DNA of 64,000 bases, from NCBI RefSeq assembly GCF_001598215.1, contig NZ_BCXJ01000001.1:1178001-1242000 (forward strand), given 5' to 3'. The translations under genes and the position numbers were made by a program. Shown here in pieces: positions 1 through 64,000 of this stretch (its first letter is position 1; every line of letters begins with the position of its first letter). The DNA comes from Shouchella clausii (GTDB lineage Bacteria; Bacillota; Bacilli; Bacillales; Bacillaceae_D). Below the pieces are notes generated by a model. That model was given only the letters and a program-made list of their open reading frames with translations. It was not told the origin of the DNA and ran no database searches.

Positions 1-1
1 A

Positions 2-76
2 AACATTGGCAGAAACGACCCATGCATTTGTGGCAGCGGCAAAAAATACAAAAATTGTTGTGGGGCTAACCGATAA
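2..76 (+). CDS. secA: SecA, C-terminal end only (partial)
   Basis: The first 75 bases, read from base 2, give 24 codons and a TAA stop. They contain GRNDPCICGSGKKYKNCC, the SEC-C zinc-binding tail of the preprotein translocase ATPase SecA (Cys-x-Cys and Cys-Cys ligands). The rest of the gene lies upstream of the window. secA directly before prfB is the usual Bacillus order, with a 29-base gap here. In the family this tail binds zinc and contacts SecB or the ribosome and membrane. The call rests on the motif plus synteny and is secure although only the end is visible. Confidence 0.9.
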   Translation, partial: NIGRNDPCICGSGKKYKNCCGANR

Positions 77-105
77 GGGGCCCCTCTTAGGTAGAGGTGT
101 AAACG

Positions 106-1210
106 ATGGACATGACAGAAATGAAGCAAGAACTAGTGGCGCTTGAGAAGCGACTATCCGATTTTAGGGGGTCTCTTTGACGTCGCAGAAAAGGAAGAGC
201 GGATCGCGGAGTTAGAAGAAAAAATGGCTGATCCTGATTTTTGGAATGATCAGGAGCAAGCGCAAGCGATCATTAATGAAACAAATGGTTTAAAAGAGCA
301 AGTCCATACATTCAAAGACATGGCTGAAAGCTATGACGACTTGGAAGTCAGTTATGAGCTTGTTCGTGAAGAAGACGACACTGAACTGGCAAGTGAACTG
401 GAATCGGGAATTGCTGCGCTTAAACAAAAGATGAACCAATTTGAGTTGCAATTGCTCTTAAGTGCTCCTTACGATAAAAACAATGCCATTTTAGAACTCC
501 ATCCTGGCGCAGGCGGCACTGAATCCCAGGATTGGGCTTCTATGTTGCTAAGGATGTACACGCGCTGGGCAGAAAAGCGTGGTTTTGCTGTCGAAACGCT
601 CGACTATCTCCCTGGCGAGGAGGCAGGCGTCAAAAGCGTCACGCTGCTCATAAAAGGGCATAACGCATATGGCTATTTAAAAGCAGAGAAAGGCGTGCAC
701 CGCCTCGTGCGAATTTCGCCATTTGACTCATCGGGGAGGCGGCATACGTCCTTTGTGTCATGCGAAGTGATGCCTGAATTAGATGATGCAGTAGACATCG
801 AATTAAATAGCGAGGACTTAAAAATCGACACGTATCGTGCTAGTGGGGCGGGCGGCCAGCATGTCAACACGACTGACTCGGCTGTGCGGATCACCCATTT
901 GCCGACAAATACGGTTGTGACTTGCCAGAGCGAACGTTCCCAAATTAAAAACCGTGAACAGGCAATGAAAATGATGAAAGCGAAACTGTACCAACTGCGG
1001 ATTGAGGAGCAAGAGCGTGAACTTGCTGAAATCCGTGGCGAACAAAAAGAAATTGGCTGGGGGAGCCAAATCCGCTCCTATGTGTTCCATCCTTATTCAA
1101 TGGTGAAAGACCACCGCACGAACTTTGAAATTGGCAATACGAACAGTGTCATGGATGGGGAGATTGACGGGTTTATTGACGCTTATCTGAGACAATCGCT
1201 GGCAATGTAA
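106..1210 (+). CDS. prfB: Peptide chain release factor 2, with programmed +1 frameshift
   Basis: RF2 recognises UGA and UAA stop codons and triggers peptidyl-tRNA hydrolysis. Translation starts at ATG 106, runs 24 codons to CTT 175-177, meets an in-frame TGA at 178-180, and continues in the +1 frame from GAC 179, giving about 367 residues, the normal family length. The catalytic GGQ is in GAGGQHVNT, and the codon-reading SPF tripeptide of RF2 is in RISPFDSS. secA lies upstream. Autoregulation follows from the frameshift: when RF2 is scarce the internal UGA is read slowly and shifting is favoured. Identity and frameshift are both very well supported. Confidence 0.97.
166..181 (+). promoter_or_regulatory. 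RF2 programmed frameshift site
   Basis: AGGGGG (166-171) acts as an internal Shine-Dalgarno element three bases before the slippery CTT (175-177), TGA stop (178-180) and following C (181). This matches the conserved RF2 frameshift arrangement of SD-like sequence, CUU, UGA and C. The zero frame ends at the TGA and the remaining 343 codons lie in the +1 frame. Confidence 0.95.
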
Positions 1211-1267
1211 CAACGAATCCTGAGGATGTTAAATAAAGAGCGATCGCTTTTAAAAAGGAGAACATGT

Positions 1268-2137
1268 ATGGGAAAGGCTCGCCGAGACAGGCAATACAGC
1301 ACGCGGGCTGAAAAATGGCTAAATTATACCAGGATTTTCATTGGCTCAGCCATAGTCGGGATTTCATTTAATTTGTTTTTACTGCCAAACCAAATTGCCC
1401 CTGGTGGTGTGAGCGGCATCAGCACAATCGCCAATTATGTTTTTGGGTTTGAGCCGGCCTTTACGCTTTGGGCCCTAAACATTCCGATCTTTCTTTTAGG
1501 TGTGCTGCTGTTAGGGGGCTTTCGCTATGGGGCAAAAACACTAATCGGCACGCTGTTTGTCCCCCTTGTTGTCTTTTTAACAAGAGATTGGGTTGTGGAA
1601 GTAAGCGACCCTCTGCTCGGTGCTTTGTTTGGAGGATTAGGCGTCGGTCTTGGTCTTGGCGTCGTTTTTTTGGCAAACGCGAGCACGGGTGGAACCGATC
1701 TGTTGGCGCAAATCGTGCAAAAATTTACAGGGCTTTCAGCCGGCATTTGTGTCGGCATGATTGACGGCCTTGTTGTCATTACTTCGGCATTTGTCTTTAA
1801 TATCGAAATGGCATTGTATGCGTTAATTTCGCTGTTCGTCACGACAAAAACGATTGACCTGGTGCAAATGGGGATAGGCTATTCAAAAGTTGCTTATATT
1901 ATTTCTTCGCAAGAGGAAACGGTACAGAAGGCGCTGTTTGACTCAGTCGATCGCGGTGTGACAAGACTTGTCGGTTATGGCGGTTATACGAACAAAGCAA
2001 GGGCGGTTCTAATGTGCGTTGTCAACCAAAATGAGGTCGCTCGATTAAAGCAAACCGTAAAAAGAGCGGATCCCCATGCTTTTATTGTGCTGACAAACGC
2101 CTCAGAAGTGTTAGGAGAAGGGTTTAAAAAAAGCTAA
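1268..2137 (+). CDS. YitT family membrane protein (YvjA-like)
   Basis: A 289-residue integral membrane protein of the YitT/DUF161 family, with about five hydrophobic segments in the first 190 residues and a cytosolic C-terminal DUF2179 domain (about residues 205-285). An in-frame ATG exists at 1226, but AAAAAGGAG at 1252-1260 sits 7 bases before ATG 1268, so the later start is chosen. The family is common in Bacilli, with no settled biochemical role; transport has been proposed. It follows prfB by 57 bases and ends at a hairpin terminator. In B. subtilis yvjA holds a nearby position, which supports the YvjA-like label. Confidence 0.85.
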   Translation: MGKARRDRQYSTRAEKWLNYTRIFIGSAIVGISFNLFLLPNQIAPGGVSGISTIANYVFGFEPAFTLWALNIPIFLLGVLLLGGFRYGAKTLIGTLFVPLVVFLTRDWVVEVSDPLLGALFGGLGVGLGLGVVFLANASTGGTDLLAQIVQKFTGLSAGICVGMIDGLVVITSAFVFNIEMALYALISLFVTTKTIDLVQMGIGYSKVAYIISSQEETVQKALFDSVDRGVTRLVGYGGYTNKARAVLMCVVNQNEVARLKQTVKRADPHAFIVLTNASEVLGEGFKKS

Positions 2138-2145
2138 AGTTGCTT

Positions 2146-2174
2146 GAGTGCGCTGTGAGGGCGCTCTTTTTTTT
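2146..2174 (+). terminator. Rho-independent terminator after the YitT gene
   Basis: GAGTGCGC (2146-2153) pairs with GGGCGCTC (2159-2166) across a five-base loop, with one mismatch and one G-T pair, followed by eight T. It ends the prfB-YitT transcription unit. Confidence 0.8.
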
Positions 2175-2364
2175 GCCATTTTTCGCTGCCGTAAAGGAGT
2201 GTGTGTTTACCGTTAAGCATGATAGACTTGTAACAAAATAGGTACATTTGATCATTCACTTATAGGTCAATTAGACCGAAATAAATAGAGAGTGCGACAA
2301 TGGTCGGAAATTAGATGTTATAACGCAAATCAAGCAATTATCACGAAACTGAAATAAAAATGTA

Positions 2365-2394
2365 ATGTCACCCTGTTGCTGCTGATGATATAAT
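2365..2394 (+). promoter_or_regulatory. Probable SigA promoter of ftsEX
   Basis: A perfect TATAAT at 2389-2394 is preceded by TGA, making an extended -10 (TG-N-TATAAT). ATGTCA at 2365-2370 is a 4/6 match to TTGACA with an 18-base spacer. It lies about 70 bases before ftsE, in a 288-base gap. No cccB (cytochrome c551) gene is found here, although B. subtilis has one just before ftsE. Confidence 0.6.
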
Positions 2395-2462
2395 GACCGC
2401 GAAGCATGTCGAAATCGGAATTTGTTTGTTATTTCGGTACCAAGGTTTAAAGGTGTGGTTGA

Positions 2463-3155
2463 ATGAGTTTGATCAAACTGAATGATGTTTGGAAAGTATA
2501 TCCCAATAATGTTAAAGCGTTAAACGGCATGACTGTCCAAATTGAAAAAGGTGAATTTGTTTACGTTGTCGGACCAAGCGGAGCGGGCAAGTCGACTTTT
2601 ATTCGCTTAATCTATCGTGAGGAAAAGGCAACAAAAGGCGATATTTTTTTAAATAATATTAATTTATCCACTTTAAAACATAAAGAAATCCCTAAACTTA
2701 GACGGAATATCGGCGTTGTGTTTCAAGACTTTAAGCTTTTGCCTTCCCTTACTGTCTATGAAAACATTGCATTTGCCCTTGAAGTCATTGAAGAACATCC
2801 TTCAGACATTAAGCAGCGTGTAAATGAGGTTTTGAATCTAGTAAAATTAAAAAGCAAAGCAAAGTTCTTGCCGAGCGAACTGTCTGGCGGCGAACAGCAA
2901 CGGGTGGCGATTGCCAGAGCAATTGCGAATCGGCCAGATGTTTTAATCGCTGATGAACCGACAGGGAATTTGGACCCTGAGACGGCGTGGACAATTATGG
3001 ATTTGTTGGAAAGCATCCATTCCCTAGGAACGACGGTGATCATGGCGACACATAACAAAGAGATTGTCAATACGCTGAAACGCCGTGTCATCGCGATCGA
3101 AAATGGCCGGATCGTCCGTGATGAAGCAAGGGGGAATTACGGCTATGAAGTTTAA
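2463..3155 (+). CDS. ftsE: Cell division ABC transporter ATPase FtsE
   Basis: The 230-residue ATP-binding subunit of FtsEX. This complex does not move a known solute but transmits ATP hydrolysis across the membrane to switch on a peptidoglycan hydrolase. Visible motifs are Walker A GPSGAGKST (about residues 37-45), the Q-loop in VVFQDFKLLP, signature LSGGEQQRVAIARA, Walker B VLIADEPTGNLDP and the switch His in MATHNKE. The ftsX start ATG lies inside the last codons of ftsE, so the two are translationally coupled. Length and motifs match FtsE rather than a general ABC ATPase. Confidence 0.95.
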   Translation: MSLIKLNDVWKVYPNNVKALNGMTVQIEKGEFVYVVGPSGAGKSTFIRLIYREEKATKGDIFLNNINLSTLKHKEIPKLRRNIGVVFQDFKLLPSLTVYENIAFALEVIEEHPSDIKQRVNEVLNLVKLKSKAKFLPSELSGGEQQRVAIARAIANRPDVLIADEPTGNLDPETAWTIMDLLESIHSLGTTVIMATHNKEIVNTLKRRVIAIENGRIVRDEARGNYGYEV

Positions 3156-4029
3156 AACAATACTGCGCCATTTTCGCGAAGGAATCAAGAACATTGGCCG
3201 CAGCGGGTGGATGTCGTTTGCGTCCATTAGTGCAGTGACGGTTATGCTTTTCATTGTTGGTTTCTTTTTAATTGTATTTGTTAATGGCAACCACATCGCA
3301 TCGACGATTGAAAACAATGTGGAAATTCGCGCCTTTATTGAACGGGGAACGGGCGAAGAGGAAGTCCAACAACTGTTAGACGAAGTAAATGCGCTTCCTG
3401 ACGTAGAAGAGGTCATTTTCATTGATAAAGAGGAAGGGTTAGAAAGTTTGATTGCTTCCACTGGAGAAGTGTACGAGAGTATAAGAGAAGAGAACCCACT
3501 GCCAGATGCATTGCGGGTTACTGCCACCTCTCCTCAAGAAACAGAAGCCGTTGCCCAAAAAGTCAATCACCATGACTATGTAAGCAACGTATCTTATGGG
3601 GCCGATGTGCTGCCTGATTTATTTAAACTAACCAATACAAGCCGTGTAGTAGGCCTAGTGGTTATTCTCGGGTTGCTTTTAACGGCGATGTTCTTAATCT
3701 CAAATACAATTAAACTAACCATTGTTGCCCGTAAAAAAGAGATTCAAATTATGAAACTGGTTGGAGCGACAAATAGCTTTGTTCGTAGTCCATTTTTAGT
3801 CGAAGGCGCTTTGCTAGGCACCTTTGGCAGCATTGGACCGATTCTAATTCTAAGCTTTGGCTATCAATACGTGTACAGTAATTCAGGCGATTTTTTACAA
3901 AGTTCGCTTTACTCGCTCCTTGAGCCAGGGCAGCTGATTGTGCAAGTGTCGCTGTTGTTGCTTGCTGTTGGCTTGATTGTTGGCATTTGGGGAAGTGCCA
4001 TGTCTGTGCGGAAATTTTTAAATGTGTAA
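3145..4029 (+). CDS. ftsX: Cell division ABC transporter permease FtsX
   Basis: A 294-residue membrane partner of FtsE (B. subtilis FtsX has 296). There is one transmembrane segment at about residues 25-47, a large extracellular loop (about 48-170) that in the family contacts the hydrolase, then three more membrane segments in the C-terminal half. The start is ATG 3145, which overlaps the ftsE stop by 11 bases and has AAGGGGG at 3128-3134. An upstream in-frame ATG at 3085 would add 20 non-conserved residues lying within ftsE and is rejected. The next gene, 20 bases on, is the probable hydrolase partner. Confidence 0.94.
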   Translation: MKFKTILRHFREGIKNIGRSGWMSFASISAVTVMLFIVGFFLIVFVNGNHIASTIENNVEIRAFIERGTGEEEVQQLLDEVNALPDVEEVIFIDKEEGLESLIASTGEVYESIREENPLPDALRVTATSPQETEAVAQKVNHHDYVSNVSYGADVLPDLFKLTNTSRVVGLVVILGLLLTAMFLISNTIKLTIVARKKEIQIMKLVGATNSFVRSPFLVEGALLGTFGSIGPILILSFGYQYVYSNSGDFLQSSLYSLLEPGQLIVQVSLLLLAVGLIVGIWGSAMSVRKFLNV

Positions 4030-4049
4030 TCGAAATAGGGGGAAAAACG

Positions 4050-5429
4050 GTGAAAAAACGAATGGTCACTACAACTGCTGCTCTAACAATTGCTGGCGCT
4101 TTGTTAGGCAGTAGTTTTCAGCCGGCTTTTGCAGAAACCGATATAAAGAAACAGTTGGGTGACGTGCAAGAACAACAAAAAGAAAACGTTGAAAAAGCGG
4201 AAAAAACGGAGTCAGATCTAACGAAATTAGATAGCGAATTAAAAGATCTCCAAGCAGAATTGGATGAAGTGAAGCAGGAAGAAGAAACAACACAACAAAA
4301 ATTAGACGAAACGGAAGCGGAATTGGCAGAAATTGAAGCGGACATCGAGTCTTTAGAGGAAGAAATTGTGGTCATGGAAGAACGAATAGCCGAGAGGCGT
4401 GAACTTTTGGAGGAACGGGCCGTTGCCGCCTATGAATCTGGCGGCGAAGTCAGTTATTTAGAAGTTTTACTTGGTGCGAAAAGTTTTGGCGACTTTATTG
4501 AACGGGTCTCAGCTATTTCGACAATTGCCAAACATGACCAGGAAATGCTTGATGAATACATAGCCGAAGAAAAAGAACTGCAAGCCAAAAAAGCGGAAGT
4601 AGAAGAAAAACAGGCTGATGTCGAAGCGCAAAAGGCAGAGCTCGAAGCGTTAAAAGAAGATCTTGTTGAGCAAACGGAAGAAATAGACCAGTTGCAAGAG
4701 GAGTTAAAAGAAAAGGAAGAAGAACTAGAGGCGCAGTTAGGCGACATCATGTCTGAGGAAGAATCATTGCAAAAGCAAGAAGAAGCGCTGGAAGCTGAGC
4801 TGAAAGCGTGGGAAGAAGAGCAGGAACGCCTAAAAGAAGAAGAGGAACGTAAAGCGCGTGAGGCAGAAGAACAAGCTGCTAAGGAACAAGAGGAGGAAAA
4901 GGAGAAGGAAACGGAAACGGAGGAAGCCGGCGAAATAGCCCAAGCTGCTGAAAAGCCGCAAGCAGGCGAAGAGAACAAAAACCAGAATAGCGACCAAGAA
5001 GAAGATGCTGCTCCTTCGGTGGAGAGTTCAGGCGCGTTTGTGCGGCCGGCAACAGGCTCGATTACATCAACTTATGGCCAACGGTGGGGAAGAATGCACT
5101 GGGGTATTGATATTGGCAAGAACGGCAGAGCCGGTGATGTTCCAATCGTCTCCGTGTTAGATGGAACGGTTGCTTCCACAGAATACCGCAGTGATTTTGG
5201 CAACTGGGTCGTCGTCACCCACCAAATAGATGGCAAACAACTGACGACAGTCTATGCCCATCTTGAACGGATTGATGTCAACCCTGGTGACCGGGTCAAA
5301 GCAGGCCAGCAGCTAGGACTAATGGGCAATACAGGCAGATCGACGGGGCCACACTTGCACTTTGAAGTCCATGAAGGGCCATTTAACTGGGACCGTTCAA
5401 ATGCAGTAGATCCGATGAAATATATGTAA
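4050..5429 (+). CDS. Secreted coiled-coil M23 peptidase, probable FtsEX-activated murein hydrolase
   Basis: A 459-residue exported protein from GTG 4050 (AGGGGGA about 7 bases upstream). A signal peptide ends near the AFA of FQPAFAETD (about residue 29). A long, Glu/Lys/Gln-rich coiled coil fills about residues 30-290, followed by an acidic, low-complexity linker and a C-terminal LytM/M23 domain (about 335-459). Metal ligands are visible as HxxxD in HWGID and HxH in HLHFE, so the domain should be catalytically active, unlike degenerate EnvC. The coiled-coil plus peptidase plan matches EnvC and PcsB, and the gene follows ftsX directly. In B. subtilis FtsEX instead activates CwlO, an NlpC/P60 enzyme. 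The FtsEX link is inferred from position and architecture. Confidence 0.88.
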   Translation: MKKRMVTTTAALTIAGALLGSSFQPAFAETDIKKQLGDVQEQQKENVEKAEKTESDLTKLDSELKDLQAELDEVKQEEETTQQKLDETEAELAEIEADIESLEEEIVVMEERIAERRELLEERAVAAYESGGEVSYLEVLLGAKSFGDFIERVSAISTIAKHDQEMLDEYIAEEKELQAKKAEVEEKQADVEAQKAELEALKEDLVEQTEEIDQLQEELKEKEEELEAQLGDIMSEEESLQKQEEALEAELKAWEEEQERLKEEEERKAREAEEQAAKEQEEEKEKETETEEAGEIAQAAEKPQAGEENKNQNSDQEEDAAPSVESSGAFVRPATGSITSTYGQRWGRMHWGIDIGKNGRAGDVPIVSVLDGTVASTEYRSDFGNWVVVTHQIDGKQLTTVYAHLERIDVNPGDRVKAGQQLGLMGNTGRSTGPHLHFEVHEGPFNWDRSNAVDPMKYM

Positions 5430-5436
5430 ACGTTCG

Positions 5437-5467
5437 AGCGCCTTGGCAAGTACAGGGCGCTTTTTTT
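5437..5467 (+). terminator. Rho-independent terminator after the M23 gene
   Basis: AGCGCC (5437-5442) pairs with GGCGCT (5456-5461), followed by seven T. It closes the ftsE-ftsX-M23 transcription unit. Confidence 0.8.
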
Positions 5468-5486
5468 GTTGATGCTAAATCGCTTT

Positions 5487-5515
5487 TTGACAGAAGCTTG
5501 CCGACAAATTAGAAT
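5487..5515 (+). promoter_or_regulatory. SigA-type promoter of ctpB
   Basis: A perfect -35 TTGACA (5487-5492), a 17-base spacer and -10 TAGAAT (5510-5515, 5/6) lie 62 bases before the ctpB start. In B. subtilis ctpB is also expressed during sporulation in the forespore; no sporulation-sigma site was identified here. Confidence 0.75.
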
Positions 5516-5577
5516 GGAAAGAGGAACGAAACGGAAAGCAAGGCAATTCGTTTTACAAGTGGGAGTGGTGAGCAATT

Positions 5578-7032
5578 TTGAAAACAAAGCATCTCGTGTG
5601 GACAGTAGCTGTGCTAGCAGCCGTGCTGGTCGGAGGGTTTTTCTTTATAAGTGGTGTGAACACTGGCTCTCCTAATCCAATTCAACCAAATAGTGGGAAT
5701 GAATCGGTTGCGGAGTTAAGCGATGACGAATTAATGGAAAAATTTGAGCGAGCACTCGCCACGATTGAATCAGAGTACGTGACAGAGACGGATCGCCAAC
5801 AATTAATTGAAGGTGCCATCAATGGGATGGTAGAAACGTTAAATGACCCATTTTCCGACTATATGGATGTAAGCTCGGCAACAGACTTTCAACAGTCACT
5901 CAGCTCTCATTTTGAAGGAATTGGAGCGGAAGTTGGCATGATCGACGGAAACGTTTCGATTATTAGCCCGATGCGCGAGTCACCAGCCGAAAAAGCAGGA
6001 CTTTTGCCGAATGACGCGATTATTGCGATTGACGGCGAGTCGATTGAAGGCTGGTCTGTCAATGAGGCTGTAGCAAACATCCGCGGTGAGGGCGGCACAA
6101 CCGTTACGTTGACAATTGAACGCAATGGAGTGAAAGACCCTTTTGATGTCCAAATTGAGCGGGATACGATTGAAGTCGAATCTGTTCGCGCAGATACGTT
6201 TGAGCAAGATGGGAAGAAAATTGGCAGACTGGAAATCACCTCCTTTTCAGAAGACGTAGGTACCCAGTTTGAAGAGCAGTTGCAAATCTTAGAAGAAGAC
6301 GGAATCGACGGTTTGGTCATTGATGTCCGCGGCAATCCTGGCGGGTACTTAGAAGGTGCGACAAAAATTGGTGACGCGATTATTCCAGAAGGCAAGCCGG
6401 TTGTCCAAATTGAACATGGCAATGGCGAGATTGATAGCTATCTGTCGAACATGAAAGGCAAAAAGCCTTATCCTGTGGTCGGTTTGATTAACGAAAGCAG
6501 TGCTTCAGCTTCGGAAATTCTCGCTGCCGCGTTAAAAGAGTCAGGCGGCTATGATTTGGTCGGCGAAACGACATTTGGGAAAGGGACTGTACAAAAATCA
6601 ATTCCAATGGATGACGGGAGCGCCTTGAAAATTACGACTGACCGTTGGTTGACGGCAGGCGGCAACACGATTGACCAAGAGGGGGTCGAACCGACTGTTA
6701 AACAACGGCAACCTGATTATTTTTATGCTGTCGCGCTTACAGTAGAAGAAACGTTTGTAAAAGACCAAGTATCAGACCAAATTGGCAATGCCCAAAAGAT
6801 GCTGATTGGCTTAGGGTTCGATGTAGGCAGGGATGACGGCTATTTTGACGAGCAAACCGAAGAAGCGATCATTGCCTTTCAGCAATCACATGATTTACAA
6901 GCAAACGGCGAACTCAATGAAGAAACGGCAGGAAAACTTCAAGAAGACATTTTGTCCCATATTCGTGACACCGCTAACGATGAGCAGCTGAAACGGGCCG
7001 TTGAATTGGCTGCTGAGCAAGCGTCCCAATAG
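5578..7032 (+). CDS. ctpB: Carboxy-terminal processing protease CtpB
   Basis: A 484-residue S41 serine protease. An N-terminal hydrophobic anchor (about residues 6-26) is followed by a PDZ domain (about 95-185), the S41 core with nucleophile Ser in NESSASASE and general-base Lys in TFGKGTVQ, and a C-terminal peptidoglycan-binding domain 1 (about 400-460). In B. subtilis CtpB cuts SpoIVFA and so helps activate pro-SigmaK processing. The start is TTG 5578, supported by GGGAGTGGTGAG just upstream and by the anchor beginning immediately after it. It has its own promoter and is followed by a terminator. Identity is firm. Confidence 0.93.
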   Translation: MKTKHLVWTVAVLAAVLVGGFFFISGVNTGSPNPIQPNSGNESVAELSDDELMEKFERALATIESEYVTETDRQQLIEGAINGMVETLNDPFSDYMDVSSATDFQQSLSSHFEGIGAEVGMIDGNVSIISPMRESPAEKAGLLPNDAIIAIDGESIEGWSVNEAVANIRGEGGTTVTLTIERNGVKDPFDVQIERDTIEVESVRADTFEQDGKKIGRLEITSFSEDVGTQFEEQLQILEEDGIDGLVIDVRGNPGGYLEGATKIGDAIIPEGKPVVQIEHGNGEIDSYLSNMKGKKPYPVVGLINESSASASEILAAALKESGGYDLVGETTFGKGTVQKSIPMDDGSALKITTDRWLTAGGNTIDQEGVEPTVKQRQPDYFYAVALTVEETFVKDQVSDQIGNAQKMLIGLGFDVGRDDGYFDEQTEEAIIAFQQSHDLQANGELNEETAGKLQEDILSHIRDTANDEQLKRAVELAAEQASQ

Positions 7033-7064
7033 GCAGGAAACAGCCGGAAGTTTGTCGAAATGTA

Positions 7065-7100
7065 AGGATAGCTGCCTTTCTGTGGGCAGTTATCCTTTTT
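7065..7100 (+). terminator. Terminator after ctpB
   Basis: A 12-base stem, 7065-7076 with 7085-7096, has one G-T pair and an eight-base loop and ends in five T. It lies 32 bases before the next start codon, so some read-through into minJ is possible. Confidence 0.8.
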
Positions 7101-7131
7101 GGAATCTGTAGGAAAAGCTGGAGGATATAAA

Positions 7132-8304
7132 ATGATAGATATTACTTTGACAGCCATTAGCAGCTTTTTGCTGCACCCGCTTTTTTACATAGGCATTGCT
7201 GCTTTTGCCGTTATTGGTGCTGTTCGTGTTGCAAAGGAAAGAGCTTCTTTTCATACACGGGTTTACGCCAAACGTGCTGTTTTTGTCCTCAGCCTCTTGC
7301 CTGGCTTGTTTGCCGGCTTTATCGCAAGCCTCGTGCTTATTGGCTATGGCCTGACACTGACCACTCCAGTTTTGCTGCTTATAGCAGCGGCAAGCATGCT
7401 TTTACTCCTAACGGGACGGATGCAGCTGCAGTCGCCTGCCTACTACATTCCTTTAGCTGCATTTGCGCTCGCTTTGCTGCCAAGCCTCACGTTACCAGCA
7501 TGGCTAAGCGGAGAACTGGATTCTCGGATTTTGTATCCAAGCCTATTTCTGTTTGCAGCTGTTACCCTTCTCGCCCAAGCACTTCTAGTTCGCTATAATG
7601 GGGCAGCCTTGACTTCCCCACGGTTGGAAATAGGCAAAAGAGGGCGCTTTGTCGGCATTCATATCGCGAACCGCCTTTGGCTCCTCCCTCTCGTCGTTTT
7701 TATACCGGAGGGCGTGCTCCCTGCCTTTTCCTATTGGCCACTTATCCATATCGAGGGCATGACGTTTCAACCTCTGTTGATCCCTGTCCTCATCGGTTTT
7801 GGCAAGAAAATCCGTTCATTGCCAAAAGAAACCGTTGCCACTGAAGCCAAGGCAATTTATCCTCTCGCTGTGCTCGCCTTTGTCGGCGCTGCAGCCCTCT
7901 ATTTCTTACCGGAATATTGGTTTTTGTGCTTGTGGTCCGCTTTATTGGCAGGATTAAAACTGGCGCTCGATATCCGTTCCGCCATTGCCGAAAAAAACAA
8001 ACCTGCTTTTTTCACGGAAGAAGAAAAAGGATGCCGTGTCGTCGGTGTTCTTCCTGGCAGTCCGGCGGAAAAAATGGGCATTGCCATTGGCGAAGAAATT
8101 GCGAAAGTAAATGGGCAACCAGTCCATAATGAACAAACGATGTATCAAGCATTGCAAATCAATCCCGTATACTGCAAACTTGAAGTAAAAGACCTAGCAG
8201 GCGAAGTACGGTTTGTACACGGACCCCTTTACAGCGGCGAGCACCACCAGTTAGGGGCGTTGCTCGTGCGCCAGGAAGAACAGCTAGCAGACTCCATTGT
8301 GTAG
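7132..8304 (+). CDS. minJ: MinJ-like PDZ membrane protein (division-site topology factor)
   Basis: A 390-residue protein with about eight hydrophobic segments in residues 1-290 and a C-terminal PDZ domain (about 300-375, with VVGVLPGSPAEKMGI). The N-terminal FLLHPLFY and FHTRVY match B. subtilis MinJ, which links DivIVA to MinD at poles and septa and also sits beside ctpB. Start ATG 7132 has GGAGGATATAAA before it; an upstream ATG at 7099 lies within the terminator stem region and is rejected. The swrA gene that neighbours minJ in B. subtilis is not seen. MinJ is called from architecture, motif and synteny. Confidence 0.85.
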   Translation: MIDITLTAISSFLLHPLFYIGIAAFAVIGAVRVAKERASFHTRVYAKRAVFVLSLLPGLFAGFIASLVLIGYGLTLTTPVLLLIAAASMLLLLTGRMQLQSPAYYIPLAAFALALLPSLTLPAWLSGELDSRILYPSLFLFAAVTLLAQALLVRYNGAALTSPRLEIGKRGRFVGIHIANRLWLLPLVVFIPEGVLPAFSYWPLIHIEGMTFQPLLIPVLIGFGKKIRSLPKETVATEAKAIYPLAVLAFVGAAALYFLPEYWFLCLWSALLAGLKLALDIRSAIAEKNKPAFFTEEEKGCRVVGVLPGSPAEKMGIAIGEEIAKVNGQPVHNEQTMYQALQINPVYCKLEVKDLAGEVRFVHGPLYSGEHHQLGALLVRQEEQLADSIV

Positions 8305-8396
8305 CGATCACTTAGACTGATAGAAAACGCTTGTCAGACGAGGAGTGAAAGCAAGGGAAGATGTGAATAAAGCATGTGTTCATGAATATATGACCG

Positions 8397-8423
8397 AGAC
8401 AAACGACGATCGAGCGTTTGTCT
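8397..8423. other. Nine-base-pair hairpin
   Basis: AGACAAACG (8397-8405) pairs perfectly with CGTTTGTCT (8415-8423) across nine bases. It stands just before the bidirectional terminator in the gap between convergent minJ and the EamA gene. No T run follows it. Function unknown; it may support termination. Confidence 0.5.
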
Positions 8424-8430
8424 ATTGTCT

Positions 8431-8460
8431 AAAACCCGCTCTAGGAAGGAGCGGGTTTTT
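8431..8460. terminator. Bidirectional terminator between minJ and the EamA gene
   Basis: AACCCGCTC (8433-8441) pairs with GAGCGGGTT (8449-8457). A runs before and T runs after the stem make it work on both strands, as expected between convergent genes. Confidence 0.88.
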
Positions 8461-8503
8461 AAGGTATCAACATCGATCGTTTTTTGAAGGAGCGCGTGGC
8501 CAT

Positions 8504-9472
8504 TTATGCGGAAGCAGGCCGTTTTTTCAAAGGCGGCAATACTTCTTTGGTATCCTGTTGTTTGGAAATGTGATAAAGGACAATCCAGATTAGCGCAAAG
8601 CCAAGCGCTTGGGGAAAGCTAACTGTTTCTTGCATCGTCACCCAGGAAACAAGCAAGCCTGCCATTGGGAAACTAAGCTCGGCAATCGTAGCTACAGATG
8701 CTTTAATCGCCTGCAAGCCGCGGTAATAGAGTAGCATCGAGACCAAGCCTGGCAAAAGCGCTGAAGCTAGTAAGTTTATGCTAATAAAGACGAGTGCTAT
8801 AGCCGAAGCTGGCTCGTTCCAAGCATCAGGCGAAGTCAAAACAAGGACGCTGAGCAAGGGCAAAGCCAAGAGAAAGCGGAGCGCTGTCACTGTTTCGTAC
8901 CGGCATTTTCTTAAAAGCAAACGCCCCATAACGGTAGAGCCGCCCCATAAGGCTGCTGCGCCAATGGCGAAAAGGCTGCCAAGTTGAAAAACTTCGCCAA
9001 ACCCGCTGATTGGCAAGGAGAAGCCAAATGTAAGCAAATAAGTACCAACAAGTGCCACTGGCACGAGAAAACCAAAATGTTTTGGCCATGATTCTTTCAA
9101 AACAAAACGGGCAAGGACAATCGCGAAAATCGGCTGGAGCTTTTGCAAGAGCAACACTGAGTTGATTTGCCCCATTCCGTGTGTCGCTGCGTAAGTAAGC
9201 CCATGTGTAAATAACAGCGTAGCAATAGCTGAACCGCCCCACGATATGAAAAGCAAGGCGCCAATGTCGACGAACGACAAATGGGCCAAGTCGCTTCTGT
9301 ATCTCCAAATAAGGGGGACGGCAATAAAAGCCAAAATAATATGTTCGATAAAGACAATTTGCAAAGACGTCATCGTTTCAAGGAGAAGGAGGCGGAAAAG
9401 AGGGTTAATGCCCCAGAAAGCTGCTCCTATTACAATGAACCAAAATGTTTTTTGCGTGTGCGGTTGTTGCAT
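8504..9472 (-). CDS. EamA/DMT transporter under FMN riboswitch control, candidate riboflavin importer
   Basis: A 322-residue drug/metabolite transporter with about ten hydrophobic helices arranged as two EamA repeats (about residues 10-145 and 160-300). Family members move small metabolites in either direction. The leader on this strand carries an FMN riboswitch (9720-9593) and an intrinsic terminator (9550-9510), then 37 bases to ATG 9472. That links the gene to flavin supply: RibN riboflavin importers of proteobacteria are also EamA proteins. It does not look like RibU, the usual Bacillus riboflavin permease. The Shine-Dalgarno is weak (AAAGGG about 12 bases upstream). EamA membership is certain; riboflavin as substrate is inferred from the riboswitch. 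Confidence 0.85.
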   Translation of the reverse strand: MQQPHTQKTFWFIVIGAAFWGINPLFRLLLLETMTSLQIVFIEHIILAFIAVPLIWRYRSDLAHLSFVDIGALLFISWGGSAIATLLFTHGLTYAATHGMGQINSVLLLQKLQPIFAIVLARFVLKESWPKHFGFLVPVALVGTYLLTFGFSLPISGFGEVFQLGSLFAIGAAALWGGSTVMGRLLLRKCRYETVTALRFLLALPLLSVLVLTSPDAWNEPASAIALVFISINLLASALLPGLVSMLLYYRGLQAIKASVATIAELSFPMAGLLVSWVTMQETVSFPQALGFALIWIVLYHISKQQDTKEVLPPLKKRPASA

Positions 9473-9509
9473 GTGATGTCAAAACCCTTTCGTTTGAATC
9501 GGCCCTTCC

Positions 9510-9550
9510 AAAAATCAAAACAGCCCTGAATGTGCACATCCATTCAGGGC
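9510..9550 (-). terminator. Riboswitch-linked intrinsic terminator
   Basis: On the reverse strand GCCCTGAATG (9550-9541) pairs perfectly with CATTCAGGGC (9532-9523) over an eight-base loop, followed by a T-rich tract. It sits 42 bases after the FMN aptamer and 37 bases before the transporter start, the layout of transcription attenuation. A competing antiterminator was not identified with certainty. A second stem, 9584-9578 with 9567-9561, lies between aptamer and terminator. Confidence 0.85.
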
Positions 9551-9592
9551 CTCTCAAATAAGCATGGGCGTGTATTGCCATGCTCATTCGTT

Positions 9593-9720
9593 GATCTTCT
9601 CCCATCCGGACTTTAACCGTCGGCTTTGGAATTCCACCAAATCAGTCCCCTTTTTGACAAGCGCAAAGGAGAGTCGCGGGCTTTTACCGCCGGCCAGGAG
9701 TTTCACCTGCCCCGAAGATA
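9593..9720 (-). promoter_or_regulatory. FMN riboswitch (RFN element)
   Basis: The reverse strand shows the conserved blocks of the FMN aptamer in order: TCTTCGGGGCAGG, CCGGCGGTAAAAGCCCGCGA, GATTTGGTGGAATTCC, AAAGCCGACGG and GTCCGGATGGGAGAAGA. P1 closes by pairing TATCTTC with GAAGATC at the two ends. FMN binding normally favours the downstream terminator and switches the gene off. The only gene downstream on this strand is the EamA transporter; no rib biosynthetic gene is present. Confidence 0.96.
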
Positions 9721-9852
9721 CCTATTCATTATTTTTAGCATGTTAATCTTACCGTAATTGTCGGCATTCGTCCAGCGCCAAGAATCCAATACAATTGGTA
9801 ATTATTTTTAGTACGTATGTTCGTCAAGTTTGTAGGTATTTGCATAAGGTTA

Positions 9853-9861
9853 TGCTATAAT
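9853..9861 (+). promoter_or_regulatory. Extended -10 promoter upstream of uvrBA
   Basis: TGC-TATAAT at 9853-9861 is a perfect extended -10 element. No convincing -35 is spaced 16-18 bases upstream, which is tolerated with an extended -10. A LexA box starts 6 bases downstream. The predicted start of transcription leaves a leader of about 270 bases before uvrB. Confidence 0.7.
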
Positions 9862-9867
9862 GAAAAG

Positions 9868-9881
9868 CGAACACTTGTTTA
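9868..9881 (+). promoter_or_regulatory. LexA (DinR) SOS box
   Basis: CGAACACTTGTTTA fits the Bacillus SOS consensus GAAC-N4-GTTY and lies just after the -10 element, so LexA binding would block uvrBA transcription until DNA damage. uvrB is a known LexA target in B. subtilis. Confidence 0.85.
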
Positions 9882-9911
9882 TAAAGAATGACAAAGGTGG
9901 GGCACATCTTT

Positions 9912-9965
9912 TTGAACAGTACGCGCCAAGTGGCGTGTGCGGGAGCCAAACAAGCTCATGCTTGA
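9912..9965 (+). other. Possible 17-codon leader ORF in the uvrBA leader
   Basis: TTG 9912 follows AAAGGTGGGG (about 9 bases spacing) and opens 17 codons ending at TGA 9963-9965. A compact stem around 9922-9938 overlaps it. This could be a leader peptide or chance. No homology is recognised. Confidence 0.3.
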
Positions 9966-10029
9966 CGGCAAAAGCTTCCGCTGCCCTCCCGTCTGATTTT
10001 GTTGGATAAATGGCAATAGGATTAAGTGT

Positions 10030-10061
10030 CCCTCACATGTTTGGTTGTCTGCAAGTGAGGG
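10030..10061 (+). other. Hairpin in the uvrBA leader
   Basis: CCCTCAC (10030-10036) pairs with GTGAGGG (10055-10061) and is followed by GAAGTTTTTG, a short T run. It resembles a weak attenuator within the 270-base leader. Confidence 0.5.
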
Positions 10062-10097
10062 AAGTTTTTGTATTAATAAATAAAGGAGGAAGGTAGC

Positions 10098-10133
10098 ACT
10101 TTCATGAAAAGAGCAACTCCGATTCATGAAAGT
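10098..10133 (+). repeat. 11-bp inverted repeat ahead of uvrB
   Basis: ACTTTCATGAA (10098-10108) and TTCATGAAAGT (10123-10133) are perfect reverse complements separated by 14 bases. The pair encloses the start codon of the upstream mini-ORF and ends 5 bases before uvrB. As RNA it would form an 11-bp stem that hides the mini-ORF start. Confidence 0.75.
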
Positions 10134-10142
10134 ACCAAGTGA
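10104..10142 (+). CDS. 12-codon upstream ORF coupled to uvrB
   Basis: ATG 10104 is preceded by the strong Shine-Dalgarno AAAGGAGGAAGG (10082-10093). It encodes [12 protein letters not shown] and stops at TGA 10140-10142, which overlaps the uvrB GTG start (10139-10141). uvrB has no good ribosome site of its own close by, so ribosomes ending the mini-ORF probably restart on uvrB. The peptide sequence itself is not recognised; its role is most likely translational coupling, perhaps controlled by the surrounding inverted repeat. Inference from sequence only. Confidence 0.6.
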
Positions 10143-12127
10143 TTATGGACCAAACGTTTCAGCTTGTATCAGAGTATTCTCCCCAAGGGGACCAGCCGAA
10201 AGCAATCGAGCAAATTGTGACAGGCATTCAAAACGGCAAAAAGCACCAAACATTGCTTGGCGCTACCGGAACGGGCAAGACGTTTACGATGTCAAATGTG
10301 ATCCAAGCCGTTAATAAGCCGACGCTTGTAATGGCTCATAATAAAACGCTTGCCGGGCAATTGTATAGCGAGTTTAAACAGTTGTTTCCCAATAACGCAG
10401 TTGAGTATTTTGTCAGTTACTATGATTATTACCAACCAGAGGCGTACGTCCCGTCTTCAGACACGTTTATTGAAAAAGATGCAAGCATAAATGACGAGAT
10501 TGATAAGCTTAGGCATTCGGCGACAAGTGCCTTGTTTGAACGGAGAGACGTCATTATTATCGCCAGCGTATCTTGTATTTACGGGTTAGGTTCACCAGAA
10601 GAATACCGGGACTTAGTGCTGTCCATTCGCACAGGCATGGAAATGGATCGGAACAGTCTGTTGCGGAAATTGGTTGACATCCAGTATGACCGCAACGACA
10701 TGAATTTTGTTCGTGGCACATTCCGAGTCCGTGGCGATGTTGTCGAAATTTTTCCTGCTTCAAGGGACGAACAGTGCATGCGTGTTGAATTTTTCGGCGA
10801 TGAGATAGAGCGAATCACAGAAGTGGATGCCCTCACTGGAGAAATAAAAGGCGAGCGTCACCATGTCTCTATCTTTCCAGCTTCCCACTTTGTGACCCGT
10901 GAAGAAAAAATGAAAAAAGCGATTGCCAATATCGAAGTGGAACTAGAAGAAAGGCTTTCCGTTTTGCGCAAGGAAGAGAAGCTGTTGGAAGCGCAGCGTT
11001 TAGAGCAGCGCACCCGTTACGATTTAGAAATGATGGCGGAAATGGGCTTTTGTTCAGGGATTGAAAACTATTCTCGCCATTTGACGCTTCGGGAAGCGGG
11101 AGCAACTCCGTATACATTGTTGGACTTTTTTCCGAAAGACTTTTTGCTTATTGTCGATGAGTCTCACGTTACCATTCCCCAAGTGCGAGGTATGTACAAT
11201 GGCGACAGAGCCCGGAAAGAAATTCTCGTCAATCACGGCTTCCGTTTGCCTTCAGCCCTTGATAACCGGCCGTTAAAATTCGAGGAGTTTGAAGAAAAAG
11301 TTGGCCAGGCCGTCTATGTATCAGCCACTCCAGGACCGTACGAACTGGAACACACGCCTAAAATGGTCGAGCAGATTATCCGCCCAACTGGCTTGCTAGA
11401 TCCTATAGTAGAAGTGCGCCCGATTGAAGGGCAAATCGATGACTTAATCGGCCGAATCCATGACCAAATCGCCAAGGACGAGCGTGTGTTAGTAACAACG
11501 CTTACGAAAAAGATGGCGGAAGACTTAACTGATTATCTAAAGGAAATCGGTATTAAAGTCCGTTACCTCCACTCGGAAGTCAAAACGCTAGAACGGCTAG
11601 AAATTATCCGCCAACTGCGCCTTGGGACATTTGATGTTCTTATCGGCATAAACTTGCTGCGGGAAGGCATTGACATTCCAGAAGTGTCGCTTGTGGCCAT
11701 TCTTGATGCGGATAAGGAAGGATTTTTACGGGCAGAACGTTCGTTGATTCAAACGATTGGCCGGGCTGCGCGAAATGCGAATGGCCGTGTCATTATGTAT
11801 GCCGATAAAATGACCCACTCAATGGAAGTGGCGATCAACGAAACGAAGCGGCGCCGTCAGATCCAGCAGGCATATAATGAGCAGCATGGCATTACGCCGC
11901 AAACGATTCAAAAACGAATACCAGAAGTCGTGCAAGCAACGTATGCAGCGGAAGAGACCGGCGATTATAAAGCTTCGTCGACACCATCGAAAAAACTAGG
12001 CAAAAAAGAACGCCAGGCAACGATTGAGCGTGTAGAAGCGGAAATGAAACAGGCCGCAAAAGAGTTGAACTTTGAACGAGCCGCTGAATTGCGCGATGTG
12101 TTGTTAGAATTAAAAGCGGAAGGATGA
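10139..12127 (+). CDS. uvrB: UvrABC excision nuclease subunit B
   Basis: The 662-residue damage-verification helicase of nucleotide excision repair, loaded by UvrA and recruiting UvrC. Walker A GATGTGKT is near residue 40, the beta-hairpin [12 protein letters not shown] that grips damaged DNA near 95, the DESH helicase motif near 340, and the C-terminal UVR domain that binds UvrC at about 625-660. Length matches the family. The start is GTG 10139 or ATG 10145 two codons later; neither has an adjacent Shine-Dalgarno, and the upstream mini-ORF probably supplies coupling. An SOS box lies in the promoter, and uvrA follows 9 bases after the stop. csbA, which precedes uvrB in B. subtilis, is absent. 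Confidence 0.97.
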
Positions 12128-12136
12128 CAGGAATAA

Positions 12137-15010
12137 ATGGCACATGAACAGATTGTCGTTAAAGGGGCACGATCCAACAACTTAAAAAATATGGATGTGA
12201 CGATTCCAAGGGATAAGCTTGTCGTGTTAACAGGCCTCTCTGGTTCGGGCAAGTCATCGCTCGCATTTGATACCATTTATGCAGAAGGGCAGCGGCGTTA
12301 TGTGGAGTCGCTGTCGGCTTACGCCCGTCAGTTTCTTGGACAAATGGATAAGCCAGATGTTGACTCAATCGAAGGGCTGTCTCCAGCGATTTCGATCGAT
12401 CAGAAGACAACAAGCCGCAACCCTCGTTCTACAGTTGGGACGGTAACAGAGATCCACGACTATTTGCGGCTATTGTATGCCCGAATTGGTCGGCCCGTCT
12501 GTCCTCGCCATGGCATTGAGATTTCCTCGCAGACGATTGAGCAAATGGTGGACCGCCTCCTTGAATATCCAGAGCGTACAAAAATGCAAATCCTTGCACC
12601 ACTTGTATCAGGGCGTAAAGGCACGCATGTAAAGACGCTTGAACAGATTAAAAAAGACGGGTATGTCCGTATCCGCGTCGATGGAGAAATGCGTGAAGCC
12701 TCAGAAGAAATCGAGTTAGATAAAAACAAAAAACATACGATCGAGGTAGTCATTGACCGGGTTGTTATAAAAGATGGCGTTCAAGCGCGAATTGCGGACT
12801 CCCTGGAAACAGCTTTGACGCTTGCTGGTGGCAGGGTGCTCGTCGATGTCATCGGCGAAGAGGAGTTGCTGTTCAGCCAGCAACATGCATGTCCTGAGTG
12901 TGGTTTTTCCATTCCTGAACTCGAACCACGCTTGTTTTCATTTAACAGCCCATTCGGTGCTTGTCCATCTTGTGATGGGCTTGGTTCAAAGCAGGAAGTG
13001 GACAGTGAGCTTGTCGTGCCAGACCCAAGCCGGTCATTGCGTGAACATGCCCTTGCCCCGTGGGAACCGACGAGTTCCAATTATTATCCACAGTTATTGC
13101 AAGCGGTGTGTGATCACTTTGGTATTGATATGGACGTGCCGTTTGAAAAACTGCCAGCTGCCCAGCAACAAATTTTGTTAGAGGGAAGCGGGAAGGAGAA
13201 AATCTTTTTCCGCTATGAAAACGACTTTGGCCGCGTTCATGAACATACGATTGTATTTGAAGGGGTGCTCGCCAATGTAGCCCGACGCTATCGGGAAACA
13301 AGCTCTGATTACATTCGTGAACAAATGGAACTGTACATGTCGCAGAAAAAATGCCCGACGTGCAAAGGCTACAGGCTGAAAAAGGAAGCACTTGCTGTTT
13401 TTGTCGGCGGCAAACATCTAGGCGAAGTAAGCCAAATGACATGCACCGATGCTATCAACTTTGTTAAGACGCTTGACTTGACTGAAAAAGAACGTGCCAT
13501 TGCTCGTTTGATCATAAAAGAAATTGAAGACCGTCTAGGCTTTTTAGTAAATGTCGGGCTTGATTATTTGACGCTATCCCGAGAGGCGGGGACGCTGTCT
13601 GGAGGGGAAGCGCAGCGCATTAGGCTCGCTACGCAAATCGGGTCATCGCTTATGGGTGTGCTTTACATTCTTGATGAACCTTCCATTGGCCTCCATCAGC
13701 GTGACAATGACCGTTTAATCGAGACGTTGAAACAGATGCGTGACCTTGGCAACACGCTGATCGTAGTTGAACACGATGAGGATACGATGCTGGCGGCTGA
13801 CCATATTATTGACATCGGCCCAGGAGCAGGGGTTCATGGTGGATATATTACTGCTCAAGGAACACCAAAAGAACTAACGGAAAATCCCCATTCGTTGACA
13901 GGGAAGTATTTGTCAGGGGAAAAATTTATCCCAGTCCCCCGTGAAAGGCGTTCTCTTACTGAACGGTCGTTTACAGTGAAAAAGGCGTCGGCCAATAACT
14001 TAAAAAACATTGATGTTACGTTCCCACTCGGCGTGTTTATAGCCGTTACAGGCGTTTCAGGCTCTGGAAAAAGTACGCTTGTCAACGAAATTGTCCATAA
14101 AGCGCTGGCGCAACGGATTCACCGCGCCAAAGCGAAGCCAGGGGAACATAAAGAAATCATTGGCATTGATGAAATGGATAAAGTGATTGACATTGACCAA
14201 TCGCCGATCGGGCGGACACCACGTTCCAACCCGGCAACATATACAAGCATGTTTGACGATATACGGGATGTATTCGCGATGACCAATGAAGCGAAAGTAC
14301 GGGGTTATAAAAAAGGCCGATTCAGCTTCAATGTCAAAGGTGGGCGTTGCGAAGCATGTAAGGGTGACGGGATCATCAAGATCGAAATGCACTTTTTGCC
14401 TGACGTCTACGTCCCTTGTGAAGTATGCCACGGAAAACGTTATAACCGCGAAACCCTTGAAGTGACATATAAAGGAAAAACGATTGCCGATGTGCTGGAA
14501 ATGACGATTGAAGAAGGCGCTGAATTTTTTGCCAGCATTCCAAAGATTAACCGCAAAATCCAGACGCTCATTGATGTCGGTCTCGGTTATTTAAAACTGG
14601 GACAACCGGCGACGACGCTTTCAGGCGGGGAAGCGCAACGGGTGAAGTTGGCGTCCCAGTTGCACAAACGGTCAACAGGACGAACGCTCTATATTCTCGA
14701 TGAACCGACGACTGGCCTCCATGTCGATGATATTGCCCGCTTGTTAAAAGTGCTTCAACGCCTTGTCGACAACGGCGACACTGTCTTGGTTATTGAGCAT
14801 AACTTAGATGTCATTAAAACGGCTGACCATATCATTGACCTTGGGCCAGAAGGGGGCAAGAACGGCGGCACTATAGTGGCCGAAGGAACGCCAGAGCACG
14901 TAGCCGAAACAAGTGCTTCTTATACAGGGGCCTATTTAAAACCCATTCTTGCTCGTGATAAAGCTAGACAAGAAGCGTTGTTTGCGGGGGCAGGGCAAAA
15001 AAGTTCGTAA
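12137..15010 (+). CDS. uvrA: UvrABC excision nuclease subunit A
   Basis: A 957-residue ABC-type ATPase that finds bulky DNA lesions as a dimer and loads UvrB. There are two ATPase modules, with Walker [10 protein letters not shown] (about residue 32) and GVSGSGKST (about 640). Each has its signature motif ([12 protein letters not shown] and [12 protein letters not shown]) and an inserted zinc module (CPEC...CPSC near 255-280; CEAC...CEVC near 738-763). Length is typical. It is cotranscribed with uvrB and so is under the same LexA control. Confidence 0.97.
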
Positions 15011-15014
15011 AAGC

Positions 15015-15041
15015 TGAAACATCTTGCCTAGCTGCTCCGTA
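15015..15041 (+). promoter_or_regulatory. SigW-type ECF promoter of yvlBCD
   Basis: TGAAAC (15015-15020), a 17-base spacer and CGTA (15038-15041) match the extracytoplasmic-function SigW promoter consensus. It lies 37 bases before yvlB. The yvlABCD operon of B. subtilis belongs to the SigW regulon, which agrees with this reading. Confidence 0.8.
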
Positions 15042-15077
15042 ATACAGTAATAGAAAGCCGATAAAGGAGCGATTGCC

Positions 15078-16142
15078 ATGGAAGAACGTATGATGATCTT
15101 GAAAATGATTGAAGATGGGAAGGTCACAGCAGAAGAAGGATTGCGTTTGCTTGAGGCGATCGGCAAGGACGAAGCCGATTCAGCAAAACAGGATTCTCAT
15201 CAAGGCGGGCGTGACAGAGAAACGCGGGAAGAGTCGCCTCTTTCAAAGTTGAGTGGTTTTTTTGAGACAGCGATTCAAAAAGTGAAAGAGGGCGACTTGG
15301 ACTTTAATTTTGGAACAGTGACGGAAATTGACCACGTCTTCCAACAGCAAAACATTTCGCCTCGTTCTTTGAAAGTATCATTAGAAAACGGATCAGTTGA
15401 CGTCGTTCCATGGGATAAACAAGATGTGCGCTTGGAGTGCCAAGTGAAAGTGTATCGTGTACGTGATACCGAGCAAGCACAAGATTTCTTCCTAAAAGAA
15501 TCTGTATTCTCGGCTACAGATGAAACGCTGTTGTTTGAAACAAAGACGAAATCGATGAAAGTGCTGGCGACATTGTATGTGCCCCAATCCGCATACGGGC
15601 GTATTAAACTTTATACGTTTAATGGCGCTTTGAAAGGGGAAGATTTAAAGGCGGATACATTTGAAGCCAACACAACAAACGGTTCGATTAAAACAACAAA
15701 TATTGAATCGAAAAAAGCGAGCATGGAGACGGTCAATGGCAGTATATCTTGCGAGCAAAGCCAATTGCAACTTCTTGATGCCAAAACATTGAATGGGTCG
15801 GTTAAAGTATCTGGATCGATCCAAGACGCAGACGTAGAAACGGTCAATGGCTCGATCACTTATGAGATGGAAGCGTCGACTGATGCAGGGTATGTTGATT
15901 TAAAAACTACAACAGGAAGTGTAAAATTGCTTGTTTCTCCTGCTGTACGCATTGAAGCCAAGCTGAAATCAAATGTTGGCTCAATCAATAACCGTTTGGC
16001 TAATGTAGAGATTCTCGATGAGAAAAAGGAATTTGCTCAACGCTACATGCAGTTGACTGGCAACCAGGCGCAAGAAAAGCGGGTCAAAGTCCATGCTGTA
16101 GCGAATACTGGTAGCATTACCGTACAAGATAAAGACAGTTAA
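15078..16142 (+). CDS. yvlB: DUF4097 envelope-stress protein, YvlB-like
   Basis: A 354-residue protein. The N-terminal 40 residues form the short helical SHOCT-like segment seen in YvlB and LiaX (MILKMIEDGKVTAEEGLRLL). Residues about 90-350 form a DUF4097 beta-repeat domain with recurring NGS turns (ENGSVDV, TNGSIKT, VNGSISC, LNGSVKV, VNGSITY), a beta-helix-like fold. Family members act in envelope-stress responses; the molecular function is open. Start ATG 15078 follows AAAGGAGCGATTGCC. It leads a three-gene operon with the PspC and YvlD proteins behind a SigW-type promoter. B. subtilis yvlA is not present. Confidence 0.88.
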   Translation: MEERMMILKMIEDGKVTAEEGLRLLEAIGKDEADSAKQDSHQGGRDRETREESPLSKLSGFFETAIQKVKEGDLDFNFGTVTEIDHVFQQQNISPRSLKVSLENGSVDVVPWDKQDVRLECQVKVYRVRDTEQAQDFFLKESVFSATDETLLFETKTKSMKVLATLYVPQSAYGRIKLYTFNGALKGEDLKADTFEANTTNGSIKTTNIESKKASMETVNGSISCEQSQLQLLDAKTLNGSVKVSGSIQDADVETVNGSITYEMEASTDAGYVDLKTTTGSVKLLVSPAVRIEAKLKSNVGSINNRLANVEILDEKKEFAQRYMQLTGNQAQEKRVKVHAVANTGSITVQDKDS

Positions 16143-16171
16143 AGGGAATGCCAACGAAAGGAATGGGAAGT

Positions 16172-16366
16172 ATGAAGCGCCTTACAAGGTCTCAAGATAA
16201 ACGGCTACTTGCAGGCGTCTGTGCCGGGATTGCCGACTATTTGAATATCGACCCGACGATTGTACGGCTTATTACGGTCATATTAGCAATCCCAACATCG
16301 GTTTTTCCAATGGTGCTTGTCTATATAGTGGCAATGTTGCTTATGCCGATAGAGGAGAACGTTTAA
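16172..16366 (+). CDS. yvlC: PspC domain protein, YvlC-like
   Basis: A 64-residue membrane protein of the PspC family. The conserved LLAGVCAGIADYLNIDPTIVR block is followed by one or two membrane segments. PspC proteins take part in phage-shock and envelope-stress signalling. Start ATG 16172 is chosen over ATG 16148 because AAAGGA at 16157-16162 is well spaced and homologues start at this point. One base separates its stop from the next start codon, showing tight coupling. Confidence 0.88.
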   Translation: MKRLTRSQDKRLLAGVCAGIADYLNIDPTIVRLITVILAIPTSVFPMVLVYIVAMLLMPIEENV

Positions 16367-16367
16367 A

Positions 16368-16712
16368 ATGAGATGGCTTCTCGGTTTAGTCTTAAACGCT
16401 GTCGTGTTATGGATGCTCTCACAACTTTTTTCTGGTTTTTACTTGTCTAGTTTTTTCGCTGCACTAGTAGCGGCGTTTCTCCTGAACATTTTAAACTGGA
16501 CAGTCAAGCCGATTTTGACAGTATTAACGTTGCCGATCACGATTTTGACGCTAGGGCTGTTCTTGTTTGTTATTAGTGCAGTGACGCTCATGCTGACATC
16601 AATCATAATGGGAAGCGCTTTTGAAATCAGCGGCTTCGGCACGGCATTGCTTGCAGCCGTTATCATTGCCCTGTTCCAAACATTTCTCATCAATCCCATC
16701 AAAAACAACTAA
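16368..16712 (+). CDS. yvlD: YvlD-type four-helix membrane protein (phage holin family 4)
   Basis: A 114-residue protein with four hydrophobic helices and no charged catalytic motif, typical of the YvlD / phage holin superfamily IV group. It is the last gene of the yvlBCD operon and ends at a strong terminator. Role in envelope stress is inferred from the operon and its SigW-type promoter; there is no sign of a real phage holin-lysin cassette. Confidence 0.85.
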   Translation: MRWLLGLVLNAVVLWMLSQLFSGFYLSSFFAALVAAFLLNILNWTVKPILTVLTLPITILTLGLFLFVISAVTLMLTSIIMGSAFEISGFGTALLAAVIIALFQTFLINPIKNN

Positions 16713-16739
16713 CAGGCCGCATTCGCGGCCTGTTTTTTT
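16712..16739 (+). terminator. Terminator after yvlD
   Basis: ACAGGCCGC (16712-16720) pairs perfectly with GCGGCCTGT (16725-16733) around a four-base loop, followed by seven T. Confidence 0.93.
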
Positions 16740-16770
16740 ATAACCTTTTTTAGGCGTCTGGCGCAAATCA

Positions 16771-16779
16771 TGCTACAAT
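16771..16779 (+). promoter_or_regulatory. Extended -10 promoter of hprK operon
   Basis: TGC-TACAAT at 16771-16779 is an extended -10 (5/6 to TATAAT). The region 17 bases upstream (TAGGCG) is a poor -35. It is 49 bases before hprK. Confidence 0.5.
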
Positions 16780-16828
16780 AGCTCTAGCACGATTCGCTCT
16801 TGTAAGTGGACAAATGAGGTGAAAGAAA

Positions 16829-17761
16829 ATGGCAAAAGTCACAGCAAATGATTTGTTAGAGAAATTTCAATTTGAACTTTTAGCTGGCGAAGAAGGAATA
16901 TACCGGCCAATAACCACAAGCGACATTTCCAGGCCAGGAATTGAAATGGCTGGCTTTTTTACATATTATCCAGCCCGTCGCCTCCAGCTCATTGGACGGA
17001 CGGAGCTTTCTTTTTTAAAGTCGCTCTCCGACCAAGAAAAGGAAGAACGGATGACCAAATTATGCACGTATGACACGCCAGGCATTATTCTTTCACGTGG
17101 TCTGGAAGCGCCTGAACAGCTTATTGCCGCTGCCGATAAACGTGGAGTGCCTGTTTTGCGTTCGACCTTAACGACAACCCAACTTAGCAGTCGAGTCACC
17201 AATTTCTTGGAAAGCGAATTGGCGCCTGTGACCGCTGTCCATGGCGTGCTTGTTGACATTTATGGCATTGGCGTGCTGATTACAGGCGGAAGCGGCGTTG
17301 GCAAAAGCGAGACTGCACTTGATTTGGTTCGCCGCGGCCACCGCCTTGTCGCCGATGATTCCGTTGAAATCCGCCAGCAAAATGAAGATACATTAGTCGG
17401 GTATCCGCCGCCGCTTTTGCAACACTTGCTGGAAATCCGCGGACTTGGCATCATTAATGTCATGACGTTATTTGGGGCAGGGGCGGTTCGCCCTTTTAAA
17501 CGGATTAGCCTTTGTATGAACTTAGAGCTTTGGGACCAAAACAAAGCGTATGACCGTCTTGGGCTTGAGGAAGACAAAATGAAAATTTTTGATACGGAGA
17601 TAACAAAAATGACCGTCCCTGTTCGTCCAGGGCGAAATTTAGCTGTTATTATTGAGGTGGCTGCGATGAATTTCCGCCTGAAACGACTAGGCTTTAATGC
17701 AGCACAAGAATTTTCGGAACGCTTGACACAAGTGATTGAGCATGGGGAAAATGAATTTTAA
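16829..17761 (+). CDS. hprK: HPr kinase/phosphorylase
   Basis: A 310-residue bifunctional enzyme that phosphorylates Ser46 of HPr and Crh when fructose-1,6-bisphosphate and ATP are high and removes the phosphate when Pi is high, thereby driving CcpA carbon-catabolite control. The P-loop is GGSGVGKSE (about residues 152-160), followed by ADDSVEI and the HprK signature [12 protein letters not shown] crh gene lies in the same window at 37.8 kb and a cre site before sigL, so several parts of the pathway are visible. It leads the hprK-lgt-yvoD-ppaX-yvoF operon, as in B. subtilis. Confidence 0.97.
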
Positions 17762-17781
17762 AGACAGGGGAGACGAATGGA

Positions 17782-18615
17782 ATGGAAGAACAAATTGAAC
17801 CGATTGACCGCGTTTTTGTCCAGCTTGGGCCAATCGCGATTTATTGGTATGCCGTCCTCATTTTGCTTGGAGTCGCCGTCGGTTATTTTATGGCGCGGCG
17901 CGAGTCGGTTAAGCGAGGACTGCCGCAGGAGACGTTTGCTGATTTGCTAGTCTGGGCGTTGCCGATTTCCATTCTATCGGCTCGTGCATACTATGTTATT
18001 TTTCGTTGGGAGCAGTTTGCTGATAATCCAATTAGTGTTTTTTATTTGCGTGAAGGCGGAATAGCGATTCATGGTGCTTTAATTGGTGCGGTACTCACAG
18101 CGATTGTGTTTGCTAAAAAACGTGGGTTGTCGTTTTGGAAAATCGCCGATGTGGCAGCGCCTAGCATTTTGATTGGCCAAGCGATTGGCCGCTGGGGCAA
18201 TTTTGTCAATCAAGAAGTATACGGGGCAGAAGTAACAAGGGAATTTCTTGAGGGAATGTTTTTGCCTGACTGGATTATTAATCAAATGTATATTAATGGG
18301 ACGTACTACCAACCGACATTTTTATACGAATCGCTTTGGAACGTGTTGGGAGTCATCGTGCTACTGCTGCTTCGCAAAGCAAACTTGCGCCAAGGGGAAC
18401 TATTCTTATCGTATGTGATTTGGTATTCGGTTGGGCGTTTTGTGATTGAAGGCATGCGGTTAGACTATTTATTAATTGGCGATACGCTTCGCACGGCCCA
18501 GATTTTATCAATCGTGTTGGTCGTAGCATCGATTGCCCTATGGGTATACAGGCGCCTTTGGGTGAAACCACCGCGCTACTTGAAACCAGACGCAGTTACA
18601 AAACAGAAAAAATAG
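17782..18615 (+). CDS. lgt: Prolipoprotein diacylglyceryl transferase
   Basis: A 277-residue polytopic membrane enzyme (about seven helices) that moves diacylglycerol from phosphatidylglycerol to the lipobox Cys of prolipoproteins. The Lgt signature is [11 protein letters not shown] (about residues 135-145), and the essential His lies in IAIHGALIG. Lipoprotein substrates in this window include OpuCC and the TctC-like protein. It lies 20 bases after hprK. Length and order are as in B. subtilis. Confidence 0.96.
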
Positions 18616-18630
18616 AGAGGGAAGATACGG

Positions 18631-19584
18631 ATGGGAATGGTGAAACGAGGCTTGCTGTCCGGCTTGTCAACAACATGGACGCTTGGGAAAATCATTTTTC
18701 CAGTTACGCTAGTTGTTACTTTGCTAGGCTATACGCCTCTACTCGACTGGCTCGCTAAGCTGATAGCCCCTTTAATGGGCTTGATTGGTTTGCCTGGAGA
18801 AGCGGCAATTCCTTTAGTTATTGGCAATGTTCTTAACTTATACGCAGGCATTGGCGCGATTTTGACATTTGACTTTACTGTAAAAGAAGTATTTATTTTA
18901 GCGATTATGCTTTCTTTTTCACACAATCTCATTATCGAATCTGCGGTTGCGACAAAGGTAGGCGTCCGCGTATCGGTTATTGTTGCGGTGCGGATTTTTC
19001 TAGCTGTGGCCGCAGCCTTTATTATCAATCTTGTTTGGAGTGGCGGGAGCGAACAAGCGGTCTATGGGCTTGCTTCAACCCAAGCGCCTCAAGCAACTGG
19101 GGTTATGGGAATGGTAGCCGATGGTTTATGGACTGCCTTTTTAGGTGTTGTTCAATTAGCGGCGATTGTCATTCCACTCATGCTGGTTGTCCAAATCATG
19201 CGTGAGCGCAACTGGCTTGCCGTTATTTCGAAAAGTTTAGCGCCACTGACACGATTGATTGGTGTCGGGGAAAATACTGCTGTTACGCTTGCTTCTGGGT
19301 TAACCATTGGCTTAGCATACGGAGCTGGCGTGATGATCGATGCGGTCAAAGAGGACCGTGTAAAGAAGAAAGATTTGTATGTGGTGTTTATTTTTCTCGT
19401 TGCTTGCCATGCGGTTGTCGAGGATACGCTTGTGTTTCTCGTCCTTGGCATTCAAGTGTGGCCGTTGCTTGTTATACGCCTTTTGACAGCACTGTTGTTA
19501 ACAATGGTGATTTCCCGTCTTTGGACACAGCTTGAGAAGAGGAAACAAGGGAACTTCGGAAAGGATGCTGTTTATGACCATTAA
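18631..19584 (+). CDS. yvoD: Nucleoside-recognition (Gate) domain membrane protein YvoD
   Basis: A 317-residue membrane protein with two Gate/nucleoside-recognition repeats (about residues 25-140 and 175-290), each with GNVLNLYAG- and SGLTIGLAYGAG-like turns. Homologues include the SpoIIIAE/SpmA-like and FeoB Gate proteins; substrate unknown. It sits between lgt and ppaX, as in B. subtilis, and its last 11 bases overlap ppaX. Start ATG 18631 follows GAGGGAAGATACGG. Confidence 0.85.
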   Translation: MGMVKRGLLSGLSTTWTLGKIIFPVTLVVTLLGYTPLLDWLAKLIAPLMGLIGLPGEAAIPLVIGNVLNLYAGIGAILTFDFTVKEVFILAIMLSFSHNLIIESAVATKVGVRVSVIVAVRIFLAVAAAFIINLVWSGGSEQAVYGLASTQAPQATGVMGMVADGLWTAFLGVVQLAAIVIPLMLVVQIMRERNWLAVISKSLAPLTRLIGVGENTAVTLASGLTIGLAYGAGVMIDAVKEDRVKKKDLYVVFIFLVACHAVVEDTLVFLVLGIQVWPLLVIRLLTALLLTMVISRLWTQLEKRKQGNFGKDAVYDH

Positions 19585-20215
19585 TACGTTGCTATTTGAT
19601 TTAGATGGGACATTGATTGATACAAATGAATTGATTATCCAATCCTTTCTCCATACATTAGAACCAGATTTTCCAGGTGTCTATACCCGGGAAACGGTGC
19701 TGCCGTTTATCGGTCCACCGCTTGTAGACAGCTTTTCACGTATTGATGCTTCCCGTGCTGAAGAATGGGTCCGCACATACCGTGATTTTAACCATCAACA
19801 ACACGATGCGCTTGTAAAGGAATACCCAGGTGTAAAAACAGGCATTAAGACGCTGCATAAACAAGGTTACAAGCTAGCGGTCGTAACGACTAAAATTAGG
19901 GAAACCGCGCAAATGGGCTTAGAGTTGATGGGGCTTTCCCCGTACTTTGATGTGATTGTCGCCTTTGACGATGTAAAACATGCAAAACCGCATCCTGAAC
20001 CGTTATTTGAAGCTCTTAGGCAACTTGATTCAAAACCTGAAGAAGCGATCATGGTTGGCGACAATTCACACGACGTATTGGCAGGAAAAGCAGCAGGTAC
20101 AAAAACGGTTGCGGTTGGCTGGGCATTAAAAGGCGCTGAGCATTTGCGCACATTTGCGCCAGATTACATACCAGCAACAATGGAAGAGCTGGTTGAAATC
20201 GTGAATCGCCTGTGA
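19574..20215 (+). CDS. ppaX: Pyrophosphatase PpaX
   Basis: A 213-residue HAD-superfamily hydrolase that in B. subtilis splits the pyrophosphate released by HprK/P when it dephosphorylates HPr-Ser-P, pulling that reaction forward. HAD motif I is [13 protein letters not shown] at the N terminus, motif II the Thr of VVTTKIRE, motif III the Lys of HAKPHPEP, motif [10 protein letters not shown]. Start ATG 19574 is chosen because GGAAAGG (19558-19564) is well spaced; ATG 19565 is too close to it. It shares an operon with hprK, consistent with its job. Confidence 0.93.
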
Positions 20216-20691
20216 GCAGGAAGACAGAACGTTTTCCGGTAAGCGGGTCGAACTCATTGTGGCAGCTTTACCGCACCGTTTCCTTTTGGAAAGTCGCAAA
20301 AACGTTTGCTGTTGCCCAAATAGCGCGCTTTACTCCATCGCTGCGAATGAAAAACTGGCTTTACCGCGTGTTTTTGAAGATGGAAATTGGCAGCCAAACA
20401 GCAATCGCTTTAATGGTAATGGTGGATGTCATGTTTCCTGAGAAAATTAAAATTGGCGCCAACTCCATTATTGGCTACAATACGACAATTTTGGCTCATG
20501 AATATTTGATTGAAGAGTATCGACTCGGCCATGTTGTGATTGGCGACAGGGTGATGGTCGGCGCCAATTGTACGATTCTTCCCGGCGTGACGATTGGCGA
20601 TGGCGCAGTTGTAGGCGCGGGGACCGTTGTCCATAAAGATGTGCCCCCAGGAGCGTTTGTTGCTGGAAATCCAATGAAACAAATAAGGTAA
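20212..20691 (+). CDS. yvoF: Hexapeptide-repeat acyltransferase YvoF
   Basis: A 159-residue left-handed beta-helix transferase of the LacA/NodL type. Hexapeptide repeats run through [15 protein letters not shown] and [24 protein letters not shown], ending in the typical [10 protein letters not shown]. The acceptor is unknown; acetyl-CoA is the expected donor. GTG 20212 overlaps the ppaX TGA by four bases, indicating coupling. It is the last gene of the hprK operon, with a terminator next. Confidence 0.87.
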
Positions 20692-20695
20692 CCTC

Positions 20696-20729
20696 ACGTA
20701 CAATAGCGTTAGCTATTGTACGTTTTTTT
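20696..20729 (+). terminator. Terminator after yvoF
   Basis: ACGTACAATAGC (20696-20707) pairs perfectly with GCTATTGTACGT (20712-20723) around a four-base loop, then seven T. Confidence 0.95.
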
Positions 20730-20742
20730 GTGAATGGGCCAG

Positions 20743-20771
20743 TTGACTTTTCGTTAGGGCAATTGTAAACT
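20743..20771 (+). promoter_or_regulatory. SigA promoter of the his operon
   Basis: TTGACT (20743-20748, 5/6), a 17-base spacer and TAAACT (20766-20771, 4/6) lie 65 bases before hisZ. No T-box or other riboswitch is seen in the short leader. Confidence 0.75.
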
Positions 20772-20780
20772 AGAAAAAAC

Positions 20781-20815
20781 TTTACTTCATTAGTGATTTA
20801 GCAAACTAAAGTAAA
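20781..20815 (+). promoter_or_regulatory. Candidate operator (nested inverted repeats) of the his operon
   Basis: Just after the promoter, TTTACTT (20781-20787) and AAGTAAA (20809-20815) form an outer inverted repeat, and TTTAG-CAAA-CTAAA (20797-20810) an inner one. The position fits a repressor site that would cover the transcription start. A TrpR-family YerC/HisR regulator is one possible binder; that is a guess. Confidence 0.45.
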
Positions 20816-20836
20816 TGGCAGTTAGGAGCGAACGTT

Positions 20837-22018
20837 GTGTCTGAGCCTTTTATGTTTGAAAAACCTTTAGGCATGCGCGATGTGCTGCCGAATTTGCATT
20901 CAATGCAACGAAAATTAGGCGATCGTGTATTGCAAGAGTTTCGGTTATGGGGATACGAGCAAGTCCAAACGCCGACGCTTGAATATTATGAAACAGTCGG
21001 GAAAGCGTCTGCTATTTCAGATAAGCAGTTATTCAAATTAATTGATTTTCATGGAAATACGCTCGTTTTGCGCCCTGATATGACGGCGCCAATTGCTCGG
21101 CTCGTTTCTTCAAGTATGAAAGACATCCCTTATCCACTTAGGCTATCGTACTGTTCAAGTCTTTATCGAGCTTTGCAAACGGAAGGCGGGCGTCCTGCCG
21201 AATTTGCACAAGTCGGCGTTGAGCTTGTTGGTGATCATACCGCAAGCGCTGACGGGGAAATGTTGCTGTTGCTGAACAGAGCCCTTATTCAAGCAGGACT
21301 TGACCATTTTCAAGTTGCCGTCGGCCATATCGGTTTTTTAAATGCGTTATTTTTGGAAATTGTTGGAACTGAAGAACGGGCCGAGCTGTTGCGGAGGCAA
21401 CTCTATGAAAAGAACGATGTTGGTTTCAAAGAGCAAGTAAAGGCATTTGGGCTATCGTCGATTGATGAAAAGAAGCTGTTAAAACTAAGCCGGTTACGCG
21501 GCAATGAAGCGATTCTAACTGAAGCGGAGGAGCTAACCGAATCACCAGAAGGCAAACAGGCTGTGGCGGAGCTAAGAGACCTTTGGCAAGGTCTGAAAGA
21601 GGGAGGGCTTACCCGTTATATGAAGCTTGACTTAAGCCTTGTCCTCCATATGAGCTATTATACAGGTTGCATTTTTGAAGTTTACCATGACCGCCTCCCC
21701 CATCCCCTTGGCGGTGGCGGACGCTATGACCATTTGCTTGCTAAATTTGGCCGTCCTGGTCCTGCGACTGGCTTCGGTTTACGTTTGGATTTGCTTGCAG
21801 AAGCAGTAGGCAAACTAGAAGCGCAGCCGAAAAAACGTTGCTTGCTTTATAGCAGGGAACGGCGCCAAGAAGCCTATCGAAAAGCGACTGCGCTTCGGGA
21901 AAAGGGGATGCAAGTCGTCTTACAAGATGTGGCAGGCGTTGACGACATCGATAAAATGTCCGCTAGTTATGAAGAAATTGTTTATTTAATCGGCAAAACA
22001 GAGGAGGGCAAGCGATGA
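20837..22018 (+). CDS. hisZ: ATP phosphoribosyltransferase regulatory subunit HisZ
   Basis: A 393-residue histidyl-tRNA synthetase paralogue that forms a complex with the short HisG and makes it active and histidine-sensitive. Class II synthetase motifs remain ([29 protein letters not shown]), but the protein is shorter than HisS and lacks its tRNA anticodon domain. GTG 20837 follows TTAGGAG. Its stop overlaps hisG. The short HisG encoded next requires it. It leads the eight-gene his operon. Confidence 0.95.
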
Positions 22019-22656
22019 CACTGACAATGGCGATGCCGAAGGGGCGGATTTTTGAGGAGGCTGTTCAGCTGCTCCGTTCGGCTGGCTATGATTTGCCAAG
22101 TTCCTTTGAGCAATCGCGCAAACTCATTATCGATGTGCCGAATGAATCGCTCCGTTTTATCTTAGCGAAGCCGATGGATGTGCCTACTTATGTGGAACAC
22201 GGTGTTGCTGATGTCGGTGTCGCTGGCAAGGATGTCATGCTGGAGGAAAAGCGCGACGTCCACGAAGTGCTCGACTTGAACATTAGCGCTTGTCATTTGG
22301 CGGTGGCGGCGCTGCCGACGTACCGACGAGGCGAATTAAATCCAAAAGTAGCGTCAAAATACCCAAACGTGGCATCACAGTTTTTTAAAGAACAAGGGGA
22401 GCAAGTTGAAATTATTAAATTGAATGGCTCAATCGAATTAGCGCCGATCATGGGACTTGCTGGCAGAATTGTCGACATCGTTTCAACGGGACAAACACTG
22501 AAAGAAAATGGCTTAGTTGAATTGGAACAAATTAGACAAATCACGTCGCGCTTTATTGTCAATCCTGCTAGCTACCGGATGCGCGCAGGTGAAATTCATG
22601 ATATGGTTGAGCGTTTGGCGGCCGTTATAGAGGGGGATGGCAGTGAAGATCATTGA
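22015..22656 (+). CDS. hisG: ATP phosphoribosyltransferase, short form
   Basis: A 213-residue catalytic subunit that condenses ATP and PRPP in the first step of histidine synthesis. The N terminus [16 protein letters not shown] and the PRPP-binding segment [15 protein letters not shown] are typical. It lacks the C-terminal regulatory domain of long HisG, so depends on HisZ. The start overlaps the hisZ stop (ATGA); its 3' end overlaps hisD by 20 bases. Confidence 0.96.
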
Positions 22657-23920
22657 GCTAAAAGAAGGAGAGGCGGTTACCTTAAAGCGCAGCGGCCTTC
22701 ATGGAAGCGAAGCAGAAATCACTACTGTGAACACGATCATTGAAACGGTAAAAAAGGAAGGCGATCAAGCGCTAGTCCATTACACTAAACAATTTGACGG
22801 AGTGGAATTAACAGACTTGCGTGTCACGAAGGCAGAATGGGACAATGCTTATCGCCACATTGATCAACCTGTTTTAGCAGCGATTCGCCAAGCAATTGCC
22901 AATGTCCGTGCCTTTCACGAACAACAAAAAGCGAAGTCGTGGTTTCAAACAGCCCCTGATGGCACGATTTTAGGGCAGCGTGTCACCCCCCTTGATGCCG
23001 TAGGCGTTTATGTACCTGGAGGAAAAGCGGCTTACCCGTCTTCGATTATTATGAATGTTGTACCTGCTCAAGTCGCAGGTGTAAAGGAAATTTCAATGGT
23101 TTCCCCATCTGGCAAAAACGGTTCCCTTCCGCCAGCTGTCCTCGCGACAGCGGCTGAACTTGGCGTCCATACGATTTATAAGCTTGGCGGAGCGCAAGCA
23201 GTGGCCGCTTTGGCGTATGGCACGGAAACGGTGCGTCCAGTTGATAAAATTACAGGGCCAGGCAACAAATATGTGGCCCTTGCCAAAAGAGCGGTTTTTG
23301 GCGATGTGGCCATTGACATGATTGCTGGGCCAAGTGAAATTTGCGTGTTAGCCGATGAAAAAGCGAACCCTGCCTATGTGGCAGCAGACCTCCTTTCCCA
23401 AGCGGAACACGATGAGGATGCGACAGCCGTGTTAGTCACTCCTTCTAGGGAACTGGCCGAAGCGGTCCAACAAGAAACAGCACGGCAACTAGCTACTCTT
23501 CCGAGAAAAGAGATAGCAGGGCGAGCATTAGATCAGTTTGGTGCTTTGTATGTGACTGCCTCGCTGGCACAAGCAATTGAAGTCGTCAACCAATTGGCGC
23601 CTGAGCATTTGGAAATTGCCACGGAAGAGCCCCTTGCATTGCTTGGTCGCGTCAAACATGCGGGAGCGATTTTTCTTGGTTCGTACAGTGCCGAACCAGT
23701 CGGCGATTATTTTGCTGGCCCAAACCATGTACTGCCGACAAACGGAACAGCCCGCTTTGCCAGCCCGCTATCAGTAGATGATTTCGTCAAAAAATCAAGC
23801 ATTATTTCCTACAGCAAAACGGCGCTAGCTGAGAACGGAAAAGCGATCACGGAATTGGCGCGGCTAGAAGGGCTTGAAGCGCATGCACGCGCAATAGACA
23901 TTCGATTGGAGGACATGTGA
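22637..23920 (+). CDS. hisD: Histidinol dehydrogenase
   Basis: A 427-residue zinc enzyme that oxidises L-histidinol to histidine with two NAD+. Recognisable blocks are [20 protein letters not shown], the conserved [12 protein letters not shown] and the metal/active-site segment [13 protein letters not shown], with the C-terminal APEHLEI and [14 protein letters not shown]. Start ATG 22637 follows AGAGGGGG; GTG 22643 is a less likely alternative. It overlaps hisG by 20 bases and hisB by one. Confidence 0.96.
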
Positions 23921-24507
23921 TGGCTCGTAGCTATGAATTAACAAGGACGACAGGAGAAACGGACATTTCGTTGCGGCTCAATCTTGACGGCGAAGGAAAA
24001 GCAGATATCGAAACAGGCGTGCCTTTTATCGAGCATATGCTCGATTTGTTTGCGAAACATGGCCAATTTGATCTGTCTGTCAAGGCTAGTGGCGATATTG
24101 AAGTCGATGCTCACCATACGACTGAAGATCTTGGCATTTGCATCGGTCAAGCTGTAAAAGAAGCGCTTGGAACGAAGGAGGGCATCAAACGTTATGGAAA
24201 CGCGTTTGTGCCGATGGATGAGACGCTTGCCCAAGTGGTTGTCGATTTGAGCAACAGGCCCCATTTGGAATTTAGGGCTGACTTTCCGAGCCAGAAAGTC
24301 GGCACATTTGATACCGAACTTGTCCATGAATTTTTTTGGAAATTGGCGTTAGAAGCGCGCATGAATCTCCATATTATCGTCCACTACGGACACAATACAC
24401 ACCATATCATTGAAGCGATTTTTAAAGCATGCGCACGTGCTTTGGATGAAGCCACGGCAATTGATCCACGAATTAAAGGAATATTGTCAACGAAGGGGCT
24501 GCTTTAA
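23920..24507 (+). CDS. hisB: Imidazoleglycerol-phosphate dehydratase
   Basis: A 195-residue manganese enzyme that dehydrates imidazole glycerol phosphate to imidazole acetol phosphate. Metal-binding His pairs are in [15 protein letters not shown] and HNTHHIIEA. It is the monofunctional form without the histidinol phosphatase domain, as in other Bacilli. Start ATG 23920 has GGAGG 7 bases before it; the preceding GTG 23917 is too close. Confidence 0.96.
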
Positions 24508-25130
24508 TGATTGGCATCATTGACTACGGGATGGGCAACCTCCATTCGGTCTCTAAAGCGCTTGAAAGGTTAGGAATCCCCTATTTTATTAGCAGCAACG
24601 GGGAAGAATTGGCAAAGGCCAAGGCGTTGATCCTCCCTGGGGTCGGCGCTTTTCCTGACGCAATGGATATTCTTACACAAACAAACGTCCAGCCTTTTTT
24701 AGACAACTGGGTAGCGGAAAACAAACCATTACTCGGCATTTGCCTTGGGATGCAACTACTGTTTGAGTCAAGTACGGAACATCAAACAACAGCAGGCCTT
24801 GGTTACTTGCCTGGGCATGTCGAACGTTTTTCTGGAACGACGGCAGAGGGGCACGCCTACAAAGTGCCGCATATGGGATGGAATAAGCTGGATTTTCATA
24901 GGACCACACCACTAACAGAAGGCGTTCCTGACGGCTACGTGTATTTTGTCCATTCTTATGTGGTCCGTACAGAAAAGGACATCGTTGTTGCAAGCAGTGA
25001 TTATTACCAAAGAGTCCCTGCTATTGTGCAAAAAGGGCAAGTGTATGGCATGCAGTTCCATCCCGAAAAAAGCAGCACTGTCGGCATGGCACTGTTGAAA
25101 CGCTTTGGCCAACTAGTGGAGGGAATTTGA
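24507..25130 (+). CDS. hisH: Imidazole glycerol phosphate synthase glutamine amidotransferase subunit
   Basis: A 207-residue class I glutaminase that feeds ammonia to HisF. The catalytic Cys is in [13 protein letters not shown] (about residue 79) and the His-Glu pair in MQFHPEKSS (about 185-187). The start shares one base with the hisB stop. It pairs with hisF, two genes on. Confidence 0.96.
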
Positions 25131-25131
25131 G

Positions 25132-25854
25132 ATGAGCTATACGATCTATCCGGCAATTGACATCCGTGCTGGAAAATGCGTGCGCCTCGAACAAGGCGAT
25201 TACAACAAAGAGACGATATATGGAGAATCGCCTTATAAAATGGCGAAATCATTTCAAGACACAGGCGCGAAGTGGGTACACGTCGTTGATCTAGACGGGG
25301 CAAAAGCCAAAAGGCCGGTGAACGATGAAGCGATTTTGACGATCGCCCAAAAATTAGACGTCCCCGTTCAAGTTGGGGGAGGAATTCGCACCGAACAAGA
25401 TATTGACCGCTATATAAACGAAGGCGTCGCCTGTGTCGTCCTTGGCAGTGTGGCGGTTTACCAGCCTGATTTTACGAAACAAATGCTTGCCAAGTATGGA
25501 GAACAAATTGCGATCGGGATTGATGCTCGTGATGGATATGTAGCTACAGAAGGATGGCTTGAAACGTCACACGTCAAAGCGGAAGACCTTGCTGCTGAAA
25601 TGGCCCGCTTTGGCGCCAAAACGTTCATTTTTACCGATATTGCCCGTGACGGCATGCTCACTGGACCGAACATCGAAGCGTGCGTTGCTCTTTCCAAAGC
25701 AGCGAATGCCAATGTGATTGCCTCTGGAGGGGTAAGCAGCATTGCCGATTTGGCACAATTGCGAGCTGCTTCCCTTGCCGGGGCTATTGTCGGCAAAGCG
25801 CTGTACACGAAGCGGTTCACTTTAGAGGAAGCGTTGGCGGAAGGAGAGTTGTAA
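25132..25854 (+). CDS. hisA: ProFAR isomerase HisA
   Basis: A 240-residue TIM barrel that isomerises ProFAR to PRFAR. Catalytic Asp residues lie in [13 protein letters not shown] (N terminus) and [12 protein letters not shown]; the phosphate site is in VQVGGGIRT and ASGGVSS. The stop overlaps the start of hisF (TAATG-type junction). Confidence 0.96.
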
Positions 25855-26612
25855 TGCTAGCAAAACGGATTATTCCATGCCTAGACGTGAAAGAAGGCCG
25901 TGTTGTGAAAGGGACGCAATTCCTCTCCTTGCGCGATGCTGGCGATCCAGTCGAACTCGCTGCTTTTTACGACAAAGAAGGCGCAGACGAGCTCGTCTTT
26001 CTTGATATTTCTGCTTCCCATGAAGGGCGGGAAACAATGGTCGATGTGGTCCGCGAAGTCGCTGCAACGCTAGCAATTCCTTTTACCGTTGGCGGAGGCA
26101 TTAACACACTCGCTGACATTCGCCGCATTTTGCGCGCCGGCGCAGACAAAGTGTCCATTAACACAGCCGCCCTGCTTCGTCCAGCGTTTATTCGCGAAGG
26201 CGCCGATTATTTTGGCTCACAATGCATCGTTGTTGCGATTGATGCGAAATTTGATACGGCGCTTGGCACGTGGCGCGTGTACACACATGGTGGCCGCAAC
26301 CAGACTGACTGGTTAGCAACCGATTGGGCCAAGGAGGCTGTCCGCTTAGGAGCCGGCGAACTGCTCGTAACTAGCATGGATCAAGATGGAGCGAAGACAG
26401 GGTTTGATTTGCCGTTGTTAAAAGCGATCAATGAAGTAGTGACAGTGCCCGTGATTGCCTCTGGTGGAGCAGGAGCGGCAAGCGACTTTGTTGACGTGTT
26501 CAAACTCCATTACGCAGATGCAGCCCTCGCGGCATCGATTTTCCATTACAAAGAAACGTCAATTCAAGAAGTAAAAGCCCGTTTACGGGAAGAAGGTGAG
26601 TGCATCCGATGA
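25854..26612 (+). CDS. hisF: Imidazole glycerol phosphate synthase cyclase subunit
   Basis: A 252-residue TIM barrel that cyclises PRFAR with ammonia from HisH into imidazole glycerol phosphate and AICAR. Catalytic Asp residues lie in [16 protein letters not shown] and [18 protein letters not shown] is the phosphate loop. The start is ATG 25854, overlapping the hisA stop by one base. The open frame extends further upstream inside hisA, but nothing there is conserved. Confidence 0.96.
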
Positions 26613-27229
26613 AACCAATCCGCTTTGATAAAGACGGGCTCGTCCCAGCAATCGTCCAAGATGCAAATAGCAAAGCGGTGCTAACGCTTGCTTATATGAA
26701 TGAAGAATCGCTGCAAAAGACAATAGAAACGAAAGAAACATGGTTTTACAGCCGGTCACGTCAACAACTTTGGCATAAAGGAGAAACATCAGGCAATACA
26801 CAACATGTTGTTGACGTCCGCTATGACTGTGACCAAGACGCTGTACTTGTACTTGTGGAACCGAAGGGGCCCGCTTGCCATACAGGGGCATACAGTTGTT
26901 TTTCCCAGTCGCTAACTGGCGGCACCAGCAAGGTGGCAGGCAATCGCTTTCAAATTTTAAACGACCTTGAAGAAACGATTGCAAAGCGGGAGGCGGAAAA
27001 GCCAGAAGGGGCGTATACAACATACTTGTTTACAGAAGGCGTCGATAAAATATTGAAAAAAGTCGGCGAAGAGGCAGGAGAAGTGATCATTGCCGCGAAA
27101 AACCGCGATCCCGAAGAGCTGCGTTGGGAAGTAGCCGACTTGTTTTACCACGTCCTCGTTCTCTTACAGGAACAAAAGCTTCCTTTGGATAGAGTACTGG
27201 AAACGTTGGACGCACGCCATCAATCATAA
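26609..27229 (+). CDS. hisI: Bifunctional phosphoribosyl-AMP cyclohydrolase / phosphoribosyl-ATP pyrophosphatase
   Basis: A 206-residue HisI-HisE fusion catalysing the second and third steps of histidine synthesis. The cyclohydrolase domain (about 1-110) holds [19 protein letters not shown] and the metal Cys/Asp segment [11 protein letters not shown]. The pyrophosphatase domain (about 118-206) holds [16 protein letters not shown]. Start ATG 26609 overlaps the hisF stop. It ends the operon; hisC and a histidinol phosphatase are not in this window (hisC lies with the trp genes in B. subtilis). Confidence 0.95.
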
Positions 27230-27239
27230 GAGCATGTGA

Positions 27240-27274
27240 AAAACAGCAACCTAAGAACCAGGTTGCTGTTTTTT
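27240..27274 (+). terminator. Terminator of the his operon
   Basis: AACAGCAACCT (27242-27252) pairs with AGGTTGCTGTT (27260-27270) around a seven-base loop, with T residues after. Confidence 0.92.
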
Positions 27275-27351
27275 AGAGAAAACCAACATACATCGTTTTC
27301 CTTTTATGAGATGAACATTCATAAGAGGAAAAGCAAAAGGTGGAAAGACAA

Positions 27352-28104
27352 ATGTCTGACATAGCGCTCATTCGAAAAATAGAAACACTATCAATGAATG
27401 CACAGCCTGCCCTTAAGACAGTGGAGAAAGGCGGATGGATTTTGCGCTTTGCCAATGGCTATACAAAAAGAGCAAACTCGATTCACACACTCTATCCTTC
27501 TTGTGGGGAGCTTGAAAAGAACATCGAGGCCTGTGAACAAATGTACCGTAGGCAAAATCTTCCTGTAGTTTATAAGCTGACAGCGGCTGCTTGTCCAAGC
27601 GATTTGGATTGTTCTCTAGATGCAAAGGGGTATGATTATATAGGGGAGACGAGTGTTCAAACCTTGTCTTTATCACAAATCGGCGAAAGGCCAAAGGTTC
27701 ATGTCGAGAGTAGCCATCGACAAGACCGTAAATGGTTTGATCATTATTGTCATTGGAATCATGTTCGCGAAGCAGACCGACAGACATTAAAACAAATGTT
27801 GGACAACATTGCCGCCGAGACGTGCTACATGCTTATAACGGACAATTACGGGAACCCTTGTGCTTGCGGGTTAGGAGTTATTGAAGATAGGTACATTGGG
27901 TTATTTGATATAGTGACAAATAAGAAGGAACGAAAACAAGGATATGGGACGCAGCTGATCCAACATTTGCTTCATTGGGGAAAAGAAAATGGGGCTGACT
28001 TTGCTTACTTGCAAGTGGTCCGAGAAAACAAGTCAGCCTTCACACTCTATACGAAGCTTGGCTTTGAAGAAATGTATACATACTGGTACCGAGTCAAAAG
28101 CTGA
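27352..28104 (+). CDS. GNAT family N-acetyltransferase
   Basis: A 250-residue protein with a C-terminal GNAT fold (about residues 120-248). The acetyl-CoA loop is KERKQGYGTQLIQHLL, followed by ENKSAFTLYTKLGFEE. The N-terminal half is less conserved, with YTKRANSIHTLYPS resembling two-domain GNATs. The substrate is unknown. Start ATG 27352 is used; GTG 27340 overlaps its Shine-Dalgarno AAAAGG. It stands alone between the his operon and an AraC gene on the other strand. Confidence 0.82.
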   Translation: MSDIALIRKIETLSMNAQPALKTVEKGGWILRFANGYTKRANSIHTLYPSCGELEKNIEACEQMYRRQNLPVVYKLTAAACPSDLDCSLDAKGYDYIGETSVQTLSLSQIGERPKVHVESSHRQDRKWFDHYCHWNHVREADRQTLKQMLDNIAAETCYMLITDNYGNPCACGLGVIEDRYIGLFDIVTNKKERKQGYGTQLIQHLLHWGKENGADFAYLQVVRENKSAFTLYTKLGFEEMYTYWYRVKS

Positions 28105-28180
28105 GACTAGCGATGTTTAAATAGATTAAACTGGGCTTGTTGGCTTTATTCAGTAAAAGATGGCTAGCGTCCACTCTAAA

Positions 28181-29086
28181 TCAATGAAAATCCTTAAGTT
28201 TCGATTTTTTGTAGGCAAGTGGTGTCATGTTCATCACTTTTCGGAATCGAGCGATAAAATAGCTTGTGCTGTTAAAACCTACTTGATAAGCTACGTCCGT
28301 TACAGTTGCGTTTGGCTGCTGCAAGAGAGGCAAGCTTTTTTGGATACGGTAATCAGTAACGTATTGAAGGGGGGACGTTTTTAGCATTCGTTTAAAATAG
28401 CGGCAACATTCAGAGCGGCTTAGCTGCCCTGCCTTTGCTATATCATCTAAGGAAATGTTCTCTCCAAAGTGGCTATGAATCCATTGAAGCATTCCCTTTA
28501 CTCGTCGATTTTGCATCATCTTGTTCTGGTCGTATTCTAATCGCAGTCCATTTGAGATTAGAAGTTTCCATATTGCCACCATCTTGGTAGTGACATCAAT
28601 TTCATAATAAGGGGGCTGCTCTTCAATCGATCGATGGATGCTTAACGTACAGTCAATAATATTTTTCCCCCACCCTTCATCGGCACAAATATCCAAGTAG
28701 GGAAGGTTCGTCGCTTGAATGTATGGGCTAACATAAGTTGCAAAAAGCTCTTGCGGCAAAATGAAAGATGGATCGACATTAAGACAAATATAGCGACTAT
28801 TTAAATGAGGCAGACTTTCAGCCATGTGAAGGCTGCCGCTATTGATGAACACCCCATTCTTCTCATGAACAATAACCGTCTCATTATTGACATGAAAACG
28901 TACTTTTCCATTTGTTACAACGACAAATTGTAGCTCATCATGCCAATGAAGAGGAATATAGCCATTGCTGTTTTCTTTAATGGATGTATGATAGCAGGCA
29001 ATCGGCAAATCAACAGTTCGATGGGCTGTTTGTTCTTTTAAATGATCATCAATTTCAAAATGGATTGTCCCCACGTTCCACCTCAA
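28181..29086 (-). CDS. AraC family transcriptional regulator
   Basis: A 301-residue regulator. The N-terminal cupin-like sensor domain (about 15-165) has the [14 protein letters not shown] and [13 protein letters not shown] blocks. The C-terminal HTH pair (about 200-295) carries [23 protein letters not shown] and [22 protein letters not shown]. The start is TTG 29086, with AAGGA only two bases upstream, or GTG 29074, with GAGGTGG very close; neither has ideal spacing. It is divergent from an EamA transporter 91 bases away, so it probably regulates that gene. The inducer is unknown. Confidence 0.85.
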
Positions 29087-29177
29087 TATCCTTATACTTT
29101 TTCGTTCAATTCGCGTATCTTTAACGGCATTTTTCTTTTATTATAACACCATTATGATTGTAAAGGTGGAGAGAAAG

Positions 29178-30086
29178 ATGAGACGGTATGTAGGCCTCAT
29201 GCTCGTTTTAGTAGGAGCAGTATGTTGGGGGATGGGCGGAACCGTCGCCCAAAAATTGTTCCAGCAAGACGCTGTTAATATAAATTGGCTTGTGTCCATA
29301 AGGCTCTTAATTGCAGGAGCAATGTTATTAATTATACAACTCTTGTTAAAGAATCGGACGCAAATTTTAGGCGTTTGGAAAACAAAGCAATCAGCTGCAC
29401 GGCTTCTTACTTTTGGAATTTTTGGCATGCTTGCCGTCCAATATACGTACATGGCATCGATTAAAAATGGCAATTCGGCAGTTGCGACATTGCTGCAATA
29501 TTTAGCACCTGTCATGATCATTCTGTATATGGTAGTTCGCGGGCAAAATCGATTGACTAGGCGTGACCTGATTTATGTGTCTCTTGCTTTGACTGGTTGC
29601 TATCTTCTGTTAACAAATGGTTCCCTTTCCGAGCTTTCAGTGCCAGCTTCTGCGATTATTTGGGGAATTCTTTCAGGGGCTGCACTAGCCTTTTACACGT
29701 TGTATGCGGTTCCTTTGTTAAAACAGTACGATTCTCTTGTGATTGTCGGTTGGGCGATGCTAATTGGAGGTATGGCTTTAAGTGTGATTCATCCTCCGTG
29801 GCGGATTGGGGAGGCAACTTTTCAGCTAGAAACGTATCTACACCTTGGTTTTGTCATTTTTTTCGGAACGATGCTTGCTTTTTGGTTCTACATTGAAAGT
29901 TTGAATACCCTTTCTCCGAAAGAAACGAGTCTGCTTGGAAGTGCCGAACCATTAGCTGCGGTAGTGACGATGGTCATTTGGCTCCGTGAACCGTTCGGTG
30001 TTTTTCAATGGGGAGGGCTCGCTTGTATTCTTGCTATGATTTTTATAATGGCGTGGCAAAAAGAGGATGCGAAGGCCCAGACATAG
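29178..30086 (+). CDS. EamA/DMT family transporter
   Basis: A 302-residue inner-membrane protein with ten hydrophobic helices in two EamA repeats, each with a [20 protein letters not shown]- or [18 protein letters not shown]-like ending. Such proteins often export amino acids or metabolites. Start ATG 29178 has AAAGGTGGAGAG in front; ATG 29154 lacks a ribosome site. It is divergent from the AraC gene. It has no riboswitch, unlike the EamA gene at 8.5 kb. Confidence 0.85.
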
Positions 30087-30279
30087 AGATGGCCTCTATT
30101 GACAGGAAAGCACTCACTATTGGCTGTGAACGAAAGGGGAAACGGTTCTCACGAAACGCGAATGCCTTTTACGTTTTAAACGGAAGGAGAACGGCTAAAC
30201 TGGTGGTAGAGCATAAGGCAGCAGGCAAATGTGGTTGCTAGGTCGTTAACGAACCGACTTATGAAAGGAGAAGGTAACA

Positions 30280-31533
30280 GTGGCCAGTGAAAAGGAAATC
30301 CCAAAAGAATCAGGGGTAGATAACAGTGTAGCCGTACTCCGAGAAGGGTATTTATATGGCACGAACCGAGCCCAAGCATTTCAATCCGATCTTTTTAAAA
30401 CACGCTTGCTAGGGCAAGAAGCGATTTGTATACGTGGAGAGGAAGCAGCCGAACTGTTTTATGATAATGAAAAATTTAAGCGAGCAGGCGCAGCCCCAAA
30501 GCGGGTCGTAAAAACGCTATTTGGCAAAGGCGGCGTTCAAGCGCTTGATGGGGAAGCACACCATCATCGAAAAGCGATGTTTATGTCGCTCATGTCGAAA
30601 GAAACGCTAAAAGACATTCGCGCTATGGCTTCAAAACAATGGGAACTAGCCGCTCAAAGATGGCAGAACCAACCAAAGGTCGTTTTGTATGAAGAAGCGC
30701 AAGAAGTAATGTGCCGGACTGCGTTCGAATGGGCTGGGATTCCCCTTGAGGAAGATGAAGTGAAAGAGAAAGCGGAGTGGTTTCGTGCCATGATTGAAGC
30801 GCCAGCGGCGATCGGGCCAGCCCATTGGAAAGGACGGCGCAACCGGGGCAAAGCCGAAAGTTGGGTGAAGGAGCTTGTGGAGGATGTCCGTACGGGCAAG
30901 CGACAAGCAGCAGAAGGAAAAACTTTGCATACCATGTCGTTCCATCGCGAATTAAATGGCGAATGGATGGACGGCCAAACAGCAGCAGTCGAAATCATCA
31001 ATATCCTCCGGCCAATTGTGGCCATTTCCATCTACATTTGCTTCACGGCACTCGCTGTCCATCAATACCCGCAAGAACGGGAAAAGCTCGGATCAGACGA
31101 AGAAAAATTACAGCATTTTGTCCAAGAAGTCAGGCGCTTCTATCCATTTTTCCCTTTTGTGCCTGCGCGACCAATCAAGGATTTTACGTGGAATGGCTAC
31201 CCATTTAAGAAAGGCACATTAGTGCTTCTCGATTTATATGGGACCAATCATCATCCGAAGCTCTGGGACAATCCCGAACAGTTTCGGCCAGATCGCTTTA
31301 CAACATGGAACAAAAGCCCGTTTGCCTTTATTCCCCAAGGGGGAGGCGATCGCAATACTGGACATCGTTGCGCAGGCGAATGGATCACAATTGAGATTAT
31401 GAAAGAAAGTTTGGATTTTCTTGTCAATAGAATCGATTATACCGTGCCTGAACAAGATTTACGTTTTCGCTTTAACGAAATGCCCGCTTTGCCCCATAGC
31501 CATTTTGTGATGACGAATGTCCGCTTTCAATAA
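30280..31533 (+). CDS. cypC: CYP152-family fatty acid peroxygenase (cytochrome P450)
   Basis: A 417-residue H2O2-using P450 that hydroxylates fatty acids at the alpha or beta carbon without a reductase partner. It resembles B. subtilis CypC/YbdT along its length. The active-site Arg that binds the substrate carboxylate is in NILRPIVAIS (about residue 245), the ExxR is in VQEVRRFYPF, and the heme Cys is in DRNTGHRCAGE (about 367). GTG 30280 follows AAAGGAGAAGG. It is a single-gene unit ending in a strong terminator. It could instead act as an OleT-like decarboxylase. Confidence 0.93.
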   Translation: MASEKEIPKESGVDNSVAVLREGYLYGTNRAQAFQSDLFKTRLLGQEAICIRGEEAAELFYDNEKFKRAGAAPKRVVKTLFGKGGVQALDGEAHHHRKAMFMSLMSKETLKDIRAMASKQWELAAQRWQNQPKVVLYEEAQEVMCRTAFEWAGIPLEEDEVKEKAEWFRAMIEAPAAIGPAHWKGRRNRGKAESWVKELVEDVRTGKRQAAEGKTLHTMSFHRELNGEWMDGQTAAVEIINILRPIVAISIYICFTALAVHQYPQEREKLGSDEEKLQHFVQEVRRFYPFFPFVPARPIKDFTWNGYPFKKGTLVLLDLYGTNHHPKLWDNPEQFRPDRFTTWNKSPFAFIPQGGGDRNTGHRCAGEWITIEIMKESLDFLVNRIDYTVPEQDLRFRFNEMPALPHSHFVMTNVRFQ

Positions 31534-31536
31534 AAC

Positions 31537-31572
31537 GTGTGCCTCTTTAATGTTAAAGAGGCACGCTTTTTT
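31537..31572 (+). terminator. Terminator after the P450 gene
   Basis: GTGCCTCTTTAA (31539-31550) pairs perfectly with TTAAAGAGGCAC (31553-31564), followed by a T run. Confidence 0.92.
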
Positions 31573-31983
31573 ATGTTGCCAGCGAGGTTAACGAACTCGA
31601 TTCATACACTCGCAATTTGCCTTAACCAATAAGTGTTTGGCCGTTATTTTACTCGATTCATAAAACTAGAACCCATTCGTTTTTCTATGTTTCAAATTAG
31701 CTTTATAACGTGAAATCGATTCATTAGGCCATTCCCAAAAGCTTGCGCCTTGAGCTGTGAGATACCTGTGAAGGAACATGGTGAAGTCTATATGAAGGTG
31801 GGTGAGATCACCGACTTCACCCCATCTGCTCCGGTTCATGTATGGTTCGGTGGTAAGGCTGTTATTATGAATGTTTTTCCTGACACTTGCTTACCGGTTT
31901 TCACCTGTTAGCCCCGTTATTTGCAAGCTTAAATGATGGAAGCCGCTGAAGCTTTAACATTATGCTTAAAAAGGGAGGAGAAA
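31573..31983. other. Gene-free structured region
   Basis: No convincing gene. CGATTCAT recurs three times, at 31598-31605, 31654-31661 and 31717-31724; the first two copies share the longer ACTCGATTCATA. From 31780 to 31821 there is a 9-bp perfect inverted repeat, GGTGAAGTC with GACTTCACC, holding an inner GGTG-AGAT-CACC stem, then CCGGTTCATGTATGGTTCGG. An open frame with ATG 31792 reads 39 codons but has no good ribosome site. It may be a decayed mobile element or a structured RNA. Confidence 0.4.
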
Positions 31984-32097
31984 GTGGAGTACAGCACCCG
32001 ATTTTCCAAGCAGCCAGTAGGAAAGGGCACAAAATTTTTTCAAAAGAACTTTTTTAACGGTTGTCCTTACAGAAAATCACGTTTAGTGTATACTTGA
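31984..32097 (+). CDS. Possible small basic protein (37 aa)
   Basis: GTG 31984 lies five bases after GGAGG of AAAAAGGGAGGAGAAA, one of the strongest ribosome sites in this part of the window. The frame runs 37 codons to TGA 32095 and encodes a basic, aromatic peptide beginning MEYSTRFSKQPVGKGTKFF. No family is recognised. Its last codons overlap the promoter of the next gene. It could be a true small protein or a relic. Confidence 0.35.
   Translation: MEYSTRFSKQPVGKGTKFFQKNFFNGCPYRKSRLVYT
32066..32094 (+). promoter_or_regulatory. Probable promoter of the yvcD-trxB region
   Basis: CTTACA (32066-32071, 4/6), a 17-base spacer and TATACT (32089-32094, 5/6) stand 40 bases before the yvcD start. 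Confidence 0.55.
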
Positions 32098-32134
32098 CGA
32101 TAGATAGATAATTTGCTTGGAGGGACAAGCTTAC

Positions 32135-33184
32135 ATGAGCGACGGATCGAAAGAAGATTCAAGGACCATTGTTCCGTTTTACCAAAATGGGGATTACTTT
32201 TTTCATAGAGGATTGCAAGCTTTTCACAAAAAACATTTAAATCGGGCTGCAAAACTGCTAGAGCGGGCAGTGAAGCTTACTGCCTCTGAACCGATTTTTA
32301 AAATACAGTTGGCTGCAGTGCTGTCAGAACTTGGGGAGTATGGGAGGTCGAATGATCTCTTACAATCCGTGCTGGCAAGCTCCGGCAATCAACAGCCTGT
32401 TTGCCATTTTTTTATTGCCAATAATGAAGTGTATATGGGCCACTTTTATCAGGCTGAAAAGCATGTGCGCCTCTATTTAGAAAAAGAGCCAAACGGGCAG
32501 TTTGCTGAAGAAGCACATGAATTGCTTGAGCTATTTGAAGATGACCCTTTTATGGAGGAAGAAGCCAGTTCGGAACCGTTTTTAGACGACCATGAACAGG
32601 CATGGCTTCTTTTGCGAAAAGGGCAAGCAGAGCTGGCGGTGCCGTTGCTTGAGTCAATCGTTAGCAAGCACCCTCGTTTGTGGGCTGCGCAAAATCATCT
32701 CGCCGAAGCGTTATTTTGCATCGGTGAAACCGAAAGAGCGTTTACCATTTGCCAGGAAGTGCTCGATAAGGATCAGGGCAACTTGTTGGCATTATGCAAT
32801 CTCGCATTATTTTACTTTGAAATGGGCTATACTAAAGAGGCGAAATGGTATCGTGAGCGGCTTGCAAGCGTTTATCCTCTTGATTCAGGTCACGCTGCAC
32901 GCCTTGTCCAAGTGCTATGTGCCCTTGGAAATTATAAAGAAGTCCTTTCACGGCCTTTTCCCACTGATGCGGATGAAGAAGCAGCCCTTTTGCGGTGTTA
33001 CGGTGTCGCTTCCTACCATGAACAAAATGAAAAAGCCGCTTTAGAGCATTTGAAAAAAGCGGCAGCGCTTGGCGACGGAGCTTCGAAACAGCTGGTGGAA
33101 GCGGTGGCCAACAAACAATCAGACGATATTTCGTTTACATTGTTTGCCGAACGTGGCTTCTTGAGCAGAACATTAGACAGTTAG
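32135..33184 (+). CDS. yvcD: TPR repeat protein YvcD-like
   Basis: A 349-residue soluble protein of tetratricopeptide repeats, clearest at about 25-120 (HLNRAAKLLERAVKL) and 160-330 (ENEKAALEHLKKAAALGDGA). No enzyme motif. B. subtilis YvcD, also next to trxB, is longer (484 residues). Start ATG 32135 has GGAGGG 10 bases upstream. The B. subtilis neighbour cwlO (yvcE) is absent: trxB follows directly. A binding or scaffold role is likely; the partner is unknown. Confidence 0.75.
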   Translation: MSDGSKEDSRTIVPFYQNGDYFFHRGLQAFHKKHLNRAAKLLERAVKLTASEPIFKIQLAAVLSELGEYGRSNDLLQSVLASSGNQQPVCHFFIANNEVYMGHFYQAEKHVRLYLEKEPNGQFAEEAHELLELFEDDPFMEEEASSEPFLDDHEQAWLLLRKGQAELAVPLLESIVSKHPRLWAAQNHLAEALFCIGETERAFTICQEVLDKDQGNLLALCNLALFYFEMGYTKEAKWYRERLASVYPLDSGHAARLVQVLCALGNYKEVLSRPFPTDADEEAALLRCYGVASYHEQNEKAALEHLKKAAALGDGASKQLVEAVANKQSDDISFTLFAERGFLSRTLDS

Positions 33185-33227
33185 CTGTTTCTTTCGCTAC
33201 GATGGAAGCAGATAACTTGAAGAGTAG

Positions 33228-34193
<966 letters not shown>

Positions 34194-34325
34194 TCGTGGA
34201 TGGCGAATTTGCTTTAAAGGGGTAAACCGTCATCAGCTTTTAAAGGCGCTGTAATGCAATTGAAATAACGGTTCCTTTATAATAGAAACAGTAATTGACC
34301 CCCTTTTTTAAATATAGCTTCATTT

Positions 34326-34351
34326 AGGCGCAGATTTCTGCGCCTTTTTTT
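34326..34351 (+). terminator. Terminator after trxB
   Basis: AGGCGCA (34326-34332) pairs with TGCGCCT (34339-34345), then seven T. It lies 130 bases after the trxB stop. Confidence 0.85.
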
Positions 34352-34381
34352 AGGTTAAACAGAACAAAATAAGCGCCATCA

Positions 34382-34410
34382 TTGTCGCCTCTCTTAATTA
34401 CTTGTATACT
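34382..34410 (+). promoter_or_regulatory. SigA promoter of yvcI-rapZ-yvcK-whiA-crh
   Basis: TTGTCG (34382-34387, 4/6), a 17-base spacer and TATACT (34405-34410, 5/6) lie 20 bases before yvcI. Confidence 0.7.
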
Positions 34411-34429
34411 ATAAAATGAGGAACGCGAG

Positions 34430-34927
34430 GTGAGAGGCTTGCAGCGAATAACCAATTGCATACTGGCAACAGCGGATCAATGTTTAATGCTTCAAAAGCC
34501 AAGCCGCGGCTGGTGGGTAGCTCCAGGTGGAAAAATGGAGCATGGCGAATCGATTAAAGAAGCTGTTGTCCGTGAATTTCGGGAAGAAACGGGATTATCT
34601 GTTAAAGATCCTGAATTGCGTGCAGTGACAACGGTGGTCATTGTAGGCGAAGGGCAAACAATCGAAGATGAGTGGATGATGTTCTCTTTTCTTGCCAGCA
34701 GCTATGAAGGCACGATGCTTGATCAGTCTCCAGAAGGGAAGCTTGTCTGGCAAAAACGTGATGCGCATGCGCATTTGCCAATGGCAGAAGGGGACCACCA
34801 TGTCTTTAACCACATTTTAAATCACAAAGGCGTTTTATACGGAACGTTTTATTATACAAAGGATTATAAGCTGATTGATTATCGACTTGATCCGAAACCG
34901 TTGCAAGAGAAAGGGGCAGCACTATGA
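34430..34927 (+). CDS. yvcI: Nudix hydrolase YvcI
   Basis: A 165-residue MutT-like hydrolase. The Nudix box [23 protein letters not shown] (about residues 30-52) supplies the Mg-binding Glu residues. Homologues often remove triphosphates or 8-oxo nucleotides; the substrate of YvcI is not settled. GTG 34430 is chosen because the LQRITNC block matches B. subtilis YvcI from that start; TTG 34439 is an alternative. It overlaps rapZ by four bases and leads the operon. Confidence 0.9.
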
Positions 34928-35814
34928 ACCAGTCTGAAGTCGAGATCGTCATTATCACCGGTATGTCTGGCGCTGGAAAGACCGTTGCTGTCCGAAGCTT
35001 TGAGGATTTAGGCTATTATTGTATCGACAACTTGCCCCCAGTCTTGCTGCCGAAGTTTATCGAACTGATTGAGGGCGGAATCGATAAAGTCACAAAAGTG
35101 GCGCTTGTCATGGATTTACGAGGCCAGTCCTTTTTTGATGAATTGTTCAAAGCAATTGATGAACTGAATGAGACGCCGGCAAGTAGACTTAAAATCCAAA
35201 TTTTGTATTTGGATGCAAAAGATTCTAAACTTGTGCAGCGCTATAAAGAAACAAGGCGTACACATCCGTTAGCCAAAGGGGGCCTGCCTCTCGAAGGCAT
35301 TCAAAAAGAGCGGAATTTGCTTGAAGAAATAAAAGGCCGCGCCCAGCAAATCATTGATACGACGGAGTTAAAGCCACTCCAGCTACGTGAAAAAATTATG
35401 CAGCGTTTTGCTGCGAACGACCGCCAAGCATTTGCTGTCCACTTTGTTTCATTTGGTTTCAAATACGGCATTCCGATTGATGCTGATTTAGTATTTGATG
35501 TCCGTTTTTTGCCGAACCCTCACTACATTGAAGATTTGCGGCCAAAAACGGGATTGCAGACAGAAGTGTCCTCTTATGTGTTAAAATGGAAAGAAACAAA
35601 ACAATTTGTGGAGAAGCTGACTGATTTATTTGACTTTATGCTTCCCCATTACAAACGGGAAGGGAAAAGCCAAGTTGTCATCGGAATCGGCTGCACAGGC
35701 GGCCAGCACCGGTCCGTAACATTGGCTGAATACTTTTGTGCTCATTACGAAGCGAAATATAATGCGTATACGAGCCACCGCGATATTAACAAACGGAAGG
35801 CGAGCAGCCGATGA
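34924..35814 (+). CDS. rapZ: RapZ/YvcJ family nucleotide-binding protein
   Basis: A 296-residue P-loop protein (Walker A GMSGAGKT at about residues 13-20; C-terminal domain with [12 protein letters not shown]). E. coli RapZ is an RNA adaptor controlling glmS through small RNAs. B. subtilis YvcJ hydrolyses GTP and affects competence; its RNA role is not shown. It overlaps yvcK. The product of the next gene, YvcK, also acts at amino-sugar metabolism. Confidence 0.94.
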
Positions 35815-36797
35815 AAAAGAAGGTAGTTGTCATAGGAGGAGGAACGGGGCTTTCCGTGATTTTGCGCGGGCTGAAGACGTTTCCAGTCGATATTACTGCG
35901 ATTGTGACTGTTGCAGATGATGGTGGTAGCTCAGGCATTCTTCGCAAAGAGCTTGATATCCCCCCGCCTGGGGATGTGCGAAATGTGCTTGTTGCCCTTG
36001 CTGAAGTGGAACCACTTGTGGAAGAACTGTTTCAACACCGTTTTTCAAGTGGAGACGGGCTAAGCGGACATTCACTCGGAAATCTGCTGCTAGCAGGAAT
36101 GACATCCATTACAGGCAATTTTCAAAAAGGGATTTCGGCGATAAGTCGAGTATTGAATGTAAGAGGGCGTGTGCTTCCAGCCGCAAACGAGAGCATTGTC
36201 CTTCACGCAGAAATGCACGATGGCTCGATCGTCTCCGGAGAATCAAGCATCCCCCTTGCAGCTAAAGGGATTAAGCGCGTTTATTTGTCTCCAGAGCATG
36301 TATCGCCTCTACCTGAAACGCTTGACGCCCTTCATGAAGCCGATTTAATTGTACTTGGTCCTGGCTCCCTCTATACGAGCATTGTCCCGAATTTGCTCGT
36401 CCCTGGTATTAAGGAAGCCATTGCTGCTTCGAAAGCGAAGAAAGCATATATTTGCAATGTGATGACACAGGCAGGCGAAACAGACGGGTACAGCGCTTCT
36501 GATCATTTACAAGGCTTGTTTAATCATTGTGGCGGCCAATTGGTTGAGTACATCTTAGTCAATAGCACGACAATCTCTGAGAGCGTCCGCTCTCTTTATC
36601 GCTTAGAAAAAGCGGAACAGGTTGTCGTCGACAGTGATATCCTTGAATCAATGGGGGTAACGCCTATCAAAGGCCGTTTTGTCCTTGAGGCGAATCAAAA
36701 ATTGCGCCATGATGCGATGAAGGTATCAAAAGCACTAATGAGTTTGCTGGAAGAAAAGGAACAACAACCGACATATCGGGAACGAAACCGTTGTTAG
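35811..36797 (+). CDS. yvcK: Gluconeogenesis/cell wall factor YvcK (GlmR)
   Basis: A 328-residue CofD-like Rossmann protein. It starts [18 protein letters not shown], followed by [17 protein letters not shown] and later [17 protein letters not shown]. In B. subtilis it binds UDP-GlcNAc, stimulates GlmS and is needed for growth on gluconeogenic carbon. ATG 35811 overlaps the rapZ stop. It lies between rapZ and whiA, as in most Firmicutes. Confidence 0.94.
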
Positions 36798-36816
36798 GGC
36801 GGCAAAAAAGCCGCCC
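36797..36816 (+). other. Intercistronic hairpin between yvcK and whiA
   Basis: GGGCGGC (36797-36803) pairs perfectly with GCCGCCC (36810-36816) around six A. No T tract follows, so it is more likely an mRNA-stability or partial-pause element than a terminator. Confidence 0.6.
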
Positions 36817-36840
36817 TTCATGAAAGAGAGGGTGAGAGGC

Positions 36841-37815
36841 GTGTCTTTTGCCGCGAATGCCAAAAAAGAACTGACGCAGCTTGAGCTTGTTTCTTGCTGT
36901 GCTCGGGCAGAGCTTTCTGCCCTCATCCGGATGAACGGGTCGCTGTCGCTTGGCAATAAGCAAGTCGGTCTAGACATAACAACCGAAAATGCAGCCATTG
37001 CCAGACGGATTTACACACTTATCAAACATCTATACCCTAATATCCACATTGAGTTGCTTGTTCAAAAGAAAATGCGCTTAAAAAAGAATAATGTTTACAT
37101 GGTGCGCATTTCCAAAGAAGCGCGCCAGTTACTTGAGGATTTGCGCATTCTGAACGGGTCTTTTCAATTTATTCGTGACATTTCTCCGGAAATTGTAAAA
37201 GAGTCTTGTTGCAAACGTGCCTATTTGCGGGGGGCTTTTTTAGCGGGCGGCTCTATTAACCATCCAGAAACGTCTTCTTACCATTTAGAAATCTTTTCGC
37301 TTTATGAAGAGCATAACCAAGCAATATGTGAACTGATGAACGGATTTTCCCTTTCGGCTAAAACGCTTGAACGGAAAAAAGGATTTATTACTTACTTAAA
37401 AGAAAGCGAAAAGATAACGGAATTCCTGAATATCATTGGCGCCCACCAAGCACTTCTTTATTTTGAAGACGTCCGCATTATGAAAGATATGCGCAACTCT
37501 GTTAACCGGCTTGTGAATTGTGAAACGGCCAATTTAAACAAAACCGTTGGGGCTGCCCTCCGCCAAGTAGAGAACATTCGTTTTATTGATAAAACGATTG
37601 GCTTGGAAAATTTGCCGCCAAAACTCCAGGAAGTCGCTAAGCTCCGAGTAAAGCACCAAGATGTGACGTTGAAAGAACTAGGGGAAATGATGCAGGGCGG
37701 GAAAGTGAGCAAGTCAGGTATAAACCACCGGCTCCGTAAGATTGACGAATTTGCGGACAAGCTCCGTAACGGCACGTTTGATGCCAAAAAATTAAATACG
37801 CATAGGGGGAAATGA
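36841..37815 (+). CDS. whiA: DNA-binding protein WhiA
   Basis: A 324-residue protein joining a LAGLIDADG-like N-terminal domain (about 1-210; [25 protein letters not shown]) to a C-terminal helix-turn-helix (about 240-310; [29 protein letters not shown]). It affects division and chromosome segregation in B. subtilis. GTG 36841 is the start: AGAGAGGGTGAGAGG precedes it and homologues begin with MSFA. ATG 36820 is too close to the hairpin and not conserved. Confidence 0.95.
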
Positions 37816-37818
37816 GGA

Positions 37819-38073
37819 ATGGCGCAAAAAGAAGTAACCATCCAACTTAAGTCAGGTCTGCAGGCTCGGCCTGCGGCGATGTTTGTCCAAGAAGCCAATC
37901 GATTTTCGTCTGAAGTGTTTATTGTAAAAGACAATGCCAAAGTCAATGCGAAAAGCATCATGGGGTTAATGGGCTTGGCGCTTGGCAAAGGCACGACGAT
38001 TACGATTGTCACAGAAGGGCACGATGAAAAAGAAGCACTGGATGCCTTGGTTGCTTATGTTGAAAACGATTAA
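37819..38073 (+). CDS. crh: Catabolite repression HPr-like protein Crh
   Basis: An 84-residue HPr paralogue. The active-site His15 of HPr is replaced by Gln in SGLQARPA, so it cannot pass PTS phosphate, while Ser46 is kept in KSIMGLMGLALGKG. HprK phosphorylates that Ser, and Crh-Ser-P then acts as a CcpA co-repressor. hprK is in the same window. It follows whiA by three bases. The Gln makes Crh rather than HPr certain. Confidence 0.96.
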   Translation: MAQKEVTIQLKSGLQARPAAMFVQEANRFSSEVFIVKDNAKVNAKSIMGLMGLALGKGTTITIVTEGHDEKEALDALVAYVEND

Positions 38074-38230
38074 TGGGTAGCCGGCCATTTTAGAAATCAA
38101 CTCCTAGCCTAGCTCGTAACAACAGATGCGGGCTACAGGAACGTGCTATTCCTTGTTATTGCCGAATGGAACGAAAGGTTCTTCTCGAGCAGGTAAAGCG
38201 ACGAGAGGACGGGTATTTCCGAATAGAAAC

Positions 38231-38265
38231 ATAAAAAGCCAGTTGAGCACACGCTCAACTGGCTT
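38231..38265 (-). terminator. Terminator of the opuC operon (also a hairpin after crh)
   Basis: AAGCCAGTTGAGC (38236-38248) pairs perfectly with GCTCAACTGGCTT (38253-38265) around ACAC. The run of A before it on the forward strand gives the T tract for the reverse-strand opuC transcript. Forward-strand crh transcripts meet the same stem but few T. Confidence 0.88.
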
Positions 38266-38282
38266 AAGCTGCTTTAACGCGG

Positions 38283-38945
38283 TTAACTGGTTTGTGGCTT
38301 CGATTGTTTGAACGGATGTAGCTTTCTTTCAATCCAGCCCATTAACATGTCTGCAATAATCGCCATAAAGGCAGTTGGAATGGCGCCAGCAAGAATAATC
38401 GCCATCCCATCTGTGGCGTTTGTCCCTGTCAAAATGATTTCGCCAAGTCCGCCTGCACCGACAAAAGCGCCAATAGCAGCAATGCCAATCCCGACGACAA
38501 GGGCATTGCGTAGGCCAGCCATAATGACGCTGATTGCCAATGGGAGCTCAACCATGCGCAATAGCTGAAAACGTGTCATGCCACTTGCACGCCCAGCCTC
38601 AACAAGAGCTTGGTCGACACCTTTCATGCCGACATACGTGTTTTGTGTAATCGGTAAAATTGAATAAAGAAATAACGTCATGACAGCAGTGTTGGGTCCG
38701 AGGCCAAGGACGAGCATAAGGACGGCGATCATGCCAAGAGCAGGAATGGTCTGAATGATGTTCCCGATAGCAAGAACCCAGCCGCTTAAGCGCCCATATT
38801 TGGCAATGAGCACGCCAAGGGGAATCGAAACAATCGCCGCAAAAAGGACGCCATAGGCAGCCATAAGAAAGTGGCGGTAAAATTGTGCCGCAATGTAGCC
38901 GCTGTTTTGGGAAACGTATGTGATGAATTCCTGGAACGTGTCCAT
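38283..38945 (-). CDS. opuCD: Osmoprotectant ABC transporter permease OpuCD-like
   Basis: A 220-residue permease of the OpuC/OpuB betaine-carnitine-choline uptake system. About five membrane helices, with the EAA loop GMKGVDQALVEAGRASGMTRFQLL that contacts the ATPase. It is the last gene of opuCA-CB-CC-CD on the reverse strand; ATG 38945 touches the opuCC stop. OpuB is a close relative, so the exact substrate range (choline only or many) is not determined. Confidence 0.9.
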   Translation of the reverse strand: MDTFQEFITYVSQNSGYIAAQFYRHFLMAAYGVLFAAIVSIPLGVLIAKYGRLSGWVLAIGNIIQTIPALGMIAVLMLVLGLGPNTAVMTLFLYSILPITQNTYVGMKGVDQALVEAGRASGMTRFQLLRMVELPLAISVIMAGLRNALVVGIGIAAIGAFVGAGGLGEIILTGTNATDGMAIILAGAIPTAFMAIIADMLMGWIERKLHPFKQSKPQTS

Positions 38946-39868
38946 TAGTGGCTTTCCTCCTTGTCCTTAAAGTAATTGTTTTCTTCTAAAAAGATTTGGG
39001 CAACAAGGCGCGGATTTTTCAATTCCACGTCGGCCATATAGTTTAATTGTTGCATTTTTTCGGTGGTAATTGTGCCAGTTAAGCGTTCTAAAAGCGGCGA
39101 GAGCTCTGGATATTGTTCAAGCACATCATTGCGTACAACCGGCGAGGCGTCGTAAGGTGGGAAAAACCGCCGGTCATCTTCCAGCACTTTTAAATTGTAT
39201 TCCTGAATACGCCCATCGGAAGAGTAAGCCAATACAACATCCATATGTCCGCTAGCATTGGCTTCATAAACGAGGCCGACATTCATCGGAAACACGTTGC
39301 CAAAAGCAAAATAGCTTTCTTGAAAGCCTTGGTAGCCATCGCCTTTGCGATTCACCCATGAATTATCGACGCCAAAACGGAGTTCCGGTGCAAAAGTTTC
39401 CAAGTCTGAAATCGTTTCAATCCCATGCTCATCCGCAAATGCCTCGGTAACAGAAAGGGCGTACGTATTTTCAAAACCATACGAATCAAACCAAGTTTGG
39501 TCAAAACGCTCAGAAAATTCTTGTTTCACGATGTCCATTGCTTCGTCTCGATCGGTAACGGGGTCCATACCAAGTGCCGCAGACAAGTCTGTACCTGTAT
39601 AGCGAGCAGCGGTAATGTCCAAGTCACCTTGTACAAGCGCTTGATGCTGGACGACAGAGGAGCCTAGTTTCGTAATTAACTCGGTCTGCAAATCCGTTTC
39701 TTCTTCAATCAATAGGGCGACGATTTGCCCTAGAATTTCTGATTCGCTTGTCACCATTGTGCCAATTCGGATTGTTTGCTGGGAAGGGCCAGATAGTCCC
39801 GGCAAAGAACACCCAGTTAATAAAAGTCCCGAAAGGCAAAAAGCAATAATTGTTTTTGGTGGCTTCAC
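38945..39868 (-). CDS. opuCC: Osmoprotectant-binding lipoprotein OpuCC-like
   Basis: A 307-residue solute-binding lipoprotein. The signal peptide ends in lipobox LLLTGCS (Cys about residue 20), the target of Lgt. The rest is an OpuAC/ProX-type domain for quaternary ammonium compounds, with GTMVTSESEILGQIVALLIEE and DITAARYTGTDLSAALG. It lies between the two permease genes. Ligand assumed glycine betaine, carnitine or choline by family. Confidence 0.9.
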   Translation of the reverse strand: MKPPKTIIAFCLSGLLLTGCSLPGLSGPSQQTIRIGTMVTSESEILGQIVALLIEEETDLQTELITKLGSSVVQHQALVQGDLDITAARYTGTDLSAALGMDPVTDRDEAMDIVKQEFSERFDQTWFDSYGFENTYALSVTEAFADEHGIETISDLETFAPELRFGVDNSWVNRKGDGYQGFQESYFAFGNVFPMNVGLVYEANASGHMDVVLAYSSDGRIQEYNLKVLEDDRRFFPPYDASPVVRNDVLEQYPELSPLLERLTGTITTEKMQQLNYMADVELKNPRLVAQIFLEENNYFKDKEESH

Positions 39869-39886
39869 AGTGATTCTCCTCCCCCC

Positions 39887-40528
39887 TTAAGATGCTTGGG
39901 ATTGTTTGTAGCCTTTTGGCGTTAATGCGCGCTCGAACAGCAGCAGCAAGCGGTCAGCAAGCAGCGCCAAAATCGTAGCAGGTAAAGTTCCGGCTATGAT
40001 AAGCGCTGGTTGGAACAAATTGAGGCCATCAAAAATGAAATCCCCTAGCCCACCGCCACCGACAAACGCCGCTAATGTAGCCCAGCCGATCAAATATACA
40101 GTTGCTAAACGGATGCCTGCCATAATGACTGGCAATGCAAGGGGAATTTCAATTTTAAAAATCGATTCGATATTGTTCATACCCATGCCTTTGCCTGCTT
40201 CCAACACGCTTGGACTGACGCCTTTGACACCCGTATAGGTGTTTCGTAAAATCGGCAATACAGAGTAAAAAAACAAAGCAATAATGGCCGGCACTTTGCC
40301 TGCTCCAAAAATAGGAATAAAAAAGGCTAATATGGCGAGGCTTGGGACCGTCTGCAAAATGCCGATGACAGATATAAGCCTGTCTGCCACACGAGGAACA
40401 CGTGTTAGAGCAATTCCTAAAGGCACAGAGACAAGAACGCCTAAGAGAATCGCCGTAAATGAAATCAACAGATGTTCCCCTGTCTTAAAAAGCAAGTCAT
40501 GGCCATATTCTGAAAAAAACGCGATCAT
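39887..40528 (-). CDS. opuCB: Osmoprotectant ABC transporter permease OpuCB-like
   Basis: A 213-residue permease with about five helices and the coupling loop GVKGVSPSVLEAGKGMGMNNIESIFK. It forms the channel with OpuCD. ATG 40528 follows GAAGGAGG in the 65-base gap after opuCA. Confidence 0.9.
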   Translation of the reverse strand: MIAFFSEYGHDLLFKTGEHLLISFTAILLGVLVSVPLGIALTRVPRVADRLISVIGILQTVPSLAILAFFIPIFGAGKVPAIIALFFYSVLPILRNTYTGVKGVSPSVLEAGKGMGMNNIESIFKIEIPLALPVIMAGIRLATVYLIGWATLAAFVGGGGLGDFIFDGLNLFQPALIIAGTLPATILALLADRLLLLFERALTPKGYKQSQAS

Positions 40529-40593
40529 CGTTTAACCTCCTTCATAAGTCGATTTTAAAAGAACGTACGACACCTTGGCAGAACATAATCGAC

Positions 40594-41742
40594 TCACGTT
40601 TCTGTTTGCTCCTCAAAGTCCAATCCATCGCCCCAAATTGTGTCATAGACAATATCCGCCAAACTGGTCCGTGTCACAATGCCTGCAACTTGGTGTTGGT
40701 CATTGACAACGGGCACATATTTGGCACCGCGTCGGAGCATTTTGTGGATCGTATCACGCAAAAGGCTGTGCTCTTGAACAGTAAAAACATCTGTTTCCAT
40801 TGCTTCTTTGACAGTCAATGCTTTTTTGTAAAAGGAATCGATCATTTCGACGTCAATGTAGCCGGTTAAGACGTTGTCCTGGTTGACGGCAAGGAGTGAG
40901 TCGACACGCTTATCACGCATGAGGGAGATGGCGTTGCGCAGTGTTTCATTTTCATTGACGGTAACGGCGTGTTTGTTCATAACTTGTTTAACAGTTGTCA
41001 CATCAGCCCGTCCTTGAATGAGGCGGTCTTTGCCGATAAAATCTTCGACAAAGACATTGGCAGGGGAGCGCATGATCTCATCAGGAGTTCCAGTTTGGAC
41101 GATTTTTCCGTCTTTCATGATGACAATTCGGTCTGCTAGCTTTAATGCTTCGTCCATGTCGTGTGTAACAAAAACAATCGTTTTGTCGAGGTCTTTTTGT
41201 AATTTTTTGAATTCCTCTTGTAAAGAATCTCTCGTAATCGGATCGAGTGCGCCAAAAGGTTCGTCCATTAAAATCAGTGGTGGATCCGCTGCGAGCGCCC
41301 GCAACACACCGATCCGCTGCTGCTGCCCGCCACTTAATTCATGTGGGTATTTGTCCAAATACAACTCTGGCAAATTGACTAGTTTAATCAGTTCTTTTGC
41401 CCGCTTGTCTTTTTTCGCTTTCGACCACTTCAAAAGCGTTCCTACAAGGACAATGTTTTCTTTAACAGTCATATGGGGCATTAACCCGATTTGCTGGATA
41501 ACGTAGCCAATTGATCGACGCAATTCGACTGGATCTTGTTTCCGGATGTCTTTGCCGTTTACAGTAATTTGCCCTTCTGTCGCTTCGTGGAGACGGTTCA
41601 CCATTTTCATTGTTGTTGTTTTCCCGCAACCACTTGGGCCAATAAAACAAACGAATTCGCCTTTATTTATTTTTAGATTTAAATTGTCTACAGCTGGCCT
41701 GCCGGCACCATAACGCTTTGTGACATTTTTAAATTCCAACAA
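40594..41742 (-). CDS. opuCA: Osmoprotectant ABC transporter ATPase OpuCA-like
   Basis: A 382-residue ATPase: Walker A GPSGCGKTT, signature LSGGQQQRIGVLRALA, Walker B LILMDEPFGALDP, then two C-terminal CBS domains (about 255-370) that sense ionic strength or nucleotides in this family. Start TTG 41742 is chosen: GGAGGTG lies exactly 6 bases upstream (41755-41749) and length then matches B. subtilis OpuCA (380). Upstream ATGs in the frame lack ribosome sites. It leads the operon. Confidence 0.92.
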   Translation of the reverse strand: MLEFKNVTKRYGAGRPAVDNLNLKINKGEFVCFIGPSGCGKTTTMKMVNRLHEATEGQITVNGKDIRKQDPVELRRSIGYVIQQIGLMPHMTVKENIVLVGTLLKWSKAKKDKRAKELIKLVNLPELYLDKYPHELSGGQQQRIGVLRALAADPPLILMDEPFGALDPITRDSLQEEFKKLQKDLDKTIVFVTHDMDEALKLADRIVIMKDGKIVQTGTPDEIMRSPANVFVEDFIGKDRLIQGRADVTTVKQVMNKHAVTVNENETLRNAISLMRDKRVDSLLAVNQDNVLTGYIDVEMIDSFYKKALTVKEAMETDVFTVQEHSLLRDTIHKMLRRGAKYVPVVNDQHQVAGIVTRTSLADIVYDTIWGDGLDFEEQTET

Positions 41743-41783
41743 AACGCCCACCTCCATGTCGAATAATGTAAATTCACCAAATA

Positions 41784-41813
41784 AGTATAAGTAAAAACAA
41801 GTCGATTCGTAAA
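41784..41813 (-). promoter_or_regulatory. Candidate promoter of the opuC operon
   Basis: On the reverse strand TTTACG (41813-41808, 4/6), an 18-base spacer and TATACT (41789-41784, 5/6) end 41 bases before the opuCA start. Confidence 0.5.
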
Positions 41814-41837
41814 GTCTTATAAACGTTAAAAAATATA

Positions 41838-41853
41838 TGCAATATATACTGCA
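41838..41853. promoter_or_regulatory. Near-palindrome upstream of opuC
   Basis: TGCAATATATACTGCA is a 16-base imperfect palindrome with perfect TGCA ends, 25 bases upstream of the candidate opuC -35 box. It could be a regulator site (GbsR/OpcR-type proteins control opuC in other Bacilli), but no regulator gene adjoins it. Confidence 0.3.
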
Positions 41854-41978
41854 CAAAATTTGTGACGTGTTTTCCTTCCATTTGCTTTGTTTTTCTTCCG
41901 AATTCTACCCATTATGGTTTCTGGTCGTTTACAGAGAGGGTCAAACACGGTATGTACAGCAGTGAGATGAAAAAATAA

Positions 41979-42007
41979 TTGTATCCTTTTCCAATTCAGC
42001 GTATAGT
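41979..42007 (+). promoter_or_regulatory. SigA promoter of the DUF4870 gene
   Basis: TTGTAT (41979-41984, 4/6), a 17-base spacer and TATAGT (42002-42007, 5/6) lie 27 bases before the start codon. Confidence 0.7.
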
Positions 42008-42034
42008 AAAGGTAAGGATAAGGAGAGATGAAAA

Positions 42035-42391
42035 ATGGCCAATGAAATTATTGATTACCGCGAATATGAACCAGACGGAAGCGAGCGTATGTTGGCGATG
42101 TTACTATATTTATTGAGCTTTCCTGCGCCTATCCTTGCGCCACTCATTATCTGGCTCGTTAAAAGAGATGATTCAGACTTTATTGATTACCATGGCAAGG
42201 AATACTTTAACTTTTTGATTTCTTTTTTTATTTACGGAATAGTTGCGGGTGTGACCATGATTGTCCTAATTGGTTTCTTGCTTACACCGCTTGTCGGCCT
42301 GCTTGCTATTATCTTTACGATTTTGGCTGCAATCAAAGCATACCAAGGAGAGGAATACCGGATTCCCCTCACCATTAAATTTTTACGTTAA
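42035..42391 (+). CDS. DUF4870 membrane protein
   Basis: A 118-residue protein with three hydrophobic segments (about residues 20-43, 60-85, 85-102) and the DUF4870 pattern: FIDYHGKEYFNFLISF between helix one and two and IKAYQGEEYRIPL at the C-terminal end. Function unknown. It has its own promoter, the ribosome site AAGGAGAGATG and a hairpin after it, so it forms a single-gene unit. Confidence 0.8.
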   Translation: MANEIIDYREYEPDGSERMLAMLLYLLSFPAPILAPLIIWLVKRDDSDFIDYHGKEYFNFLISFFIYGIVAGVTMIVLIGFLLTPLVGLLAIIFTILAAIKAYQGEEYRIPLTIKFLR

Positions 42392-42394
42392 GCG

Positions 42395-42422
42395 GAGGCA
42401 TCCCATAATACGGGGATGCCTC
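42395..42422. terminator. Hairpin between convergent DUF4870 and M20 genes
   Basis: GAGGCATCCC (42395-42404) pairs perfectly with GGGATGCCTC (42413-42422). Only two T follow on the forward strand, so termination strength is uncertain, but its place between convergent genes fits a shared terminator. Confidence 0.65.
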
Positions 42423-42426
42423 TTAA

Positions 42427-43776
42427 CTATTTCTGTCCGACAGCATGGATAACATGGGCTGTACAGCGAATGCCGTTTAAAAAATGGCGAATGGCGAGAT
42501 TTTCATTTGGCGAGTGGTTTCGTTGGTCAAAGTTTGCATAAGGTACGAGAAGAGATGGCGCTTGAAGGAGTTTTGTCCATACATAGTCTGGAAGCGAGCC
42601 ACCAAGGCTTGGTTGGATAAGGGGCTCCTCATTAAAACAAGCCGAAATGCCTTCTAGTGCCTTTTGGACGATCGCTGTCTCAACTGGCGTACGCGAAGGC
42701 TCCATTGCACCTAAGAACGTCACCTTGGCATCAGGTCGGCGTGCTTTCACGTGGGCAGTCACCTTTTCAAAAATGTCTTTCGGGTCCTGGTCAACAACAA
42801 GGCGCGCGTCGATTTTTACACTTGCTTTGCTAGGAATAATCGTCTTAATGCCATCCTCTAAATAGCCGCTTTTTAGCCCGCATATATTGAAAGTTGGTTC
42901 TAGTGCCAGTTTTCGGTAATATGTTTTTCTGTCGATGTCTAAATGGGGATAGCCGATTTTTTGGGCGACTGAGTCTTTTTCAAAAGGGAGTGCGGCCAAT
43001 AGTTGTTCTTCTTCAGCGCTGGCAGGGCGGATATTGTCGTAAAAGCCTTCGATTAAGACGTGTCCGTCGTTGCTACGCATCGTCTGAAGCAGCTCCATAA
43101 GTTCCCAAGCTGGATTTGGAACAATGTTGCCTGTATTGCCAGAATGGTTGTCGAACTCGGCGTTTTGAAGTTCAATCTCAAAAGAAAGGATACCGCGGAC
43201 CCCGAGGAGAACAAGAGGAGAGCCGCTGTCGTGAGAAGGCCCATCAGCCGTGTAAACGAGATCAGCTTGAAGCAATTCTTTGTGTTTTTGAACAAAGTCT
43301 GGCAAATGGACGCTGCCCATTTCTTCTTCCCCTTCGATAACGATTTTAATGTTAACGGGTAAATCGCCAAATGCTTGTTGATACGTTTTAATACCGAGAA
43401 GTTGGGCAACGATTTGCCCTTTGTTGTCGCCGGCGCCCCGTGCAAAGATCCGCCCGTCGCGGACCGTTGGTTCAAATGGCGGTGTCTCCCAATCGCTTAA
43501 TGGGTCAGGGGGTTGTACATCGTAATGGCCATAAATTAACAAAGTTGGCGCGTGTTTGTCTGTGAGAAGTTCACCGTATAGAATAGGATGACCCTCTGTT
43601 TCAAACAGTTCAGTACGGGCGCCGACTTCCTCCATTAGCGCCCGCATTAACGCTGCGCATTCGCGCATTCCTTTGTTTTGAGTACTAATGCTTTCTTGGC
43701 GCAACAGTTTAAATAACGTAGCCAATGAATCGTCTGTTTGCTTTGCGACTATGTCGTCAATTGCTGGAATGCTCAG
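42427..43776 (-). CDS. M20 family dipeptidase, probable CTG start
   Basis: A 449-residue zinc metallopeptidase of the M20 ArgE/DapE/CPG2 group. Metal and catalytic residues are visible in YGHYDVQPPDP, RGAGDNKGQ and the EGEEEMGS pair of Glu; the dimerisation domain follows at about 190-345. These enzymes cleave dipeptides or N-acyl amino acids. A perfect AAGGAGGAG (43792-43784) lies 7 bases before CTG 43776 and 4 before ATT 43779. No ATG, GTG or TTG is correctly placed; the nearest ATG upstream (43824) has no ribosome site, and the next Met inside is too late. A CTG start is therefore proposed. Confidence 0.85.
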   Translation of the reverse strand: MSIPAIDDIVAKQTDDSLATLFKLLRQESISTQNKGMRECAALMRALMEEVGARTELFETEGHPILYGELLTDKHAPTLLIYGHYDVQPPDPLSDWETPPFEPTVRDGRIFARGAGDNKGQIVAQLLGIKTYQQAFGDLPVNIKIVIEGEEEMGSVHLPDFVQKHKELLQADLVYTADGPSHDSGSPLVLLGVRGILSFEIELQNAEFDNHSGNTGNIVPNPAWELMELLQTMRSNDGHVLIEGFYDNIRPASAEEEQLLAALPFEKDSVAQKIGYPHLDIDRKTYYRKLALEPTFNICGLKSGYLEDGIKTIIPSKASVKIDARLVVDQDPKDIFEKVTAHVKARRPDAKVTFLGAMEPSRTPVETAIVQKALEGISACFNEEPLIQPSLGGSLPDYVWTKLLQAPSLLVPYANFDQRNHSPNENLAIRHFLNGIRCTAHVIHAVGQK

Positions 43777-43905
43777 AATAAAACTCCTCCTTGTCTTGGG
43801 CGAAAGCAAAAAGGCTAGCGCCATCGTGTTTTTTAAATCGTAACACGTCATACTGAAAAAAGGAATCGAATAAGGACAGGCTTCATACTGTCTGGCGATG
43901 TTGCA

Positions 43906-43939
43906 ACAAAACAAGCTTCCGCAAAACGCGGAAGCTTGT
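43906..43939 (-). terminator. Terminator of clpP
   Basis: On the reverse strand a perfect 12-bp stem (43939-43928 with 43922-43911) around five bases is followed by TTTTGTTG. Confidence 0.88.
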
Positions 43940-43944
43940 TTGTA

Positions 43945-44532
43945 TTATTTCGTTGGTGTTTCAATCACCTTGTCGATTAAGCCGTATTCTTTTGCTTGTT
44001 CGGCAGACATAAAGTTATCACGGTCTGTGTCTCTAGCAATTCGTTCATACGGTTGACCAGAACGTTCTGCCATAATTTGATTGAGTTTTTCGCGCATTTG
44101 AATGATGCGGCGGGCATGGATTTCCATGTCTGCAGCTTGGCCTTGCATGCCGCCAAGTGGTTGGTGGATCATCACTTCACTATTTGGCAATGCCATCCGT
44201 TTGCCTTTCGCTCCAGCAGTGAGCAAAAATGCGCCCATGGAAGCAGCCATGCCGATGCAAATCGTTGATACATCTGGTTTGATGAATTGCATCGTGTCAT
44301 AGATTGCCATCCCAGCAGTAATGGAGCCGCCAGGAGAGTTAATGTATAAGGAAATATCTTTTTCAGGGTCTTCTGCTTGCAAAAACAACATTTGTGCAAC
44401 GATCGAATTGGCGACATTGTCGTCAATTCCGCTCCCTAGCATAATAATGCGGTCTTTCAATAAGCGGGAGTAAATGTCATATGCACGCTCGCCACGGTTT
44501 GTTTGTTCAATTACTGTAGGTATTAAATTCAT
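43945..44532 (-). CDS. clpP: ATP-dependent Clp protease proteolytic subunit
   Basis: The 195-residue barrel-forming serine protease that works with ClpC, ClpX and ClpE. Catalytic Ser in [13 protein letters not shown] (about residue 98), His in MIHQPLGG (about 123) and Asp in RDTDRDN (about 172). ATG 44532 follows GAGGAGGAAGAGCG. The promoter is overlapped by a CtsR box, so it belongs to the class III heat-shock regulon. It is a single-gene unit. Confidence 0.97.
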
Positions 44533-44590
44533 CGCTCTTCCTCCTCATGTCATATTGACTAAAATCCTTGAAAACTGTTGCTCTGTATTC

Positions 44591-44619
44591 ATCATACTGC
44601 AAAGGTCAATAAAGGTCAA
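44591..44619 (-). promoter_or_regulatory. SigA promoter of clpP
   Basis: On the reverse strand TTGACC (44619-44614, 5/6), a 17-base spacer and TATGAT (44596-44591, 5/6). The -35 lies inside the CtsR box. Confidence 0.85.
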
Positions 44620-44620
44620 A
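44603..44620 (+). promoter_or_regulatory. CtsR heat-shock operator
   Basis: The heptad pair GGTCAAT-AAA-GGTCAAA matches the CtsR direct-repeat consensus (two copies of RGTCAAA spaced by three bases). It covers the clpP -35 box, so CtsR binding would block transcription until heat or protein stress. Confidence 0.92.
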
Positions 44621-44824
44621 TAAGCTGCTTCTTTTTACAAAAGTATGTACGGCAACAACAAAAAAGCAGTTTCTATTCATGTACTATTCCTTGTGATGAC
44701 CAAAAAGCCCTTCTTTCATGATAGACTAAATTACAAAGATGTAAACCTCTATGTTTTCCGCCGTTCACAACGTTGTTTCTCATTTTTAAAGCGTAAAAGA
44801 GCTAGGCAATTGCTGAATTTAAAA
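44621..44824. other. Gap between clpP and sigL without a gene
   Basis: Between the clpP regulatory region and the sigL promoter I see no supported gene. A 73-codon forward frame from 44645 lacks a ribosome site and runs through the sigL promoter; it is judged spurious. Confidence 0.5.
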
Positions 44825-44838
44825 AGAAAGCGTTTACA
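44825..44838 (+). promoter_or_regulatory. cre site (CcpA operator) at the sigL promoter
   Basis: AGAAAGCGTTTACA matches the cre consensus WGWAARCGYTWWCW at all 14 positions. It overlaps the -35 element of the sigL promoter, a repressing position. sigL is catabolite-repressed through CcpA in B. subtilis. Confidence 0.85.
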
Positions 44839-44862
44839 TAAACAAGCCATTTGGTTTATGCT
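44833..44862 (+). promoter_or_regulatory. Probable SigA promoter of sigL
   Basis: TTTACA (44833-44838, 5/6), an 18-base spacer and TATGCT (44857-44862, 4/6), 93 bases before the start codon. Confidence 0.6.
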
Positions 44863-44955
44863 ATGACATGTAGAGGTAAAAAGCGCAGTTAAATTTACCT
44901 GAGCGGTATGTAAAATCAAGGCAAGGAAGCTCGAAGTTAGAGGGAGGAAGAATAG

Positions 44956-46293
44956 ATGGAGATTGGCTTACTGCAACGTCAGACAACTAGTTTAGTGATG
45001 ACCCAAGAGTTAAGGCAAGCGCTCCACTTGCTACAATATTCGTCTGTGGACGTCATTGCCTATTTGCGGGAACAAGCGCTAGAAAATCCTCTACTCGAAT
45101 TACATGAACGATCTACCCTTTCCCGTGAACAGGAAAGGGTTGGCACAAGGCCAATCAGGCAAACGATGTCAAGTGACGACAAACAGGCAGCGTTGCAAAA
45201 TGTTCCGCAAAGAGGGCGGACGCTTGCTGATGAGCTGCACGAACAGCTGATTGAATCGCCGACGCTGAGCGAAAACGATAAATGCGAGCTTACTTATTTG
45301 ATTGGCAATTTACGGGAAGATGGTTATTTAGGAGAAGCGCTGCCTCAGCTTTGCGCAGACCGGAACATCGCTGAATCGGAAGGCGAAAGGTTGCTCGCCG
45401 TATTACAGAGTTTTGAGCCTGCAGGCGTAGGGGCCCGTTCCCTTGGGGAATGCTTGGCCTTGCAACTTAAACGAATGCCTGATTTCCCTCCTTTTGCGAT
45501 TGAAATCGTCTTAAACCATCTCGAAGCGCTGGCTGCCCGGAAATGGAAGCAACTTGCGAAACAATACGGCGTCGCTGTTCAGGATATACAGCACCTATAC
45601 GACCAATTAAAGGAGCTTGACCCAAAGCCTGGACTACGTTATTCGAAGGAAACGGCCATTTACGTCCAGCCTGATGTGCTGATGGCAAAGGATGAATCTG
45701 GAAAGCTGCTTGTCTTCATGAATGATGACATACTACCCGCGATTCGCGTACACGAGGAATATGACCATTTACTGAAACAACAAGTCGAGACAAGCGCGTA
45801 TGCGAAGCAAAAAAAGCAGCATGTCGAGTGGTTAAAACGCAGCCTTGAACAACGCCAGCAAACAGTGCGTCGCGTGGCGGAAGTGTTGGCCAGCGTGCAA
45901 GCAGACTACTTGCTCCAGCCTGAGGGGGTGCTCAAGCCACTAACTTTAAACGATGTTGCCCAAGTTCTCGGCATCCATGAATCAACGGTAAGCCGGGCAA
46001 CGGCCAATAAATATGCGCAAACACCTCGTGGCTTAGTCGAATTAAAAGCATTGTTCTCTGGCCATGTATCTAAGTCAGATGCTCAATTGACCAATCACCA
46101 CGTTAAAGTGTGGCTTAAAGAAATGATCAACATAGAGGATAAAAGCAAACCTTTGTCAGACCAAAAATTAGCGGAGAAGTTGAGAATCGAAAAAGGTGTG
46201 GCTTTGTCGCGGCGGGTAGTGGCAAAATACCGCGATGAACTTGGGATTTTGCCATCGTCGAAACGGAAACGCTACAATGAAAGGACTGGATAA
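44956..46293 (+). CDS. sigL: RNA polymerase sigma-54 factor (SigL)
   Basis: A 445-residue sigma-54. The N-terminal Gln-rich activator region reads LLQRQTTSLVMTQELRQALHLLQYS; the core-binding region covers about 90-270; an HTH is at about 325-345 (VAQVLGIHESTVSRATANK); the RpoN box is SRRVVAKYRDE near the C terminus. It directs transcription from -24/-12 promoters with enhancer-binding activators, mainly for amino acid and levan use in Bacilli. It is catabolite-controlled by the cre site. A glutaredoxin-like gene overlaps its stop. Confidence 0.95.
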   Translation: MEIGLLQRQTTSLVMTQELRQALHLLQYSSVDVIAYLREQALENPLLELHERSTLSREQERVGTRPIRQTMSSDDKQAALQNVPQRGRTLADELHEQLIESPTLSENDKCELTYLIGNLREDGYLGEALPQLCADRNIAESEGERLLAVLQSFEPAGVGARSLGECLALQLKRMPDFPPFAIEIVLNHLEALAARKWKQLAKQYGVAVQDIQHLYDQLKELDPKPGLRYSKETAIYVQPDVLMAKDESGKLLVFMNDDILPAIRVHEEYDHLLKQQVETSAYAKQKKQHVEWLKRSLEQRQQTVRRVAEVLASVQADYLLQPEGVLKPLTLNDVAQVLGIHESTVSRATANKYAQTPRGLVELKALFSGHVSKSDAQLTNHHVKVWLKEMINIEDKSKPLSDQKLAEKLRIEKGVALSRRVVAKYRDELGILPSSKRKRYNERTG

Positions 46294-46544
46294 TGAACGT
46301 CGATTTTTATACGAAAAAAGGATGCCCCTTATGCGATAAGGGGTACGCATTGCTGAAAGAATTAGCCGATTGTTATTCCCTTGTGATTCGGTGCCATGAC
46401 ATCTATCAAGATGATTCGCTTTTAGAGAAGTACCAGCTTAAAATCCCAGTTGTTTGTGTAAACGGCGAAGAAATTGGGTACGGCTTATTAGAGAAAGAGT
46501 CGCTACAAAAGCAGATCGAACGCATTCGTTCAATAAAGCAGTAA
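46293..46544 (+). CDS. Glutaredoxin-like thiol protein (DUF836)
   Basis: An 83-residue thioredoxin-fold protein with a CPLC redox motif in YTKKGCPLCDKGYALL and the cis-Pro loop in LKIPVVCVNGEEIG. It belongs to the glutaredoxin-like DUF836 group; partners unknown. Its ATG shares one base with the sigL stop, so it is cotranscribed with sigL. Confidence 0.85.
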   Translation: MNVDFYTKKGCPLCDKGYALLKELADCYSLVIRCHDIYQDDSLLEKYQLKIPVVCVNGEEIGYGLLEKESLQKQIERIRSIKQ

Positions 46545-46597
46545 GCATGTACAAATTGAAAGGCAACGTCTATCTGACACACACTGAAAAACACAAA

Positions 46598-46633
46598 GAC
46601 TGCCTGTTCCCTCTAACGGGGATAGGCAGTTTC
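46598..46633 (+). terminator. Probable terminator after the glutaredoxin-like gene
   Basis: ACTGCCT (46599-46605) pairs with AGGCAGT (46624-46630), extended by an imperfect inner stem. Only three T follow, so it is modest. Confidence 0.55.
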
Positions 46634-46663
46634 ATGTCAAGGATCGATAGGATTCAAATGTAA

Positions 46664-46688
46664 TAAAAAGAGAATCGATTGGCTCTCT
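46664..46688 (-). terminator. Weak terminator after phr
   Basis: On the reverse strand AGAGA (46688-46684) pairs with TCTCT (46673-46669), followed by a T-rich tract. The stem is short. Confidence 0.4.
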
Positions 46689-46695
46689 AGTAAAA

Positions 46696-46947
46696 TTAAG
46701 CGTTTAGCTTCGACGTGTGAATGAAAGTAATGTCTCCTTTATCACGTTCGTCAATGGAAGTGATGTCTCCTTTATCGTGGCTGCCAATGAAAGTAATATC
46801 TCCTTTATCACTGCTGTCAATGAAAGTAATGTCTCCTTTATCGCGGCTATTCATTTCACTGTCAGCCTGTGTGTTTGTAAAAACAACGAATGAAGCTGCT
46901 GCGATTAAAGAGACGCCAAGTGAAACGAACAACTTTTTCTTAAACAA
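46696..46947 (-). CDS. Phr signalling-peptide precursor with four tandem DKGDIT copies
   Basis: An 83-residue exported precursor from TTG 46947; AGGAG (46961-46957) lies 9 bases upstream, whereas TTG 46956 directly abuts it. The N-terminal 28 residues form a signal peptide (FKKKLFVSLGVSLIAAASF). The mature part is four 11-residue repeats, each holding DKGDIT: SRDKGDITFID, SSDKGDITFIG, SHDKGDITSID and ERDKGDITFIH. Phr peptides are 5-6 residues with a basic residue at position two (for example ERGMT of PhrC), which DKGDIT fits. The start overlaps the 3' end of rap, the normal rap-phr layout. Single-copy precursors are usual, so four copies is the odd feature. The mature form is inferred. Confidence 0.85.
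   Translation of the reverse strand: MFKKKLFVSLGVSLIAAASFVVFTNTQADSEMNSRDKGDITFIDSSDKGDITFIGSHDKGDITSIDERDKGDITFIHTSKLNA
46720..46843 (-). repeat. 33-bp tandem repeat array inside phr
   Basis: A near-identical 23-base block (ATGAAAGTAATGTCTCCTTT plus ATC on the forward strand) recurs at 46721, 46754, 46787 and 46820, an exact 33-base period. Variation is confined mostly to the spacer codons. The high DNA identity suggests recent unit duplication. Confidence 0.95.
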
Positions 46948-48034
46948 CTGAATCAACTCCTAAAGTATGTTGGTATAAGCGTGCACCATGGGCCACTTTC
47001 ATATATTTCAATGCAAGTCTAGTATTTCCTTCCTTTTCTGCAAAGTGAGCGGCTTCTTCAGCAAGTTCACTCACCTCAAAGTCCATTCCTTCTTTTTGGA
47101 GCTGTGCAATCGCTTCGTCAACCAAATCATAGTTTTTTTCGATGTGAAGGCCTTCCGTAAACAAGCAGCGCGCATTGTATTCTTTGCTTTCGTAGTAGGC
47201 GGCACCTGCTTTTGCAATTTGGAAATGGGGGAGGGCTTCTTCGATTTTTCCTTGATTAAAGAGGACGTTACTTAAATTGTATCTGGATTTGGCACCGAAA
47301 ATCGTGTTTTTGTGCTCAGGAATGTCAAGCGCTCGTTTAAAATACGTTTCCGCCTCGTCAAACTTTTTTTGGCCCTGCTTGTTTAAACCTAGCGTCCGCA
47401 ACACTTGTCCATATACAATTGGAATGCCTTTAGCACGTTCTAGCGCCTGTTTTAGGATGGCTTCGCCTTTTTCAGGGTTGTTTAACTCTTGATGAATACA
47501 GGCAGTGATAATTTGGCAGTTTATCGCGGGCTCATGATATTGAAGCCGATCGAATAGGACGTTTGCTTGTTCCATGTAGGACGAAGCAATCAAATAGTGG
47601 TTCAGCCGATAATAAACAAGGCCAATATATTGATAAAATTCCGCTTCCTCCGCCTCGTCGTTTACGTATTCTAGTAGTCGTTCGGCTTTGCGAAATAGCT
47701 CTACAGCAGACCGGTACCGTTCTTGCGTAAACTCGTATTGACCGTTAACAAAGTAATAGAGATACGTGAGAAGGTCATCAATTTCGGTCTTTTCAGAAAT
47801 CGGTTCTATTTTCTCAGGGCATTCGTTTTTATCGTAACGGCTGACTAAAATCTGATGTTTAAATTCGACTAGTGAGTAGAAGGCCATAAACTTGTCGCTT
47901 GGATCCATCGCTGGTAGAAGCTGTTTGACCTCCTCTTTTAAAAGAATCGCCTGTTCATATGACTTCGAAAGAAGGCAACTATACCATTCTGCGATCTTTG
48001 CCCCAACCGATTCTGAACTTATCGTCCTCCCCAT
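46940..48034 (-). CDS. Rap family TPR response-regulator aspartate phosphatase or regulator
   Basis: A 364-residue Rap protein. The N-terminal three-helix bundle (about 1-85; VGAKIAEWYSCLLSKSYEQAI, FMAFYSLVEFKHQ) binds response regulators in the family. The C-terminal part is six to seven TPR repeats (about 90-350; AEFYQYIGLVYYRLNHYLIASSYMEQA, KKFDEAETYFKRALDI) that bind the Phr peptide. Rap proteins dephosphorylate Spo0F or block ComA and other regulators; the target here is not known. ATG 48034 follows TAGGAGGTTGGTTTT. The Phr precursor overlaps its 3' end. Confidence 0.92.
   Translation of the reverse strand: MGRTISSESVGAKIAEWYSCLLSKSYEQAILLKEEVKQLLPAMDPSDKFMAFYSLVEFKHQILVSRYDKNECPEKIEPISEKTEIDDLLTYLYYFVNGQYEFTQERYRSAVELFRKAERLLEYVNDEAEEAEFYQYIGLVYYRLNHYLIASSYMEQANVLFDRLQYHEPAINCQIITACIHQELNNPEKGEAILKQALERAKGIPIVYGQVLRTLGLNKQGQKKFDEAETYFKRALDIPEHKNTIFGAKSRYNLSNVLFNQGKIEEALPHFQIAKAGAAYYESKEYNARCLFTEGLHIEKNYDLVDEAIAQLQKEGMDFEVSELAEEAAHFAEKEGNTRLALKYMKVAHGARLYQHTLGVDSVV
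47006..47032 (-). promoter_or_regulatory. Candidate SigH promoter for phr inside rap
   Basis: On the reverse strand GAAGGAAAT (47032-47024) fits the SigH -35 consensus RWAGGAWWT, followed after 13 bases by TGAAA (47010-47006), a 4/5 match to the -10 HGAAT. It lies about 60 bases upstream of phr, within the rap coding sequence, where several B. subtilis phr genes also have a SigH promoter. Confidence 0.5.
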
Positions 48035-48225
48035 AAAACCAACCTCCTAATGAATCCCATTTATATTCATATAATAGCAAAGAAAATAGGACTTGCCTAC
48101 TATTATAAGAATTTTCCCCAAAGTTATAAAACGTTACCTCTGAAAACAAAATAGGAACATGTCATTTTGCGAATCATCTTGATTTTGACAATAGGCTTGC
48201 CATTATCAAACGGAGGATGTTTTAG
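48035..48225. other. Divergent intergenic region of rap and cggR, left part
   Basis: AT-rich, no gene. It should hold the rap promoter on the reverse strand. A reverse TATAAT is present around 48102-48097, but no matching -35 was found, so no promoter is called. Confidence 0.4.
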
Positions 48226-48254
48226 TTGTCTGTTTTCGACTTCCTTGGTACAAT
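48226..48254 (+). promoter_or_regulatory. SigA promoter of the cggR operon
   Basis: TTGTCT (48226-48231, 4/6), an exact 17-base spacer and TACAAT (48249-48254, 5/6). The CggR operator starts 30 bases downstream. Confidence 0.8.
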
Positions 48255-48283
48255 ACAAGTGTAGTGAATGTTTTTGCCCTAAC

Positions 48284-48319
48284 CGGGACATAATATGTCT
48301 GTGCGGGACGTTATATGTC
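48284..48319 (+). promoter_or_regulatory. CggR operator
   Basis: Two tandem half-sites of the form CGGGAC, six bases, TGTC are found at 48284-48299 and 48304-48319, separated by four bases. This is exactly the arrangement of the published B. subtilis CggR operator. It lies between promoter and cggR, so CggR would block elongation or start until fructose-1,6-bisphosphate releases it. Confidence 0.95.
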
Positions 48320-48342
48320 CCGATAAACGGAGGAGGTGTTAC

Positions 48343-49359
48343 ATGCGGACGCTTATTAATCTGCAAAGACAGATTGTTCCCGAATTAATGGAAACAATGG
48401 CGAAGCGTTATCGCTTGCTGCAATATATCCGTTTAATGCAGCCAATCGGGCGCAGAAGCCTAGCAACCAATTTGCAAACCTCCGAACGTATCGTCCGTGG
48501 GGAAGTGACGCTTCTTAAAGATCAGGGGCTCATTGAACTGACGACGGCAGGCATGCGTCTAACTGAAGCAGGCGAAGCGTTGTTTCTAGAGCTTGCCGAT
48601 ATGATGGCAGAGCTGCTCGGACATCGCCGGCTGGAAGAAAAGCTGGAAGAAAAGCTTGGCGTCGGCCAGGCGATTGTTGTGGCTGGTGATAGCGACGAAG
48701 AAGAATGGGTGAAGCAGGAGTTGGGGAGAGCTTGCGTCGATGAATTGAAACGTGTGGCTAAGAAAGGCGACGTCTTCGCCGTAATGGGCGGCACAACGCT
48801 TGCTGCCGTAGCAAATATGGTCACGCCAGATGAGACGCTAGCGACAACGACGTTCGTGCCCGCTAGAGGCGGGTTGGGCGAAAAAGTTGAAATCCAGGCT
48901 AATACCATCAGTGCTGAGTTTGCCAGGCGCTCAGGAGCTTCTTACCGGCTGCTGCACGTTCCTGATCAATTAAGCGAAGAAGCATACCATTCACTTGTAT
49001 TGGAACGATCAGTTAGGGAAATCCTAGATGTGATTACGTCTTCTGCTGTTGTCATGCATGGCATCGGCGATGCGAGGCGAATGGCAGCTAGGCGCGATTC
49101 TGGTCAGCCGTTTATTGAGACATTGAAACGGGAAGAAGCGGTAGCAGAAGCGTTCGGCTATTACTTCAATGCAAATGGAGAAATTATCCACAAGCAGCGA
49201 ACAATAGGCTTGCAATTAGGCGAGCTTGAAGGCAAGTACGTTATCTCAATCGCTGGCGGGCATACGAAAGCAAATGCGATTCTCGCTTATATGAAGAATA
49301 GGCCAAGTGATGTACTTGTAACAGACGAAGGGGCAGCCAGACGGCTGTTATCCGAGTAA
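48343..49359 (+). CDS. cggR: Central glycolytic genes repressor CggR
   Basis: A 338-residue SorC-family repressor. An N-terminal winged HTH (about 25-80; IGRRSLATNLQTSERIVRGEVTLLKDQGLIEL) precedes a C-terminal sugar-phosphate sensing domain (VMGGTTLAAVANMVTP, FVPARGGLGE, HGIGDARRMA). It represses its own operon and is released by fructose-1,6-bisphosphate. ATG 48343 is the start (GGAGGAGGTG just upstream, homologues agree); ATG 48295 falls inside the operator. It leads cggR-gapA-pgk-tpiA-gpmI-eno. Confidence 0.95.
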   Translation: MRTLINLQRQIVPELMETMAKRYRLLQYIRLMQPIGRRSLATNLQTSERIVRGEVTLLKDQGLIELTTAGMRLTEAGEALFLELADMMAELLGHRRLEEKLEEKLGVGQAIVVAGDSDEEEWVKQELGRACVDELKRVAKKGDVFAVMGGTTLAAVANMVTPDETLATTTFVPARGGLGEKVEIQANTISAEFARRSGASYRLLHVPDQLSEEAYHSLVLERSVREILDVITSSAVVMHGIGDARRMAARRDSGQPFIETLKREEAVAEAFGYYFNANGEIIHKQRTIGLQLGELEGKYVISIAGGHTKANAILAYMKNRPSDVLVTDEGAARRLLSE

Positions 49360-49368
49360 GATCCTGTA

Positions 49369-49388
49369 AAAAAGGCAACTGCCTTTTT
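49369..49388 (+). other. Hairpin between cggR and gapA
   Basis: AAAAAGGC (49369-49376) pairs with GCCTTTTT (49381-49388) around AACT. In B. subtilis the cggR-gapA message is cut near this junction and the gapA part is stabilised by a 5' stem; this hairpin is well placed for that, or for partial termination. Confidence 0.55.
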
Positions 49389-49410
49389 AATAAAAAGAAT
49401 TTAACGCTAG

Positions 49411-50430
<1,020 letters not shown>

Positions 50431-50446
50431 TAAAAATAGGCTTCAG

Positions 50447-50473
50447 AGGAGGAAGGCCATCTGCCTCCCTCCT
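50447..50473 (+). other. Hairpin between gapA and pgk
   Basis: AGGAGGAAGGC (50447-50457) pairs with GCCTCCCTCCT (50463-50473) with one A-C mismatch and a five-base loop, then TTT. It could be a partial terminator that lowers pgk-eno expression relative to gapA. Confidence 0.6.
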
Positions 50474-50509
50474 TTGCACTGTCTAGATGTCCGATAGGAG
50501 GATCAAGTA

Positions 50510-53996
<3,487 letters not shown>

Positions 53997-54013
53997 ATTC
54001 AATTTAGGAGTGA

Positions 54014-55309
<1,296 letters not shown>

Positions 55310-55325
55310 GTGGTTAATAGCAACG

Positions 55326-55356
55326 CCCCTCCTGATTAGATACAGGAGGGTTTTTT
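55326..55356 (+). terminator. Terminator of the glycolytic operon
   Basis: CCCTCCTG (55327-55334) pairs perfectly with CAGGAGGG (55343-55350) around eight bases, followed by six T. Confidence 0.92.
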
Positions 55357-55500
55357 CGATTGTGGGGAGGAATCATTAAATTAAAATATAAATAACTCAA
55401 TATTATGAATATATTAGAATGAATGAAATATAAAATACTATATGTTAATGTTAAATTGTACTTCTTATAATTCAATTCTGAATATAAGGAGCAAAAAAAT

Positions 55501-56280
55501 ATGCGAGGGATTTTTTTGAAAGTAATCGCAGGTAGGTTCACTTTTGTAATGTTGGCCATTTTATTTGTAATTGGCACAACAGTATCTTCGGTCGCAGGTG
55601 CGCAGAGCATAACCGATGAACAGCTACGAAAACAAGTTAGTGAAAAGATAACGAAAGAACTAGGCATTGAGTACTATGAGGTAGAAACAAAAGAAGCTGA
55701 AACATATGTAAATGATTTGAAGAGTAATTCTTTATTTGTAAATGAGGCTAATTCTGATATATCAGAATATGAGGCCTATGGTATTACTGGACTTCCAGCA
55801 GAAGGTTTTGAGGACAACGTGATTGTCATTAACGGCTTTTTAGATAATTCAAATGAGTTTATAGCCGTTTACAACAAAGATTATAATGGGCTTGGTTTTG
55901 CTACGATCACTGACGATTCTGGTGAAGAAATTACAGTTACATTTATTGCAGAGGATAGAGTCGAGACATCTAGTTTGTCTGAAGAAGAAGCAAAAACTAT
56001 CCAAAAAAATTATGCCGTAAATATGGATAGTAAAATCGAAAAATACTTAACTGGAGGAGATGAAGATTGTAATTGTGGACCTGAAGAAAATGTGTCAACT
56101 GGTGAAGTAATTACACATGACTATCCTTGGTATGCTTCTTTCTTATGTTCTATTGCTGGAAGCATTGCATGTGTTAGCTTATGTATTGCTTTTGGGGTCG
56201 TTCCAGTTGCTGGTTGGTCTCTTGCCTTTTTCTGCGAGATGTTTTGTACGGGTGCATGGGGAACCTGGTTATGCCCTTAA
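55501..56280 (+). CDS. Halocin C8-like bacteriocin precursor
   Basis: A 259-residue exported precursor. The signal peptide is about 1-34 (ends AGA-QS), followed by an acidic, Cys-free pro or immunity region (about 35-188) and a Cys-rich hydrophobic C terminus. The last 70 residues hold eight Cys (C190, C192, then C216 to C258) and GVVPVAGWSLAFFCEMFC, which resembles the TIPVAGLSCLGFVEIVC stretch of halocin C8. In halocin C8 the mature toxin is the C-terminal part and the N-terminal part gives immunity. ATG 55501 follows AAGGAGCAAAAAAAT. The gene is AT-rich compared with neighbours, hinting at transfer. Activity is not shown. Confidence 0.75.
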   Translation: MRGIFLKVIAGRFTFVMLAILFVIGTTVSSVAGAQSITDEQLRKQVSEKITKELGIEYYEVETKEAETYVNDLKSNSLFVNEANSDISEYEAYGITGLPAEGFEDNVIVINGFLDNSNEFIAVYNKDYNGLGFATITDDSGEEITVTFIAEDRVETSSLSEEEAKTIQKNYAVNMDSKIEKYLTGGDEDCNCGPEENVSTGEVITHDYPWYASFLCSIAGSIACVSLCIAFGVVPVAGWSLAFFCEMFCTGAWGTWLCP

Positions 56281-56297
56281 AACAATAGGGTAAGGTT

Positions 56298-56333
56298 AGT
56301 AGCATGGACCTTTATGTAGTCCATGCTACTTTT
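56298..56333 (+). terminator. Terminator after the halocin C8-like gene
   Basis: AGTAGCATGGAC (56298-56309) pairs perfectly with GTCCATGCTACT (56319-56330), followed by TTT. The bacteriocin gene is thus a single-gene unit on this strand. Confidence 0.88.
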
Positions 56334-56492
56334 AAAAATAGTCGTGACGGCATAAGAACTTCGGTTTGGTGTCTAAAAATGAGAAATTGATAAGTAAAAG
56401 ACACATAGGCTATTTAAGTCATATCAAATTAAGCATAATTAGCCTTTTCCCTTTCCCTGTCTAAGAATGTAGAAACAGTTTTTACCTTAATA

Positions 56493-57146
56493 TTAATAGT
56501 CGACAGACTTCTGAGCAGTTTTATACAAATTTCGGAATGCTAAATAAACTGATATCCAAGCTATAAGATAAAAAAGAAGGTAAATTGAAGAAAAGGCAGT
56601 GACGGTCTCAAACTTTATGATGTGCATGGCATACGCCCCAAATGCCATAAACAGTAAAAAAAACATCGCAATACCTGTATAACGCAAACTAATCAGTTTT
56701 TGTTTATCAACTTTTTTGGGATAATACCGAAAAGTGAACCAGCATGCGACAACAAATAATGTTCCGTAAACAGTGAAAATTCCGGCTAAGTTAGCGTTTA
56801 TATTGCTAAAATAAATTGGAAAGCTAAACAAACCTAATCCGGCAAACACCAGACTTAAAGAAACATTGAATCCAAAGTGGTTACCGTTAAAAGCTTCCTT
56901 TTGCTCTTGTCGATACAGGGATAATATTTGGGTAGATAGTTCTTCTGCAGTAAGATAGGAGTTTAACACTCTTCTTTCGGCATCGTTTGAGCTACAATTG
57001 TACTGGGCGCAAATCTCTTCTTTTTCAGATAGCAAGTGATCCTTTATCTCGTTTATATGGCTTTGCCTTTCCCCTCTTGGTAATTCTCTAATCTTACTGT
57101 CCACTTCAGCTAAATAATCTCTAAAGCTTAGCTGCTGTTTAGCCAC
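56493..57146 (-). CDS. HAAS/DUF1700-type membrane protein
   Basis: A 217-residue protein: an N-terminal helical HAAS-like domain (about 1-75; FRDYLAEVDSKIRELPRGERQSHINEIKDHLLS) and five hydrophobic segments in about 85-205. Such proteins are commonly coded after a PadR regulator and have been proposed as membrane sensors. GTG 57146 is the likely start, 8 bases after AGGAAGG; GTG 57155 overlaps that ribosome site. It overlaps the padR stop by eight bases. AT-rich like the neighbouring bacteriocin gene. Confidence 0.7.
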   Translation of the reverse strand: MAKQQLSFRDYLAEVDSKIRELPRGERQSHINEIKDHLLSEKEEICAQYNCSSNDAERRVLNSYLTAEELSTQILSLYRQEQKEAFNGNHFGFNVSLSLVFAGLGLFSFPIYFSNINANLAGIFTVYGTLFVVACWFTFRYYPKKVDKQKLISLRYTGIAMFFLLFMAFGAYAMHIIKFETVTAFSSIYLLFYLIAWISVYLAFRNLYKTAQKSVDY

Positions 57147-57489
57147 TAGTCTCACCTTCCTTTAAAGATATAAGAAATAAATATAAATTTTGATAATGTT
57201 CAAGTCTTTTGTTTAAAATTTCCTTCCCTTCCTCAGTAACTATATAATATTTTCTACTGCGTCCCTCATGATCTTCTTGATAAGAAGTTAACCATCTGTT
57301 GTTTGTCATACGTCGTAATATAGGATAGATTGAACCATTTGCAATTTGAACGATAGATTCCTTTCTTAGTTTTTTAGTGATCTCATAACCGTACATGGGC
57401 TTTTTTGCTACTAAAAGTAAAATGGCAAGTTCGAACATCCCTTTTGTAATTTGGCTACTCCAATCGTTTCTTTTCGAATTAATATCCAT
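57139..57489 (-). CDS. PadR family transcriptional regulator
   Basis: A 116-residue winged-helix regulator: KGMFELAILLLVAKKPMYGYEITKKL, ANGSIYPILRRMTNNRWLTSY and GRSRKYYIVTEEGKEIL are standard PadR blocks, followed by a C-terminal helix. ATG 57489 is favoured by homologue starts; ATG 57513 lies inside the promoter. The -10 element ends only six bases before ATG 57489, so the message may be nearly leaderless. A palindrome in the promoter suggests self-repression. Confidence 0.85.
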   Translation of the reverse strand: MDINSKRNDWSSQITKGMFELAILLLVAKKPMYGYEITKKLRKESIVQIANGSIYPILRRMTNNRWLTSYQEDHEGRSRKYYIVTEEGKEILNKRLEHYQNLYLFLISLKEGETSG

Positions 57490-57495
57490 ATTACC

Positions 57496-57524
57496 AATGT
57501 ATATGATAAACATATATATGTCAA
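57496..57524 (-). promoter_or_regulatory. padR promoter with palindromic operator
   Basis: On the reverse strand TTGACA (57524-57519, 6/6), a 17-base spacer and TACATT (57501-57496, 4/6). ACATATATATGT (57510-57521), a perfect 12-base palindrome, overlaps the -35 box and spacer. ATGT and ACAT half-sites are typical of PadR operators. Confidence 0.6.
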
Positions 57525-57654
57525 TGATACATATAGGTTTTTAAAATAAAGTAAGTATGTTGGGCTCATGCTAAAGCGCAATGATTTCCATTGCCCTTTT
57601 CTACGCTTGTGGCAGGGGGAAAGGCGATAAAAAGACGGAATTAAAATTAATGTT

Positions 57655-57683
57655 TTGACAATAAGCGTTTTTTGTTTTATAGT
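57655..57683 (+). promoter_or_regulatory. SigA promoter of the hexarate operon
   Basis: TTGACA (57655-57660, 6/6), a 17-base spacer and TATAGT (57678-57683, 5/6), the best promoter match in the window, 41 bases before the GntR gene. Confidence 0.88.
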
Positions 57684-57684
57684 G

Positions 57685-57694
57685 TGATATATCA
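57685..57694 (+). promoter_or_regulatory. Candidate GntR operator
   Basis: TGATATATCA is a perfect 10-base palindrome right after the -10 box, a repressing position. FadR-type GntR proteins bind short palindromes, so autoregulation by the first gene is likely. Inference. Confidence 0.45.
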
Positions 57695-57724
57695 GATTTC
57701 ATATTTTAAATTGGAGCTGGTTGT

Positions 57725-58426
57725 ATGACTGATAAGGATGAACGTTTCTTTTCTGTTGATCCCAATTTAGTAAAGTCACTGCGTGAACTGGCAGTTGAAA
57801 AAATCCGCGAAGGAATTGTAAGCGGATACTTTGAAGTTGGAGAGCATTTAAAAGAGCGTGAGTTATCGAAGATGATGGGAATTAGCACGACGCCGATCAA
57901 AGAAGCGTTTCGGATTTTAGAAAATGAAGGCATGCTAGTAACCGTTCCGCGCAAAGGGACATTTGTTTCAGAGTACGCTTCTACATCGATTGAAGAAATT
58001 CTTCTTCTACGGGCCGCCGTTGAATCGCTATGTGCCCGCCTTGCTGCAGTCAAAATGAGCGAAGAAGACGTGAAGGAACTTGAGCAAGTGGTGCTTATCA
58101 TGGAGAGCCTTCATAACAAAGGTGATTCAGATGCCTTGATTGAACAAAATTCACGGTTTCACCAAATGATTATTACCAGTACCGAAAATAAGATGATGCA
58201 AACGATCTTAGCCAACATTCGCAGCATAGACAAAGCCTTCCGGAAGCGTGCCCTTAAAGTGGAAGTCGAGCGCGAAGTCGGCTATCAAGAGCACAGAGCA
58301 ATTTTTGAGGCGATTAAGCAACGGGAGCCTGAGCAGGCCGAACAGCGAATGAAAGACCATATTTTGCGGACGAAAGACAATATTTTGGCTGCAGAAGCGA
58401 GAGCACAGGCCGAAAGAAATCCATGA
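57725..58426 (+). CDS. GntR family (FadR/FCD type) transcriptional regulator
   Basis: A 233-residue regulator. The N-terminal winged HTH is at about 20-85 (HLKERELSKMMGISTTPIKEAFRILENEGMLVTVPRKGTFV). The C-terminal all-helical FCD domain (about 95-220) includes the metal/ligand segments NSRFHQMIITS and REVGYQEHRAIFEAI. FCD regulators usually sense organic acids. It leads a galactarate/glucarate operon, comparable to ycbG of the B. subtilis ycbCDEFGHJ cluster, so the effector is probably a hexarate or its breakdown product. Confidence 0.92.
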   Translation: MTDKDERFFSVDPNLVKSLRELAVEKIREGIVSGYFEVGEHLKERELSKMMGISTTPIKEAFRILENEGMLVTVPRKGTFVSEYASTSIEEILLLRAAVESLCARLAAVKMSEEDVKELEQVVLIMESLHNKGDSDALIEQNSRFHQMIITSTENKMMQTILANIRSIDKAFRKRALKVEVEREVGYQEHRAIFEAIKQREPEQAEQRMKDHILRTKDNILAAEARAQAERNP

Positions 58427-58491
58427 TCATTCATCGGCCTATATAGGCCGAGAATGGTCAGAGCTAATTTTTTAGAAAAGGGTGATGAACT

Positions 58492-59412
58492 GTGGCAAAG
58501 AAGCCGTTGGCAAAAGCATTAGAAACCATTTCTGGCATACCAATCACGCCGTTTCGAAAATCAGACGGCAGCATCGATTGGAACCACTACAAAGAAACCG
58601 TTGACAGGATCGTCGACAATGGCATTGATGTGATCGTTCCTTGTGGAAATACGAGTGAATTCTATGCGCTGTCTCTTGAGGAAGCAAAAGAGGAAGTCCG
58701 GCGCACCGTAGAATATGTTAATGGGCGTGCGCTTGTCGTCGCTGGCATCGGATATGCGACGTCAACAGCGATTGAACTTGGAAACGATGCGATAGCGGCC
58801 GGGGCAGATGCGGTCATGATTCATATGCCGATCCACCCTTATGTGACAGCGGGCGGTGTGTGTGCCTACTTCCGCGAAATCATCGAAGCACTAGATTTTC
58901 CGTCACTCGTTTATTTTAAAGATCCTGAAATTTCCGACCAAGTGCTCGTTGATTTGGCGCCACTTGAAAACCTAGTCGGCGTCAAATATGCGATTAATGA
59001 TTTGCCTCGCTTTGCCAAAGTTGTACGTTCGATTCCAGAGGAACATCAGATCGCTTGGATTTGTGGAACAGCAGAGAAATGGGCGCCATTTTTCTGGCAT
59101 GCGGGGGCAAAAGGGTTTACTTCTGGGCTTGTGAATCTTCTGCCCGAAAAAGCAGTCGATATGCTGGAAGCATTGCGAAACAATGACAACGATACCGTGT
59201 GGCAAATTTGGGAAGACATTGTCCCTTTCGAGGACTTGCGCGCGAAGTACAACCAAGGCAATAACGTCGTCGTCATTAAAGAAGCAATGGAAATGCTTAG
59301 GCAAAATGCTGGGGTGACAAGGGCACCTGTGAATGAATTAAGCAACGAAGATAAACAGCTTGTGACAGAACTGCTTTCTAGCTGGAAGTTATTACAACCT
59401 ACGAAAGGATGA
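58492..59412 (+). CDS. 5-dehydro-4-deoxyglucarate dehydratase (KdgD/YcbC-like)
   Basis: A 306-residue member of the DHDPS/NAL aldolase family, which dehydrates and decarboxylates 5-keto-4-deoxyglucarate to 2-oxoglutarate semialdehyde and CO2. The TIM barrel carries Schiff-base Lys in [10 protein letters not shown] (about residue 165) and Tyr in SLVYFKDPE (about 139); the TSEF loop ([10 protein letters not shown]) replaces the GTTGE of DHDPS. GTG 58492 follows AAAAGGGTGATG. The dehydrogenase and galactarate dehydratase next to it fix the pathway and rule out lysine synthesis. Confidence 0.9.
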
Positions 59413-59417
59413 GGCAA

Positions 59418-62053
<2,636 letters not shown>

Positions 62054-62073
62054 AGCGGGAGGAGGTGTAAGTC

Positions 62074-63048
62074 GTGAAATGGTTCCCTTTGCTCGTGCTG
62101 CAGGCTCTTCTTCTAGTTGCCTGCAGCAACCACGACGAAACAGCCGTTACGCAAGCTGCCATTGACACGTACCCGAAGCAAACGATTGAACTTTATGTCC
62201 CTGCCTCGCCAGGAGGGCAGTCTGATGCTGGGGCAAGAGTGTTAGCACGTCATATCGGAAAGTATTTAGATAGCGACGTTGTCATTGTTAACCAAGACGC
62301 TGCAGGTGGTGCACTTGCTTATGAAAATGTCTACCGCGCCAAGGCCGATGGATACAAGCTTCTCTATTATCATCAAGCATTGCACACAAGTTATGCAGTT
62401 GGCCAATACGATTATTCGGCGTTGGAAATGACGCCGATTGGAACCTTTGCTGGCATTAACCAAGTTTTCGTCACGCGTGCTGATGCCCCATGGGATTCAC
62501 TAGAAGAACTAGTTGAGGAAGCGAGGCAAAACCCTTACGAAATCCTGTATGGTGGCCAAATCGGCGGAACCACTCATTTTATGGGCGAGCAACTTGGGCA
62601 AGTTGCCGATGTCGACATTAAAGTGATTGATGTCGGTGGAGAGTCAGACCGTATGACGGCATTGCTCGGCAACCAAATTGATTTTGTTTCTACTGGAATT
62701 GGCAACGCCTTAAACTATATAGAATCAGGCGATTTTAAAGCGTTAGCCGTTCTATCAGAAGAACGGGATGAGCTGGCACCTGATATTCCGACTGCCCTTG
62801 AGCAAGGGTATGACGTGCAGTTTCCAATCATCCATACATTATACGGGCCGCCTAATCTGCCCGAAGAGATCATCGACAAATGGAACGCAGCAGCAGAGCA
62901 GCTTGCAGAAGATGAGGAGTATGTACAAGACCTCGCCACCACGTTCCAGAGACATATTCAAATGGATCATCATGAAACCCTTACATTCAACCAAGAAGAA
63001 CTCAAAAAAGCAGAAGACATCGCGTTTGAGTTATTTCAAGAAGACTAG
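62074..63048 (+). CDS. Tripartite tricarboxylate transporter substrate-binding lipoprotein (TctC-like)
   Basis: A 324-residue Bug-family binding protein. The signal peptide ends in lipobox LLLVACS (Cys about residue 17). The TctC fold has VPASPGGQSDAGARVLARHI and NQDAAGGALAYENV, the loops that hold carboxylates. GTG 62074 follows GGGAGGAGGTGTAAGTC. It lies 20 bases after the galactarate dehydratase, so galactarate or a related diacid is the likely ligand. TctB and TctA follow. Confidence 0.9.
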   Translation: MKWFPLLVLQALLLVACSNHDETAVTQAAIDTYPKQTIELYVPASPGGQSDAGARVLARHIGKYLDSDVVIVNQDAAGGALAYENVYRAKADGYKLLYYHQALHTSYAVGQYDYSALEMTPIGTFAGINQVFVTRADAPWDSLEELVEEARQNPYEILYGGQIGGTTHFMGEQLGQVADVDIKVIDVGGESDRMTALLGNQIDFVSTGIGNALNYIESGDFKALAVLSEERDELAPDIPTALEQGYDVQFPIIHTLYGPPNLPEEIIDKWNAAAEQLAEDEEYVQDLATTFQRHIQMDHHETLTFNQEELKKAEDIAFELFQED

Positions 63049-63066
63049 GGATAAGGGGGAGCCAAT

Positions 63067-63540
63067 ATGTCAAAACTCGATTGCTGGATTGGAATGGGAA
63101 CGCTCATTGTCGGCGCCTATATAATTTTGGAAACGCTTACGATGGATTATATGAGGCTAATGGATGATCCTGGGCCCGTTTTATTGCCAAGAATAGTCGG
63201 TACGGCACTTGTCATTTGTGGTGCTGCTTTAACAGTAGGAGGATTAAAAGCAAAGAAAAAAACGGAGCCGAAAGAGGATTCACCTGAGGCAAAAGCGCGG
63301 CAAAAGAAAATGTATGTGATATTAGGAAGTTTGTTTCTATATGCTGTCGCTTTTTCGGCGTTAGGGTACGTATTAAGCACATTCCTTTTTTTAGCAGCCA
63401 CGACTTTGTACTTGTCTAGTAAGAGAACGAAAAAACATGTCGTTCAAGTAACAGTGGCCTCACTACTTATTACTTTTTCAATCTATTGGATATTTACCGA
63501 ATACCTTGATGTTTTATTGCCAGGCGGATTTTTCCGATGA
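63067..63540 (+). CDS. Tripartite tricarboxylate transporter small subunit (TctB-like)
   Basis: A 157-residue membrane protein with four helices (about 8-27, 40-58, 82-102, 108-128 plus a C-terminal segment) and the TctB hallmark of a long charged loop after helix two (AKKKTEPKEDSPEAKARQKK). It supports the large TctA channel. Start ATG 63067 follows AGGGGGAGCCAAT. Confidence 0.85.
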   Translation: MSKLDCWIGMGTLIVGAYIILETLTMDYMRLMDDPGPVLLPRIVGTALVICGAALTVGGLKAKKKTEPKEDSPEAKARQKKMYVILGSLFLYAVAFSALGYVLSTFLFLAATTLYLSSKRTKKHVVQVTVASLLITFSIYWIFTEYLDVLLPGGFFR

Positions 63541-63555
63541 AGGGGGACGAAATCA

Positions 63556-64000
63556 ATGGATGTTTTACTTGCGAGCATAACTGACGTGTTCACCCCTTTT
63601 GTCGTGTTGTTAATGGTACTAGGGGTGTTTATTGGCCTCATATTTGGCACAGTGCCTGGCCTAACCTCAACGATGGCCATGGCCTTGTTCGTGCCGTTTA
63701 CGTTCCAACTAGAACCGATACAAGGAATCAGTTTTCTTGTCTGCTTGCACTTAGGCGGCGTTTCTGGCGGGCTCGTTGCTTCTACACTTCTTGGAATACC
63801 AGGAACGCCCTCATCGATCGCCACTACGTTCGATGCGTACCCAATGGCGAAAAACGGCGAACCAGTAAGAGCGCTCGGCATTGGTATTGTCGCCTCACTT
63901 GTTGGCGGTTTACTAAGCTTTATTGCCTTGACTACCATTTCTCCCCTTATTTCCAGGTTTGCGGTGCAGATGGGGCCATTTGAGTTTTTTGCTTTAATTT
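63556..64000 (+). CDS. Tripartite tricarboxylate transporter large subunit (TctA-like), partial
   Basis: The first 148 codons of a large permease that runs past the window end without a stop. From ATG 63556 (AAGGGGGACGAAATCA upstream) the reading shows hydrophobic helices and the family blocks FIGLIFGTVPGLTSTMAMAL, GVSGGLVASTLLGIPGTPSS and DAYPMAKNGEPVRALGIGIV, standard for TctA (about 500 residues in full). It completes a TctCBA set dedicated to the hexarate operon. Confidence 0.9.
   Translation, partial: MDVLLASITDVFTPFVVLLMVLGVFIGLIFGTVPGLTSTMAMALFVPFTFQLEPIQGISFLVCLHLGGVSGGLVASTLLGIPGTPSSIATTFDAYPMAKNGEPVRALGIGIVASLVGGLLSFIALTTISPLISRFAVQMGPFEFFALI

Follow-up and report, generated by a model that had tools for sequence, protein, structure and literature searches.

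Phr precursors that hold several copies of their signal are already a known kind, having been reported repeatedly between 2016 and 2024. Duplicated Phr coding regions were described in 2016 (Even-Tov et al. 2016, PMC5199041), with B. clausii included in the legend to S11A Fig, which mentions six Raps of that species and the duplication of autoinducers; up to six copies per precursor were recorded in 2022 (PMC9765709); and in 2024 the maturation of internal copies by extracellular proteases was reported, with as many as eight copies cited (PMC11343458). The sections of PMC10075063 available to us hold nothing on repeats within a single precursor. Since the multi-copy Phr was described in 2016 and tested in 2024, it is not in itself novel, and the first-pass annotation of the locus considered here, which held that Phrs contain one peptide and rarely two, is outdated in the light of these papers.

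That locus lies in a 64,000-nucleotide stretch of Shouchella clausii DNA, which we call the window. B. clausii is now classed in Shouchella, and nothing on Rap-Phr was found in literature under that genus name. The locus is of the same lineage as the B. clausii Rap-Phr set of 2016, for which autoinducer duplications are likewise described; unlike the treatment of that set in the sections of PMC5199041 that we draw on, the present work compares copy number among species. Phr105-Rap105 of phage phi105, grouped here with the RapK2 systems, also joins a Rap receptor to a precursor that repeats an identical hexapeptide (ERPVGT, twice), and its internal identical copies are reported to be matured by supernatant proteases (PMC11343458). 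It differs in that it has two copies, one of them C-terminal, with Arg at position 2, whereas the window precursor has four, none of them terminal, with Lys at position 2 and a Glu in the receptor. RapK2 responds to hexapeptides and not to pentapeptides (PMC5199041), and single-pheromone precursors with C-terminal extensions are published (PMC11343458).

The window locus is very probably a chromosomal Rap-Phr quorum-sensing pair with a four-copy DKGDIT precursor, a judgement founded on sequence comparison. The rap gene (46940-48034, minus strand, ATG start) encodes a 364-aa Rap-family TPR receptor according to Pfam, PDB and fold matches. Its product combines the RapH_N three-helix domain (Pfam E value 2.3e-23, 82.4 bits against a cut-off of 27) with the TPR models of the superhelix, and it matches the RapI, RapJ, Rap3T, RapF and RapH chains among PDB sequences (E values 1e-29 to 2.2e-21). 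An AlphaFold model built from 6 sequences has a mean pLDDT of 66, with residues 45-146 below 50; its best 23 matches among solved structures are all Rap chains, on which it superposes with an rmsd of 13-18 A, and because the model is weak and the rmsd large we use it only as agreement on family. Upstream of rap there is a promoter-like site (TTTATA-17-TATAAT, 10/12, 48102-48130, minus strand), a consensus match only; promoter-like sites in the region number 7, against a shuffled mean of 3.3 (sd 1.8), and no terminator-like site was found in the region searched.

The phr gene (46696-46956, minus strand), predicted to encode a secreted signal precursor, overlaps the 3′ end of rap on the same strand, by 17 nt if read from its first TTG (86 aa) or by 8 nt from the TTG at 46947 (83 aa). 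The first TTG immediately abuts AGGAG. We prefer the second (46945-46947, minus strand), because it lies 9 nt after AGGAG and the open frame of a relative, L008, begins at that codon. From its first codon, TTG, the precursor reads MIQLFKKKLFVSLGVSLIAAASFVVFTNTQADSEMNSR-DKGDIT-FIDSS-DKGDIT-FIGSH-DKGDIT-SIDER-DKGDIT-FIHTSKLNA: a basic N-terminus leads into a hydrophobic stretch and then into four exact copies of DKGDIT with 11-residue spacing. A putative Sec signal peptide (46864-46947, minus strand), proposed from the sequence alone, would likely be cut after TQA (residue 31 in the 86-aa reading). The copies begin at residues 39, 50, 61 and 72 (46825-46842, 46792-46809, 46759-46776 and 46726-46743, respectively, all minus strand), and TRF finds a 33-bp unit in 3.7 copies at 46720-46842 (score 162), a 66-bp period scoring 207. 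The first-pass annotation had recognized the cassette with its overlapping genes and the four 11-residue repeats, and was likewise accurate in noting that S follows the third copy and that SR, SS, SH and ER precede the four. Each copy offers the short signal of five or six residues with a basic position 2 that marks a Phr. The C-terminal position of the signal, typical of Phrs and not defining, is absent here, where the tail FIHTSKLNA follows the last copy, so every copy would need a C-terminal cut. Chance can be ruled out as the origin of the repeat: in 20,000 residue shuffles no 6-mer occurred more than twice, and of the window's stop-to-stop frames that reach 40 aa or more (762 in all), just 2 contain any 6-mer at least three times, namely phr and a plus-strand frame whose threefold VMSPLS is the antisense of the DKGDIT repeat.

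The identity of the mature signal, proposed by the first-pass annotation to be DKGDIT, is supported by the ends of related precursors, the conservation of the core and a Glu at the anchor position of the receptor. Within a clade of 12 Raps around the window gene, eight have single-copy precursors (35-46 aa), six of which have the corresponding hexapeptide as their very end (DKVDIS in L006, DKAEMT in L007, DKADIS in L008, DKGDMT in L009, and DKVEIS in both L015 and L016); these ends place the C-terminal edge of the signal at T, with the F or S outside. The remaining two, L013 and L014 (the nearest paralogue), have one internal EKVDIT, then F, so the internal position is probably older than the expansion. 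Three distinct DKGDIT precursors were compared (the copy in genome G011, identical in DNA to that of the window, was omitted), and their cores gave a pS of 0.371 and a pN of 0.011 (13 units) and their spacers a pS of 0.370 and a pN of 0.266 (10 units), values that are descriptive only since repeat units share ancestry. With replacement changes in the spacers running at about 0.7 of silent changes, the suggestion that flanking residues tune cleavage finds no support.

PhrG of B. subtilis derives from a single-copy precursor, and its peptide is different from DKGDIT. RapG-PhrG is like the window pair in that the receptor has a Glu for the Asp anchor and the second residue of the peptide is Lys; in RapF, the basic residue at this peptide position is anchored by Asp194 (PMC3601957). 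In the window Rap, Glu183 stands at the position of RapF Asp194, so that an acidic anchor is present, and DKGDIT supplies Lys2. Measured against the RapF anchor set (PMC3601957), Tyr152 is retained, Asp194 and Asp338 have become Glu, and Tyr66, Gln183, Arg223 and Gln263 correspond to Arg66, Asn172, Gln210 and Lys249; since several anchors are replaced, the binding mode must partly differ. RapF Asn227, an anchor that is typical and not defining, is Thr214 in the window Rap. The N227A change abolishes PhrF binding (PMC3601957), and the position is changed in many Bacillus Raps, all six of B. clausii included (PMC6123732).

We compared these positions across the genus in a sample of 97 Rap matches from 13 genomes, of which 5 are paralogues from the window genome that were fetched later and the other 92 fall in 90 loci. 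One Rap was parsed per locus, and omission of 15 under 345 aa left 75, or 80 with the 5 paralogues; counts of called Phrs, of multi-copy precursors (at least two copies in one precursor, with up to two mismatches allowed) and on the tree rest on the 75, for 70 of which a Phr was called. The RapF-194 position is Glu in 67 of the 75 full-length Shouchella Raps, Ile in 5 and Asp in 3. By a lenient criterion, a basic residue after Phr position 25, such a residue accompanies Glu194 in 62 of 62 called Phrs (62 of the 67 Raps have a call, one of which, L106, looks spurious), Asp194 in 3 of 3 and Ile194 in 0 of 5; since all five Ile194 Raps fall in one clade, the Lys-Glu pattern does not represent many independent events. 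In a sister genus, Phrs were called beside 13 Glu194 Raps, and 3 of them (L135, L138 and L140) end in GQANTGR, with no Lys2. The Phr C-termini of the Ile-anchor clade (L072, L075, L076, L081 and L085; for example, YVHPIGGH) do not have the usual basic residue, possibly a case of co-change between receptor and signal. In L004, the six-copy orthologue from genome G001, one unit reads DQGDIT, which would drop the Lys-Glu contact; we regard it as a candidate degenerate or altered signal. Asn is kept at the RapF-227 position in 18 of the 80 Shouchella Raps. Loss of the Asn227 anchor therefore does not account for the repeats as a compensation: 13 of the 21 multi-copy Raps have kept Asn, as against 5 of the remaining 54.

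In an ungapped alignment (MEEDQDLHLYYSL in RapF, MDPSDKFMAFYSL in the window Rap), Asp47 takes the place of the catalytic Gln47 of Spo0F phosphatases. Not one of the 80 full-length Shouchella Raps has Gln there (Asp in 64, Glu in 15, Lys in 1), while two further genera in this family, sampled with 23 Raps, show Asp in 15, Gln in 3, Glu in 2, Arg in 2 and Pro in 1. We found no mention of position 47 in the B. clausii Rap literature, as represented by the available sections of PMC5199041 and PMC6123732. From the RapH variants described below, Asp, which is one carbon shorter than Glu, would be expected to give little or no phosphatase activity of the Gln type, and, given Asp47, we do not file this protein with the Rap phosphatases (RapA/B/E/H/J type). 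With the catalytic Gln changed in every Shouchella Rap examined, the product name "aspartate phosphatase" may mislead.

Such a Rap might bind its regulator without dephosphorylating it, the peptide then relieving a steric block. This reading is compatible with the Rap-Phr pair that we favor, and we consider it quite possible, if somewhat short of probable. Besides the residues found at position 47 here and throughout the genus, it draws on work with RapH, whose Q47N form shows no catalysis in vitro but still prevents phosphotransfer and for which Gln or Glu at 47 is termed a requirement (PMC3035606), and on the Spo0F-facing residues Y53, L55 and F58, which are kept in the window Rap, L50 being Met. 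The same Q47N protein is intermediate in vivo, where its function is lost only in part, and Q47E is fully active (PMC3035606), so the window Rap may yet have activity; also against the idea, RapH Glu45 is Pro here, so that the loop may differ, and confidence in the AlphaFold model is low around position 47. That steric inhibition has replaced dephosphorylation is, we think, a weaker conclusion than the export, proteolysis, re-import and target release expected from the family. Spo0F binding by the window Rap remains likely, since positions 53, 55 and 58 are kept and the genome encodes a Spo0F-like protein; the TPR-side contacts (RapH 96, 134, 137 and 175) lie outside the reliable mapping, RapF numbering being different.

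By analogy with the family, a Rap-Phr pair of this sort would operate as follows. The precursor would be exported by Sec, extracellular proteases would cut on either side of all four DKGDIT copies, and the hexapeptide would re-enter through an oligopeptide permease and bind the TPR groove, where Lys2 would form a salt bridge with Glu183; the Rap with bound peptide would then release a response regulator, most likely Spo0F. The genome encodes a Spo0F-like regulator (57% identity), along with 5 subtilase and 12 SBP_bac_5 matches, the roles of all of these being predicted. It is plausible that four copies raise signal output, and we suggest, more weakly, that a higher ratio of peptide to receptor per translation event, that is, dosage, is the reason for the repetition. 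Gain or loss of a 33-bp unit would change the copy number, and four DKGDIT precursors at one chromosomal place hold 4, 4, 6 and 3 copies (the window included) beside Raps that are 97-99% identical. This natural series could serve to test copy number as a setter of quorum threshold, a question raised by the 2024 work (PMC11343458).

The same series bears on a second explanation, in which the Rap-Phr pair is as we describe it and the repeats, built of 33-bp units prone to slippage, are only transient as signals diverge, with copy number nearly neutral. In its favor are the variation from 3 to 6 copies beside almost identical receptors and the single DQGDIT copy in G001, and a duplication-divergence model of signal specificity has been proposed (PMC5199041). 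Across the genus, multi-copy Phrs make up 21 of the 70 called: DKGDIT (3, 4, 4 and 6 copies), GKHDFH (3, 5, 5 and 6), GKHEFT (6), DKADGR (2 in three precursors, 3 in one), PKQEF (3 in each of three precursors) and five two-copy precursors, of which three are of the KHEH type and the others have PKHDFE and GKGDFE. Two findings speak against the passing-state explanation: measurement of four multi-copy families shows that cores stay alike despite silent changes (overall pN from 0.000 to 0.030), and in a second Rap clade of 22 members, 17 are multi-copy, 4 are single-copy and 1 has no called Phr, which argues that the multi-copy state lasts. We think this explanation rather unlikely.

Phrs of the GKHDFH, GKHEFT, DKADGR and PKQEF types share with the window precursor the gene order, 2-6 identical or nearly identical copies and Lys2; unlike it, they sit elsewhere on the Rap tree and have other peptides with a spacing of 8-16 residues. 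Loci L074, L082 and L086-L088 carry GKHDFH in 3-6 copies with alternating 9/8-residue spacing and GKHEFT in 6 copies with 16-residue spacing. The multi-copy state requires at least four changes on the tree, and because the window group and the clade with 17 of 22 multi-copy members lie far apart, the simplest view is that it arose at least twice; a single gain followed by losses is the alternative. Elsewhere, a survey of 311 Rap propeptides of atypically large size reported repeats in 5, a sampling unlike the present genus count (PMC9765709). On a larger scale, we speculate that Shouchella and a sister genus share a Rap branch with Asp or Glu at 47 and Glu at 194 that reads Lys-type signals. 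In place of the Gln-type phosphatase mechanism, these Raps would act by steric block or acid-assisted hydrolysis, and the number of repeats in the precursor (3 to 6 here) would set a threshold that can evolve; taken as a whole, this proposal is improbable.

A structural surface motif, which the first-pass annotation had named among the outcomes that would overturn its signal reading, or a wall-binding motif is very improbable, for although a secreted short-repeat protein can in principle be structural and this one has a C-terminus without any copy, the gene occupies the usual Phr position overlapping rap, the clade's single-copy relatives are 35-46 aa long with six of eight ending at the hexapeptide, and the precursor has no Pfam or NCBIfam match above curated cut-offs.

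The window assembly (G000) and G011 belong to one species, and the Rap of Shouchella tritolerans FJAT-45399 is 99% identical to that of the window. The neighboring genes, which from their translations we take to be clpP, rpoN, a glutaredoxin-like gene and cggR-gapA-pgk, recur: rpoN/glutaredoxin-like gene and cggR flank the DKGDIT-type locus in all four genomes that have it. Neither plasmids (240 records) nor phages (23 records) gave a Rap match of 60% identity or more, and the matches listed stand at 28-30% (8 from plasmids) and 26.5% (5 from phages). Given this placement and the distance of plasmid and phage Raps, we reject an origin of the locus in a mobile element.

Other arrangements of the two genes occur in the genus. 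No phr was called downstream of L064-L066 and L127, Raps closely related to one another, which have Glu47 and are possibly orphans. An extra phr-like gene lies within 450 nt of 9 of the 70 Raps, where whole-gene duplications of phr stand behind one rap (L006, L020, L025, L026, L027, L080, L083, L085 and L107), L025 having two extra genes.
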